This document shows, piece by piece, positions 1 through 46,012 of a DNA stretch of 46,012 nucleotides (position 1 is its first letter; every line of letters starts with the position of its first letter). The stretch lies in NCBI GenBank assembly GCA_017450645.1, contig JAFSTE010000030.1:1-46012 (forward strand), given 5' to 3'. This DNA comes from Eubacterium sp. GTDB lineage: Bacteria; Bacillota; Clostridia; Oscillospirales; Acutalibacteraceae. The notes under the pieces were generated by a model. The model worked only from the letters and a program-made list of their open reading frames with translations, was not told where the DNA came from and searched no databases. The translations under genes were made by a program, and so were the position numbers.

Positions 1-3
1 GCA

Positions 4-112
4 CCTCATTTTTAATGATTTTGTGCAAGAACAAGGCATAAATAATAACCAAGGCTGGCGCCTTGGTTATTTATTTTAACGCAGTTATTGTGCAAAAGGA
101 TAAGAACTGAGG
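4..112. repeat. Imperfect palindromic intergenic repeat, left copy
   Basis: The outer arms are CCTCA (4-8) and TGAGG (108-112). The tip is a perfect 12-bp stem at 44-55 and 60-71 with loop TGGC. The two halves align to each other over about 50 bases with scattered mismatches. The same element, in opposite orientation and with a different tip stem, lies at 45902-46008. Shared blocks include GCACCTCA, ACAAGGC and TTTTAACGCAGT, and similarity continues outward to about base 140. It sits directly downstream of gatD and may also end that transcript. It is probably a MITE- or REP-like dispersed element. No ORF is supported inside it. Confidence 0.7.
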
Positions 113-153
113 CTTATTATCCTTTAGTACAGGTGGGCTTAGCTCTCCCGTTT

Positions 154-849
154 TTATGTAAAGCGTTTGATAAGGGTGTTATGACAAAGGGTTTCCTCGG
201 TATCGTCGAGGGGTGCAAGCTCGCAGGCTGTTGCACGGCGGAGAAGCTCGTCGGCAAAGGCGGGATTTTTCGGCAGGACGGGGCCGTGCGCGTAGGTGGA
301 GAAGGTGTTGAGATACAAGACGCCCTCTCCCCTGTCCTCGCCGTTATTACCAAAGCCGCGTATTACCTTACCGAGCGGGCTGAGGTGCGAAGGCAGATAT
401 GTTCTGCCGCTATGGTTTTCAAACCCCACAACCGTACCGAACGGCGTTTTAAACACCGTATTGCCTATCATACGCTCTTTACCGCCGACGGTGTAAAAAT
501 CGAGCGCGCCGCTTAGCTCCATGACCTCGCCCGAGGCGCTTTGGTAGTATTCGCCAAGCAGCTGAAAGCCGCCGCAGATAGCGAGGATTGTTTTACCGCT
601 TTGTACCGCGTAGCAAAGCTCGTCGCTTTTTCGCTTAAGGTCGCGGGAGATAATTTTCATTTCTCTGTCCTGACCGCCGCCTATAAACAGAAGGTCGAAA
701 TTACCTAGCCTGTCGCCGATTTTAACCTCGCGCACGCGCACATCAAAGCCGCGTTTTGCAAGGCGAAAGTAAAGACAACGCACATTACCGCCGTCGCCGT
801 ACAAATTCATTTCGTCAGGATAAAGGTGTGCTATTTTGAAGGTGTTCAC
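154..849 (-). CDS. gatD: GatD, glutamine amidotransferase subunit of lipid II isoglutaminyl synthase
   Basis: GatD supplies ammonia from glutamine to MurT, which amidates the D-Glu of lipid II to D-isoglutamine at the cytoplasmic membrane face. The 231-residue protein is a class I (triad) amidotransferase. The nucleophile elbow AICGGFQLLG places the Cys near residue 92, and the catalytic His is near 188 in TYAHGP. I chose the GTG start at 849 because AAGGAG lies 8 nt upstream; a TTG at 855 would be only 2 nt from that site. The stop of murT and this GTG overlap as GTGA, so the two are translationally coupled. Family and pairing are secure from motifs and context. Confidence 0.93.
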   Translation of the reverse strand: MNTFKIAHLYPDEMNLYGDGGNVRCLYFRLAKRGFDVRVREVKIGDRLGNFDLLFIGGGQDREMKIISRDLKRKSDELCYAVQSGKTILAICGGFQLLGEYYQSASGEVMELSGALDFYTVGGKERMIGNTVFKTPFGTVVGFENHSGRTYLPSHLSPLGKVIRGFGNNGEDRGEGVLYLNTFSTYAHGPVLPKNPAFADELLRRATACELAPLDDTEETLCHNTLIKRFT

Positions 850-2171
850 TGCCAAAACTCCTTCCCGCCGAATTCGCGCTTAAGATACGGACGAATTTTC
901 ATCATAGCCGTATAGTTAGCAAGAATTACGGTGTCGCCGTCCGAATTAATAACGCCCATAAGCGCGTTTATATCCTCGCCGCTTAGCGTCTTAGCCGTTT
1001 TAACCCCGCTGTACTTCAGACGCACCGCCATATCCTCACTTCGCGTGCCGAAGGTGTAGTACGATTTATCACCGCTAAGCGGCTCAAAGTCGCTGTCCCA
1101 AATCCAGCTTATATCACGCCCGTCGGCGTAGTTATCGTTAAGGGCGAAAACGATTTTTGAAACGCCGTCAAGCTTAGACACATATTTAATACAAGAGGAC
1201 ATACCTACGGGATTTTTAACAAGCAAGAGCATTATGCGCTGCTCGCCGTTATAAAAGCTCTCGAGCCTGCCGAAAGCGCCCTCAAAGTCTGATAGTAACA
1301 ACGCGTCGTCAATACCGACGCAGCTTAAAACAGCCGCGGCGCATAAAATATTATATACATTATATATACCGCCGAGCCTGCAGCTCATATCAAAGCGCTT
1401 ATTATTTGTAACAAGCTCAAATTCGCTCCCCTTTTCGTTAAGCAGGCGGATATTTCTCGCTTCAAAATCAACCCTGCCTCGTTTATAATCGCAGCCTGTG
1501 CAGCGGTAGGCGCCGAGATGCGAAAACACGCGTTTATCGTACACAAGGCATCTTTGGCAGCGCGGGCAGTAGCGGGCTTCCATAACATCAATATCCCGAT
1601 AATCCGCGTCAATACCAAAGGTAACGCTATTGCCTGAGCTTAGCGAATTAGTAAGCGGGCAGTCGGCGTTAAGCACAAGAATTGCGCCCTGCATATTATC
1701 AATACCGTTTTTTATAACGCCCAGGGTGTGCGACACCTCGCCGTAACGGTCGAGCTGGTCGCGAAAGATATTGGTAACCGCAAGCACCTCGGCGTCTATA
1801 TAACGCGAAATCAGGGGCAGCGAATTCTCGTCACATTCAAGGATTGCGAAATCCTTTTTGCACCTGCCGAAAAGCGTTGAATTTATAACAAACGAAGTGG
1901 TTACGCCCGACAGCATATTAGCGCCGCTTTTATTAATAAAGCAGCTTTTCTGGCATTTGACGAGCGCCTGCTCGATAAGCGCGCAGGTGGTGGTTTTACC
2001 GTTAGTGCCCGTAACGCAGATAATACGCACATCCTTTGACAAAACGCTCAGAATATCGTATTTAATAAACAGTGCGACCCTGCCGGGTAAAGTAGTAGCG
2101 CCTTTTTTGAACAGCCGAAGCAAGCTTGATACCGCACGCGCGAATAATAAAGAAAAAAATACCGAGAACAT
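846..2171 (-). CDS. murT: MurT, Mur-ligase-like subunit of lipid II isoglutaminyl synthase
   Basis: This is the ATP-dependent ligase partner of GatD. It activates the gamma/alpha carboxylate of D-Glu in the lipid II stem peptide for amidation. The 441-residue protein has a hydrophobic N-terminus (1-20), the Mur P-loop TGTNGKTTT (54-62) and a four-Cys zinc ribbon (C202, C205, C224, C227) typical of MurT inserted in the central domain. The C-terminal part fits DUF1727. No good ribosome-binding site is visible before the ATG at 2171, but the N-terminus matches the family. The gene is divergent from the inositol-phosphatase gene. The pair implies amidated, Gram-positive-type peptidoglycan. Confidence 0.93.
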   Translation of the reverse strand: MFSVFFSLLFARAVSSLLRLFKKGATTLPGRVALFIKYDILSVLSKDVRIICVTGTNGKTTTCALIEQALVKCQKSCFINKSGANMLSGVTTSFVINSTLFGRCKKDFAILECDENSLPLISRYIDAEVLAVTNIFRDQLDRYGEVSHTLGVIKNGIDNMQGAILVLNADCPLTNSLSSGNSVTFGIDADYRDIDVMEARYCPRCQRCLVYDKRVFSHLGAYRCTGCDYKRGRVDFEARNIRLLNEKGSEFELVTNNKRFDMSCRLGGIYNVYNILCAAAVLSCVGIDDALLLSDFEGAFGRLESFYNGEQRIMLLLVKNPVGMSSCIKYVSKLDGVSKIVFALNDNYADGRDISWIWDSDFEPLSGDKSYYTFGTRSEDMAVRLKYSGVKTAKTLSGEDINALMGVINSDGDTVILANYTAMMKIRPYLKREFGGKEFWQ

Positions 2172-2182
2172 ACTAAATTATA

Positions 2183-2230
2183 TTGAAAAAAATCGCATTT
2201 ATGATAAAATAAAACTAATTATGAATTAGT
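2183..2230 (+). promoter_or_regulatory. Sigma-A-type promoter with operator-like palindrome for the IMPase/radical SAM pair
   Basis: TTGAAA (2183-2188), a 16-bp spacer and TAAAAT (2205-2210) precede the plus-strand gene at 2242. Immediately downstream is a perfect inverted repeat, ACTAATT/AATTAGT with a 3-bp centre (2214-2230). It overlaps the expected transcription start and lies next to the GAGG ribosome-binding site, so it could be an operator or a small leader hairpin. This is read from sequence only. Confidence 0.5.
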
Positions 2231-2241
2231 GAGGTTTCATT

Positions 2242-3006
2242 ATGCTTAACGAGATTATCGATATTGTATACAAGGCGGGCGAGATTTACCGCAGCGCAGG
2301 CGACGACCTTGGAGTCGAGGAAAAGGGCTCAAATGTAAATCTTGTTACAAAGTACGACAAGATGATACAGGACTTTTTAATTGAAAAGCTCGGCGAGGTT
2401 GTATCGGGCGCACAATTCTTCGGCGAGGAGGGCGACGAAAACAAGGAGCTTACAGACGGCTACTGCTTTATTATCGACCCGATTGACGGCACAACTAACT
2501 TTATAAAAGGCTTTCAGCACAGTGCCATAAGCGTAGGGCTCGCAAAGGACAAGGAGCTTATTATCGGCGTTGTGTACGACCCCGACCTTGACAATATGTT
2601 TTATGCAGAAAAAGGCAGGGGCGCGTATCTAAACAAAAAGCCGATTAAAGTAAGCGACTGCGATTTAGAGCACAGTCTTGTACTGTTCGGCACCTGCCCG
2701 TACGAGCACGAGCTTGCTAAGCGCACCTTTGAGGTATGCGAGGAAGTGTTTTATAAAGCAATCGAGGTAAGGCGCGCGGGCTCTGCGGCGCTCGACATCT
2801 GTTACATAGCTGCCGGCAAGGCGGACTTATACTTCGAGCTTATTCTGCGCCCGTGGGACTGGGCGGGAGCTACGCTTATTCTTAAAGAAGCGGGCGGAGT
2901 GGTATCCACCTGCGACGGCTCGCCCGTTGACGCAAACAAAATCCAGTCATACGCCTGCGGTAACGCTGAGAATTTAAACGAGTTTTATGAAATATACAAC
3001 GCTTAA
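2242..3006 (+). CDS. Inositol monophosphatase family protein
   Basis: This is a Mg-dependent phosphatase of the IMPase/FIG/CysQ superfamily. All three metal-site motifs are present: GEEGD (61-65), DPIDGTTN (79-86) and WDWAGA (205-210), followed by KEAGG. Its 254 residues are the usual family length. The substrate (inositol phosphate, 3'-phosphoadenosine phosphate or a sugar bisphosphate) cannot be told from sequence. GAGG lies 7 nt before the ATG. Its last 20 bases overlap the radical SAM gene downstream, so the two form an operon ending at the terminator at 3842-3870. Confidence 0.88.
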   Translation: MLNEIIDIVYKAGEIYRSAGDDLGVEEKGSNVNLVTKYDKMIQDFLIEKLGEVVSGAQFFGEEGDENKELTDGYCFIIDPIDGTTNFIKGFQHSAISVGLAKDKELIIGVVYDPDLDNMFYAEKGRGAYLNKKPIKVSDCDLEHSLVLFGTCPYEHELAKRTFEVCEEVFYKAIEVRRAGSAALDICYIAAGKADLYFELILRPWDWAGATLILKEAGGVVSTCDGSPVDANKIQSYACGNAENLNEFYEIYNA

Positions 3007-3862
3007 CTCATACCTTAAAGAGCGTTTCGGCTGTAAGGTTTATAAAGTAGCGCTCGACGGAGGTTTTACCTGCCCGAACCGCGACGGTACGCTCGACACA
3101 AGGGGCTGTATTTTTTGTTCGGCGGGCGGCAGCGGCGATTTTGCCGAGGACAGAAGCCTTAGCATAACCGAGCAGATTGAGCGCGGAAAAGAGCGCGTGA
3201 GTGCAAAAACGAAAGACGGCAAGTACATAGCCTACTTTCAGGCGTTTACCAACACCTACGCGCCCGTCGATGTGCTAAGGGCGAAATACACCGAGGCGAT
3301 AAGCCATCCGGACATTGTAGCGCTTTCAATAGCAACGCGCCCCGACTGTCTTGGCGACAAGGTGCTGGAGCTGCTTTACGAAATGAACAGAATCAAACCT
3401 GTTTTTGTAGAGCTCGGACTACAGACAATTCACGAAAATACAGCCGAGTACATAAGGCGCGGGTATCCCCTGTCCTGCTACGACAAGGCCGTTGAAAAGC
3501 TGCACGATATCGGGATAAATGTTGTAACGCATCTTATTATCGGGCTTCCCTTTGAGAGCAAGGAGGATATGCTGAAAAGCGTCGAGTATGTTTGCAGGGT
3601 TACCGACGGCATAAAGCTGCAGCTGCTTCATATTCTAAAAGGCACCGACCTTGCAAAAGAGTACGAAAATAAAAAATTCGAGGCGCTGACCCTCGAGGAA
3701 TATACGGATATTATAGTGGATTGCGTAAAGATAATTCCCGACAGCATTGTTATTCACAGACTTACGGGCGACGGCGCAAAGCGCGACTTAATAGCGCCGC
3801 TTTGGTCGGGCGACAAAAAGAGAGTAATAAACACAATCAACAAAGCACTCAGTCAAAACTGA
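2987..3862 (+). CDS. Radical SAM protein, TIGR01212 (YhcC/YtqA) family
   Basis: The 291-residue protein resembles the Elp3-like radical SAM family represented by E. coli YhcC and B. subtilis YtqA. The [4Fe-4S]-binding cysteines are C29, C41 and C44 in the pattern C-X11-C-X2-C, inside the family opening GGFTCPNRDG. This spacing differs from the canonical CX3CX2C, as is normal for the family. A TIM-barrel-like half follows with GLQT and THLIIGLPFE. The biochemical role is not established for most members, and a tRNA/rRNA modification role is only a guess. It overlaps the IMPase gene by 20 nt. Its stop codon lies inside the terminator stem that follows. Confidence 0.88.
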   Translation: MKYTTLNSYLKERFGCKVYKVALDGGFTCPNRDGTLDTRGCIFCSAGGSGDFAEDRSLSITEQIERGKERVSAKTKDGKYIAYFQAFTNTYAPVDVLRAKYTEAISHPDIVALSIATRPDCLGDKVLELLYEMNRIKPVFVELGLQTIHENTAEYIRRGYPLSCYDKAVEKLHDIGINVVTHLIIGLPFESKEDMLKSVEYVCRVTDGIKLQLLHILKGTDLAKEYENKKFEALTLEEYTDIIVDCVKIIPDSIVIHRLTGDGAKRDLIAPLWSGDKKRVINTINKALSQN

Positions 3863-3870
3863 GTGCTTTT
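3842..3870. terminator. Bidirectional rho-independent terminator
   Basis: A 12-bp perfect stem (3842-3853 with 3858-3869, loop CAAA) is A-rich on one flank and T-rich on the other. It can therefore end both the plus-strand radical SAM transcript and the minus-strand fucosidase transcript. The TGA stop of the radical SAM gene is within the right arm. Confidence 0.88.
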
Positions 3871-3874
3871 AGTT

Positions 3875-5248
3875 TTACGAGTATAACGAAAATTCTTCAA
3901 TATACGGCGTACTGCGCGACTGACGGATTACAAACAGCACAGCGCTACAGGTGGCGTTAACTTTAATAATCTTTTTTGAGCCGATAACGCCGCCCTTATA
4001 AATGCGCTTATACTTGCCGTTCGGCTTAAGGACATAAAGGTCAAACCTCTCTACCCTTTGTGACATACTGATATCCTCGCTGATAACACAATACTTTATC
4101 TTTGTGTCGCCTGACAGCTTAAATTCGAGATATCCGTCCTCAAGCTCGCCAAGATTTTTAACAAGTATCGGATTTTCGTAAATCTCGCTGATACGCTTAC
4201 CGAGAAGCTTTAGGGTTTTCGTTTCGCGGCGTGAGATAACGCCTCTGTCGTTAGGCGGAACATTAAGCAGCAGGAACGAATTATTACCAACGGAATTAAG
4301 ATAAATATCAAATAGCTTTGAAACGCTTTTAACGGTAGAATCCGTATCGGGATTATAAAACCAGCCCTTCCTGATAGAAACATCAACCTCAGCGGGATAC
4401 CAGGTAAGATATGCGTTTTTAGAAAGCACCTTGCGCGAGCCCAAATCCTCGTCGCTCGAGGTGATTTTTTGCATCTTAGCAGCATCGGAAGCCGTCTTTT
4501 GAGAAATCTTTTGTACGGTTTCGGCTTTAGTGAGATACTCGGGTACAACGCTGTACTCGTTCTCTCTCGTTTCGGCGCCCTCGTTGCCGACCCAACGGAT
4601 ATCGGGTCCGCAAATTGCGATATTTGCATTTGGCTGCAGGGTTCTTACAAGTCGATAATAGCGCTCCCAGTCGTATTCAAAGTCTTTAGCGTCAGCGCCC
4701 TTAGCGCCGTCAAACCAGACCTCAAAAATTTCGCCGTACTGCGTTAAAAGCTCGGTGAGCTGACGGCAGAAAATATCGTTATAAATAGGTGTGGCATAAT
4801 TCTTGTCGTGCATATCCCAGGGTGAAATATACACGCCGAAGTCAAGCCCCTGCTCGCGACAGGCACACGCGGTCATTTCGACGATATCAAGACCGTACGC
4901 CGACTTCATAACATTAAAATCCGTAGTGCCGGTATTCCAAAGACAAAAGCCATCGTGATGCTTACAGGTAAGAATAATACCCGTAGCGCCGGACGCCTTA
5001 ACAGCCTTTGCCCACTGGGTAGGACTAACGGAGGTGATGTCAAAATCCTCAACGGTTTCGGCGCCGTTACCCCACTCGCGACCGGTGGCTGTGTTCATAC
5101 CGAAATGTATAAAACAGTAAAACGGCTTTTTACTATGGTCAATCTGCCTTTGCTCAGGGCGCACGGCAATATAACGCTCAACCTCGCTGTCGTTAAGAGG
5201 TGCGGAACCGTTTTTGGTTGTCCAGTTTTCTTCAAGCTTTAATTTCAT
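3875..5248 (-). CDS. Alpha-L-fucosidase, glycoside hydrolase family 29
   Basis: This is a retaining alpha-L-fucosidase expected to remove fucose from host or dietary glycans. The 457-residue protein has the GH29 signature stretch KHHDGFCLW (about 96-104), YISPWDMHD (about 140-148) and the nucleophile Asp in VWFDGAKG (D180). No signal peptide is visible, so the enzyme is probably cytoplasmic and would act on imported oligosaccharides. I chose the ATG at 5248, which is preceded by GGTGAG at 4 nt. The GTG at 5257 has no ribosome-binding site. The C-terminal 80-100 residues look like a beta-sandwich domain. The gene is monocistronic with its own strong promoter. Linkage preference is unknown. Confidence 0.9.
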   Translation of the reverse strand: MKLKLEENWTTKNGSAPLNDSEVERYIAVRPEQRQIDHSKKPFYCFIHFGMNTATGREWGNGAETVEDFDITSVSPTQWAKAVKASGATGIILTCKHHDGFCLWNTGTTDFNVMKSAYGLDIVEMTACACREQGLDFGVYISPWDMHDKNYATPIYNDIFCRQLTELLTQYGEIFEVWFDGAKGADAKDFEYDWERYYRLVRTLQPNANIAICGPDIRWVGNEGAETRENEYSVVPEYLTKAETVQKISQKTASDAAKMQKITSSDEDLGSRKVLSKNAYLTWYPAEVDVSIRKGWFYNPDTDSTVKSVSKLFDIYLNSVGNNSFLLLNVPPNDRGVISRRETKTLKLLGKRISEIYENPILVKNLGELEDGYLEFKLSGDTKIKYCVISEDISMSQRVERFDLYVLKPNGKYKRIYKGGVIGSKKIIKVNATCSAVLFVIRQSRSTPYIEEFSLYS

Positions 5249-5268
5249 TATACTCACCGCATAAATAT

Positions 5269-5298
5269 ATTATAGTTTTATTATAAAGCCACGGTCAA
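5269..5298 (-). promoter_or_regulatory. Sigma-A promoter of the GH29 fucosidase
   Basis: On the minus strand, TTGACC (5293-5298), an 18-bp spacer and a consensus TATAAT (5269-5274) lie about 20 nt before the chosen ATG. No further operator is evident. Confidence 0.7.
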
Positions 5299-5402
5299 AA
5301 ATATGCAATAAAAAGTTTTTTGTTTAATTTTCGTTTAACAAAAGGGGTGTATATTTCAGATAACCTCAGCTGGGTAAAATTTATTTGGAGATGAACTAAA
5401 AG

Positions 5403-6023
5403 ATGAAAAAAAGCATTAAAAACACAATTATGATAGGAATGGCTGTTGTGCTTTGCGGTACAAGCGCAATTACCTTCAGCTACGCGTCGCAGGGCGCAAG
5501 ATTTGACCTCGCAGACCACCCGCCGCAAATTGCAAGACAATTTGAGCAAGACTCGCAAAACCCGATAGACGGCTTCGGACAAAATAATCAAAACAATAAT
5601 CAATCCGAAAACCAGCCCCCACAAGGCGATAACCAAAGCGGACAGCAAAACCAGCAACCGCCACAGAGCGGACAAAACGGACAAAGCGGCGAACAAAACG
5701 AACAACCGCAGGCTCCGCCGAGCGACAACAGCTCTAATCAGCAAGACGACGGCAAACAAAGCGAAAACAGCGACGAAAAGGCGAACAGAAACACAGCGCT
5801 TTCGTCTGAGTCAAGCGTTGAGAGCTCAGCGCAAACAACGGGCAATATGCCGCAAATGCAGCGCAGAGGGACAAGCGCAATCAGCGTAATCTGTTATCTG
5901 TTCTTCGCAATACAAATAATGATACTCTTACTTATTTTCGTGTACCTCGCTCTATCAAAATTCAATCGCATAAGCTTTAACGAGGTAGCGCAAAAATTAG
6001 GCAGCAAAAACAAACAAAAGTAA
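5403..6023 (+). CDS. Secreted/membrane-anchored Gln/Asn/Pro-rich hypothetical protein
   Basis: The function is not recognised. The 206-residue protein has an N-terminal signal-like hydrophobic segment (about 8-30). A long low-complexity tract rich in Gln, Asn, Pro, Ser and Gly follows (about 50-150). A single strong transmembrane segment lies near the C-terminus (about 160-185), with a basic cytoplasmic tail ending KNKQK. There is no sortase motif. The layout suggests a flexible extracellular stalk held in the membrane. GGAG lies 12 nt upstream of the ATG. The gene stands alone between the fucosidase promoter and a terminator. The minus-strand reading frame across the same bases is a shadow of the repetitive composition. 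Confidence 0.7.
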   Translation: MKKSIKNTIMIGMAVVLCGTSAITFSYASQGARFDLADHPPQIARQFEQDSQNPIDGFGQNNQNNNQSENQPPQGDNQSGQQNQQPPQSGQNGQSGEQNEQPQAPPSDNSSNQQDDGKQSENSDEKANRNTALSSESSVESSAQTTGNMPQMQRRGTSAISVICYLFFAIQIMILLLIFVYLALSKFNRISFNEVAQKLGSKNKQK

Positions 6024-6055
6024 AAACAGAAGCGTCGATATGACGCTTCTGTTTT
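6024..6055. terminator. Bidirectional rho-independent terminator
   Basis: A 13-bp perfect stem (6024-6036 with 6042-6054, loop GATAT) is followed by a T run on the plus strand and flanked by an A run for the minus strand. It ends the Gln/Asn-rich gene and the seven-gene sugar operon arriving from the other side. Confidence 0.88.
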
Positions 6056-7565
6056 ATTTACCTATATACCTATAAAACGCGGAGTTAGATGAGTCGGTGC
6101 CGACGAAGTTCATTTTATGGTCGATTGTTAAATCCGTAAGCGAGTTTAAATAATCGTATTCGGTAACACACTCACCTTTTGTTTGAATAAACTTCGACAT
6201 TGACGAGCTATATTCAACAAGCGGAGTAAACACACCGATTGTAAATATCAAAAGCACTGTAAGCAGCTTTCTGGCGCGCTTTTGATACTCCTTAGAATTC
6301 TTGTCGACTTTGGGGTCTTTTTTCTTTAAAAGCTCGGGAACGAGATAATCCATAAGCATTATCATAAGCAAGTAAAGCGCAGGTATAGACGCGCGCATAC
6401 AAAAGTCTATACCGTTTCCAACCGTAACAAACGGAATTGCCATAAGTGACAAGAGTATTACCAACGACTCAAATCTGTTGCTCTTGTTATGCAGCGCAAG
6501 CAGCATAAATCCGAATTCGACCAAGCAGAAAAAGATATACATCCCTATATAATAAGGCGAGAAGTTCAAGGCAAGCGCTGCTGTTCCGCCCGCTGCTTCA
6601 TCGGTAGAAACGGCGTTATTGCCGTAATACAGCGCATAAACCGGGAACAAGGTCACGATAGCTAATATATTTTGAGGGGTGAAGATGTTTTTAAAAAACT
6701 GCCCGACATTTTTATCCTTAACCGCGAGGATAAGGCTTCTGACAGCAAACATAATCATATAAGCTGCAAGTCCGACAAGCGGAAGCGGCGAGGTAGGAAG
6801 CAACAAAAGTCCGATAAGCGCAAAGCTTTTTTCGTCCTTTTCGTTAAACGCGATAGAGCACGCAAGCCACGCGGGTACTGACTGATTGAACACCCAGCAA
6901 AGCTGAGTCGACATACTGCTGTATTGAAAAGCACTTGCCCACCATTCAAGGTGATTAAAAAATGCACTGGGGTCAAACAGCGAGCCGAGCGCGTCCATAC
7001 CGCTGAAAAGTACAAATATGAGCAGCGAAAAGTATACTGCTTTTTTTCTTTGTGCTCCGGTTTTAAACAAAATGAGGACAAACGAATTAAACAGCAGAAT
7101 TACAGTCCATACGACCATTGCAATCCTTGCTATAACCCATGCAAGATTAAAGCCGCCTACTGCCGCGCCGAGCTTACCGAACAGCGCAGGTACAAGCCAG
7201 TATCCTATATAATAAACAAGGCTTTCATCGCCCGCGTTATTGTATTTAACGGGCCACGAATAATTAATCAAATCCCTTAAAATTACATTTCTTATATTAT
7301 GGTCGCTCTTTTGGGTAAAAAAGCCTCCAATTCCGGACAGCACAGCCCATACGGTCAGGAGCAAAAGCAGCACTATAATTGTGGATTTTTTAACCGTTAT
7401 AGTCTTGTCTTCGCCCTTTGATGCAAAATACACCGCAGCGCAAAGCAGAATTGCACAGGGTATACCGATATAGAGCTTTAGCCAGGTTACAAAGAATACT
7501 ACAGCAGGCAGCGCCAAAAGTATAAGACCGCTTAATTTAAGCTTTTTATAGTGTAAGGTAATCAT
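6054..7565 (-). CDS. Polytopic membrane protein, candidate GT-C glycosyltransferase
   Basis: The 503-residue integral membrane protein has roughly ten to twelve hydrophobic helices. After the second or third helix comes a loop with paired acidic residues (KSDHN, LRDLINYSWP). GT-C enzymes often carry their catalytic Asp/Glu in this first outer loop. The C-terminus ends in a soluble segment of about 50 residues. No family signature is certain. Its start overlaps the stop of the gtrB-like gene by one base, and it is the last gene of the CDP-sugar operon. I infer a GtrC-like role, moving a sugar from polyprenyl phosphate to a surface acceptor. A flippase or polymerase role is also possible. Confidence 0.65.
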   Translation of the reverse strand: MITLHYKKLKLSGLILLALPAVVFFVTWLKLYIGIPCAILLCAAVYFASKGEDKTITVKKSTIIVLLLLLTVWAVLSGIGGFFTQKSDHNIRNVILRDLINYSWPVKYNNAGDESLVYYIGYWLVPALFGKLGAAVGGFNLAWVIARIAMVVWTVILLFNSFVLILFKTGAQRKKAVYFSLLIFVLFSGMDALGSLFDPSAFFNHLEWWASAFQYSSMSTQLCWVFNQSVPAWLACSIAFNEKDEKSFALIGLLLLPTSPLPLVGLAAYMIMFAVRSLILAVKDKNVGQFFKNIFTPQNILAIVTLFPVYALYYGNNAVSTDEAAGGTAALALNFSPYYIGMYIFFCLVEFGFMLLALHNKSNRFESLVILLSLMAIPFVTVGNGIDFCMRASIPALYLLMIMLMDYLVPELLKKKDPKVDKNSKEYQKRARKLLTVLLIFTIGVFTPLVEYSSSMSKFIQTKGECVTEYDYLNSLTDLTIDHKMNFVGTDSSNSAFYRYIGK

Positions 7566-8503
7566 TATTCGTCCTCAAAATTAATTCTTTCTTCTTCAAT
7601 CACAAGCGGTCTGTTCATAACCCTTGTGTTGATATTCATTATGTACTCTCCGAGGAAACCGAGGAAAAACAGCTGTACAGAGCCTAAGAAGGTAATGCTG
7701 ATAACAGTAGGCACCGTACCGCCTGGGAATCTGCTCCACCAAATCAGCTTCATAACAAGGTAAACAATACCGATAATCGCGCTTATCATCGCTACAATAA
7801 ATCCCGCAAAGGACGCAATCCTCAGCCCGATTTTTGTGTACGAGGTGAACGACAGCATAGCCGCGTCGTAAAGCGTAAAGAAGTTATTATGCGTTTTACC
7901 CGCCGCACGCTTAGGCTGAGTATAATCGATATCCTTTCGCTTATAGCCGAGCTCCGCTACAATTCCGCGGATAAAGGGAGTCGGGTCGTCAAGCTCGCGT
8001 AGCACCTGAATAAAGGATTTATCATAAAGCGCAAAACCCGTAAAATGCTCAATCTGCTCAACGGGCGACATCTTTTTAATCAGCTTGTAATAGCAGCTTC
8101 TGAAAAAGCGTACGAGTTTATTTTCTTTACTTGCGCTCTTAATACCACACACGATTTTATAGCCGTTCTCCCACTCATAAACAAATCGCGGTATCATCTC
8201 AACGGGGTCCTGAAAATCGGCGCAGATAGGAATTACGCAGTCGCCCGTCGCCTGCAAAAGCGCATAGTAGGGCGAATTAAACTGACCGAAATTCTTTGCG
8301 TTAAAAATCGCCTTGATCTTTTTGTTTTCGGCACAAATACCGCGAATAAGAGTCTGAGTATTATCCGTCGAGCAGTTATCAATAACAAGTATTTCATAAT
8401 CGTACTCGGGCAGAGAATTTTTCAGCTCGCTCTCAACAGCATTCGTAATTTTTACAATATTTTCTTCCTCGTTATAGCAAGGAATAACTATTGAAATCTT
8501 CAT
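7565..8503 (-). CDS. GtrB/DPM1-like polyprenyl-phosphate glycosyltransferase
   Basis: The 312-residue GT2 enzyme has VIPCYNEEEN at 5-14, the nucleotide-binding NCSTDNT near 43-49 and ADFQDP (95-100) in place of a simple DXD. Two C-terminal transmembrane helices (about 228-255 and 268-290) follow, as in bactoprenol glucosyltransferases. Enzymes of this type move a sugar from a nucleotide donor to undecaprenyl phosphate at the inner membrane face. It sits directly after the CDP-sugar genes and before a GT-C-like protein, so its donor may be the CDP-linked sugar made here rather than UDP-glucose. That donor assignment is inference. No gtrA-type flippase gene is adjacent. Confidence 0.85.
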   Translation of the reverse strand: MKISIVIPCYNEEENIVKITNAVESELKNSLPEYDYEILVIDNCSTDNTQTLIRGICAENKKIKAIFNAKNFGQFNSPYYALLQATGDCVIPICADFQDPVEMIPRFVYEWENGYKIVCGIKSASKENKLVRFFRSCYYKLIKKMSPVEQIEHFTGFALYDKSFIQVLRELDDPTPFIRGIVAELGYKRKDIDYTQPKRAAGKTHNNFFTLYDAAMLSFTSYTKIGLRIASFAGFIVAMISAIIGIVYLVMKLIWWSRFPGGTVPTVISITFLGSVQLFFLGFLGEYIMNINTRVMNRPLVIEEERINFEDE

Positions 8504-8504
8504 T

Positions 8505-9425
8505 CTACATCTCCGAAATATATTTTTTACGCCACGAAACCGTGCGTTTTATACCCTCTTCAAAGGTGATTTGCGCCTCAAAGGAGGTATCCTCTTTAAG
8601 CTTAGATATGTCGGCGCAAAGGTACATAACCTGATTTTCAAAATAATCGCGAGCACCGAAATTCATTTTAGCGCCGTTATTTCCCACAGCGTTATAAATC
8701 ATTTTAATGTAATCTTTAAGCGCTTTTTCTTGTCCGCTTGCGATAACATAGTCCTCGTTATTTTTACCTTTTTCGCAAACGAGGCAGAGAGCTCTGCCCA
8801 AATCCTCGTTATTTATGTAATCCCAGGTCTGTTCACAGGGCGTAAAATTGCAGCTTTTTCCGTTTATAAAGCCGTCTATAGCGTACATAGTAAGCGTATA
8901 ATCCCTGTCGCCGATGCCGTATGTGGATAGAATTCTGCACCAGTTAAAGCCGATACCGAGCTCACTACACAGCGCCATAGCCTCCTTATGCGCTTTAACC
9001 TTGGCTTTGGCATAATAAGTCACCGGGTTTTCTTTTAGCTTTTCGCTAATCTTAACGCCGTACGGCAAAACACCGTATTCCGCCTGAGAGCCTACAGCAA
9101 CAAACTTTTTGCAGCCCGTTTTTTGTGCAAGCCTTACCGCATCAAGAGTATAGCCGACATTAGCGTACTGCGCCTTTTTATCATTACGCTCGCTGCCGTA
9201 AGTGCCGTTCCACGCAAGGTGGAAAAAGTAATCCGCTTTACAGTTTAGGTTTAGATTACAGTAATTCTCAAGTGAACAGCTAACAAACTCTATATTCGTT
9301 TTATCAATACCGTAAAGCTCGGGCTCTTTTCTGCAAAGAACAGTAACATCAAATCCCTGATTAACAAGAGCGTATACAAGCCCCCAGCCAACAGCGCCGT
9401 TAGCGCCCGTAACAACAGCCCTCAT
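8505..9425 (-). CDS. NAD-dependent epimerase/dehydratase (extended SDR) for nucleotide sugar
   Basis: The 306-residue protein has the extended-SDR glycine motif TGANGAVGWG (6-15) and the active-site pair Y138 and K142 in YYAKAK. A Ser in VGSQAEYG (about 112-119) completes a typical catalytic set. Its ATG overlaps the stop of the TPP enzyme by one base. In Yersinia yersiniose synthesis, YerF reduces the acetyl side chain that YerE adds to a CDP-3,6-dideoxy-4-hexulose. The position of this gene directly after a YerE-like enzyme makes a YerF-like reductase the leading guess. A 4-keto reductase or an epimerase remains possible. Confidence 0.8.
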   Translation of the reverse strand: MRAVVTGANGAVGWGLVYALVNQGFDVTVLCRKEPELYGIDKTNIEFVSCSLENYCNLNLNCKADYFFHLAWNGTYGSERNDKKAQYANVGYTLDAVRLAQKTGCKKFVAVGSQAEYGVLPYGVKISEKLKENPVTYYAKAKVKAHKEAMALCSELGIGFNWCRILSTYGIGDRDYTLTMYAIDGFINGKSCNFTPCEQTWDYINNEDLGRALCLVCEKGKNNEDYVIASGQEKALKDYIKMIYNAVGNNGAKMNFGARDYFENQVMYLCADISKLKEDTSFEAQITFEEGIKRTVSWRKKYISEM

Positions 9426-11221
9426 TATTCTTTAATCCTCGGTATTATCATAATTTTATCCATCTCTTCATCGCTAAGAAACGGCGCCATATCCTCAAGC
9501 GGAGGTGAAACCAAGCTGCCGTCGGGCAGCTTTTTAGCCGAGGACTTAGGTTCGAAGTTCTGAGTAGTTGAAACAAAGACCTCTGCAATTACCGCGCCCT
9601 CTTTAGTAAGAGCGTTATTTATAAATTCATTAAGTTCTGCGTTAGAGTCGCAGCGAAGATAATCTATGCCGTACGCCGCAGAAAGCTTATCAAGCGGTGG
9701 AAATTCAAGGTCGTTACTGTCGGGACCGATACCTACGAATTTTGCGTCAAAAAGATTAGTCTGTGTCTGCCTTATAGAATGATATCCGGCGTTGTTAATA
9801 ACAAAAATTTTAACATCAAGCTTATTTGTTTTAATAGTCTGCAGCTCCTGCAAATTCATCTGAATTGAGCCGTCGCCGCTTACACAGATAATCCTTTTAT
9901 CGCCCGCGCGCGCCGCACCGATTGCCGCAGGTAAATCGTAACCCATAGAGGCAATCGCGCTGTTTATAATAAAGCGGGAATTATTTTTAATCTCGTATGC
10001 GTGGGAGCCTACCACGCAGGCAGAGCCGTTACCGACAACGGTGATATCGTCATTATTAAGCGTTGCCGAAAGCATTTTAATAAACGCATAAACATTAGCC
10101 CTGTCGTTGTCATCAAAATGCTTTTTCAACACAACGGGATAGTCCTTTTTCCATCCTTGGCAGGTGTTAACCCACTCGCTGAAATCATTTAGCGGAGCGC
10201 TGATACTGTCGCATAGCTTTTCAATAACGCTTTTAACATCTGCACAAACAGGTAAATCAATATGAAGCGTCGGCTTTTTAAGCTCCGCCTCGTCTATATC
10301 AACAGCGACTACAAAAGCCTCTCTCGCCCAGGTTTTGAAGTTGTATCCAACCTGGCGAATAGAAAGCCTTGAGCCGAGCGATAACACAAAATCACTATTT
10401 TGAACGGCGAAATTTCCCGCTCTGTCACCCATAATACCGCCCCTGCCGACATAAAGCGGATGCTCGTCAGCAATAAGGTCAATGCTGTTCCAGCAGGTTG
10501 TAACGGGCACTCCGAGTTTGTCAACAAGCTCCTTAAAGCTGTCATAAGCGCCCGAAGTGCGAATAGCCGAGCCCGCAATAATTACGGGTCTTTGGGCACT
10601 TTTAAAACGGTTAATAATTTTTTCTATATCCTTATCCTTAGCGAGATATAATTCTTTTTCACAGTCAAAAGAAACGAGATTTTCCGTATCAACATATGCG
10701 CCCTGAACATTAAGCGGTATGTCAAGCCACGACGGTCCGGGTCTGCCTTCTTTTGCAAGATACAGCGCCTTTTGAAGATGGTACTTTATCATTTCGGGCT
10801 CGGTGACCATTTCGCAGTATTTTGTCATACACTCAACAGCCTTACAGATATCAAACTCCTGGTCACCCATAGCTCTTATCGGCAGATTTGTACTTCTTGC
10901 CGTTGTATCGTACCTTACCTGACCGCTGATAACGAGCATAGGTATAGAATCAAGCCACGCGCCCACAACGCCTGTAATCGCGTTAGTTCCGCCCGGTCCG
11001 GTAGTAACACAGCACAGCGCCATTTTATTGTTAACGCGAAAGTAAGCCTCGGCGGCGATTGCCGAAGCCTGTTCGTGGTGATTATAGGTACACCTTAACC
11101 CCTTTTGATGTCCGAAGGAGTCGTTAAGGTGCATAGCGCCGCCGCCTACAACAGTAAAGCAGTCGGTTATACCGTATTCAGTTATTAACTGCGCTATGTA
11201 GTCGGAAACCTTAATTCTCAT
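9425..11221 (-). CDS. Thiamine-diphosphate enzyme, acetolactate-synthase-like (YerE-like candidate)
   Basis: The 598-residue ThDP enzyme has three domains. The catalytic Glu is E50 in YNHHEQAS, the phosphate-side segment is CCVTTGPGGTNA (about 79-90), and the ThDP/Mg motif runs from SGDGSIQMN to NNAG (about 450-480). It resembles acetolactate synthase large subunits, but no regulatory subunit or ilv gene is nearby. Instead it lies between rfbH and an SDR gene. The same combination occurs in yersiniose synthesis, where YerE transfers an acetyl unit from pyruvate to C4 of a CDP-4-keto sugar. I infer that role. A housekeeping acetolactate synthase is less likely from context. The start overlaps the rfbH stop as ATGA. 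Confidence 0.85.
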   Translation of the reverse strand: MRIKVSDYIAQLITEYGITDCFTVVGGGAMHLNDSFGHQKGLRCTYNHHEQASAIAAEAYFRVNNKMALCCVTTGPGGTNAITGVVGAWLDSIPMLVISGQVRYDTTARSTNLPIRAMGDQEFDICKAVECMTKYCEMVTEPEMIKYHLQKALYLAKEGRPGPSWLDIPLNVQGAYVDTENLVSFDCEKELYLAKDKDIEKIINRFKSAQRPVIIAGSAIRTSGAYDSFKELVDKLGVPVTTCWNSIDLIADEHPLYVGRGGIMGDRAGNFAVQNSDFVLSLGSRLSIRQVGYNFKTWAREAFVVAVDIDEAELKKPTLHIDLPVCADVKSVIEKLCDSISAPLNDFSEWVNTCQGWKKDYPVVLKKHFDDNDRANVYAFIKMLSATLNNDDITVVGNGSACVVGSHAYEIKNNSRFIINSAIASMGYDLPAAIGAARAGDKRIICVSGDGSIQMNLQELQTIKTNKLDVKIFVINNAGYHSIRQTQTNLFDAKFVGIGPDSNDLEFPPLDKLSAAYGIDYLRCDSNAELNEFINNALTKEGAVIAEVFVSTTQNFEPKSSAKKLPDGSLVSPPLEDMAPFLSDEEMDKIMIIPRIKE

Positions 11222-12552
11222 TTATTTAACGCCTCGATAATTATTTTTGACATATAGTCAAGCTTTGCGTCGGTCATACCTGGGTATACGCCTATCCAGA
11301 AGGAATTTGACATTACCCTGTCGGTGACCTCTAAGCCGCCTGCTACGCGGTATTTATCAGTACCTCTTATTGAATCAAAAACGGGCTGACGAATGATATT
11401 GCCCGAGAAAAGCATCCTTGTCTGAACGCCGTGGTTCTCGCAGTACTGAACGACCTCGTTTTTTGATACGCCGTCCTTGCAGGTTACTATAAACCCGAAC
11501 CACGACGGGTCGCTGTTTTCACAAGCCTTTGGTAAAATCAGCTTATCCTCAACAGCTTTTAAACTACTTAAAACTCTATTAAAATTATATCTTCTTTTCT
11601 TTGCAAAAGACGGGAATTTGTCAAGCTGAGCGCAGCCGACAGCCGCCTGCATTTCGGTAGCCTTAAGATTAAAGCCGAAGTGGCTGTATACATACTTATG
11701 GTCGTAGCCAAAGGGCAGCTCGCCATACTGACCGTCAAATCTGTGGCCGCAAAGATTATCAACGCCCGACGGACACGCGCAGTCGCGTCCCCAGTCGCGC
11801 ATAGAACGCGCGATTTTATGAAGCAGCGGATTGTTAGTATATACAGCGCCGCCCTCGCCCATCGTCATATGGTGCGGCGGATAAAAGCTCGATGTACCTA
11901 TATCGCCGAAAGTACCGGTAAGCCCTGTATTGCCGTCAAGGGTGTATTCGCTGCCAAGCGCGTCGCAATTATCCTCGATAAGCCAGAGTCCGTTTTTGTC
12001 GCAAAATTCACGAACAGCCTTAATATCAAACGGATTACCGAGCGTGTGAGCGAGCATAACAGCCTTGGTTTTACTGCTTAGCGCGTTGTCGAGCTTAGTT
12101 ACATCAATATTGTATTCGGGTACGGTAATATCAACAAAAACAGGTACTGCGCCGTACTGAATAATAGGCGCAACGGTAGTCGGGAAGCCCGCAGCTACCG
12201 TAATTACCTCATCCCCTCTTTCTATCCTTCTCTCCTTAAGAAGCGGAGACGTAAGGATTGCAAAAGCGAGCAGGTTAGCAGAAGAGCCGGAATTCACAAG
12301 CGACACATATTTTACGCCGAGATACTCGCCGAGCTTTTTTTCAAACTCATTACAGTATCTGCCGGAGGTGAGCCAAAAATCAAGCGCGCTGTCAACAAGG
12401 TTTACAACCTCTTTTTCGTCGTATACTCTTGAAGCGTAGGGAATTCTGTCGCCCTCTTTATAAGGCTTTTCGGTCATAAAGGTGCTATAGTATTCCTTTA
12501 TATCTTCAAATATTTTTTCTCTTGCCTGTTCTTTAGTAAGGTTTTCAAACAT
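11218..12552 (-). CDS. rfbH: RfbH/DdhC, CDP-4-dehydro-6-deoxyglucose 3-dehydrase (E1)
   Basis: This PMP-dependent [2Fe-2S] enzyme removes the C3 hydroxyl of CDP-4-keto-6-deoxyglucose. In the 444-residue protein the usual aminotransferase Lys is replaced by His (H227 in SFYPPHHMTMGEGG), the hallmark of E1. The iron-sulfur cysteines are C196, C258, C260 and C268, with the diagnostic C-X1-C-X7-C spacing at the end. The gap from C196 is 61 residues, against 57 in the Yersinia enzyme as I recall it, apparently because of a short insertion. The partner reductase (E3, DdhD/RfbI) is not in this window and must be supplied elsewhere. It lies one base after the rfbG stop. Confidence 0.93.
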   Translation of the reverse strand: MFENLTKEQAREKIFEDIKEYYSTFMTEKPYKEGDRIPYASRVYDEKEVVNLVDSALDFWLTSGRYCNEFEKKLGEYLGVKYVSLVNSGSSANLLAFAILTSPLLKERRIERGDEVITVAAGFPTTVAPIIQYGAVPVFVDITVPEYNIDVTKLDNALSSKTKAVMLAHTLGNPFDIKAVREFCDKNGLWLIEDNCDALGSEYTLDGNTGLTGTFGDIGTSSFYPPHHMTMGEGGAVYTNNPLLHKIARSMRDWGRDCACPSGVDNLCGHRFDGQYGELPFGYDHKYVYSHFGFNLKATEMQAAVGCAQLDKFPSFAKKRRYNFNRVLSSLKAVEDKLILPKACENSDPSWFGFIVTCKDGVSKNEVVQYCENHGVQTRMLFSGNIIRQPVFDSIRGTDKYRVAGGLEVTDRVMSNSFWIGVYPGMTDAKLDYMSKIIIEALNK

Positions 12553-12553
12553 A

Positions 12554-13609
12554 TCAATATCCGATTTCTTTTAAAAATTCATTAATCTGGTTTTTGCATA
12601 CGGAGTTAATGTCGCCACCCTCCGCATAAACCTTAGTCCACTCGACGACCTTTTTTAGCGCCGTATCTATATTCCATACAGGTTTCCAGCCGAAGGTGGT
12701 TTTAAGCTTAGTTGTATCAAGTTTCAGGAAGCCCGCTTCGTGAACGGCGTCCTTTTCGCTAATGTTTTTCCACTTTGCGCCGTTTTGCCAGTGCTTACAG
12801 AATATATCGCAAAGCTCGCCCGTTGATATGCAATCGTCCTCGTCGGGACCGACATTATAATAGCCCTGAAACGCCTTATTTTCGTACTGCTTCATAGCAA
12901 TCATAAGGTAAACATAAAGCGGTTCGAGCACATGCTGAAACGGTCTTGTGGAATAAGGATTTCTTACAATTATATCGTTACCGCTCATAACCGCGCGAAC
13001 GCAGTCGGGCACAATTCTGTCATCGGCAAAATCACCGCCGCCGATTACATTACCTGCCCTCGCGGTAGAAACTGCAATATCGCTGCTGTTAAAAAACGAC
13101 TTTTTATACGAGTGAGTCACAAGCTCGCTGCAGGACTTGCTGTTAGAATACGGGTCCCAGCCGTCAAGCGGCATATCCTCGGTAAACGCAACGTCCAAAT
13201 CCTCGTTTTCGTACACCTTATCGGTAGTTACATTAATAAAGGATTTAACGCTGTCGCTAAGTCTTACGCACTCGCAGACATTAACGGTACCCATAACATT
13301 TGTGTCAAAGGTGTATCGCGGAATTTTATAGCTCGTTTTAACAATGGGCTGCGCTGCAAGGTGCAGCACAATCTCGGGCTGAAACCCGTCGAACACGCCC
13401 TTTAGCTTATCGAAATCGCGTATGTCGCCGATAACGGAATTTATCGGCAAGTCAAGCAACTCAAACAGGCTCGGATTAGTCGGCGCCTCAAGAGCGTAGC
13501 CCGTAACCTGCGCGCCGAGCTCGCAAAGCATCTTGGTAAGCCATGAGCCTTTAAAGCCCGTATGACCCGTTACTAAAACGCGTTTCCCCTTATAAAAATC
13601 ACCAAGCAT
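12554..13609 (-). CDS. rfbG: CDP-glucose 4,6-dehydratase
   Basis: This NAD-dependent extended SDR converts CDP-glucose to CDP-4-dehydro-6-deoxyglucose, the second step of CDP-dideoxysugar synthesis. The 351-residue protein has GHTGFKG (15-21), HLAAQ (83-87), the TDK segment (129-131) and catalytic Y154 and K158 in PYSNSK. I chose the ATG at 13609 because GGGAGG lies about 8 nt upstream and the family begins just before the KGKRVLVTG strand. A longer reading from 13633 has no such support. The ATG overlaps the rfbF stop by one base (TAATG), giving translational coupling. Confidence 0.94.
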   Translation of the reverse strand: MLGDFYKGKRVLVTGHTGFKGSWLTKMLCELGAQVTGYALEAPTNPSLFELLDLPINSVIGDIRDFDKLKGVFDGFQPEIVLHLAAQPIVKTSYKIPRYTFDTNVMGTVNVCECVRLSDSVKSFINVTTDKVYENEDLDVAFTEDMPLDGWDPYSNSKSCSELVTHSYKKSFFNSSDIAVSTARAGNVIGGGDFADDRIVPDCVRAVMSGNDIIVRNPYSTRPFQHVLEPLYVYLMIAMKQYENKAFQGYYNVGPDEDDCISTGELCDIFCKHWQNGAKWKNISEKDAVHEAGFLKLDTTKLKTTFGWKPVWNIDTALKKVVEWTKVYAEGGDINSVCKNQINEFLKEIGY

Positions 13610-14394
13610 TATTTGTCCTCCCAGGTTTTCCACGGCGCGTTACCCGTTTCCCAGAGCTTTTCGAGGATATCCATTTCTCTCTTGGTATCCATACACTGCC
13701 AGAAGCCTTTATATACATAGCTCATAAGCTCGCCGTCCTCGGCAAGCTTCTCCATAGGCTCGCGCTCAAATATAGTCTGGTCGCCGTCTATGTAATCAAA
13801 AATGTCGGGATTAAGAACCATATAGCCGGCGTTGATAGGAGCGCCGTCCGAAATATTCTTTTCGCGGAAGGATTTAACGGCGTTGTCGCCGCCGATATTG
13901 AGCACACCCTTAGACTGCTCGAGCATTGTAGCGGTAAGGGTTGCAATTTTGCCGTGGCTTTCGTGGAACTTAACAAGCTCGCGAATATTAACATCGCACA
14001 CAGCGTCGCCGTAGGTCATCAAGAAGGTTTCGCCCTCGACAAACGGCTTAATTCGCTTAATACGCCCGCCCGTCATAGTGTTCATACCCGTATCCACTAC
14101 GGTTACGCGCCAGGGCTCGCAATGCTGATTGTGGATAATCATATCGTTTTTACCGTTCGTAAAGTCAAAGGTAATGTCGCTGTTGTGCAAAAAGTAATTT
14201 GCAAACCACTCCTTAATGATATGCTGCTTATAGCCCGCGCAGATAATAAAGTCATTAAAGCCGTAATGCGAATACTCTTTCATAATATGCCAGAGTATGG
14301 GCTTACCGCCGATTTCAATCATAGGTTTTGGCTTATATTCACTTTCCTCGCTGATGCGCGTACCGAAGCCGCCTGCTAAAATTACAACTTTCAT
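13609..14394 (-). CDS. rfbF: Glucose-1-phosphate cytidylyltransferase
   Basis: This is the first step of the pathway, CTP plus glucose 1-phosphate giving CDP-glucose. The 261-residue protein has the nucleotidyltransferase opening LAGGFGTRISEES (6-18), PKPMIEIGGKPILWHIM and the YGDAVCDVN metal-binding segment characteristic of RfbF rather than RfbA or GalU. The start is taken at the ATG 14394; a GTG one codon upstream is possible, and AGGGG precedes both. It is the first gene of the seven-gene operon running to 6054, with a good promoter at 14428-14456. Confidence 0.94.
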   Translation of the reverse strand: MKVVILAGGFGTRISEESEYKPKPMIEIGGKPILWHIMKEYSHYGFNDFIICAGYKQHIIKEWFANYFLHNSDITFDFTNGKNDMIIHNQHCEPWRVTVVDTGMNTMTGGRIKRIKPFVEGETFLMTYGDAVCDVNIRELVKFHESHGKIATLTATMLEQSKGVLNIGGDNAVKSFREKNISDGAPINAGYMVLNPDIFDYIDGDQTIFEREPMEKLAEDGELMSYVYKGFWQCMDTKREMDILEKLWETGNAPWKTWEDK

Positions 14395-14427
14395 CACAGA
14401 TTACCCCTATTTTAAGTTATATATTAT

Positions 14428-14456
14428 ATTAAAACACAAAACGCAAAATATGTCAA
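14428..14456 (-). promoter_or_regulatory. Sigma-A promoter of the CDP-sugar operon
   Basis: On the minus strand, a consensus TTGACA (14451-14456), a 17-bp spacer and TTTAAT (14428-14433, one mismatch) lie about 35 nt before rfbF. The wider intergenic interval 14395-14688 is very AT-rich. Besides this promoter and the opposite one at 14588-14615, I see nothing else definite in it. Confidence 0.7.
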
Positions 14457-14587
14457 TTACCTGTCGGATTTTATAAAAATTCAATTTACTGCATAAAATT
14501 AGTCTATTTTTGTTGTGCATAATTAACAATTTTACTTTGTTAGAAATCACTACATTTACACATTGTATAGATAATTTGCACAAAATA

Positions 14588-14635
14588 TTGACATATTTAA
14601 TTTTTGGAATATTATATATTTGTAGCTTTGCTACA
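14588..14635 (+). promoter_or_regulatory. Promoter and leader hairpin of the histone-like gene
   Basis: TTGACA (14588-14593), a 16-bp spacer and TATTAT (14610-14615) precede the gene at 14689. At the expected 5' end of the transcript, TGTAGC and GCTACA (14621-14626, 14630-14635, loop TTT) can form a short hairpin, which may stabilise the mRNA. The AAAGGA ribosome-binding site lies about 8-10 nt before the ATG. Confidence 0.6.
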
Positions 14636-14688
14636 CTAATGGCACATAATTTAACTAATATAATTTGATTTAGAAAGGATGTTACACT

Positions 14689-15252
14689 ATGGCTACAAAG
14701 AAGACAGACGCAGCTAAAGAGACTGCAAAGAAGGCAGTTAAGGACACTGCTAAGAAGGTAGAGACAGAGGCTAAGGCTACTGCAAAGAAGGCTGAAAAGG
14801 CAGTAAAGGAAACCGCTAAGAAGGCTGAGACAGAAGCTAAGAAGGCTGAGAAGGCTGTTAAGACCGCTAAGGACACAGCAAAGAAGGCTGAAAAGACTGC
14901 TAAGGATACAGCTAAGAAGGCTGAAAAGGCTGTTAAGGAGTCTGCTAAGAAGACCGAGAAGGCAGTTAAGGATACTGCTAAGAAGGCTGAGAAGGCTGCT
15001 AAGACTACAACTAAGAAGGCTGAGAAGGCTGCAAAGAGCACTGCTAAGAAGCTCGCTACTAAGGAAATCTATTTTGAGTTTGCTGACAAGCAGATTGAGA
15101 TTTCTGACATCAACGAAAAGGTTGAGGCTGCATGGGTTGCAGGCGGTCATAAGGCTTCTTCAATCAAGTCAATCAGACTTTATGTTAAGGCTGAGGACAG
15201 CGCTGTTTACTATGTAATCAACGAAAAGGAAAGCGGCAAAATCGAGCTTTAA
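14689..15252 (+). CDS. Histone-H1-like Lys/Ala repeat protein with C-terminal DUF6465 domain
   Basis: Residues 1-122 of this 187-residue protein are almost only Lys, Ala, Glu, Thr and Val. They form degenerate repeats such as TAKKAEKAVK, as in eukaryotic H1 tails and bacterial Hc2/AlgP-type proteins, so DNA or RNA binding is likely. Residues 123-187 form a compact, ordinary-looking domain (TKEIYFEFADKQIEI to the end) that I assign to DUF6465, found with Lys/Ala tails in Clostridia. The function is not known to me. The gene is monocistronic, with its own promoter and terminator and codon use restricted to a few triplets, suggesting high expression. Long open frames on the opposite strand are shadows of the repeat. 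Confidence 0.8.
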   Translation: MATKKTDAAKETAKKAVKDTAKKVETEAKATAKKAEKAVKETAKKAETEAKKAEKAVKTAKDTAKKAEKTAKDTAKKAEKAVKESAKKTEKAVKDTAKKAEKAAKTTTKKAEKAAKSTAKKLATKEIYFEFADKQIEISDINEKVEAAWVAGGHKASSIKSIRLYVKAEDSAVYYVINEKESGKIEL

Positions 15253-15263
15253 TTACATGCTAT

Positions 15264-15295
15264 AAAAGCTTCCGAGCAATTCGGAAGCTTTTTAT
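15264..15295. terminator. Bidirectional rho-independent terminator
   Basis: A 12-bp perfect stem (15264-15275 with 15281-15292, loop GCAAT) has a T run after it on the plus strand and an A run before it. It serves the histone-like gene and the yjjG-like gene converging from the right. Confidence 0.88.
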
Positions 15296-15302
15296 TTTAC
15301 CT

Positions 15303-15998
15303 TCATTTAATTTCGTCTAATACGGAATATATTTCATTTAGTGATTTTATTTCATAATCAATTAAAACACCTGCAGTGTTTTCAGTACCTTTAGGATTAT
15401 AGCGGCAGGTAATAATACCTGCGTTGTTTCCGCCCTTCATATCGCTTGTAAGCGAATCGCCTACAATAACTATTTCGTCCTTTCTGCAAGGCTCAATACT
15501 ATCAAGAACATAATCAAAAAAGCGCTTATCGGGCTTTTCATATCCTACCTCGTCGGAGATAAACACACCGTCAAGGATATCATAAAATCCGGCTTGTGCA
15601 AGGCGCTTGTGCTGAACGCTCTTTGCTCCGTTGGTTACGGCGTACTGCTTATACTTACCCTTTAAAGCTAAAAGAATTTCGGGTGCGTTTTCTATAAAAA
15701 CAACAGTGTCGGCAAGCCCGTTTTCATAATCCTCGGTAAAATCTGCGCTATTTACACCCGTAATTCCGTACTTTTTAAAGAAATCGTCAAATCGCGTAAC
15801 CTTTACCTCGTCTTTAGTTAGCTCTCCGCGCTCAAGCATCTGCCATTTTGAAATATTAATACGCGAATACTCGGCTGCCATTTCATCAGTGCACTCGCCG
15901 AGATTATACTTTTTAAACTGCGACTTGAGCGAATTTTTCTCGTTTAAATCAAAGTCGAGCAGCGTGCGGTCAATATCCCATAAAATCACTTTAATCAT
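15303..15998 (-). CDS. HAD-family phosphatase, YjjG-type nucleotidase
   Basis: The 231-residue HAD hydrolase has motif I WDIDRTLLDF (7-16), with both catalytic aspartates, and motif II TNG (near 119-121). Motif III and IV residues appear as KPDKRFFDYVL and GDSLTSDMKGGNNAG. The WDIDRTL opening and the GYEKPD segment match the YjjG group, pyrimidine 5'-nucleotidases that clear non-canonical nucleotides. Substrate assignment is by family only. AAAGGTG lies 6 nt before the ATG. It lies downstream of the ferredoxin gene but is separated from it by a terminator hairpin, so it may be transcribed alone. Confidence 0.88.
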   Translation of the reverse strand: MIKVILWDIDRTLLDFDLNEKNSLKSQFKKYNLGECTDEMAAEYSRINISKWQMLERGELTKDEVKVTRFDDFFKKYGITGVNSADFTEDYENGLADTVVFIENAPEILLALKGKYKQYAVTNGAKSVQHKRLAQAGFYDILDGVFISDEVGYEKPDKRFFDYVLDSIEPCRKDEIVIVGDSLTSDMKGGNNAGIITCRYNPKGTENTAGVLIDYEIKSLNEIYSVLDEIK

Positions 15999-16016
15999 AA
16001 TACACCTTTTAATGAA

Positions 16017-16041
16017 AAACGCCGTCGTAAAGACGGCGTTT
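16017..16041 (-). terminator. Rho-independent terminator of the ferredoxin gene
   Basis: A 10-bp stem (16017-16026 with 16032-16041, five-base loop) ends on the minus strand in a T run. It lies 13 nt after the ferredoxin stop. Confidence 0.8.
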
Positions 16042-16054
16042 ACTGTTTCAATTA

Positions 16055-16222
16055 TTATGCCTGTGGAGCATCAACAGGGCAAACACCTGCACAAGCGCCA
16101 CAATCAATGCATGTATCAGCATCAATCTGATACTTAGCGTCGCCTTCTGAAATAGCGCCTACAGGACACTCGCCTGCGCAAGCACCACACATAATGCAGT
16201 CATCGTTAATTGCGTATGCCAT
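16055..16222 (-). CDS. 2[4Fe-4S] ferredoxin
   Basis: I read this 55-residue protein directly from the minus strand; it is short but unmistakable. It has two CxxCxxCxxxCP clusters: the first at residues 9-20 with Cys at 9, 12, 15 and 19, the second at 38-49 with Cys at 38, 41, 44 and 48. This is the clostridial-type low-potential electron carrier of fermentative metabolism. A strong AGGGGAGG ribosome-binding site (16230-16237) precedes the ATG. It has its own promoter and terminator, as expected for an abundant protein. Confidence 0.93.
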   Translation of the reverse strand: MAYAINDDCIMCGACAGECPVGAISEGDAKYQIDADTCIDCGACAGVCPVDAPQA

Positions 16223-16244
16223 AATAGTACCTCCCCTAAGATTT

Positions 16245-16296
16245 GAACTAAAGTTCTGTTCATTTATAATATAACAAAGACTATTATAAATTGCAA
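16245..16296 (-). promoter_or_regulatory. Ferredoxin promoter with downstream inverted repeat
   Basis: On the minus strand, TTGCAA (16291-16296), a 17-bp spacer and TATATT (16268-16273) lead into a leader. The leader holds a perfect 5-bp inverted repeat GAACT-AA-AGTTC (16245-16256) just before the ribosome-binding site. The inverted repeat may be an operator or be incidental. Confidence 0.55.
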
Positions 16297-16309
16297 GGAT
16301 TTTTTTATA

Positions 16310-17125
16310 TTAGTTATTTTTTACTATTCTAACCTCGCCGCGGTTAACCGTAACGGGTGCGCCTTCGGGGACATTGTCGAGCCTGATTTTAAGGGTACCG
16401 GTAAGCACAGAGCTGTCAACAACAACTCCCCTGCCCTCGCGGCAATCTACCTTAGTGCCGACCCTTGGCGTGATTTTATTTAAGTACTCGTAAGAATTCT
16501 GCTCATACTTAAGGCAGCACATAAGTCTGCCGCAGCAGCCGCTGATTTTTCCGGGAGAGAGCGACAGGCCCTGCTCCTTAGCCATCTTAATAGATACCGA
16601 ATGGAAGTCGTCAAGAAAAGTCGAGCAGCAGAACTCGCGTCCGCAAACGCCGATACCGCCGAGCATCTTAGCCTCGTCCCTTACGCCTATCTGGCGAAGC
16701 TCAATCCTTGTGTGGAACTCGCCCGCCAAATCCTTTACAAGCTCGCGGAAGTCAACCCTGCCGTCAGCAGTAAAGTAAAATATAATCTTTGAGCGGTCAA
16801 AGGTATACTCAACCTCTGTTAAATCCATTTCAAGACCGTGCTGCTCAATCTTACGCTTACAGATTGTATAAGCCTCGTCAGCTCTTTTAATATTCTCTTT
16901 AAGCTGAGCAACGTCCTTATCGTCGGCGATACGCATAATGGGCTTAAGCGGCTGAACAACCTCGTCGTCGGGTACATCCTTAACGCCGGTTGACGCGATA
17001 CCGCACTCGACGCCCCTGGCAGTCTCGACAACAACATAATCGCCCTTATTCACCTTTTTATCGCCGGGGTCAAAATAATACATTTTGCCTGTGTCCTTAA
17101 AGCGAACACCAACAACCTTTACCAT
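16310..17125 (-). CDS. ricT: RicT (YaaT), PSP1-domain protein
   Basis: In Bacillus, RicT is a subunit of the RicA-RicF-RicT iron-sulfur complex that affects RNase Y-dependent mRNA processing, sporulation, competence and biofilm formation. The 271-residue protein has the PSP1 core and a Cys-rich patch, CGREFCCSTF near 157-166 and CCGRLMCCLKYEQ near 192-204, that fits its cluster-binding role. An AGAGAGG site precedes the ATG. It is third in the conserved darA-holB-ricT order, 22 nt after holB. No ricA or ricF is in the window. Confidence 0.92.
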   Translation of the reverse strand: MVKVVGVRFKDTGKMYYFDPGDKKVNKGDYVVVETARGVECGIASTGVKDVPDDEVVQPLKPIMRIADDKDVAQLKENIKRADEAYTICKRKIEQHGLEMDLTEVEYTFDRSKIIFYFTADGRVDFRELVKDLAGEFHTRIELRQIGVRDEAKMLGGIGVCGREFCCSTFLDDFHSVSIKMAKEQGLSLSPGKISGCCGRLMCCLKYEQNSYEYLNKITPRVGTKVDCREGRGVVVDSSVLTGTLKIRLDNVPEGAPVTVNRGEVRIVKNN

Positions 17126-17147
17126 TGAATAAACCTCTCTGTATATA

Positions 17148-18131
17148 TTATCTGCCCTGCGAGCGCCTTAGCTCGTAGCAGACCTTAGTTATAAGTAATG
17201 AGTTATTACCGTTTCTCTCGGCATACTCCTTAAGCCCGTCGCATTTACTAATCATAGCGATAAGCCTTGCGCGACCGATATTTACGCACAGCTCTTTTGC
17301 AAGCTCCTTTTGGTTAGACATAATATCGGCGTTAGAAGAATAAACAGCAGCGTCGCGAAGGATAACCTTAAGCACCTCAAGCGCTGCGATAAGAGTAGGT
17401 CTGTCCCTGTCAAACGCCGAGCATACCTTAAGCAACTCGTACTCGTTTTCGCTTAGCAGCGCCCTCGCCATATCGCAGGCAAGGTCGTTAATTTTAGAGA
17501 GCTTACCGTCCTCGAGCGAGTCGAGCGCCTTTCCGATATTGCCGTGCCACGCGCTGAGAGCGTTTACGGCGTCAGCTCTGTCAAGCTCTTCATTCTGAGA
17601 TACGATATAATCCGCACCCTTTTGGATATCTACGCCTTCAAGCGAGATTACAACGCTTCGTGACAGCACTGTATCGAGTAAAGCGGTTTTGTTACTTACC
17701 GTAAGAATAAAAACTACATACGACGGCGGCTCTTCAAGCAGCTTTAAAATTGCATTTTGCGCGCTTAAATTCATACCCTGGCAATTACCGAGGATATAAA
17801 CCTTATAATCCGCCTCGTTAGGTCTTACATACGAGTCCTCGATTATCTTACGCACCTCGTCGACCTTAAACGAGCTTGGCGCTCCGGTAGCCGAAAACTC
17901 ATAAATATCGGGGTGGTAGCCGTTAAGCACCTTATGGCACTGCGGACACTGTCTGCAGGGCTTTTCGCCGTCTGACCTGCACATAAGATACAGCGCAAGC
18001 TCCTTAGCAAGAGCGCGCTTACCGAGCCCCTCCTCGCCCTCAATAATTATGGCGTGAGGGAGCCTTCCCGATTCTAAAAGAAACGACAGCTGTTCTATAT
18101 TTTTTTCGTTAGAGATAAAATTAATACTCAT
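17148..18131 (-). CDS. holB: DNA polymerase III subunit delta'
   Basis: This clamp-loader subunit of the replicative polymerase is an AAA+ family protein. The 327-residue protein has a P-loop-like GEEGLGKRAL (about 31-40), a zinc module CRQCPQCHKV (about 59-68) and a sensor region with LEEPPSYVVFILT. It begins 9 nt after darA and precedes ricT, the order found across Firmicutes. The ribosome-binding site is weak, so coupling with darA translation is likely. Confidence 0.92.
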   Translation of the reverse strand: MSINFISNEKNIEQLSFLLESGRLPHAIIIEGEEGLGKRALAKELALYLMCRSDGEKPCRQCPQCHKVLNGYHPDIYEFSATGAPSSFKVDEVRKIIEDSYVRPNEADYKVYILGNCQGMNLSAQNAILKLLEEPPSYVVFILTVSNKTALLDTVLSRSVVISLEGVDIQKGADYIVSQNEELDRADAVNALSAWHGNIGKALDSLEDGKLSKINDLACDMARALLSENEYELLKVCSAFDRDRPTLIAALEVLKVILRDAAVYSSNADIMSNQKELAKELCVNIGRARLIAMISKCDGLKEYAERNGNNSLLITKVCYELRRSQGR

Positions 18132-18140
18132 CCTAAAACT

Positions 18141-18464
18141 CTAAAACTTTAAAAAGTTTTCTACATCTATTGTAAAGGCAACCGCGCCGTGCTCTTCAAC
18201 ATCAACGGGCTGATTTAAAAGCGAGCCCGAAAGTGTACTTTGAACGCCAGGGGATTTAACAACGCGCTTTTTAACATTTTTCTTTAAAATATCATAAAGC
18301 TTTTCTACCCTGTCGTCCTCGCAGCCGATTAAAATAGCGGTGTGACCGTCAACCAAAAACTGACCGGTAGTAGAAACCTTGGTTGTAAAATAACCGTTTT
18401 GCGCCGCTGCTGCAAGCACATTTTCCGCATCCGAGTTAGATACTATTGTCATTACAAGTTTCAT
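18141..18464 (-). CDS. darA: DarA/PstA, cyclic-di-AMP receptor (PII-like, YaaQ family)
   Basis: The 107-residue PII-like protein, formerly DUF970/YaaQ, binds the second messenger cyclic di-AMP as a trimer. It has the family features VSTTGQFLVDGHTAILIG (about 31-47), a flexible loop with VKSPGVQST and a C-terminal AVAFTIDVENF strand. Downstream targets are unknown in most species. It is the first gene of the darA-holB-ricT cluster and has a plausible promoter at 18496-18524. Confidence 0.92.
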   Translation of the reverse strand: MKLVMTIVSNSDAENVLAAAAQNGYFTTKVSTTGQFLVDGHTAILIGCEDDRVEKLYDILKKNVKKRVVKSPGVQSTLSGSLLNQPVDVEEHGAVAFTIDVENFLKF

Positions 18465-18495
18465 TAAATCACTTCTTACAAATTATTTTAGTTTA

Positions 18496-18524
18496 ATTAT
18501 ATAAGATGAAATGCAAAAAGTCTA
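18496..18524 (-). promoter_or_regulatory. Putative promoter of darA-holB-ricT
   Basis: On the minus strand, TAGACT (18519-18524, four of six bases), a 17-bp spacer and consensus TATAAT (18496-18501) lie 31 nt before darA. The -35 box is weak. Confidence 0.45.
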
Positions 18525-18578
18525 TAATATCGGCAGTAATTTTACAATTTGGAAATAATTATAATACAGTCCGTATAA

Positions 18579-19517
18579 TTATATTATCGACGCAAGCGCC
18601 ACTATTACAGGCATTGTAATTACGGACAGAATACTCGTCTGCCCCACAAGCTCGCTCGGAAGCGCGGTATCGTTATCATACTTAGCGCTGTACATCGCCG
18701 TATTAGTTGCAACGGGCGCCGAAGCGGAAATAGTGAGCGCGGTACGCATAGTGCCCTCTACGCCGAGTAATTTAAACACGAACATCATAGTAAGCGGAAT
18801 TGCTATAAGGCGTAAAAGCGAAACGAAATAAATTTCTTTTTTAGCAAAAATATTTTTAAAATTACAGTTTGCAAAAAAGGTGCCGAAAACAATCATAGCC
18901 ATCGGCGAATTGCACACAGCTACCCTGTTCATAGCGTCGCTGAGGAAATCGGGCAGCTTTACGCCGAGCAAAAACAGCGGAATACCGATAATTACGCTGA
19001 TCGAGCCCGGATTTATAAACAGGTTTTTGACGTTAATCTTTGCCTTGCCGCCCGAAATCTGGTTAATACCGTATGTAAACGCGAACACATTAAAAACAGC
19101 TACATAGCAGGCGGAATAGAATATTCCCTCCTTGCCGACAACGCTTTCTGCAAGCGGAAGCGCAAGAAACGCCGCGTTTGAAAAGGTAGTCGCGTAATGG
19201 TAAATACCGCTTTCCATCCTCGGTCTTTTCCTGAAAGTAAGACAGGAAACACCGACGCCGAGAAGGTGCGCGAGTACCGCGAGCAAGAACGCCATACCGA
19301 GCCCTTTAATATGCTCGGGCGTGCGCTCCATAGACAAAAACGAGTTTATAATCGAAATCGGCAGAATTATATTAAACAGTAAATCCACAAGGCTTTTGCC
19401 GTCCGCCTTGACAAAAATCTTTGTTTTATCCGAAACAAAGCCGATACCCGCAATAAGGTACAGAATAAGCACCTGTATCGCGACGGTAACCAGATTACTT
19501 AAAAAATCATTTAGCAT
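18579..19517 (-). CDS. AEC-family permease (auxin efflux carrier-like)
   Basis: The 312-residue integral membrane protein has about ten helices in two halves. Its FNIILPISIINSFL near the N-terminus and the NSPMAMIVFGTF and APVATNTAMYSAKY segments are typical of the AEC family. Bacterial AEC proteins include malate and other organic-acid carriers, and the operon with citrate synthase fits organic-acid transport. The substrate is not readable. I chose the ATG at 19517, with AAGGAC 7 nt upstream, over the GTG two codons earlier. It overlaps the preceding gene by 11 nt. Confidence 0.82.
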   Translation of the reverse strand: MLNDFLSNLVTVAIQVLILYLIAGIGFVSDKTKIFVKADGKSLVDLLFNIILPISIINSFLSMERTPEHIKGLGMAFLLAVLAHLLGVGVSCLTFRKRPRMESGIYHYATTFSNAAFLALPLAESVVGKEGIFYSACYVAVFNVFAFTYGINQISGGKAKINVKNLFINPGSISVIIGIPLFLLGVKLPDFLSDAMNRVAVCNSPMAMIVFGTFFANCNFKNIFAKKEIYFVSLLRLIAIPLTMMFVFKLLGVEGTMRTALTISASAPVATNTAMYSAKYDNDTALPSELVGQTSILSVITMPVIVALASII

Positions 19518-20316
19518 AGCCACTGTCCTTGCTGTACGAGAGAATATTACGCCTTATAAAAAACGCAAACGGTGACATCAACAAAAGCGCGAGCGCAAAA
19601 ATGCTGTCCTCGCAAAACAGCTCAGCCTTGCCGCCGAGCACAAGCATAAGCCTTTCGATAAAAAACAGTACTGCTGAAAACGGCAGCGCACCGGAAAAGA
19701 AAAGCGTATGGCTTGACGCGCCCGAGTCGCTGAGCGTTTCAAACGAAAAGCGATAGTAAAAGCACATAACGCACACTACGCAAAGCACCTTAAGGGCGTC
19801 CGAAGCGTAAAGCGTAACCTGAAACGAGTTAAAGAGCAGCTCGCACATCTGTACAATCGACCACAGCATAGGCGCAAAGGAGAGCCATTTAAGCCGTCTG
19901 AAGTCATATCTTGACTCGCCGAAGGACATACCGACGCTCGCCATACAAAACGCGCTGAACAGCGAAAGCACCGCCAGCAGCGCTAATACAGAAATGCGAA
20001 ACGCGGTAAACCTGCCGCCCGACACGAACTGATATATCTCGAAAACATACAGCGCGCAAAGTATAATAAACGAAGCCGCGCTGAGATGTGCGAACACATC
20101 AAGACGGAATGAATTCTTAAATTCAAACGCGGGCGCGTATTCGCCGCCTTTAAGCGATATTATACACAGCATAAGCAGCGTAAGCCCTAAAAGAGCATAC
20201 ACTGCTAATTCGGCGCCGAAGCCGAGCGAAAATATATTTGATACAACAAGCAATATGCACGCCGCAGCATAAGTCAGCGCGCCTAAACCCGTGTAAATCG
20301 AACCTGAAAGGGACAT
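19507..20316 (-). CDS. Hypothetical polytopic membrane protein
   Basis: The 269-residue protein has about seven to eight hydrophobic segments and no motif that I recognise. It is encoded between citrate synthase (3 nt upstream) and the AEC permease (overlapping by 11 nt), so it is certainly co-transcribed with them. An AGAGG site at the end of gltA serves its ATG. A role linked to organic acids is possible from context only. Confidence 0.7.
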   Translation of the reverse strand: MSLSGSIYTGLGALTYAAACILLVVSNIFSLGFGAELAVYALLGLTLLMLCIISLKGGEYAPAFEFKNSFRLDVFAHLSAASFIILCALYVFEIYQFVSGGRFTAFRISVLALLAVLSLFSAFCMASVGMSFGESRYDFRRLKWLSFAPMLWSIVQMCELLFNSFQVTLYASDALKVLCVVCVMCFYYRFSFETLSDSGASSHTLFFSGALPFSAVLFFIERLMLVLGGKAELFCEDSIFALALLLMSPFAFFIRRNILSYSKDSGYAK

Positions 20317-20319
20317 TGT

Positions 20320-21684
20320 TTACCTCTTATCAATAGGTACAAATTTCTTGTGCTTTGACACGCTCTTGTAAGCGGGACGCATAATCTTATTGGAAGTTGT
20401 AAGCTCCTCAAGTCTGTGAGCGCTCCAGCCCGCAATTCTTGCGGTAGCGAAAAGAGGTGTGTAAATATCCTCGGGGATACCGAGCACCTTATATACAAGT
20501 CCGGAGTACAAATCAACATTTGCACACATTGTATTCTCGAAGCCCTTAACCTCGGCAAACACCTCGGGAGTGAGCTTTTCGATATTTTCAAGGGTGATAA
20601 ATTCCTTCTCAAAGCCGTGCTCGAAAGCAAGCTTTTTAGCGTTTTCCTTAAGGATTACGGCTCTCGGGTCGCTGTTAGTATAAACCGCGTGGCCCATACC
20701 GTAAATAAGACCGGATTTGTCGTTTGCTTCTTTATTAAGTATTTTAACAAGCATATCGCGCATTTCCGCTTCGTCAGTCGGGTTTTTCATATGTTCAAGC
20801 AGATAGTCCATCTGCCTTGCGACCTTAATGTTTGCGCCGCCGTGACGGGGACCTTTAAGCGAGCCGAGACCTGCCGCGATTGCAGAATATGTATCGGTAC
20901 CGCTCGAGGTAAGAACTCTCGTTGAGAAGGTGGAGTTGTTACCGCCGCCGTGGTCAGCATGGAGCATAAGGCAGATATCAAGCAGATGTGCTTCCTCCTG
21001 GGTATACTCCTTATTAGGTCTGATTTGCCTTAAGATGTACTCAGCGGTGGAAATATCCTTAACAACGGGATGCAGATACATCGACTTGTTGTAAAAGGAC
21101 CTGCGCTTAACCTGATAAGCTATATTCATTATGCTTGGGAACTGCGCCAAAAGCTGCAGCTCCTGCCTTAACACATTAGGAGTCGAAATATCGTCGGGGT
21201 TTTCGTCAAAGGAGTAAAGCGCCATAACGCACCTTGCCATCTTATTCATAATATCCATAGAAGGATGTTTAATAATAACATCCTCTACAAAATGGTCGGG
21301 CAGCGTTCTGCACTCGCCGATAACTTCCCTGAGCGAATTAATCTGCTCATAAGTCGGAAGCGAGCCGAAAATCAAAAGCCACGCAACCTCCTCAAAGCCG
21401 TACCTGTTTTCCTTAATACAGTCGTTAACGATATCCCTGATGTCGTAGCCTCTGTAAGAGAGTCTGCCGTCAATCGGTACAACCTCGCCGTCGGAGATAA
21501 TATAGCCCTCAACCGAGCAGATGCTCGTAAGGCCTGCCATAACGCCGGTACCGTCCGCATTTCTCAGTCCGCGTTTAACCTCATACCTTTCAAAATTCTT
21601 AGGATTAATAGAGTTATTTTTATTAAGCTCGTCGCATAAAGTAGAAATAGCCTCTATTGAAATAGGGGAAATATAGTTAGACAT
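20320..21684 (-). CDS. Citrate/2-methylcitrate synthase
   Basis: The 454-residue protein condenses oxaloacetate with acetyl-CoA. It has the active-site His region HADHGGGNNSTF (about 237-248), the SLKGPRHGGAN loop and the second His in GMGHAVYTNSDPRA, with a C-terminal HRLEEL helix. It is longer than the E. coli enzyme because of an N-terminal extension with YISPISIEAI, common in Clostridia. AAGGTGG precedes the ATG. It leads the operon citrate synthase, membrane protein, AEC permease. Whether the enzyme is Si- or Re-type in stereochemistry cannot be read, but the sequence is of the classical fold. Confidence 0.92.
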   Translation of the reverse strand: MSNYISPISIEAISTLCDELNKNNSINPKNFERYEVKRGLRNADGTGVMAGLTSICSVEGYIISDGEVVPIDGRLSYRGYDIRDIVNDCIKENRYGFEEVAWLLIFGSLPTYEQINSLREVIGECRTLPDHFVEDVIIKHPSMDIMNKMARCVMALYSFDENPDDISTPNVLRQELQLLAQFPSIMNIAYQVKRRSFYNKSMYLHPVVKDISTAEYILRQIRPNKEYTQEEAHLLDICLMLHADHGGGNNSTFSTRVLTSSGTDTYSAIAAGLGSLKGPRHGGANIKVARQMDYLLEHMKNPTDEAEMRDMLVKILNKEANDKSGLIYGMGHAVYTNSDPRAVILKENAKKLAFEHGFEKEFITLENIEKLTPEVFAEVKGFENTMCANVDLYSGLVYKVLGIPEDIYTPLFATARIAGWSAHRLEELTTSNKIMRPAYKSVSKHKKFVPIDKR

Positions 21685-21689
21685 AATCC

Positions 21690-21758
21690 ATCCACCTTAT
21701 AAATATATTTATAGCTATATAGGTGTTATATTATACTAAATATTTTAAACAAAGTCAA
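21690..21758 (-). promoter_or_regulatory. Citrate synthase promoter and ribosome-site hairpin
   Basis: On the minus strand, TTGACT (21753-21758), a 17-bp spacer and consensus TATAAT (21730-21735) form a near-ideal promoter. In the leader, CACCT (21720-21724 on the plus strand as AGGTG) can pair with the AGGTG of the ribosome-binding site (CACCT at about 21692-21696 plus strand), with A/T pairs extending the stem across one bulge. The fold could hide the ribosome site. This is inference. Confidence 0.55.
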
Positions 21759-21759
21759 G

Positions 21760-21945
21760 GTGAGTAAAATCAAACGGGCAATAATTATTTTTTTAATCAT
21801 ATTTGCGCTTACGGCTGCGCTGCCGTTCTTTACGATTATACACGAAAACAAAAAGAATACAAAAAGCGAGGAGCAAACTATTTTTTCGGCGCAGAATATG
21901 AGCTTTACACCGTCGGAGCAGCTCTGCCGCCGAGATACTCGTTAA
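21760..21945 (+). pseudogene. Remnant-like ORF: N-terminal membrane anchor of a lost protein
   Basis: A GTG-started frame of 61 codons gives a basic residue cluster, one transmembrane segment (about 7-27) and a short hydrophilic tail. It looks like the start of a membrane-anchored exported protein. The N-terminus resembles sporulation proteins of the SpoIID type, but too little remains to say. It has no clear ribosome-binding site, begins inside the citrate synthase promoter and its last 41 bases run antisense into gerAC. I read it as a 5' remnant left by a deletion that also removed the 3' part of gerAC. It may be no gene at all. Confidence 0.3.
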
Positions 21946-22450
21946 CATTAACCGCCCGGTTGTTCTTTTTCAGCTGTTTTACAATGCTGTCGGCAGGCAC
22001 GCGGGTATTCTTCTGAGCCTTTGTGATAACGCTTTGCGCGGTCTTTTTCGTCTTTACGATATAGATATCCGCCCTGCTGTAGCGGGTGTTACAAAGGTAG
22101 CGGACAAGCTCGTCTTTATACTTATTTTCAAATTCTTCGCTTACTGCAATGAGCTTAGTCTGACCGAAAAAGAGCCTGTCGGGCAGCTTTTTATCAATAG
22201 TGTCAAGGGCGGAATAAATAGTCTTGCCGTTTGCAAATACGGTAGCGGTGATGTTCGAGTTAACGCCCTTGTTCTGCCCCGTTCCGCTATAAAGATTAAG
22301 GTACTGAACGCTTGCAAGCACAGTATCTTTTTTTATATCAAAGCCCACCGCTTCAACGACCGTAAGGTCGGTAATCCTTTCGCTCTGAGTGCAGGAGGTA
22401 AGCGACAGCAAAACGAAAATTACAATCAAAATTACAAGCAGCTTTTTCAA
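21905..22450 (-). CDS. gerAC: Ger(x)C-family spore germination lipoprotein, truncated
   Basis: This is the lipoprotein subunit of a GerA-type nutrient germinant receptor in the spore inner membrane. The 181 residues show a signal peptide and lipobox (LLSLTSCTQ, Cys near 20), then the N-terminal Ger(x)C domain with VVEAVGFDIKKD and DRLFFGQTKLIAV. Family members are usually about 350-400 residues. Here the protein stops at the end of the N-terminal half, so the Spore_GerAC C-terminal domain is missing. It starts with TTG and has a strong AAGGAGTGG site directly after gerAB. It is probably inactive or has changed function. Confidence 0.75.
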   Translation of the reverse strand: MKKLLVILIVIFVLLSLTSCTQSERITDLTVVEAVGFDIKKDTVLASVQYLNLYSGTGQNKGVNSNITATVFANGKTIYSALDTIDKKLPDRLFFGQTKLIAVSEEFENKYKDELVRYLCNTRYSRADIYIVKTKKTAQSVITKAQKNTRVPADSIVKQLKKNNRAVNVNEYLGGRAAPTV

Positions 22451-22451
22451 T

Positions 22452-23246
22452 TTACCACTCCTTTCTAACCTTATAAAACAGACTCAGCGCCAGAGCAAGC
22501 TCACAAAGCAGCAAAATAAGAATAACCGACGGGAACATTAGGTCGAGCTTTGTAAAGCTGCCCGCCTCACCGAGCTGAAACAGCACAAGAACGGGATGCT
22601 TATAAAATTTTATGCTCTCCCCCATCGTCACCCTGCACATAAGGTTAAGGAGAAAGCAGGCGGAGTAGGAAATCAGCAGCGAAACCGAAAGACATTTTCG
22701 GTTCTCCTTTTTCTTTTCGTCCTTTAATAGCAGAAAAACGAGCGGCATATCAACGCATTTTAAAAGATAAAGCGGCTTTATTTCCCTGCTCTGCAAAACG
22801 GTTAAATTTTGCAGCTCGATGTTCCGTATATTAGCAAGCGAAATTGCAAAAAAGCATACTAAACAAAAGATTACCGCAGGGGCGCAAAACCTCGATACAG
22901 CTTCGATTTTCATAGCGGCGGAGTATATAGAAAACGCTGTAAGAAACAGAATGATAGCCCACAGCGGTATTTCGTTACGCCCGGTTTGCGACAGAAAAAC
23001 AAAGTATTCTGCAGCGTCGCTTAACGCAATTACAAGCACGAAAAGCGCAACAAGATATGCGAGCGTTTTGTTAACCTTTACACGACTCGAAATCGCATAA
23101 ACAAAGGCACATAGCAACACGCTTATAACGAGTTCCAAAACAAGCTGTTCCAGCGATATTGACTTAATAACCAAAAGCGTTGACAGCCTGAAGACGCATA
23201 GCACAAGCGCAAGCTGAGAGCCCGAGATTTTACCGATTTCAGCCAT
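22452..23246 (-). CDS. gerAB: GerAB-family spore germination permease, short form
   Basis: This is the polytopic subunit of a GerA-type receptor, related to amino-acid permeases (APC fold), and is thought to sense the germinant. The 264-residue protein opens with the family-like KISGSQLALVLCVFRLST and has about eight hydrophobic helices. Usual members have about 360 residues and ten helices, so it is about 100 residues short. There is no frameshift in view. It overlaps gerAA by 8 nt, with GAGGGG upstream. Identification rests on operon position as much as on sequence. Confidence 0.75.
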   Translation of the reverse strand: MAEIGKISGSQLALVLCVFRLSTLLVIKSISLEQLVLELVISVLLCAFVYAISSRVKVNKTLAYLVALFVLVIALSDAAEYFVFLSQTGRNEIPLWAIILFLTAFSIYSAAMKIEAVSRFCAPAVIFCLVCFFAISLANIRNIELQNLTVLQSREIKPLYLLKCVDMPLVFLLLKDEKKKENRKCLSVSLLISYSACFLLNLMCRVTMGESIKFYKHPVLVLFQLGEAGSFTKLDLMFPSVILILLLCELALALSLFYKVRKEW

Positions 23247-24690
23247 TTTTGTTAACGCCCCTCATATTCTTTAGTCTTACCTTTCTGTTTGCAAGGTAGC
23301 GCCAGTCGCGCCTGATTACAGTGTCGCCGAGTGAAGCCCTTGTAAGCGGCGTAACAGGTGCGGTATACGGCACGCCGAGCGAGGACAAAGAGCAGATATT
23401 TATAAACAGTGCGCAAGCCGAGAGCACGAGCGCATACACGCCGCCGACGCCCGCTATAACTATAAACACGAGGCGCAGCACGGCAACGCTTTCGTACAGC
23501 GGATATACTACATACGAAGCAATAGCGGTAAGCGCTACGACAACGAGCATAGGCTCGCCTATCAGACCCGCGGTAACCATAGCCTCGCCTATTACGATAG
23601 CGCCGATTATTGAAACAGCGTGCCCCACCGTTTTAGGCAGCCGCAGACCTGCTTCGCGCATAATTTCGTACAGTAAATGTATTATTATCGCTTCAAAAAG
23701 CAGCGAAAAGGGCGTGGACTCCTCGCTCGTTGCAACAATATACAAAAGCAGCGTGGGTATCATTTCCTGGTGAAACGAGCCGATAGCGACATACAGCGCA
23801 GGCAGAAAAGTAGATATACAAAAAGCAAATATCTTAAGCAGTCTTATAAACGAAGCGTAAAACGGCGGGTTATTATAGTCGTCGAGCGACGAGAAATTGT
23901 CCGAAAACAGATAAGGCGTATAGATTACGAACGGTGAGCCGTCAACCATTACGGCAATTCTGCCCTCTTTCAGCTTAGATACAAGCACATCGGGGCGCTC
24001 CGTATTTCCCGAGGTTGAAAAAAACGAGCGCTTTTTCTTAGCTAAAAATGCTGCCGCTTCGCCGTAATCGGAAAGCGTGTTAAAATCGGCGTTTTTAAGC
24101 GCGTTTTCGACCTTTTTAACATCGTCGGCGCACGCCCTGTCGTCCATATAAGCGATTACAACGGGCGTTTTTGCAGCTTCGCCGAGATTAATTTGTTTTA
24201 GCTTTAAATGCGGTGATTTAAGGCGCTTTCTAAGCAGCGCCTTATTATCGTTAATGCTTTCAACAAAGCACTCCTTCGCGCCCTTAACCATAGCCTCGTT
24301 CGTGGGCTCGTCGGTGCTTCGTCTGTTCCACCCCTGCACGCCGAACACAAGCGCCTTTTCGCTGCCGTCGGCGTAGAGCAGCACAAATCCCGACATCAAA
24401 AAGAATTCGCCGTCCTCAAAGGTTTCGGGCTGCGACATTTCGGGCGCCGCTATTACGCGCGTCTGAAGCCCGGTTAAAAACTCGTAGGCGTTATCGTTTT
24501 TTATGCTGCAGCAAAGCAGTGGTTCAAGCACCGACTCAGATAGATACACGCCGTCAACAAGCCCGTCCATAGCGCACAAAAGCACCCTTCTTCCGCTTAT
24601 AACAAGCTCGCGCATTAAAAAGTCCGAGCAGTCCTTAAACTCGCATTTAAGGTAGTCGCGCGTCAGCTCATAGTTCTTAAAAAAGCGCAA
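23239..24690 (-). CDS. gerAA: GerAA-family spore germination protein
   Basis: GerAA forms the oligomeric channel-like subunit of GerA-type germination receptors in the spore inner membrane. The 483-residue protein has a soluble N-terminal half (1-280) with the EGRIAVMVDGSPFVIYTPYLF segment at its end. About five transmembrane helices follow, with LPALYVA, EAIIIHLLYEIMREAGLRLP and GHAVSIIGAIVIGEA typical of the family. A TTG start at 24690 is supported by AGGGGG 7 nt upstream. It is the first gene of the gerA operon, behind a sigma-G-like promoter at 24713-24741. Confidence 0.92.
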   Translation of the reverse strand: MRFFKNYELTRDYLKCEFKDCSDFLMRELVISGRRVLLCAMDGLVDGVYLSESVLEPLLCCSIKNDNAYEFLTGLQTRVIAAPEMSQPETFEDGEFFLMSGFVLLYADGSEKALVFGVQGWNRRSTDEPTNEAMVKGAKECFVESINDNKALLRKRLKSPHLKLKQINLGEAAKTPVVIAYMDDRACADDVKKVENALKNADFNTLSDYGEAAAFLAKKKRSFFSTSGNTERPDVLVSKLKEGRIAVMVDGSPFVIYTPYLFSDNFSSLDDYNNPPFYASFIRLLKIFAFCISTFLPALYVAIGSFHQEMIPTLLLYIVATSEESTPFSLLFEAIIIHLLYEIMREAGLRLPKTVGHAVSIIGAIVIGEAMVTAGLIGEPMLVVVALTAIASYVVYPLYESVAVLRLVFIVIAGVGGVYALVLSACALFINICSLSSLGVPYTAPVTPLTRASLGDTVIRRDWRYLANRKVRLKNMRGVNKNG

Positions 24691-24712
24691 AAAATCGCCC
24701 CCTTTTCAAATC

Positions 24713-24741
24713 TATTATGCATATCGCGGCGCCAAATATGC
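24713..24741 (-). promoter_or_regulatory. Sigma-G-like (forespore) promoter of the gerA operon
   Basis: On the minus strand, GCATA (24737-24741), a 17-bp spacer and CATAATA (24713-24719) match the Bacillus sigma-G pattern GMATR then CATNHTA. This agrees with the known forespore control of gerA operons. The transcription start would fall about 10 nt upstream of the ribosome-binding site. Confidence 0.6.
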
Positions 24742-24747
24742 ACAATA
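24719..24747 (+). promoter_or_regulatory. Mirror-image sigma-G-like promoter of DUF421/DUF4363
   Basis: The intergenic region is an inverted repeat (24714-24724 against 24736-24746, one mismatch). The plus strand therefore carries GCATA (24719-24723), a 17-bp spacer and CACAATA (24741-24747), one base from the sigma-G -10 consensus. It overlaps the gerA promoter completely and is followed by the GGAGG site of the DUF421 gene. Confidence 0.45.
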
Positions 24748-24765
24748 AACCATGGAGGCGAAAAT

Positions 24766-25443
24766 ATGACTGTAATGCTGATAAGGTCAGTTATAATCTA
24801 CCTGTTTTTAATGCTCGCGGTGCGGATAATGGGCAAGCGCCAGGTCGGCGAGCTGCGACCGCAGGAGCTCGTTATAACTATACTGATATCGTCAGTTGCA
24901 ACGATACCGCTTGAGGAAAAGGCGATTCCCCTATCGAACTCGCTTATACCCATACTGATATTTATCAGCCTTGAGATTATCGAGTCAGCAATCTCTATGA
25001 AATCGCTTAAATTCAGAAATCTAATACAGGGCAGACCGATATTCATTATAAAGGGCGGCAAGCTGCAGCAAAAGGAGCTTTCAAGGCTAAGGCTTACTGT
25101 TGACGATTTACTCGACGCGCTGCGCCAAAAGGATGTATTCAGCATAGCCGAAGTAGAAAACGCGGTAATAGAAACTAACGGCACAATAACCGTACAGAAA
25201 AAGGCGGAATTTACTCCGCCGAGCACAGGCGAGCTAAAAATTAAAACACAAAAAAAGAGCGCGCCCGTACCGATAGTATTGGACTCTAAGCCCATTACCG
25301 AGTATTTCGGCGACAATAAAATAACCGAAAACACGATACTATTAGTCGTAAACGCGCTTGGCGTAAAGCTCGACGAAATACTGCTTTTAACGCTCGACGA
25401 GGACGGCAAAACTTATTTAATAAGAAAGGATAAACGCCGATGA
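24766..25443 (+). CDS. DUF421 (YetF-like) membrane protein
   Basis: The 225-residue protein has three N-terminal transmembrane helices (to about residue 80), including AVRIMGKRQVGELRPQEL, the DUF421 hallmark. A cytosolic region follows with IQGRPIFIIKGGKLQ and LRLTVDDLLDALRQKDVFSI. Related DUF421 proteins occur in spores (the YetF group and 2Duf of spoVA mobile operons), where they affect germination and heat resistance. The shared intergenic region with gerAA suggests a spore role here. GGAGG lies 7 nt before the ATG. It overlaps the next gene as ATGA. Confidence 0.9.
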   Translation: MTVMLIRSVIIYLFLMLAVRIMGKRQVGELRPQELVITILISSVATIPLEEKAIPLSNSLIPILIFISLEIIESAISMKSLKFRNLIQGRPIFIIKGGKLQQKELSRLRLTVDDLLDALRQKDVFSIAEVENAVIETNGTITVQKKAEFTPPSTGELKIKTQKKSAPVPIVLDSKPITEYFGDNKITENTILLVVNALGVKLDEILLLTLDEDGKTYLIRKDKRR

Positions 25444-25805
25444 AAAGGATTTGGTTCGCGGGGATTTTTCTAACGCTTGCGGTGATTATGTGCGTTGCCG
25501 AGCAGGTGTATATAAACAGTTTATATAACAATTTAAACACAAAAATAAGCGCCGCACAAGCGGCGATAAACGACGGAAACTTCGACGAATATATAGCTAA
25601 AACAAAGGATATAGCTGACTACTGGGATAAGAAAAACGACATTTTGTACTCAGTTACCGAACACTCTCAGCTCGACAGCCTTGCGCTTCAGATGCGCACC
25701 CTGCCCTATGGCAAAGACGAAGCGCAAAGCGAGCTTAAAAAGCTAAAGGCGCTATTGTTTGCGTTTTACGAGGACGAGCGGATATCATTTGCGAATATAA
25801 GTTAA
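25440..25805 (+). CDS. DUF4363 family protein
   Basis: The 121-residue protein has one N-terminal membrane anchor (about 5-25). A helical, probably extracytoplasmic domain follows, with LNTKISAAQAAINDGNF, the WDKKNDIL segment and a C-terminal LFAFYEDERISFANI. This is the DUF4363 pattern, and the family is regularly encoded next to DUF421 genes in spore formers. It overlaps the DUF421 stop by 4 nt, so the two are co-expressed and probably interact. The function is unknown. Confidence 0.85.
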   Translation: MKRIWFAGIFLTLAVIMCVAEQVYINSLYNNLNTKISAAQAAINDGNFDEYIAKTKDIADYWDKKNDILYSVTEHSQLDSLALQMRTLPYGKDEAQSELKKLKALLFAFYEDERISFANIS

Positions 25806-25864
25806 AAGTTTAGATAAATTAAATTTGGAGTTCGTTTCGAATCCTTTTTTTATATTCATAAAAA

Positions 25865-25891
25865 AAATGCCCTGATGGGCATTTCTTTTTT
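25865..25891. terminator. Rho-independent terminator after DUF4363
   Basis: An 8-bp stem (25865-25872 with 25877-25884, loop TGAT), preceded by A residues and followed by TTTC and a T6 run, lies about 60 nt after the DUF4363 stop. Confidence 0.85.
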
Positions 25892-25911
25892 GGCGGAGAG
25901 CAAGGGATTCG
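25888..25911. repeat. Duplicate of the tRNA-Ser 3' end (att-like direct repeat)
   Basis: These 24 bases are identical to 26057-26080, which encode the 3' end of tRNA-Ser, including the T-arm strand, the acceptor strand and CCA. The copies are 169 bp apart and in the same orientation, as attL/attR would be after tRNA-targeted integration. No integrase lies between them. Confidence 0.75.
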
Positions 25912-26026
25912 CCCGTCTCGCTTCTGCGCTCGACGGCACGCCCGCGGGCACCAAAACAGTCCCCCGGACTGTTTTTATTTGCTCACGCAAATTGCCCTGT
26001 TCAAATCCCTTGCTTGCTATTCGCCA
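25891..26026. mobile_element. Structured 136-bp mini-element with tRNA-like ends
   Basis: The left end is the tRNA-Ser 3' sequence. The right end (26004-26026) is an imperfect inverted copy of it. Between them are a perfect 10-bp palindrome (25940-25949), a 10-bp hairpin (25953-25962 with 25966-25975) and a small TTTGC/GCAAA hairpin (25978-25991). No ORF is present. It may be a non-autonomous element or a degraded integration remnant. Its class is uncertain. The stretch from 25806 to 26244 otherwise holds only terminators, the tRNA and promoters. Confidence 0.5.
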
Positions 26027-26032
26027 AAATAA

Positions 26033-26055
26033 AAAACCGCCGTGAAGGCGGTTTT
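26033..26055 (-). terminator. Terminator of tRNA-Ser
   Basis: A 9-bp stem (26033-26041 with 26047-26055, loop GTGAA) lies immediately downstream of the tRNA on the minus strand and ends in a T-rich run. Confidence 0.85.
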
Positions 26056-26059
26056 ATTT

Positions 26060-26152
26060 TGGCGGAGAGCAAGGGATTCGAACCCTCGAAACCGCTTTGA
26101 CGGTTTACACGATTTCCAATCGTGCTCCTTCGGCCAGCTCGGACAACTCTCC
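26060..26152 (-). tRNA. tRNA-Ser (anticodon GGA)
   Basis: This is a class II tRNA of 93 nt including the encoded CCA. The acceptor stem GGAGAGT (5' end at 26152) pairs with GCTCTCC, followed by discriminator G and CCA ending at 26060. The anticodon stem CACGA/TCGTG carries loop TTGGAAA with GGA at 26115-26117, reading UCC/UCU. A long variable arm (AAACCGTCAAAGCGGTTT) and a GTTCGAATC T-loop are visible. A promoter and a terminator flank it. Confidence 0.95.
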
Positions 26153-26165
26153 GTATCGCTTTGAT

Positions 26166-26217
26166 ATTATACAATATTAAAAAATAAATTGCAAGAGTAA
26201 ATTTTTTGTGTTATAAT
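26166..26217. promoter_or_regulatory. Divergent promoters sharing one palindromic -35 box
   Basis: TTGCAA (26189-26194) is its own reverse complement. To the right, a 17-bp spacer leads to TATAAT (26212-26217) for the membrane-protein gene at 26245. To the left, a 17-bp spacer leads to TATAAT on the minus strand (26166-26171) for tRNA-Ser. Both promoters are near consensus and cannot be occupied together. A perfect 12-bp palindrome TGCATTAATGCA (26221-26232) lies at the start of the rightward transcript. Confidence 0.65.
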
Positions 26218-26244
26218 ACTTGCATTAATGCATCGAGGTGGACT

Positions 26245-26598
26245 ATGATTAAAAAGATTATAAGCGTTTTACTTTTACTTATATTTCTCGGTTGCGTCGG
26301 CGGAGGTGTGTACACAAGCGTTAAAGCCGCCGAGCAGGACAAGCTGTATAAGCAAGAGATGGCAACATATAATTTAAGAAAGAAAAATATCAGCGATAAC
26401 GAAATCGGCAACATCTTAACTAAGAGCAAAGAACGCGCCGAGGACGCTAAAAAGCAGGCTGATATCTACAAGCTCACCAAAAAGAGCTACCAAAAGTACG
26501 CTGCTTTACTTTTTGCAGCAGCTGCGGTATTCCTTATACTGTTTATAGTAATGCTCGTGCTGATTAAAAAAGGCAAAAAGCCAAAGAAAAGTGAATAA
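26245..26598 (+). CDS. Small two-helix membrane protein, hypothetical
   Basis: I do not recognise the family. The 117-residue protein has a hydrophobic N-terminus (about 3-25) with a Cys in FLGCVGGG. A charged helical stretch with coiled-coil character follows (about 30-80, rich in Lys, Glu and Gln), then a second transmembrane helix (about 85-107) and a Lys-rich tail. GAGGTGG precedes the ATG at 26245, which I prefer to the upstream in-frame ATG at 26206 because that one lies within the promoter. Terminator at 26623-26650. Confidence 0.65.
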   Translation: MIKKIISVLLLLIFLGCVGGGVYTSVKAAEQDKLYKQEMATYNLRKKNISDNEIGNILTKSKERAEDAKKQADIYKLTKKSYQKYAALLFAAAAVFLILFIVMLVLIKKGKKPKKSE

Positions 26599-27051
26599 CT
26601 AATTAATTCTATCGTTAAACTCGCCTTCAATTTTTTGAAGGCAGTTTTTTGTTGTATGGCCAAGCTCGATTGTGTGAACCGTATTATCCTTAAGATAGAA
26701 CACGATTACGGAATAGCGGCTGATAAAATTCTTAGTAAAGCTTGCTTTGGTGTCCTTTTGGACCTGAACGCTCTCGATTTTGTCATACTCTACGGTGTTA
26801 TTATCGTCAAGCGCGGTAAAGGTTGCGCTATGCTCAGAAAAGCGCACGCCGTTTTTCAGCGTTTCGCGCGTGGTAAGCACCGCAACCACATCCAAAAACA
26901 GCATAATCCCTAAAAACAAAAAGGAATTAACGCCCTTTTCGCCTGAAACCTTTTCTACTGCAAGGCAGGTAAAATACGCAGCCGACGCGTCAAAAAGCAG
27001 CGCCGCCGCGAAGGTAAAAGGAGAAATAATTCTTATAAATTTAGGCTTCAT
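26599..27051 (-). CDS. Small membrane protein with PH-like C-terminal domain, hypothetical
   Basis: The 150-residue protein has two transmembrane helices in the first 60 residues. A soluble domain of about 85 residues follows (RFSEHSATFTALDDNNTVEYDKIESVQV and onward, with IVFYLKDNTVHTIELGH), whose beta-strand pattern resembles bacterial PH-like domains. GGAG lies 7 nt before the ATG at 27051, which overlaps the end of the pseudouridine synthase gene by 11 nt. Last gene of the esterase-GH31-pseudouridine synthase operon. Function unknown. Confidence 0.65.
   Translation of the reverse strand: MKPKFIRIISPFTFAAALLFDASAAYFTCLAVEKVSGEKGVNSFLFLGIMLFLDVVAVLTTRETLKNGVRFSEHSATFTALDDNNTVEYDKIESVQVQKDTKASFTKNFISRYSVIVFYLKDNTVHTIELGHTTKNCLQKIEGEFNDRIN
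26623..26650 (+). terminator. Terminator of the small membrane protein gene
   Basis: An 8-bp perfect stem GCCTTCAA/TTGAAGGC (26623-26630, 26635-26642, loop TTTT) is followed by AGTTTTTTG. It lies inside the 3' coding end of the converging minus-strand gene. Confidence 0.75.
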
Positions 27052-27994
27052 TTTTAATCTCCGCAAATTTATTTGATACAGGGTTGTCGCTGAGCGAAAA
27101 CTCCCTGCCGCTCAGGTAGCTAAGCGCATTCTCGCCGTCGCCGAAGGTAAAACGCAGCTTATAGGAGCAAAGCTCCTGGCGGTATCTGCCGTGGGTTTTG
27201 CCGTACTTGCCGTCACCGAGCAGCGGGTGCCCGATTTTTGCCATCTGGGCGCGGATTTGGTGCGTTCTGCCGGTCAGAAGCTCGATTTCAAGCAGTGAAT
27301 AGCCGCCCGCAGAATCAAGAAGCTTGTAGCGCGTTTCAATTCGTTTTGCGCCGTCGGTTTTGGTATCAAGGAGCGTTACCATATTTCGCTTTTCGTCCTT
27401 AATAAGATACGCGGTTAGAGTATCGCTCGCTTTTTTCGGCGTACCGCAAACAATCGTGAGGTAGAATTTCTGTACCTCGCGCTTTTTTATTTTATCGGCT
27501 AAAATCCGTAGCGCCTCGGCGTTTTTTGTGCCGATTACAATGCCACAGGTATTGCGGTCTATGCGGTTAACAAGCGCCGGTGAAAAGCTGTTTTCGTCCT
27601 CGGGCTTATACTCGCCCTTTTCATAAAGGTAGCGCTTCATAGACGACAAGAGGGTATTAACATACTCGCTCTTGTCGGGGTGGCACAGCATACCCTGAGG
27701 CTTATTCATAAGCAGGATATTTTCGTCCTCGTATACTATATTCAGGTTCTTAGGCGCTGAAAGGAAGTCGTAATGAACGCTCCTTTTTTGCAGCACCTCG
27801 TCCTTTAAATACAGCTCGATAAGGTCGCCCTCGGTCAGTATCTGGTCGGGGGCGCAACGCTTTTTATTAACCTTAATATTCTTTTTTCTAATCTCTTTAA
27901 ACATCAGCGACTTTGGCAGGGTTTCAAAAGTCTTTAAAAGGAATTTATCGACCCTCTGACCCGCGTCGTTTTTTGTTATTACAACATATTTCAT
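27041..27994 (-). CDS. RluA/RluD-family pseudouridine synthase
   Basis: This enzyme isomerises specific uridines of rRNA or tRNA to pseudouridine. The 317-residue protein has an N-terminal S4 domain (about 12-70, with KSLMFKEIRKKNIKVN) and the catalytic domain. The catalytic Asp lies in NRIDRNTCG, the family H/NRLDxxTSG motif with Cys for Ser. GRTHQIRAQMAKIGHPLLGD completes the signature. The target site is not readable. It starts 1-2 nt after the GH31 stop, so it is co-transcribed with carbohydrate genes. Confidence 0.9.
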   Translation of the reverse strand: MKYVVITKNDAGQRVDKFLLKTFETLPKSLMFKEIRKKNIKVNKKRCAPDQILTEGDLIELYLKDEVLQKRSVHYDFLSAPKNLNIVYEDENILLMNKPQGMLCHPDKSEYVNTLLSSMKRYLYEKGEYKPEDENSFSPALVNRIDRNTCGIVIGTKNAEALRILADKIKKREVQKFYLTIVCGTPKKASDTLTAYLIKDEKRNMVTLLDTKTDGAKRIETRYKLLDSAGGYSLLEIELLTGRTHQIRAQMAKIGHPLLGDGKYGKTHGRYRQELCSYKLRFTFGDGENALSYLSGREFSLSDNPVSNKFAEIKNEA

Positions 27995-27995
27995 A

Positions 27996-30233
27996 CTATT
28001 TTATAACAAGCTTCCTATTATCTGCATCGCAGATTTTAAACAAAGGAGTAAGCTTAATATTTTTAGTGTTTTTATACTCGACCTCAACGGTGGTATCGGT
28101 GCATTTTACGGTAAAATGCAGCAGCGCACACTCGCCGTTTTTATAGTCGTAGGTTTTACCGTCGTCGGTGAAATACCCGTCCTCAAAGGTACCGCTTTTA
28201 ATCGGGTAAACCACGAATTCGTCTCCTGTTTTAATCACGCTGCCGCCCTTGACAAAATATGGAACAGCGTCGGTGGGGTTAATGCTAAGCTTAACGCTCT
28301 GACCGCCGTCATACGACCTGTCGCCCAGGTACCAAACTTCGCCGCGCGGCAGGAAAACTTCGACCTCGTTTTCGCCCTCGTCAAACACGAAGGATACAAG
28401 CAGCTTTTTGCCGACAAGCATTGAATTATTATCGCCTTTAAGCTCCGCGTCGTCGTAGTACAGCAGCGGCGGCGCGTTAAACGGCTCTCCCGTTTCGCAG
28501 CAAAAGTATGCGGTCGAATAGTAGTAGTCGATAAGGCTCTTACGCTCGTTAAACAGCGCAGTAACGCCGTCCATAATATCGTCGTAGCTCCAGGGCATTG
28601 TCGCCGAGCCGTCGCGGTTCCAGGAATGAACGGTAAATCTCGGCTCAAAAACGCCGTGCTGAAGCCATCTCAGCAGCAGCTCGCGCGAGGGCATATCGCC
28701 CGTAAAGCCGCCGAGGTCGTGGCCGTAAAAGCTCATACCGCTAAGCGACATAGTAAGCCCGATATTGTGGCAATAGCGCAGGTCCTCAAAGGCTGTTCGG
28801 TTATCGCCCGACCAGGTTTGTGCAAGGCGGCGAACACCTGCGCCTCCGCTGCGAGAGGACAGGAACGGACGGAGATTACTATACTTTTCGCGCTGCGCTT
28901 CGTAGGACGCAAGCACCATCAGATAGGTAAGCGTCGGGCGCAGATTGCAGGCACGCTCGCCGTTAGAGCAAAGCGCATCAGGGTCCTTAATATCGAACTC
29001 GTTATTGTCGTTCCAGGTGGCGTCCATACCGATATCAAGTAGCTTAATTTTAACCTGCTCTTTCCAGAAGTCGAACGCTTCATTATTAGTAAAGTCAAGA
29101 TAGCTTCCGCCGCCGTCCCAGAACTGTGTAACATAGGGCGTGCCGTCGGGATTTTTAACAAACAGTCCCCTTTCGGCAAGCTCGCTATACATCGGGTGGT
29201 CGAGCAAGAACGCGGGTTTTATATTAGGGATAATATGTATTCCGTTTTTGTTAAACTTATCCACGAAGCCCTCGGGGCTCGGGAACTTATCAGTATTCCA
29301 GTTAAACACATACCTGCCCTTACCGATTGAGGTATAGCCCGAGGAGAGATAGAAGCCCGAGCAACTCAGCCCAGTTTTATCGAGCTTATTTAAAAAGCCG
29401 TCAAACTCGGCAGAACAGTTGTCGCTGTCGGTATACGCCATAGTGCTCGCGCAGTAGTCGAAACTCCATTTAGGCGGCAAAATCTGTGCGCCGCAAAGGA
29501 GGTTAAACTGCCTTAAAATCTCGGCTTTTGTGCCGAAAAACAGATAGTATACAAGCGCTTCATCCTCGGTTTTAAAGTACTTGTACGGCTCGTAATAATT
29601 ATCAATCTCTTTACCGAAATCAAGATAAGAGGTGCAGGAAGTATCGTAAAAAATGCCGTACGCGCCGACGCTGTTTTCACAGATGTAAAACGGGATATGC
29701 TTATAAAGCGGGTCGCTCGTTTCAGCGTTATATCCCATACAGTCGGTGGTTTCTATACGAAAGGCTCTGCCCGATTTATCGAGCGCGCCGCCCTTGTCGC
29801 CGACGCCGTAGATGCGCTCGCCCCCCTGACGCGAAACGAAGTGGAACGAGCCGCTGCCGAACTCCCTTTCGAGATTATAAGCTATAGGCGCTCTGTCGGA
29901 AAAAAGCAGCTCTTCACCGCTATAATAGGACAGTAAGAAATTATTTAAATCGAGCTTAATCTTAACGCCGCAGGGCAGGTTAAAGGTGTTGTCCCCAAAC
30001 TCCGCCTCACATAGCGAAAAGCCGTCCAAAGACAGCCTTTCCCTTCCCTCTCTGCTAAGAGTGCAAAGAGGGTCAATATTATATGTATTTGATAGCGGTT
30101 TCGCGCTGTCATAAAGCGCAACCCTTACGGCGCTGTCCGATATAAAATCAAGCCGCGCCGTCTTTTTACCGCAGGCATATTCATATGTCGCGCCGCCGAG
30201 CTTTCGGGGCGTAAATGTGTGACTGAATTTCAT
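27996..30233 (-). CDS. Glycoside hydrolase family 31 (alpha-glucosidase/alpha-xylosidase type)
   Basis: The 745-residue enzyme has the GH31 layout: an N-terminal beta-sandwich (1-240), a catalytic barrel (240-560) and C-terminal beta domains. The nucleophile is D409 in TWNDNNEF and the acid/base is D477 in TWSGDNRT. GGFTGDMPSRELLLRWLQ-type and FEPRFTVHSWNRDG segments follow. No signal peptide is visible, so it is likely cytoplasmic. Substrate (alpha-glucoside, xyloside or other) unknown. Its ATG overlaps the esterase stop by one base, with GGAG upstream. Pairing with a carboxylesterase suggests attack on acylated glycosides. Confidence 0.9.
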   Translation of the reverse strand: MKFSHTFTPRKLGGATYEYACGKKTARLDFISDSAVRVALYDSAKPLSNTYNIDPLCTLSREGRERLSLDGFSLCEAEFGDNTFNLPCGVKIKLDLNNFLLSYYSGEELLFSDRAPIAYNLEREFGSGSFHFVSRQGGERIYGVGDKGGALDKSGRAFRIETTDCMGYNAETSDPLYKHIPFYICENSVGAYGIFYDTSCTSYLDFGKEIDNYYEPYKYFKTEDEALVYYLFFGTKAEILRQFNLLCGAQILPPKWSFDYCASTMAYTDSDNCSAEFDGFLNKLDKTGLSCSGFYLSSGYTSIGKGRYVFNWNTDKFPSPEGFVDKFNKNGIHIIPNIKPAFLLDHPMYSELAERGLFVKNPDGTPYVTQFWDGGGSYLDFTNNEAFDFWKEQVKIKLLDIGMDATWNDNNEFDIKDPDALCSNGERACNLRPTLTYLMVLASYEAQREKYSNLRPFLSSRSGGAGVRRLAQTWSGDNRTAFEDLRYCHNIGLTMSLSGMSFYGHDLGGFTGDMPSRELLLRWLQHGVFEPRFTVHSWNRDGSATMPWSYDDIMDGVTALFNERKSLIDYYYSTAYFCCETGEPFNAPPLLYYDDAELKGDNNSMLVGKKLLVSFVFDEGENEVEVFLPRGEVWYLGDRSYDGGQSVKLSINPTDAVPYFVKGGSVIKTGDEFVVYPIKSGTFEDGYFTDDGKTYDYKNGECALLHFTVKCTDTTVEVEYKNTKNIKLTPLFKICDADNRKLVIK

Positions 30234-31564
30234 TAAAACGCTCCGTTATCGGCAAATGTATTTTTAATAAATTCCCTGGTCATAAGCGGTGCGGGATGGG
30301 TGCTTTCGCAAAAGCACATAGGCATTTTTGAACCCGGCTCCCATTGCGGAACCGCTTCGCAGTTCGGGTTACCCGTCTTAGTAAAGGCGGCAATGGACTC
30401 AATCATCTTATAGCTGATTTCGTAATCCACCTTGTCAAACGGACGCCAGTTGCGTTCAAGAGTACCGAAGGCATAGAGCAAGTCGCTCGCGTGCCAGGCG
30501 CCCTTATTGTCGCCCGGAAGCATCCTGTTAAACGAATAAACGAAGCAGGGATTAGTATTCTTTTCGGTCTTTTTTACAAACTGCTTCAGGAATATTTCGA
30601 GCGCGATAGGCGCCATATCCGTAAGCGTAATGCCTACTAACATCGGCATATCGGGAATCGTTTTCATATTAAAATTCTCGGGCGTGATAAGCCTTCCGTC
30701 ATAGACGGGAAGCGTGTAGCGGATAGCGATTTTAAAGTCCTTTTGCGCCACAAGCCACGCGTAGTAAAGCGCCTTTTCGTCGCTGTTTCTAAGCTCGTCG
30801 AGGGTTTCAACGCCCATTTTATCCATAACATTTTCCCAGAACGCCCTCGTCCTTTCGGGCATAAACGGCTTACTCATTGAGCGCTGAATTGCAGCGCCGC
30901 TGAGGATAATAGCATTTTTGCAAAGCCCCTTGAACATCTCGCTTGAGATAAGCAAATCGACGCTCATAGCGCCCGCGCTCTCGCCCATTACGGTGATATT
31001 GTCGCTGTCGCCGCCGAAGTCGCCGATAAACTCCTTAACCCATTTAAGCGCTTCAAGCTGGTCATACAATCCGAAATTACCGCACCTGCCCTCGCTGTCG
31101 GTAAGCTCGGGGTGCGAGCAAAAGCCGTACGGACCGAGGCGGTAGTTAATAGCAACAAAAACTATGCCCCTTTCGGCGTACTCCTTGCCCGAGAGGTGAC
31201 CTTCGTCACAGCTGCCGCCGGTGAAGCTGCCGCCGTGGATATAAACAAGGACCGGACAGTCCTTTTTATCCTTAGGTGCGTCAATATTTAAGAACAGACA
31301 GTCCTCGCTATATGTAAAGGTCTGGCCCATTCTGAACTCTTTATAGTAAAACGGGTTGCACTCCTCGTCCTTTTCGAACGCTCTGCGCTGAAAACAGCAC
31401 GCGCCGTACTCGGTAGCGTCATAAGTATCCTCCCACTCTTTAACCATTTCGGGATACTCCCAGCGCTTTGCAGTGGCGTACTTTATACCGCGAAACTGAG
31501 AGTAAGTATCAAGGTCCAGGCCTTTTATTTTGCCGCACTTTGTAGTAAGTTCGATATTTTTCAT
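30233..31564 (-). CDS. Type-B carboxylesterase/lipase family protein
   Basis: The 443-residue alpha/beta hydrolase has the oxyanion stretch YIHGGSFTGGS (about 105-115) and the nucleophile elbow VMGESAGAMSV (about 188-198). The remaining triad residues fall in the C-terminal half, with a candidate His in WHASDLLYAFG. It resembles PnbA-type para-nitrobenzyl esterases. The ATG at 31564 is preceded by AGAGGTG at 6 nt. A longer in-frame start at 31600 lies upstream of the promoter -10 box and is rejected. Leads the operon with GH31. Natural substrate unknown. Confidence 0.88.
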   Translation of the reverse strand: MKNIELTTKCGKIKGLDLDTYSQFRGIKYATAKRWEYPEMVKEWEDTYDATEYGACCFQRRAFEKDEECNPFYYKEFRMGQTFTYSEDCLFLNIDAPKDKKDCPVLVYIHGGSFTGGSCDEGHLSGKEYAERGIVFVAINYRLGPYGFCSHPELTDSEGRCGNFGLYDQLEALKWVKEFIGDFGGDSDNITVMGESAGAMSVDLLISSEMFKGLCKNAIILSGAAIQRSMSKPFMPERTRAFWENVMDKMGVETLDELRNSDEKALYYAWLVAQKDFKIAIRYTLPVYDGRLITPENFNMKTIPDMPMLVGITLTDMAPIALEIFLKQFVKKTEKNTNPCFVYSFNRMLPGDNKGAWHASDLLYAFGTLERNWRPFDKVDYEISYKMIESIAAFTKTGNPNCEAVPQWEPGSKMPMCFCESTHPAPLMTREFIKNTFADNGAF

Positions 31565-31591
31565 AAATGTCACCTCTTTTAATCTGATTTC

Positions 31592-31620
31592 ATTATACAA
31601 TATTAATAATATAAATTCAA
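31592..31620 (-). promoter_or_regulatory. Promoter of the esterase-GH31 operon
   Basis: On the minus strand, TTGAAT (31615-31620), a 17-bp spacer and consensus TATAAT (31592-31597) lie 27 nt before the esterase ATG. Confidence 0.65.
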
Positions 31621-31635
31621 TTATAAAGTTATTTC

Positions 31636-31664
31636 TTGCAATAAATATATCGTTATTGTATAAT
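31636..31664 (+). promoter_or_regulatory. Promoter of the uvrB operon
   Basis: TTGCAA (31636-31641), a 17-bp spacer and consensus TATAAT (31659-31664) lie about 30 nt before uvrB. I see no clear LexA/DinR box in this short interval. Confidence 0.65.
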
Positions 31665-31695
31665 ATAATGAATACTTAAAAAGGGCAAAAAAGTT

Positions 31696-33651
31696 ATGGA
31701 CAGATTTCAGCTTATCAGTGATTATAAGCCGACGGGCGACCAGCCGCAGGCTATCGAAGCGCTTGCAAACGGCGTTTTAAACGGCGACAAGGAGCAGACG
31801 CTAATGGGCGTTACGGGCTCGGGTAAGACCTTTACTATGGCTAACATTATAGAAAAGGTTAACCGCCCCACCCTTGTTCTCGCGCATAATAAAACGCTCG
31901 CGGCGCAGCTTTGCAGCGAGTTTAAGGAATTCTTTCCGAACAACGCGGTTGAATACTTTGTGTCGTACTACGACTACTATCAGCCCGAGGCTTATGTGCC
32001 TACCACCGACACATATATAGAAAAGGACAGCGCGGTTAACGACGAGATTGACAAGCTTCGTCACTCGGCGACCTCTGCGCTAAGCGAAAGGCGCGACGTA
32101 ATAATCGTAGCCTCGGTTTCGTGCATTTACTCGATAGGCGACCCTGTTGACTATAAGAATATGGTTATCCCGCTTCGTACGGGTATGGAAAAGGACAGAG
32201 ACGAAATAATAGCAAAGCTCGTTGAAATTCAGTACGAGCGAAACGATATTAACTTTATCCGCAACAAGTTCAGGGTGCGCGGCGACACACTCGAAATCTT
32301 CCCCGCAGGAAGCAGCGGCAACGCTATAAGGGTTGAGTTTTTCGGAAGCGAGATTGACAGAATTTGCGAGATTAATCCGCTTACGGGCAAGGTTGAGGGC
32401 ATACTCAAAAACGCCGTTGTTTATCCCGCATCGCTGTATGTTGTAAGCCAGGAAAAGCTGAAAGTGGCTATGAACGAAATATACGACGAAATGGTCGAGA
32501 GAGTTAAGTTTTTCGAGGAAAAGGGCAAGCTACTCGAAGCGCAACGCATAAGGGAACGCACAATGAACGACCTTGAAATGCTTCAGGAAACGGGCTTTTG
32601 CAAGGGTATCGAGAACTACTCGCGCGTTATGAGCGGCAGAAAGCCCGGCGCGGCGCCGTTTACGCTGCTTGACTACTTCCCCGACGACTTTTTGATGTTC
32701 GTTGACGAGAGTCACGTTATGCTGCCGCAGGTACGCGGTATGTACGGCGGCGACCACTCGAGAAAAAAGAGTCTTATCGACTTCGGCTTCAGGCTGCCGT
32801 CGGCTTACGACAACAGACCGCTTACCTTCGACGAGTTTTACTCTAAGGTAAATCAGGTAATCTTTACCTCGGCAACGCCGGGCGAATACGAAAAAGAGCT
32901 TAGCACGCAGGTTGTTGAGCAGGTTATCAGACCTACAGGTCTGCTCGACCCGAACATCACCGTTAAGCCGACCGACGACCAGATGGACGACCTTGTGAGC
33001 GAAATCAACATACGCACCGAACGCGGCGAACGTGTGCTTGTAACAACGCTTACAAAGAAGATGGCTGAGGATTTGACCGCTTATCTTGAGGGCTTCGGTA
33101 TAAAGGTAAGGTATATGCACCACGACATCGACACCATCGAGCGAATGGAGATTATACGCGATTTAAGGCTCGGCAACTTCGATGTGCTTGTCGGAATTAA
33201 CCTGCTGCGCGAGGGTCTTGATATACCCGAGGTATCGCTTGTTGCGATACTCGACGCGGACAAGGAGGGCTTTTTAAGAAGCGAAACCTCGCTTGTACAG
33301 ACGATAGGAAGAGCGGCGCGAAACGAAAACGGCGAGGTTATTATGTACGCCGACAGCGTAACGCCGTCTATGGAGAGAGCTATCAGCGAAACCTTCCGCC
33401 GCCGCTCGATACAGCAAAAATACAACGAGGAGCACGGCATTAAGCCGCAGACAATCAAAAAAGGCGTTCGCGATATTATTGAGATTACATCTAAGGAAAA
33501 TCTTGACTCGCGCGGTAAGAAGATGACGCAAAAAGAACGCAAAGTTCTTGTAGAAAAGCTCACTCGCGAAATGAAAGAAGCTGCGCGTATGCTCGAATTT
33601 GAGCACGCTGCCTTCCTTAGAGATAAAATCAAGGAGCTATCTGAGGAATGA
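31696..33651 (+). CDS. uvrB: Excinuclease ABC subunit B
   Basis: This DNA-loading helicase subunit acts in nucleotide excision repair with UvrA and UvrC. The 651-residue protein has the Q-motif region [11 protein letters not shown], Walker [11 protein letters not shown] (about 38-47) and the beta-hairpin [12 protein letters not shown]. Walker B FVDESHV, the [11 protein letters not shown] motif VI (here [11 protein letters not shown]) and a C-terminal UVR motif (about 615-651) follow. First gene of uvrB-MATE-uvrA. The length is normal. Confidence 0.97.
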
Positions 33652-35048
33652 TGAAAATCTTTAACGACAAGGGTTTTTGGAAAAAGACCTTTGAGCTTGC
33701 GCTTCCCGTTGCAATACAGAATATGCTGACAAGCTCGTTTTTGCTTGTCGACACGCTGCTTGTAAGCAGGCTCGGCGATGTATCGCTCGCGGCTGTCGGT
33801 ATGGCAGGTCAGTGGAGCTGGCTTATGACGATGATAATATTCGGCATTTGTTCGGCTACGGGCGTGTTTGTATCGCAATACTGGGGCGTAAAAGATAAAA
33901 ACAGAATATACCAGACTATGGGAATAGCGCTGGCGCTGGGTTTATCGGTATCTATGATATTCTTTGCAATCAGCTTTTTAAACCCGGGCGGAGTAATACA
34001 TCTTTTCAACAAGGAACAGAGCGTTATTGACGAGGGCGCAAGATACCTTAAAATAGTTGCGTTTTCGTATCCCGCGATAGCGATTACAAACGTGCTGTCG
34101 GTAGTGCTGCGTTCCACCGAAAAGGTGCGCCTTCCGATGTATATTTCCGCTATTACAACGGTTATAAATATATTCCTTGACTACTGTATGATTTTCGGCA
34201 AGGCGGGCTTTAGCAAAATGGGCATACGCGGCGCGGCGCTTGCAACGCTTATAGCTGCGTGGGTAGGCGTATTTGCGCTTATACTGCTGTCGTTTATCCA
34301 AAGGAACATACTGATTACAAGGATAAAAACGGTATTCACTATACCTAAGGAACAGATAACGCTGTTTGCAAAGCGTGCAGTACCCGTAATACTTAACGAA
34401 ACTATGTGGGGAACGGGCACATTTATCTACACGCTGATATTCTCTAATATGGGTTACGAATACTACGCGTCGGTAACGATACTTAAAAGCATAGAGAATA
34501 TAGAGTATGTATTCTTTATCGGGCTTTGTAACGCCTGCGCGGTAATGCTCGGCAAATCAATCGGCAAGGGCGAAATCAGGCGCGCGCTCAACGACTCGAA
34601 ACGCTTTTTGATAATAATTCCCATACTCGCGGTGATTATAGGCGCGATTGCGATAATAATAAGAGTACCGCTCGTCAACATATTCGATATGGGCGACAAC
34701 ATAAGCGAGCTTACAGTTAAAAGCGCTAAGCAGCTTATAATACTCTACTCGCTTGAGCTGCCTGTAAGAACGCTTGCGTTTACATTTATAGTAGGTATTT
34801 TCAGGGCTGCGGGCGACACGCTGACAGCCGCAAAATACGACCTCGGCACGCTGTGGCTGTGCTCACTTCCCGCAACGCTTATTGCGGCGTATGTGCTAAA
34901 GCTCGACTTCATAGTATGCTACGCGATTATGTTCGTATTCGAGGACTATATCAAGGTGGCGTTATGCTTTATTAAGTATAGAAAGCAGACATGGATTAAG
35001 CCCGTTACAAAAGAAGGCAAGGCGGCGCTTAGCAGAATGAAACAATAA
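33648..35048 (+). CDS. MATE-family multidrug/metabolite efflux transporter
   Basis: The 466-residue, twelve-helix protein belongs to the MATE family (NorM/DinF-like). Two homologous halves are visible, with [37 protein letters not shown] in the first and [24 protein letters not shown] in the second. Such transporters export cationic or other compounds by Na+ or H+ antiport. It overlaps the uvrB stop by 4 nt and precedes uvrA by 18 nt, so it is inserted between the repair genes and probably co-expressed with them. Confidence 0.9.
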
Positions 35049-35066
35049 ACTCAGAAAGGGTTTGCT

Positions 35067-37889
35067 ATGATAAAAAACATTGTTGTTAAGGGTGCTAAGG
35101 AGCATAACCTTAAAAATCTTGACATCGAAATACCAAGGGACAAGCTGGTAGTATTTACCGGTCTTTCCGGCTCGGGCAAAAGTTCGCTTGCGTTTGACAC
35201 GATTTATGCCGAGGGACAAAGGCGATATGTCGAGTCGCTCTCGTCCTACGCGCGTATGTTTTTAGGTCAGATGGAAAAGCCCGATGTTGACTACATCGAG
35301 GGACTCTCCCCCGCTATTTCAATAGACCAGAAAACGACAAGCAAAAACCCGCGTTCTACAGTAGGTACGGTAACGGAGATTTACGACTACTTAAGGCTTT
35401 TATGGGCGAGGATTGGTATCCCGCACTGCACTGTCTGCGGCAAGGAGATTACGCAGCAGACCGTTGACCAGATTGTCGATAAGCTTATGGAGCTTCCCGA
35501 GGGCACAAAATTCCAGATTATGTCGCCTATTGCAAGGGGCAAAAAGGGCGAATTTGTAAAAGAGCTTGCCGATATTCAGAAGCAGGGCTTTGTAAGAGTG
35601 CGTATTGACGGCGAAACCTATGATATTTTCGACGACATAAAGCTCGAAAAGAACATAAAGCACAACATAGAGGTTATCGTTGACCGTCTTGTGATGAAAA
35701 GCGATATAAAATCAAGGCTGTCGGACAGCATTGAAACCGCAACCAAGCTTAGCGAGGGTACGGTTTTAGTAGATGTTATCGGCGGCGATGAGGAGCTGTT
35801 CAGCCTTAACTACGCCTGCCCCGAGCACGGCGTTTCGATAGAGGAAATGAGCCCCCGTATGTTCTCGTTTAACAACCCGATGGGTGCTTGTACAAAATGC
35901 GACGGACTCGGCACATTTAAAGAGATTGACGAGGATTTGATTATCCCCGACAAAAGGCTTTCCATTAACCAAGGTGCAATTAAAGCGTCGGGCTGGAATG
36001 TTGCAGAGGGCAGCTCTATTGCAAGAATGTATATGGAAGCGCTGTCTAAGGAATACGACTTTTCGCTCGATATTCCCGTCGAAATGATTGGCGACAAGGC
36101 GCTTGACGTAATCCTGTTCGGTACGCGCGGCAAAAAGATAAATATGAAGCGCGTGACCTCTTACGGCTCGGGCACATACAAGAACGATTTTGAGGGCGTT
36201 ATAAACAACCTCAAACGCAGATATTCCGAAACGACTTCGGACTATATGAGGACGGAAATAGAGTCGGTTATGCGCGAGTGCAGGTGCAACTCCTGCAAGG
36301 GCGCAAGGCTTAAGCCGCAGTCGCTCGCAGTAACGGTAGGCGGCAAGAACATCTATGATTTTTGTAAAATGTCAATAAGCGAGGAGCTTGAATTTATAGA
36401 CAACCTTGTTCTTACCGAAAAGGAGCAGATGATAGGAAACCTTATTGTTAAAGAGATTAAAGAAAGGCTTACCTTCCTTAACTCCGTAGGACTTGACTAT
36501 CTTTCGCTCTCAAGAGATTCGGGCACGCTGTCAGGCGGCGAGGCGCAGAGAATACGCCTTGCAACACAGATAGGCTCATCGCTTATGGGCGTGCTTTACA
36601 TCCTCGACGAGCCGTCAATCGGGCTGCATCAGCGCGATAACGAAAAGCTCCTCGAAACGCTGAGGCATCTTCGCGATTTAGGCAACACGCTTATAGTCGT
36701 CGAGCACGACGAGGACACGATGCGAAGCGCCGACTTTCTTGTAGACATCGGCCCCGGCGCGGGTATTCACGGCGGCGAGCTTATCGCGTGCGGCACTCCC
36801 GAGGAGGTTATGGCATGCGAGAAGTCGATAACGGGTCAGTACCTCAGCGGTAAAAGGCGCATCCCCGTACCCGAAAAGCGCAGAAAAGGCAACGGCAAAA
36901 AGCTGACCGTTTACGGCGCGGCGGAGAACAACCTTAAAGATATTGATGTTGAAATTCCGCTTGGCAAATTCGTTGCGGTTACGGGCGTTTCGGGCTCGGG
37001 CAAGAGCTCGCTCGTAAACGAAATTGTATATAAAAACCTTGCAAACAAGCTAAATCACGCCAAAAAGCATACGGGCAAATTCTCGTCTATGAAGGGCTAT
37101 GACGCGCTCGACAAGGTTATTGATATAGACCAGTCGCCGATAGGCAGAACGCCGCGTTCCAACCCCGCGACATACACCGGCGTATTTAACGACATAAGGG
37201 ATTTGTACGCCTCCACAAGCGAGGCTAAGAAGAAGGGCTTTAAGCCGAACCGCTTCTCCTTTAATGTAAAGGGCGGACGCTGCGAAGCGTGCCAGGGCGA
37301 CGGTATTGTTAAGATTGAAATGCACTTTCTTGCGGATGTATATGTTCCCTGCGAGGTATGCGGCGGCAAGCGCTACAACCGCGAAACGCTCGATGTAAAA
37401 TTCAAGGGCAAGAATATATACGATGTGCTTGAAATGACGGTTGACGAGGCAATAGAGTTCTTTGAGGCGCAGCCTAAAATCGCGCGCAAGCTGCAAACGC
37501 TCGCCGATGTAGGATTAGGTTATATCAAGCTCGGACAGCCCGCGACAACGCTTTCGGGCGGTGAGGCGCAGAGGGTTAAGCTCGCAACCGAGCTTGCAAA
37601 GCGCCCGACGGGCAAGACGATTTATATTCTCGACGAGCCCACAACTGGGCTTCACACAGCCGATGTAGCGCAGCTGCTGAGCGTGCTCGGACGACTCGCC
37701 GACTCGGGCAACACCGTTGTTGTAATCGAGCATAATCTCGACGTTATCAAGACTGCGGACCACATTATCGACCTCGGTCCCGAGGGCGGAAAGGGCGGCG
37801 GAAAAATCGTTGCCCAGGGTACTCCCGAGGAAGTGGCACAGGTTAAAAAGTCCTATACGGGACAGTATTTAGCCAAGGTTCTTAGCTAA
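35067..37889 (+). CDS. uvrA: Excinuclease ABC subunit A
   Basis: This is the damage-recognition ATPase of nucleotide excision repair. The 940-residue protein has two ABC modules: Walker [11 protein letters not shown] (about 32-41) and [10 protein letters not shown] (about 640-649), with signature motifs [12 protein letters not shown] and [12 protein letters not shown]. Zinc modules are visible as [16 protein letters not shown] and CEACQGDG with CEVCGGKRY. Length and order are canonical. Its stop lies in an 11-bp inverted repeat (37863-37873 with 37885-37895) that lacks a T run and is a poor terminator. Confidence 0.97.
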
Positions 37890-37896
37890 ATACTGA

Positions 37897-37924
37897 GTGG
37901 ACAGTTTACAGTGAACAGTGAACA
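37897..37924 (-). repeat. Left heptamer repeats flanking the S23-like gene
   Basis: Four adjacent heptamers read on the minus strand as TGTTCAC, TGTTCAC, TGTAAAC and TGTCCAC. They are the inverted counterpart of the right-hand array at 38342-38446 and start 8 bases after the uvrA stop. Confidence 0.75.
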
Positions 37925-37965
37925 GTAATTATTGAACGAAGCGCAAATATCTGAGGTAAAACGAT

Positions 37966-38322
37966 ATGAAAATTTCAGATTTTAGAGATTTATTAGTTTG
38001 GCAGAAATCTATGCAATTAGTAACTGAAGTGTATTCTTTAACAAAACTATTGCCAAATGACGAAATATATGCTTTGACTTCTCAAATGCGACGAGCGGTA
38101 GTTTCAATTCCGTCAAATATCGCAGAAGGGCAGCAAAGGAAAACCACTAAAGAATTTTTATATTTCTTGTCAAATGCTCGCGCATCAAATGCAGAAATAC
38201 AAACACAATTGTATATTTGCTTAAACTTGGGTTATTTAGACGAAGAACAAATTAGCAGTACGCTTAACCTTTCTTTTGAGATAAGCAAAATGATTAACGC
38301 ATTAATTAATAATCTAAATTAA
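37966..38322 (+). CDS. Four-helix bundle protein, S23/IVP family (TIGR02436)
   Basis: The 118-residue, all-helical protein has the family landmarks FRDLLVWQKSMQLV (6-19), SQMRRAVVSIPSNIAEGQ (39-56) and EFLYFLSNARASNAEIQTQL (63-82). Relatives are encoded in intervening sequences of 23S rRNA in Leptospira and Coxiella. They also occur as free-standing genes and are related to the Avd protein of diversity-generating retroelements. The function is unknown. The gene is visibly more AT-rich than its neighbours, which suggests transfer. It is bracketed by inverted heptamer repeats. GAGGT lies 8 nt before the ATG. Confidence 0.88.
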   Translation: MKISDFRDLLVWQKSMQLVTEVYSLTKLLPNDEIYALTSQMRRAVVSIPSNIAEGQQRKTTKEFLYFLSNARASNAEIQTQLYICLNLGYLDEEQISSTLNLSFEISKMINALINNLN

Positions 38323-38341
38323 AGTATGTTTTACAAACAAC

Positions 38342-38446
38342 TGTCCACTATCCACTATCCACTATCCACTATCCACTATCCACTATCCACTATCCACTGT
38401 CCACTATCCACTATCCACTGTCCACTATCCACTGTCCACTGTCCAC
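38342..38446 (+). repeat. Tandem array of 15 heptamers T(A/G)TCCAC
   Basis: Exactly fifteen 7-bp units run without interruption. Unit 2 of the heptamer is A in ten copies and G in five, and all other positions are invariant. The array starts 19 nt after the S23-like gene and ends 13 nt before the -35 box of the next operon. It is complementary in sense to the left repeats at 37897-37924. Copy number is likely to vary by slippage. Confidence 0.92.
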
Positions 38447-38459
38447 TAATATATTTATC

Positions 38460-38488
38460 TTGATTTAAAACATTATTAGTGTTATAAT
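38460..38488 (+). promoter_or_regulatory. Promoter of the binding-protein/nagB/metG operon
   Basis: TTGATT (38460-38465), a 17-bp spacer and consensus TATAAT (38483-38488) precede the AGGAG ribosome-binding site (38506-38510) and the ATG at 38518. The heptamer array abuts the -35 region. Confidence 0.7.
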
Positions 38489-38517
38489 ATATAGCAATAA
38501 TTTTTAGGAGCAGAAAG

Positions 38518-40206
38518 ATGAAAAAGAGCTTTAAAGGGATAATATGCTCTGTTCTCGCTATTGTATTAATGGCGGGAGTTCTTTCGTCGTGCTCGGGAAA
38601 GGATAAGGTTATCGACTTTATCTATCCCTTTTCTGCCGATGTTAACAGCTACGACCCTCAGGTTGCTTCAACGAGCGACGAGTTTCTGATTATAGAAAAC
38701 ACCTTTGAGGGACTTATAAGAATGGACGACGAGGGCAACATAAAAAAAGGCGTTGCTGACAGCTGGGAAATTTCGTCAGACAAGATGACCTACACCTTTA
38801 AGCTGAAAAAAGGGCTTAAGTGGAACATCAACACCGAAAAGTATGAGGAAGGCGAAAAGAAGGGCGAATTCAAGGACGAAAGGCTGCAGATGCTCGGTTA
38901 CGAATTCAACCCCGACATCACCGCGCACGACTTCGTATTTGCGCTAAGGCGTGCCGCAAAGCCCGAAACCGCGTGTCCCCTGTTCTCCGCAATTTCGTCG
39001 ATAAAAAATGCGGTAGCGGTTAACAGCAATACCAAGAACACGTCGTCGCTCGGCGTAAAGGCGCTCGACGACTACACGCTTCAGATTAAGCTCGCGTACC
39101 CCGACGAGTCGTTTATGGAAACGCTCACAAGTGCGGTTGCTATGCCCTGTAATCAGGAGTTCTTTAACGCAACCAAGGGCAGATACGGTCTTAAGACAAA
39201 ATACACGCTGTTTAACGGACAGTTTTATTTAAGCCAGATTCTCGAGACCTCATATCTTTTAAAGAAAAACGAGCTTTATCTCGGCGACTCGCCTGCAAAA
39301 GCCAGCGAGCTTACGCTTAAAATCTCGGACGAGGACGACGATATTATTAAGAATTTAAACTCGGGCTACTACGACGCTGCGTTTATTAACGGCAGCGAGA
39401 GCGCAGGTATTTTAAAGGACGACAACATTACCACTAAGCCGTATATCAACACGACCTGGGCGTTAAGGTTTAACAAAAACGACGAGGTGTTCTTTAACAA
39501 GGATATGCGCCACGCGTTTTGCATAGGTCTGTCAAAGCCCGTTGAATACGAATATGAATACATAACAAACGCTAATAACTTTATGCCCTCCTCCTGCAAA
39601 ATCGGCTCGAACAACGCTGTTGATGCAGTGGGCGCGACTGTTGAAAAACAGAACCAGAAAAAGAGCATTGAGCTTTGGAGAAAAGGACTAAAGACTATCG
39701 AAGCAAACGAAATTACCGTTAAGGTTATAACCCCCTACGAAATGGAGGGCACTCTTAAGGAGCTGCTTCAGGGTATTCAAAGCGGTATCTCGACCGTCGT
39801 TACTAACGACGAGGGCGAGGCGGTTACGCTCACCCTTAAGGTCGAAGCTATGACCGAGGAGGAAATGAATAACGCAATTATTAAAGGCGAATACGATATC
39901 GCGTTTTGTCCGTTCGTTGCGACCTCTGACTCGGCAATCTCATTTTTAAGAAGCGTTTTAAACACCACCGGCGGTTACAATAAAGAGAGCGTCGAAAAGC
40001 TGCTTGTAAAGGCGGAAAAGGCGCATGATTTAAGCAAAAAGGCAGAGTATATTAAAAAAGCCGAAAAGGCTGTTATTAAAACTAATCTGCTTTGCCCGCT
40101 GGTTTACGAAACAGGCTACTACGCCGAGGCTAAGGGCGTAAAGGGCGTTAATTTTCACGAAGGAACAGGAAGAATCAGCTTTATCTATGCAACAAGAGAA
40201 GAATAA
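38518..40206 (+). CDS. Peptide/oligopeptide ABC transporter substrate-binding lipoprotein (SBP_bac_5)
   Basis: The 562-residue lipoprotein has a signal peptide and lipobox (GVLSSCSGK, Cys 25), then a family 5 extracellular solute-binding domain. Typical segments are SYDPQVASTSDEFLI, TFEGLIRMDDEGNIKKGVA and FALRRAAKPETA. It resembles OppA-type binding proteins for peptides. No permease or ATPase gene lies nearby, so it is an orphan that must work with a transporter encoded elsewhere. It heads an operon that continues into vanZ-like and nagB genes. Confidence 0.9.
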   Translation: MKKSFKGIICSVLAIVLMAGVLSSCSGKDKVIDFIYPFSADVNSYDPQVASTSDEFLIIENTFEGLIRMDDEGNIKKGVADSWEISSDKMTYTFKLKKGLKWNINTEKYEEGEKKGEFKDERLQMLGYEFNPDITAHDFVFALRRAAKPETACPLFSAISSIKNAVAVNSNTKNTSSLGVKALDDYTLQIKLAYPDESFMETLTSAVAMPCNQEFFNATKGRYGLKTKYTLFNGQFYLSQILETSYLLKKNELYLGDSPAKASELTLKISDEDDDIIKNLNSGYYDAAFINGSESAGILKDDNITTKPYINTTWALRFNKNDEVFFNKDMRHAFCIGLSKPVEYEYEYITNANNFMPSSCKIGSNNAVDAVGATVEKQNQKKSIELWRKGLKTIEANEITVKVITPYEMEGTLKELLQGIQSGISTVVTNDEGEAVTLTLKVEAMTEEEMNNAIIKGEYDIAFCPFVATSDSAISFLRSVLNTTGGYNKESVEKLLVKAEKAHDLSKKAEYIKKAEKAVIKTNLLCPLVYETGYYAEAKGVKGVNFHEGTGRISFIYATREE

Positions 40207-40669
40207 TACTGCAAAAAAGAATAAGCACTTAGCGGTTTTGTTCTGGGTATTAAGCTGCGTTTGCTTTGTGCTGATATTTTACTTTTCGTCAAGGACGAGG
40301 AGCGAATCCTCGCTTCAAAGCGCGTTTTTCGTAGCGCTTTTAAGAAAGGTTTTCGGCACGAACTTTTTCACCGATTTTATTGTGCGAAAGGGCGCTCACC
40401 TGCTCGAATACGCAGGAACAGCGCTAATGCTCAGCGCGGCGTATTACTTTAGTCTTAATAAAAACAAGCTGTATTTGCCGCTTATTACGGCTTCGCTTTA
40501 CGCCGTAACCGACGAGATACACCAGATTATCGTGCCCGGCAGAGCGTGCCAGCTGCGCGACTGGGTAATCGACACGGCGGGAGCTATACTCGGAATTGCA
40601 ATTTATTATCTGATTTATTCAGTTATTAAAAGGATAAAACTAAAACACCCCGGGGAGGATAAAATATGA
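40187..40669 (+). CDS. VanZ-family membrane protein
   Basis: The 160-residue protein has four transmembrane helices. The family core is RKGAHLLEYAGTALML (about 65-80) and TDEIHQIIVPGRACQLRDWVIDTAGA (about 107-131), with conserved acidic and His residues. VanZ relatives alter teicoplanin sensitivity in enterococci, but most, as here, are outside van clusters and of unknown role. It overlaps the end of the binding-protein gene by 20 nt and the next gene by 4 nt. Confidence 0.88.
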   Translation: MQQEKNNTAKKNKHLAVLFWVLSCVCFVLIFYFSSRTRSESSLQSAFFVALLRKVFGTNFFTDFIVRKGAHLLEYAGTALMLSAAYYFSLNKNKLYLPLITASLYAVTDEIHQIIVPGRACQLRDWVIDTAGAILGIAIYYLIYSVIKRIKLKHPGEDKI

Positions 40670-41391
40670 ACGTATTAGTATTTGACAGTCAGGAGCAAAT
40701 CGGCGTAGCCGCAGGTTACTATATGTGCGGTCAGGTGCTGCAAAAACCCGATTCGGTACTCGGTCTTGCAACAGGCTCGACACCGCTTAAGCCGTACAGA
40801 CATATGATAGAGCTTTATAATCAGGGCGCAGTTGATTTTTCTAAGGTTACAACTTTTAACCTTGACGAATACTGCAAGCTCGATGTTAACGATAAAAACT
40901 CGTACCACTCTTTTATGTACGAAAATCTTTTTAACCACATTAATATTCCCGACGAGAACATTAATTTCCTTGACGGTAACGCCGAGGATTTAGATGCTGA
41001 GTGTAAGGCCTACGAAAGGAAGATTAAAAATGCGGGCGGAATTGATATTCAGCTGCTCGGTATCGGCTCTAACGGTCATATCGCGTTTAACGAGCCTGCC
41101 GACGCATTTCAGCGCTGGAGCCATGTTGTAGCGCTTAAGGAGTCTACGATTAAGGACAACTCCCGTTTCTTTAAATCCATTGACGAGGTGCCCACCCACG
41201 CTGTAACTATGGGTATCGGCTCGATAATGCAGGCAAAGCGCATACTTATTATCGCCCTCGGCGAAAACAAGGCTAAGGCTATTAAACAGCTTATCGACGG
41301 TAATGTTACGCCGGACTGCCCCGCTTCTGTTTTACAGTTCCACACCGATGTAACGCTTATGCTCGACAAGGGCGCTGCGTCACTTCTTTAG
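40666..41391 (+). CDS. nagB: Glucosamine-6-phosphate deaminase
   Basis: The enzyme converts glucosamine 6-phosphate to fructose 6-phosphate and ammonia, the last step in using amino sugars from mucin or cell wall. The 241-residue protein has GLATGSTPLKPYRHM (about 34-48), the catalytic FNLDEYCKL (about 64-72) and LLGIGSNGHIAFNEP (about 127-141). It is shorter at the C-terminus than E. coli NagB, as usual in Firmicutes. GGGGAGG lies before the ATG, which overlaps the vanZ-like stop (ATGA). No nagA is nearby. Confidence 0.94.
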   Translation: MNVLVFDSQEQIGVAAGYYMCGQVLQKPDSVLGLATGSTPLKPYRHMIELYNQGAVDFSKVTTFNLDEYCKLDVNDKNSYHSFMYENLFNHINIPDENINFLDGNAEDLDAECKAYERKIKNAGGIDIQLLGIGSNGHIAFNEPADAFQRWSHVVALKESTIKDNSRFFKSIDEVPTHAVTMGIGSIMQAKRILIIALGENKAKAIKQLIDGNVTPDCPASVLQFHTDVTLMLDKGAASLL

Positions 41392-41400
41392 GAGGCGGCT

Positions 41401-41844
41401 ATGAAGAGTAAACACGAAATAATTGCAATAGCTTTAATGCTTGTAATATGTCTTATCTTTGCGGCGTGCTCACAAAAGGTCGAGGAAAAGCTGACGGACA
41501 AGGCTACCCAGACAAGCCAGACGGAGCTTATCAACGAGGAGGATAACGAAAGCACTACCGCAGCCACAACCTCCACCGCCAAAGCAGAAGAAACAACGGA
41601 AACCACCACCCTTATAAAAGGCGCTGTTATTACCCCGGACGAAGCTTTGGAGCAGTTTAACACATTTTACGGCTCGCTTTACAAGGTTGAGCTTAACGAA
41701 GTTAAGGACAAAACCGCTAACTACACGGTTTATGATAAAAACGATAAAGAATATGCAAAAATATCGTTAAACCTCAAAACAGGTATCGCAACCGAAACAA
41801 TTACCCAAACAGGTGAAAAGAACGAAATGGATATGCTTGCATAA
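41401..41844 (+). CDS. Small lipoprotein with Thr-rich linker, hypothetical
   Basis: The 147-residue protein has a lipoprotein signal (LIFAACSQK, Cys near 23) and a Ser/Thr/Glu-rich linker (about 35-75). A compact C-terminal domain of about 65 residues follows, with LEQFNTFYGSLYKVELNEV and KEYAKISLNLKTGIA, faintly like PepSY or YpeB-type small beta domains. The function is not recognised. GGAGG precedes the ATG. It lies between nagB and metG in the same operon. Confidence 0.75.
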   Translation: MKSKHEIIAIALMLVICLIFAACSQKVEEKLTDKATQTSQTELINEEDNESTTAATTSTAKAEETTETTTLIKGAVITPDEALEQFNTFYGSLYKVELNEVKDKTANYTVYDKNDKEYAKISLNLKTGIATETITQTGEKNEMDMLA

Positions 41845-41855
41845 AGGAGATAAAT

Positions 41856-43787
41856 ATGACAGACAGAGAAAAGTTTTATATCACAACGGCAATCGCCTAC
41901 ACCTCGCGAAAGCCGCATATCGGCAACAGCTACGAGATTGTGCTTACAGACGCGATTGCAAGATACAAAAGACTTCAGGGTAAGGATGTATTCTTCCTTA
42001 CCGGTACTGACGAGCACGGCCAGAAAATCGAGGAGTACGCCAAAAATGCAGGCGTAACGCCTAAGGAATATGTAGATAAGGTTGCGGGCGAAATCAGAGA
42101 TATCTGCGACCTGCTCGGCACAAGCTACGACAAGTTTATCAGAACAACCGATGGATATCACGAAAGGGTTGTACAAAAGATTTTTAAAAAGCTCTACGAG
42201 CAGGACGACATCTACAAGGGCGAGTACGAAGGACTTTACTGCACGCCGTGCGAGAGCTTCTGGACCGAGAGCCAACTCGTTGACGGCAAGTGCCCCGACT
42301 GCGGCGGCGAGGTTAAACCCGCTAAGGAGGAGGCTTATTTCCTTCGCCTTTCAAAATATCAAAAGCAGCTTGAACAGTTTATCGAGGACAACGAAAACTT
42401 CATTTATCCCGAGCCGAGAAAAAAGGAAATGCTTAACAATTTCATTAAGCCCGGACTTCAGGATTTATGCGTAAGCCGTACCTCGTTTAAATGGGGTATC
42501 CCCGTTGACTTTGACCCCGACCATGTTGTATATGTATGGATTGACGCGCTTTCTAACTATATTACGGCTATCGGCTACGACCCCGACGGCTCGTCGGATA
42601 TGTACAAAAAGCTGTGGCCCGCCGATGTTCATATTATCGGTAAGGATATCGTGCGCTTCCACACTATTTACTGGCCGATTATGCTTATGGCTCTCGGTGA
42701 GCCGCTGCCAAAGCAGGTATTCGGTCACCCGTGGCTGCTTTTCGGCGAGGACAAAATGAGTAAGTCCAAGGGTAATGTTATTTACGCGGACGACCTTGTA
42801 AGCCTTCTCGGTGTTGACGCTGTAAGGTACTATCTCCTTTCCGAGATGCCTTACGCAAGCGATGGCTCAATCTCGTACGAAACGATTATCGAGCGCTTTA
42901 ACTCCGACCTCGCTAACACAATCGGTAACCTTGTAAACCGCACAATAGCAATGCAGAATAAATACTTCGGCGGCGTTATCCAGAGCGCCGATATTACCGA
43001 GGAAATCGACGACGAGCTTAAGCAGTATGCGCTCGACACTGTTAAGAAGGTAGAAAACTGTTTTACCACATACCGCGTTGCAGACGCTATCGAGGCTGTG
43101 CTCAACCTCGCAAAGCGCTCTAACAAATACATCGACGAAACAATGCCCTGGGCGCTCGCAAAGGACGAGGACAAAAAGGCAAGACTCGGCACAGTGCTTT
43201 ACAACCTGCTTGAGTCTATACGCTTTATCGCTGTACTCCTCTCACCCTTTATGCCCGAAACAAGCGAAAAAATCTTCGAGCAGCTAAACTGCGAAGTAAA
43301 GGATTACGACTCGCTTTCACAGTTCGGCGCTACAAAAGAGGGTGTACAGGTAGGCGAAGCTAAGGCGCTGTTCCAGAGAATTGATACCGAAAAAATGCTC
43401 GAGGAAATCGCTGCAAAACAGGAAGCTGACGCAAAAGAAGCTGAGGCTGAGGAGGAAGAAAAGATTGAAGAAATCAGCATAGACGATTTCTTTAAATCCG
43501 ACCTTCGCGTAGCAAAAATCCTTGAATGTGAAAAGATTAAGAAGTCTAACAAGCTGCTTAAATTACAGCTTGACGACGGCAGCGGCAAACCGCGCCAGAT
43601 TGTGTCGGGTATTGCTAAATGGTACGCGCCCGAGGATTTAATCGGCAAAAAGGCGATTATTGTTACAAACCTGAAACCCGTTAAGCTCTGCGGCGAAATC
43701 AGCCAGGGTATGCTCCTTTCGGGCGAAAAGGACGGCGAGGTTGCGGTTACATTTGTTGATTTGCCTGTAGGCGCAAAAATCTGTTAA
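41856..43787 (+). CDS. metG: Methionyl-tRNA synthetase
   Basis: The enzyme charges tRNA-Met. The 643-residue class I synthetase has the HIGH-equivalent PHIGNSYE (19-26), the zinc knuckle CTPCESFW with CPDCGG, WIDALSNY and the KMSKS loop DKMSKSKGN (about 300). The anticodon-binding helices follow, then a C-terminal tRNA-binding EMAP/Trbp111 domain (about 540-643) after an acidic coiled linker (about 518-540). AAAGGAG lies before the ATG. Last gene of the operon from 38518. No clear simple terminator follows; a hairpin-rich repeat does. Confidence 0.97.
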   Translation: MTDREKFYITTAIAYTSRKPHIGNSYEIVLTDAIARYKRLQGKDVFFLTGTDEHGQKIEEYAKNAGVTPKEYVDKVAGEIRDICDLLGTSYDKFIRTTDGYHERVVQKIFKKLYEQDDIYKGEYEGLYCTPCESFWTESQLVDGKCPDCGGEVKPAKEEAYFLRLSKYQKQLEQFIEDNENFIYPEPRKKEMLNNFIKPGLQDLCVSRTSFKWGIPVDFDPDHVVYVWIDALSNYITAIGYDPDGSSDMYKKLWPADVHIIGKDIVRFHTIYWPIMLMALGEPLPKQVFGHPWLLFGEDKMSKSKGNVIYADDLVSLLGVDAVRYYLLSEMPYASDGSISYETIIERFNSDLANTIGNLVNRTIAMQNKYFGGVIQSADITEEIDDELKQYALDTVKKVENCFTTYRVADAIEAVLNLAKRSNKYIDETMPWALAKDEDKKARLGTVLYNLLESIRFIAVLLSPFMPETSEKIFEQLNCEVKDYDSLSQFGATKEGVQVGEAKALFQRIDTEKMLEEIAAKQEADAKEAEAEEEEKIEEISIDDFFKSDLRVAKILECEKIKKSNKLLKLQLDDGSGKPRQIVSGIAKWYAPEDLIGKKAIIVTNLKPVKLCGEISQGMLLSGEKDGEVAVTFVDLPVGAKIC

Positions 43788-43796
43788 AATTGTATG

Positions 43797-44031
43797 AGCC
43801 GCAGGCGAGAAACAGATTTGGCGCCCCTGTAAAGGGGTGATTCCCCACAGTGTGGGGAAATGTCACCGCAGGTGACAAAAGGGACGGCTCCTGTAGGAGC
43901 TGTCACGAAGTGACTGAGGGGTGGTCACAGCCTTATAAGATGAGTTGTTTAATGACTACTTATACTATACGACTATCCCTCCACCGCAAGCGGTCCCCCT
44001 CCCTTTAGCAAGGGAGGCAAAAAGGTTTTTT
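43797..44031. repeat. Multi-hairpin intergenic repeat element between metG and tatD
   Basis: This non-coding stretch carries seven short perfect hairpins: 43824-43837 (CCCCT/AGGGG), 43841-43859 (9-bp arms, one-base centre), 43862-43876, 43887-43900, 43902-43914, 43983-43994 (ACCGC/GCGGT) and 43998-44017 (8-bp arms, loop TAGC). The GTCAC/GTGAC and CCCCT-type blocks resemble the mosaic repeats scattered in genomes of gut Clostridia. The last hairpin is followed by AAAAAGG and a T6 run right before the tatD ATG. It may attenuate readthrough and also supplies the ribosome-binding site. Confidence 0.7.
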
Positions 44032-44799
44032 ATGAAATACAAAAATATTTTTGACACTCATTCGCATTACGACGACGAACAATTTGATAACGACAGGCTT
44101 ACCCTTCTGTCCGAGCTATCGGGCAGAGGGGTTAAAAATATTGTAACCTGCGGCGTTGATATTGATACAAGCACAGCTAACCAAAAGCTCGCGGAAAAGT
44201 ACGAGTACATTTACTTTGCGGCGGGCTTCCACCCCGAAAACTTAGAGGGCTTTCAACCTTCGGACATAGATAAAATCAGAGATATCTCCAAGCACGAAAA
44301 ATGCGTTGCAATCGGTGAAATCGGGCTTGACTATCACTGGATGAGCTCTACTAAAGAAGTACAGCAGGACTTTTTTAAAGAGCAAATAATACTTGCAAAC
44401 GAGCTGAAAATGCCCGTTATAGTCCACGACCGCGAAGCTCACGGCGACACGCTTGAAATACTAAAAGAGCTTAAACCGCAGGGCGTTTTGCACTGCTTTT
44501 CGGGCAGCGTCGAGATGGCGCGCGAGGTTATAAAGCTCGGTATGTACATAGGCTTAAACGGCGTTGTTACCTTTAAAAACGCGCGAAAAAGTCTTGAGGT
44601 TGTACGAGATATTCCGATAGAGCGACTTGTGCTTGAAACCGACTGTCCTTATCTTGCGCCCGTACCCTGCAGGGGTAAGAGAAATGACTCCTCGCTTATC
44701 CCGCATATCGCAGAAAAAATCGGCGAGGTGCTGGGCTTAAGCGCGCAGGAAGTGCTCGATATGACGAACGAAAACGCACACAGACTTTTTAATATTTAA
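44032..44799 (+). CDS. TatD-family metal-dependent DNase
   Basis: The 255-residue TIM-barrel hydrolase has the metal ligands in DTHSHYDD (7-14), GFHPEN (about 65-70), GEIGLDYHW (about 94-102), VHDREAH (about 130-136) and LETDCPYLAP (about 202-211), all intact. TatD/YcfH proteins act as 3'-5' exonucleases or as D-aminoacyl-tRNA deacylase-like hydrolases. The ATG at 44032 is preferred, with AAGG 6 nt upstream. An in-frame start at 43945 would lie in repeat sequence and add unrelated residues. It is followed after 5 nt by the FkbM gene. The common metG-tatD neighbourhood supports it. Confidence 0.92.
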   Translation: MKYKNIFDTHSHYDDEQFDNDRLTLLSELSGRGVKNIVTCGVDIDTSTANQKLAEKYEYIYFAAGFHPENLEGFQPSDIDKIRDISKHEKCVAIGEIGLDYHWMSSTKEVQQDFFKEQIILANELKMPVIVHDREAHGDTLEILKELKPQGVLHCFSGSVEMAREVIKLGMYIGLNGVVTFKNARKSLEVVRDIPIERLVLETDCPYLAPVPCRGKRNDSSLIPHIAEKIGEVLGLSAQEVLDMTNENAHRLFNI

Positions 44800-44804
44800 T
44801 TACT

Positions 44805-45854
44805 ATGTTAGAACTTATAAACGAGCCAAATGTTTGGGACACGCTGAAAAGTGAAAATAAGCCCGTAGTGCTGTACGGTATGGGGCTTGGCGCCGAAAAG
44901 ATTATGAGCGTGCTGGGCGAATACAGCGTTGAAATAAGCGATATTTTTGCGTCTGACGAGTTTGTGCGCGGTCACTCTTTTATGGGGTACAAGGTGCTGA
45001 AATACAGCGAGGTTTGCGCTAAGTACGACGACTTTAACGTGGTTTTGTGCTTTGCAAGCCACCTTGATGGTGTTATTAAGAGAATTAAGGCTATTAACGC
45101 TGAACACACCGTTTTTGCGCCCGATGTTCCCGTTGCGGGCGGCGGACTGTTTTCGCGCGAATTTATTAAAGAGAACGAAGCGGATTTCGACTTTGTGTAC
45201 AACCGCCTTGCTGACGAGGAAAGCAGGCGCACATTTGTTGATATTCTTAACTTTAAGGTAAGCGGTAAGATTGAGTACCTGCTCGGCTCTTTTTGCGACA
45301 AAGACGCGGTTTATACCGATATTTTAAAGCTTACGGGCAGTGAAAAAATAGTTGACCTTGGCGCATACGACGGCGACACGATACGCGAATTTTTAGCCGC
45401 GACGGGCGGCGAGTATGAATACATCACCGCGCTTGAGCCGGACGAGAAGAATTTTAAAAAGCTGCTAAAAAACACCGAGGAGCTGTTTGACATAACCTGC
45501 CTTAATATGGGCGCGTGGGACAGACGCGACACGCTGATTTTTGAAAAGAATGCGGGCAGAAATTCTAAGCTTTCCGCAAAGGGCGTCAGCGTTGATGTTA
45601 TTGATGTGGACTCGCTCGAGCTGTCCCCCACCTTTATAAAAATGGACATAGAGGGCGCTGAGCTTAAGGCGCTGTGCGGACTCGAAAAGACTATTAAAGA
45701 GTGCAAGCCGAAGCTATATGTATGTGCTTATCACAGAAACGAGGATTTATTTTCACTTCCTAAAAAGGTGCTTTCGCTTAATCCCGACTACAAAATGTAC
45801 TTTCGCCACTCGCAGTACATTCCCGCGTGGGAGAGTAATTTTTACTTTGTATAA
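44805..45854 (+). CDS. FkbM-family SAM-dependent methyltransferase
   Basis: The 349-residue protein has an N-terminal domain of about 150 residues with a Rossmann-like start (VVLYGMGLGAEKIM, about 21-34). A C-terminal FkbM methyltransferase domain follows, with IVDLGAYDGDTIREF (about 181-195), FIKMDIEGAELKAL (about 281-294) and a C-terminal YFRHSQYIPAWESNFYF. Such proteins often O-methylate sugars of glycans or glycolipids. The substrate is unknown. The ribosome-binding site is weak, and coupling to tatD 5 nt upstream is likely. Last gene in the window. Confidence 0.87.
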   Translation: MLELINEPNVWDTLKSENKPVVLYGMGLGAEKIMSVLGEYSVEISDIFASDEFVRGHSFMGYKVLKYSEVCAKYDDFNVVLCFASHLDGVIKRIKAINAEHTVFAPDVPVAGGGLFSREFIKENEADFDFVYNRLADEESRRTFVDILNFKVSGKIEYLLGSFCDKDAVYTDILKLTGSEKIVDLGAYDGDTIREFLAATGGEYEYITALEPDEKNFKKLLKNTEELFDITCLNMGAWDRRDTLIFEKNAGRNSKLSAKGVSVDVIDVDSLELSPTFIKMDIEGAELKALCGLEKTIKECKPKLYVCAYHRNEDLFSLPKKVLSLNPDYKMYFRHSQYIPAWESNFYFV

Positions 45855-45901
45855 CAAAAATCCGCCTTGCGATTAGGGTGGGCAACTAAGGGATTTTACA
45901 G

Positions 45902-46008
45902 CCTCAAAAACCATCTTTTCGCGTAATACTGCGTTAAAAATGCTCGGAATAAACAAATTATTCCTGCGCTTTTTGCCTTGTGTTACACAAAAATCTAAAT
46001 TTTTGAGG
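45902..46008. repeat. Imperfect palindromic intergenic repeat, right copy
   Basis: The outer arms are CCTCA (45902-45906) and TGAGG (46004-46008). The tip stem is GGAATAA/TTATTCC (45946-45952 with 45958-45964). The halves align to each other, and the element aligns in reverse complement to bases 4-112. Flanking similarity extends to about 45880. It lies downstream of the FkbM gene, as the left copy lies downstream of gatD. It is probably the cause of the contig end. Confidence 0.7.
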
Positions 46009-46012
46009 TGCA

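Follow-up and report, generated by a model that had tools for sequence, protein, structure and literature searches.

Seven genes lie close together on one strand of the window, the whole stretch of 46,012 nucleotides that was analysed, and encode three Rfb proteins, a ThDP enzyme, an SDR, a GtrB-type glycosyltransferase and a membrane protein (Table 1). All seven open reading frames of the tightly packed set described in the earlier note were recovered; adjacent frames either leave a single nucleotide between them or share 1–25 nt, and RfbF, RfbG and RfbH score above their cut-offs, which are NCBI's curated family thresholds. The arrangement is not a product of chance because the same gene order recurs in relatives. 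The GTG start of RfbG possibly lies 24 nt too early, residue 13 being the first one matched by the family model. A terminator-like hairpin begins at the last stop codon of the operon; the whole scan returned 12 such sites versus 12.4 in shuffled sequences. A sigma-70 promoter scan for the operon likewise gave results no better than shuffles. Positions 14398–14456 are the region upstream of the first gene, RfbF. Two sibling cassettes, L037 and L039, are flanked by neighbours like those found here (DUF6465- and fucosidase-type genes), as judged by reading the translations.

Table 1. Features of the operon and its flanks, with positions in the window.
Feature	Position	Strand	Evidence
RfbF/DdhA, glucose-1-phosphate cytidylyltransferase, first step to CDP-glucose	13609..14397	-	TIGR02623, 374 bits (cut-off 300)
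RfbG/DdhB, CDP-glucose 4,6-dehydratase	12554..13633	-	TIGR02622, 423 bits (cut-off 278)
RfbH/DdhC (E1), PMP- and [2Fe-2S]-type 3-dehydratase	11218..12552	-	PRK15407, 693 bits (cut-off 423)
YerE-like ThDP carboligase, predicted	9425..11221	-	JanthE match, Thr486, C-tail, tree
Extended SDR, predicted branch-ketone reductase (putative YerF role)	8505..9425	-	PF01370, 1e-24
GtrB-type polyprenyl-phosphate glycosyltransferase (GT2), Asn43	7565..8503	-	Sll0501/GtrB, 4e-43
GT-C-fold membrane glycosyltransferase	6054..7565	-	Fold
Terminator-like hairpin, operon end	6023..6055	-	14 pairs, then T-rich tail
DUF6465 gene, left neighbour of cassette site, outside pathway	14689..15252	+	PF20069
Alpha-L-fucosidase-family gene, right neighbour of cassette site, outside pathway	3875..5257	-	PF01120

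Dideoxysugar enzymes and the ThDP protein

The DdhA, DdhB and DdhC components of the DdhABCD pathway to CDP-3,6-dideoxyhexoses are all present by family matches. RfbH matches PDB 3bcx with an E value of 4e-153, and its His227/228 and Cys196/258/260/268, with His at the place of the PLP lysine, are invariant in 42/42 aligned sequences. The DdhD-type reductase domain PF00970 was detected neither in the organism's own genome (87% complete) nor in the 10 related genomes of good quality, and was absent from 19 of the 20 genomes searched overall. No DdhD was found near pathway genes by family profiles or by motif in 1267 ORFs, and with a Sphingomonas plasmid E3-like protein as query no other compared locus matched at E 1e-4. 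The DdhA/B/C part of the Yersinia route is therefore upheld, its DdhD/E3 reductase was not found, and the operon, which appears to resemble the DdhABCD pathway in its working, is not classed as a complete one. Fer2 gave at least 30 matches, those listed lying in frames of 196–787 aa.

The best match of the ThDP protein is JanthE (PDB 8rph; 414 bits, 1e-122; 35% identity), described in PMC12188165 as a YerE-like enzyme, while the best AHAS reaches 243 bits (5e-71). The genome's own AHAS, encoded by a separate gene (L002), is 27% identical to the operon protein and scores 698 bits, above the AHAS cut-off of 538, whereas the operon protein scores 332 and falls below it. At the AHAS Trp site L002 has Trp and the operon protein Thr486, and Thr occupies this site in 97/100 family rows, JanthE included. 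The JanthE-type C-terminal tail (K559...VSPPLED), with the equivalent of Lys567, is also present. A tree built by a quick method that gave long-branch warnings, with two own-genome proteins (one AHAS and one IolD) as outgroups, places the protein apart from acetolactate synthases. It differs from JanthE, the nearest solved structure, in having the canonical GDG motif instead of CDG, and Arg289 and Met264 in place of Pro293 and the FAD-stabilising Tyr268. Arg289, kept in 89/100 rows, aligns with the Arg of L002 that is presumably the acceptor-binding R276.

The earlier note had set the ThDP protein beside YerE and had named clustering with true acetolactate synthases as the contrary outcome; scores, Trp site, C-tail and tree all favour a YerE-like enzyme, and on these sequence grounds we assign it as YerE-like rather than AHAS. 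Its predicted reaction is the attachment of a pyruvate-derived C2 acyl unit at position C4 of a CDP-4-keto-3,6-dideoxy sugar. The SDR gene adjoins the ThDP gene in relatives too, at 28–61% identity.

The GtrB-type enzyme and export

The GtrB-type enzyme aligns end to end with Sll0501 (residues 2–303 to chain 27–326), across the GT2 and C-terminal parts. Position 43 is Asn in place of the uracil-reading Asp, and Cys94 replaces the first Asp of the DxD motif, with Asp96 and Gln98 retained. In GtrB, Asp43 bonds to N3 of UDP, according to PMC5526996. Asn43 was found in 63/68 GtrB-like rows from loci with Rfb or YerE-like genes compared with 6/31 others. A blind test that started from rfbG plasmids gave Asn43 in three of four full-length matches. 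Because residue 43 was used to define the Asn and Asp sets, their separation at this position is by construction; independent support comes from Ser77 (68/68 Asn-set rows, versus Ala in 29 and Gly in 1 of the 30 Asp-set rows) and from a tree computed without columns 43 and 77, in which the Asn rows remain on one side of one branch. Asn43 thus possibly goes back to a single event. Two unrelated GT2 paralogues (L164 and L165) also have Asn at position 43, and five GT2 proteins with Asp, at 19–29% identity, occur in Rfb/ThDP loci. Judged by residue 43, the enzyme is GtrB-like but is not classed as a UDP-sugar enzyme. The CDP donor guessed at earlier thereby gains an independent structural clue, Asn43 being predicted to be compatible with cytosine. 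A search of the open-licence literature found no report of a CDP-donor polyprenyl-phosphate transferase. A two-residue code, in which loss of Asp94 would mark 3-deoxy donors, was dropped, as three enzymes linked to a His-type dehydratase (L175, L189 and L193) retain Asp94.

The membrane protein has the GT-C fold, which bears out its earlier description as GT-C-like, and its first outer loop contains a candidate for the catalytic base, Asp88. As for export on a lipid carrier, the GtrB/GT-C pair is in place, whereas no GtrA flippase is encoded in the operon; three GtrA-type matches come from other parts of the genome, the strongest with an E value of 1e-18, and the sibling cassettes L037 (Pfam match) and L039 contain GtrA. 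The host is monoderm, with no LpxC and four LCP matches. A GtrB-type GT2 adjoins a GT-C enzyme in the same way in the GtrA/GtrB/Gtr(type) systems of phages P22, SfII and SfV and of Gram-positive LTA/WTA, from which the operon differs by Asn43 for Asp43, Cys for the first DxD Asp, the lack of GtrA and the link to CDP-sugar synthesis.

Proposed pathway and alternatives

The best overall explanation, which we consider quite probable, is that a branched CDP-sugar is made, loaded on undecaprenyl phosphate and attached outside; this supports the reading of the whole unit in the earlier note, with substrates, step order, donor nucleotide, product, flippase and acceptor as we infer them here. RfbF would make CDP-glucose, RfbG would convert it to CDP-4-keto-6-deoxyglucose, and RfbH would remove the 3-hydroxyl with electrons from a donor other than an operon-encoded DdhD. 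The ThDP enzyme would then decarboxylate pyruvate and join the resulting acetyl group to the ketone at C4, and reduction of the branch ketone by the SDR would give a CDP-yersiniose-like 4-C-branched 3,6-dideoxyhexose. GtrB, reading cytosine via Asn43, would load the sugar on undecaprenyl phosphate. A flippase from another part of the genome (possibly the GtrA candidate) may turn it outward, and the GT-C protein would pass it to a putative envelope acceptor. The enzyme classes fit the CDP-yersiniose suggested earlier; yersiniose is, however, merely the simplest product, and the sibling cassettes indicate a family of branched sugars. RfbF, RfbG, RfbH, a YerE-like ThDP enzyme and a branch SDR are shared with the CDP-yersiniose pathway of Yersinia and others (DdhA-D, YerE, YerF), but here, in a comparison made without the YpYerE and YerF sequences, the host is Gram-positive, no DdhD was found and the genes run into the GtrB/GT-C pair. 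RfbF/G/H also occur in Clostridium, where CDP-paratose and flagellin glycosylation with a 3,6-dideoxyhexose are predicted; the available part of that report (PMC13317340) lists RfbF, G, H and S without DdhD and includes neither a branch enzyme nor a GtrB/GT-C pair.

The same pathway might use a longer or hydroxylated 2-keto acid as ThDP donor and yield an erwiniose- or caryophyllose-like branch, which we regard as unlikely, though the most credible of the alternatives. YerE-like enzymes do differ in donor: ErwE (erwiniose) and MMAR_2332 (caryophyllose) take hydroxylated 2-keto acids, and pyruvate is not a donor for ErwE (PMC12247030). In 30 of the 80 named loci listed, aldolase matches are located no more than 6 kb from the ThDP gene, and the aldolase-bearing sibling cassettes L037, L039 and L036 would be the counterpart of these two systems. 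The operon itself has no aldolase, its RfbH, ThDP and SDR genes being directly adjacent, as in the closest relatives (L007, L025, L026, L027), although general metabolism might still supply such a donor. Somewhat less credible is a GtrB that takes an ordinary UDP-hexose, its position in the operon being historical and Asn43 drift in one clade. GtrB-type prototypes are described as UDP-sugar users (PMC11127046), and the single origin of Asn43 on the tree fits drift, as do 12 further positions that separate the two sets at a loose threshold. Against this, all 64 rows at ≥35% identity, from several phyla, have Asn, and so do the rfbFG-linked alphaproteobacterial enzymes L175, L189, L192 and L193 (30–32% identity), with no YerE-like gene in the stretch compared, whereas the GtrB proteins of P22, SfII and SfV, at 32–33%, have Asp.

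It is more doubtful still that the sugar is branched with its 3-hydroxyl kept, or that RfbH works in another way. The near-general absence of PF00970 and the unmatched Sphingomonas E3-like query point in this direction, but the invariant Cys and His residues of RfbH would be odd in an enzyme that is never reduced, and anaerobes possess ferredoxins. Finally, the ThDP protein could be an acetolactate synthase and the operon a chance neighbour. Its best NCBIfam model is indeed acetolactate synthase and Arg289 is retained; yet the score is below the cut-off, the genome already has the Trp-bearing L002, and the scores and identity to JanthE together with Thr486 all oppose it. Bit scores, the change from Trp to Thr and the C-tail led us to reject this identity, which appears largely refuted and is highly improbable. 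Should the branched CDP-sugar pathway hold, polyprenyl-phosphate sugar carriers would extend to CDP-sugars, and a one-residue rule, Asp to Asn, would give the donor nucleotide from a GtrB sequence. Clostridia would then have many uncharacterised branched surface sugars and tertiary-alcohol-making enzymes, and the swap of cassettes at the same site would be a natural experiment in which branch length varies while the export machinery stays nearly constant.

Occurrence in other genomes

No report of clostridial YerE-type operons was found in the open-licence literature. A YerE-like gene is present in at least 80 named loci, mostly in Clostridia, so that the branch enzyme is not rare, whereas the earlier note had expected such a sugar to be unusual on a clostridial surface. 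Among 148 related genomes, the ThDP gene occurs in 18 and RfbH in 18, with both in 16; 13 of the 15 genomes with GtrB also have RfbH. In the 53 named loci listed with 6 kb on both sides, 34 have GtrB and 27 have any Rfb gene at a distance of at most 6 kb. The set is not always together, since both are found in only 18 of these loci. For 53 loci, no RfbF lay in the 6 kb around the ThDP gene; in all 12 genomes picked from these, RfbF was encoded at another place.

Operon and host

The seven genes that an earlier note had described as a tightly packed operon are present as such, on the minus strand, with neighbouring ORFs separated by 1 nt or overlapping by 1–25 nt in the ORF listing of the window. 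RfbF, RfbG and RfbH each pass the NCBI curated equivalog cut-offs, and a 14-pair terminator-like hairpin lies at the end of the last gene. The host genome (2.08 Mb, 87% complete) gave no match to LpxC and four LCP-family matches, and a MurT gene lies within the window, which together fit a monoderm host. Among the matches listed, the nearest ThDP relatives with named hosts come chiefly from Clostridia. The operon type is real and widespread, and its component parts are of known kinds. What is new, as read from the sequences, is a putatively CDP-reading GtrB clade with exchangeable branching cassettes. The paper listings searched, drawn mostly from open-licence literature, showed neither a polyprenyl-phosphate transferase that uses CDP donors nor an operon of this type. 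CDP-paratose on Clostridium flagellin is a published prediction (PMC13317340).

The base-contact residue of GtrB

In the alignment to Sll0501, Asn43 of the window GtrB falls at the place of Asp43. Cytosine offers an acceptor at N3, for which an amide donor such as Asn43 would be suitable and a carboxylate would not. PMC5526996 assigns base contact to Asp43 of GtrB and to Asp39 of PfDPMS, the GtrB residue forming a hydrogen bond with N3 of UDP, and according to PMC3849446 Asp39 of SpsA makes the same contact. For GtrB-type prototypes, UDP donors are given (PMC11127046). The window protein has Cys at position 94, where DxD has its first Asp, and keeps Asp96 and Gln98, which PMC5526996 names as metal ligands.

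Asn43 was found in 49 of 53 locus ORFs (38–90% identity) and Asp in the other four (20–29%). When 15 of 517 phage and plasmid records with a match were examined, 12 had Asp43, including the GtrB proteins of P22, SfII and SfV and an ArnC. The three with Asn43 were a faecal contig with a clade GtrB (L168, 66% identity) and plasmids of Methylovirgula (L169) and Ensifer (L175), in which GtrB sits inside an rfbF-rfbG cluster. The faecal record (MT838861, 4.8 kb) is labelled 'Bacteriophage sp.' and could be a piece of a bacterial genome. Eight related genomes yielded 16 paralogue matches, 14 with Asp and two with Asn (L164 and L165, another GT2 type). In a GtrB-blind test, plasmids were searched for RfbG (103 records, 13 examined of the 40 listed, 10 kb flanks). 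The window GtrB was matched over its full length in four loci. Asn43 is present in three of these (L189, L192, L193) and Asp43 in the fourth (L184), where the protein shows 22.6% identity and is encoded 5 kb from rfbF; L184 also contains a 75-residue match with Asn. An annotated GT2/GtrA protein in L187 reads VDDGS and is too distant to match the window GtrB.

The joint set of 99 near-full-length rows comprised 69 with Asn43 and 30 with Asp43, and Asn43 was present in 64/64 rows of at least 35% identity. Of the rows whose loci also carry Rfb or YerE-like genes, the window among them, 63/68 had Asn43, against 6/31 elsewhere, where linkage is barely assessable for L170–L174 and L176–L182 (50 bp flanks) and for the paralogues (at most ~1.5 kb each side). 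The five linked Asp43 rows are 19–29% identical. Among the six Asn43 rows without linkage, L165 is unrelated and the other five (L139, L129, L131, L133 and L168) belong to the clade but come from short stretches; L133 forms part of the rfbFGH locus L138. On the GtrB tree every Asn43 row lies on one side of a single branch (SH-aLRT 99), and the split persisted (SH-aLRT 97) when columns 43 and 77 and the row L165 were dropped; shuffled residue labels needed a mean of 26 changes. This distribution is compatible with one event rather than many independent ones. Between the Asn and Asp sets, which are defined by residue 43 itself, position 77 separates fully (Ser in 68/68; Ala in 29 and Gly in 1 of 30), and 11 more positions differ at a looser threshold.

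The ThDP enzyme and exchangeable cassettes

The top PDB match of the window ThDP protein was 8rph (414 bits, E 1e-122), identified in PMC12188165 as the YerE-like enzyme JanthE; the best acetolactate synthase in PDB reached 243 bits. The alignment shows the CDG motif of JanthE. Against the acetolactate synthase model (cut-off 538 bits), the window protein scored 332 and the host's own acetolactate synthase (AHAS), 27% identical to it, 698. At the AHAS acceptor tryptophan, which we take to be W464, the host AHAS has Trp, and both the window protein and JanthE have Thr, as do 97 of 100 family rows (Ser 2, Phe 1). Lys559 aligns with JanthE Lys567, the role of which is discussed in PMC12188165, and is kept in 99/100 rows. 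A tree of 102 rows, built by a quick method with long branches flagged by the program, placed the family including JanthE apart from two own-genome outgroups, AHAS and IolD. Arg289 aligns with an Arg of the host AHAS, is kept in 89/100 rows and is Pro in JanthE, which counts against the YerE-like reading.

Two loci of the window's genus, L037 and L039, have similar neighbours, as judged by reading their genes against those of the window: they are flanked by HAD and DUF6465-type genes and, at the opposite end, by a fucosidase gene, and in places one or two additional genes intervene. Their RfbF/G/H are 77–92%, GtrB 89–90% and GT-C protein 62–64% identical to those of the window, and the ThDP protein just 45–49%. 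Between RfbH and ThDP lie a GtrA and a 539-aa protein; for L037, the former matches PF04138 (4e-22) and the latter PF00682 (4e-25), an HMGL-like aldolase family. Aldolases of this kind make hydroxylated 2-keto acids. Because ErwE uses such acids and MMAR_2332 has a similar preference (PMC12247030), the L037 and L039 cassettes should, by analogy, build longer branches, and the window cassette, with no aldolase, a two-carbon branch. An aldolase match lay within 6 kb of the ThDP gene in 30 of the 80 named loci listed. L036, of the same genus, also has an HMGL-type aldolase cassette, for which a longer-branch sugar is likewise predicted; GtrA was noted in L037 and L039, as was the shared chromosomal site of the alternative cassette.

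Across 148 related genomes, ThDP was found in 18, RfbH in 18 and both in 16, and GtrB in 15, 13 of them with RfbH; these counts depend on the E-values used, and the Fisher tests take no account of shared descent. The two GtrB genomes without an RfbH match are G018, where a contig end carries part of RfbH, and G010, where SDR and GT-C genes adjoin GtrB on a 3.9 kb contig. Five RfbH genomes lack GtrB at threshold; in one of these (G076) a partial GtrB lies at the end of a contig. Within 6 kb, the 80 named loci listed had GtrB (at least 35%) in 47, any Rfb gene in 41 and both in 25; for the 53 loci flanked by 6 kb on either side, the numbers were 34, 27 and 18. By a separate count, 53 named loci had no RfbF at up to 6 kb distance; the genomes of 12 picked from these were searched, and all 12 hold an RfbF (54–66% identity, three with one in-frame stop).

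RfbH reduction and variant loci

His227, His228 and Cys196/258/260/268 of RfbH are invariant in 42/42 aligned sequences (that of the window plus 41 locus ORFs at 40% identity or more), the pattern expected of an Fe-S 3-dehydratase E1, presumed ligands included. The partner reductase was sought through its FAD domain, PF00970, which had no match in the own genome, a weak one (G121) among 20 genomes with RfbH or the ThDP gene, and none in the ten good ones of these, and was detected in 8/14 known genomes as a control. An E3-like protein adjoins rfbF on a Sphingomonas plasmid (L186) and, as a query, had no match among the other loci compared. The electrons for RfbH may come from ferredoxin or flavodoxin.

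Positions of the operon, of RfbH and of variant loci
Sequence	Coordinates	Strand	Content
Window	6054–14397	minus	Seven-gene operon
Window	11218–12552	minus	Fe-S type RfbH; here and in related genomes without DdhD-type reductase domain (ten good genomes)
L169 (Methylovirgula sp. HY1 plasmid)	8564–15939		RfbF-RfbG-oxidoreductase-RfbH, two-gene transketolase-type ThDP enzyme (another ThDP class in the same gene frame), GtrB (Asn43), GtrA
L138 (G125)	5343–12526		RfbF-G-H, GtrA-like match, ThDP protein (34%) from a separate lineage that is more AHAS-like, SDR, GtrB
L097	11492–12562		3-dehydroquinate-synthase-family gene near a YerE-like gene

The gene family listed for L097 recurs near YerE-like genes in 10 further loci and may form or alter an extended or carbocyclic branch. 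In Hungatella/Clostridium relatives (L045, L048, L049, L050, L057), YerE-like proteins are extended to 667–678 aa; RfbF lies elsewhere in the genome for the four searched (L045, L048, L050, L057), and in L045 a C-methyltransferase-type gene (PF08484) follows downstream. One genome, G078, carries two YerE-like loci (L029 and L030) on separate contigs.
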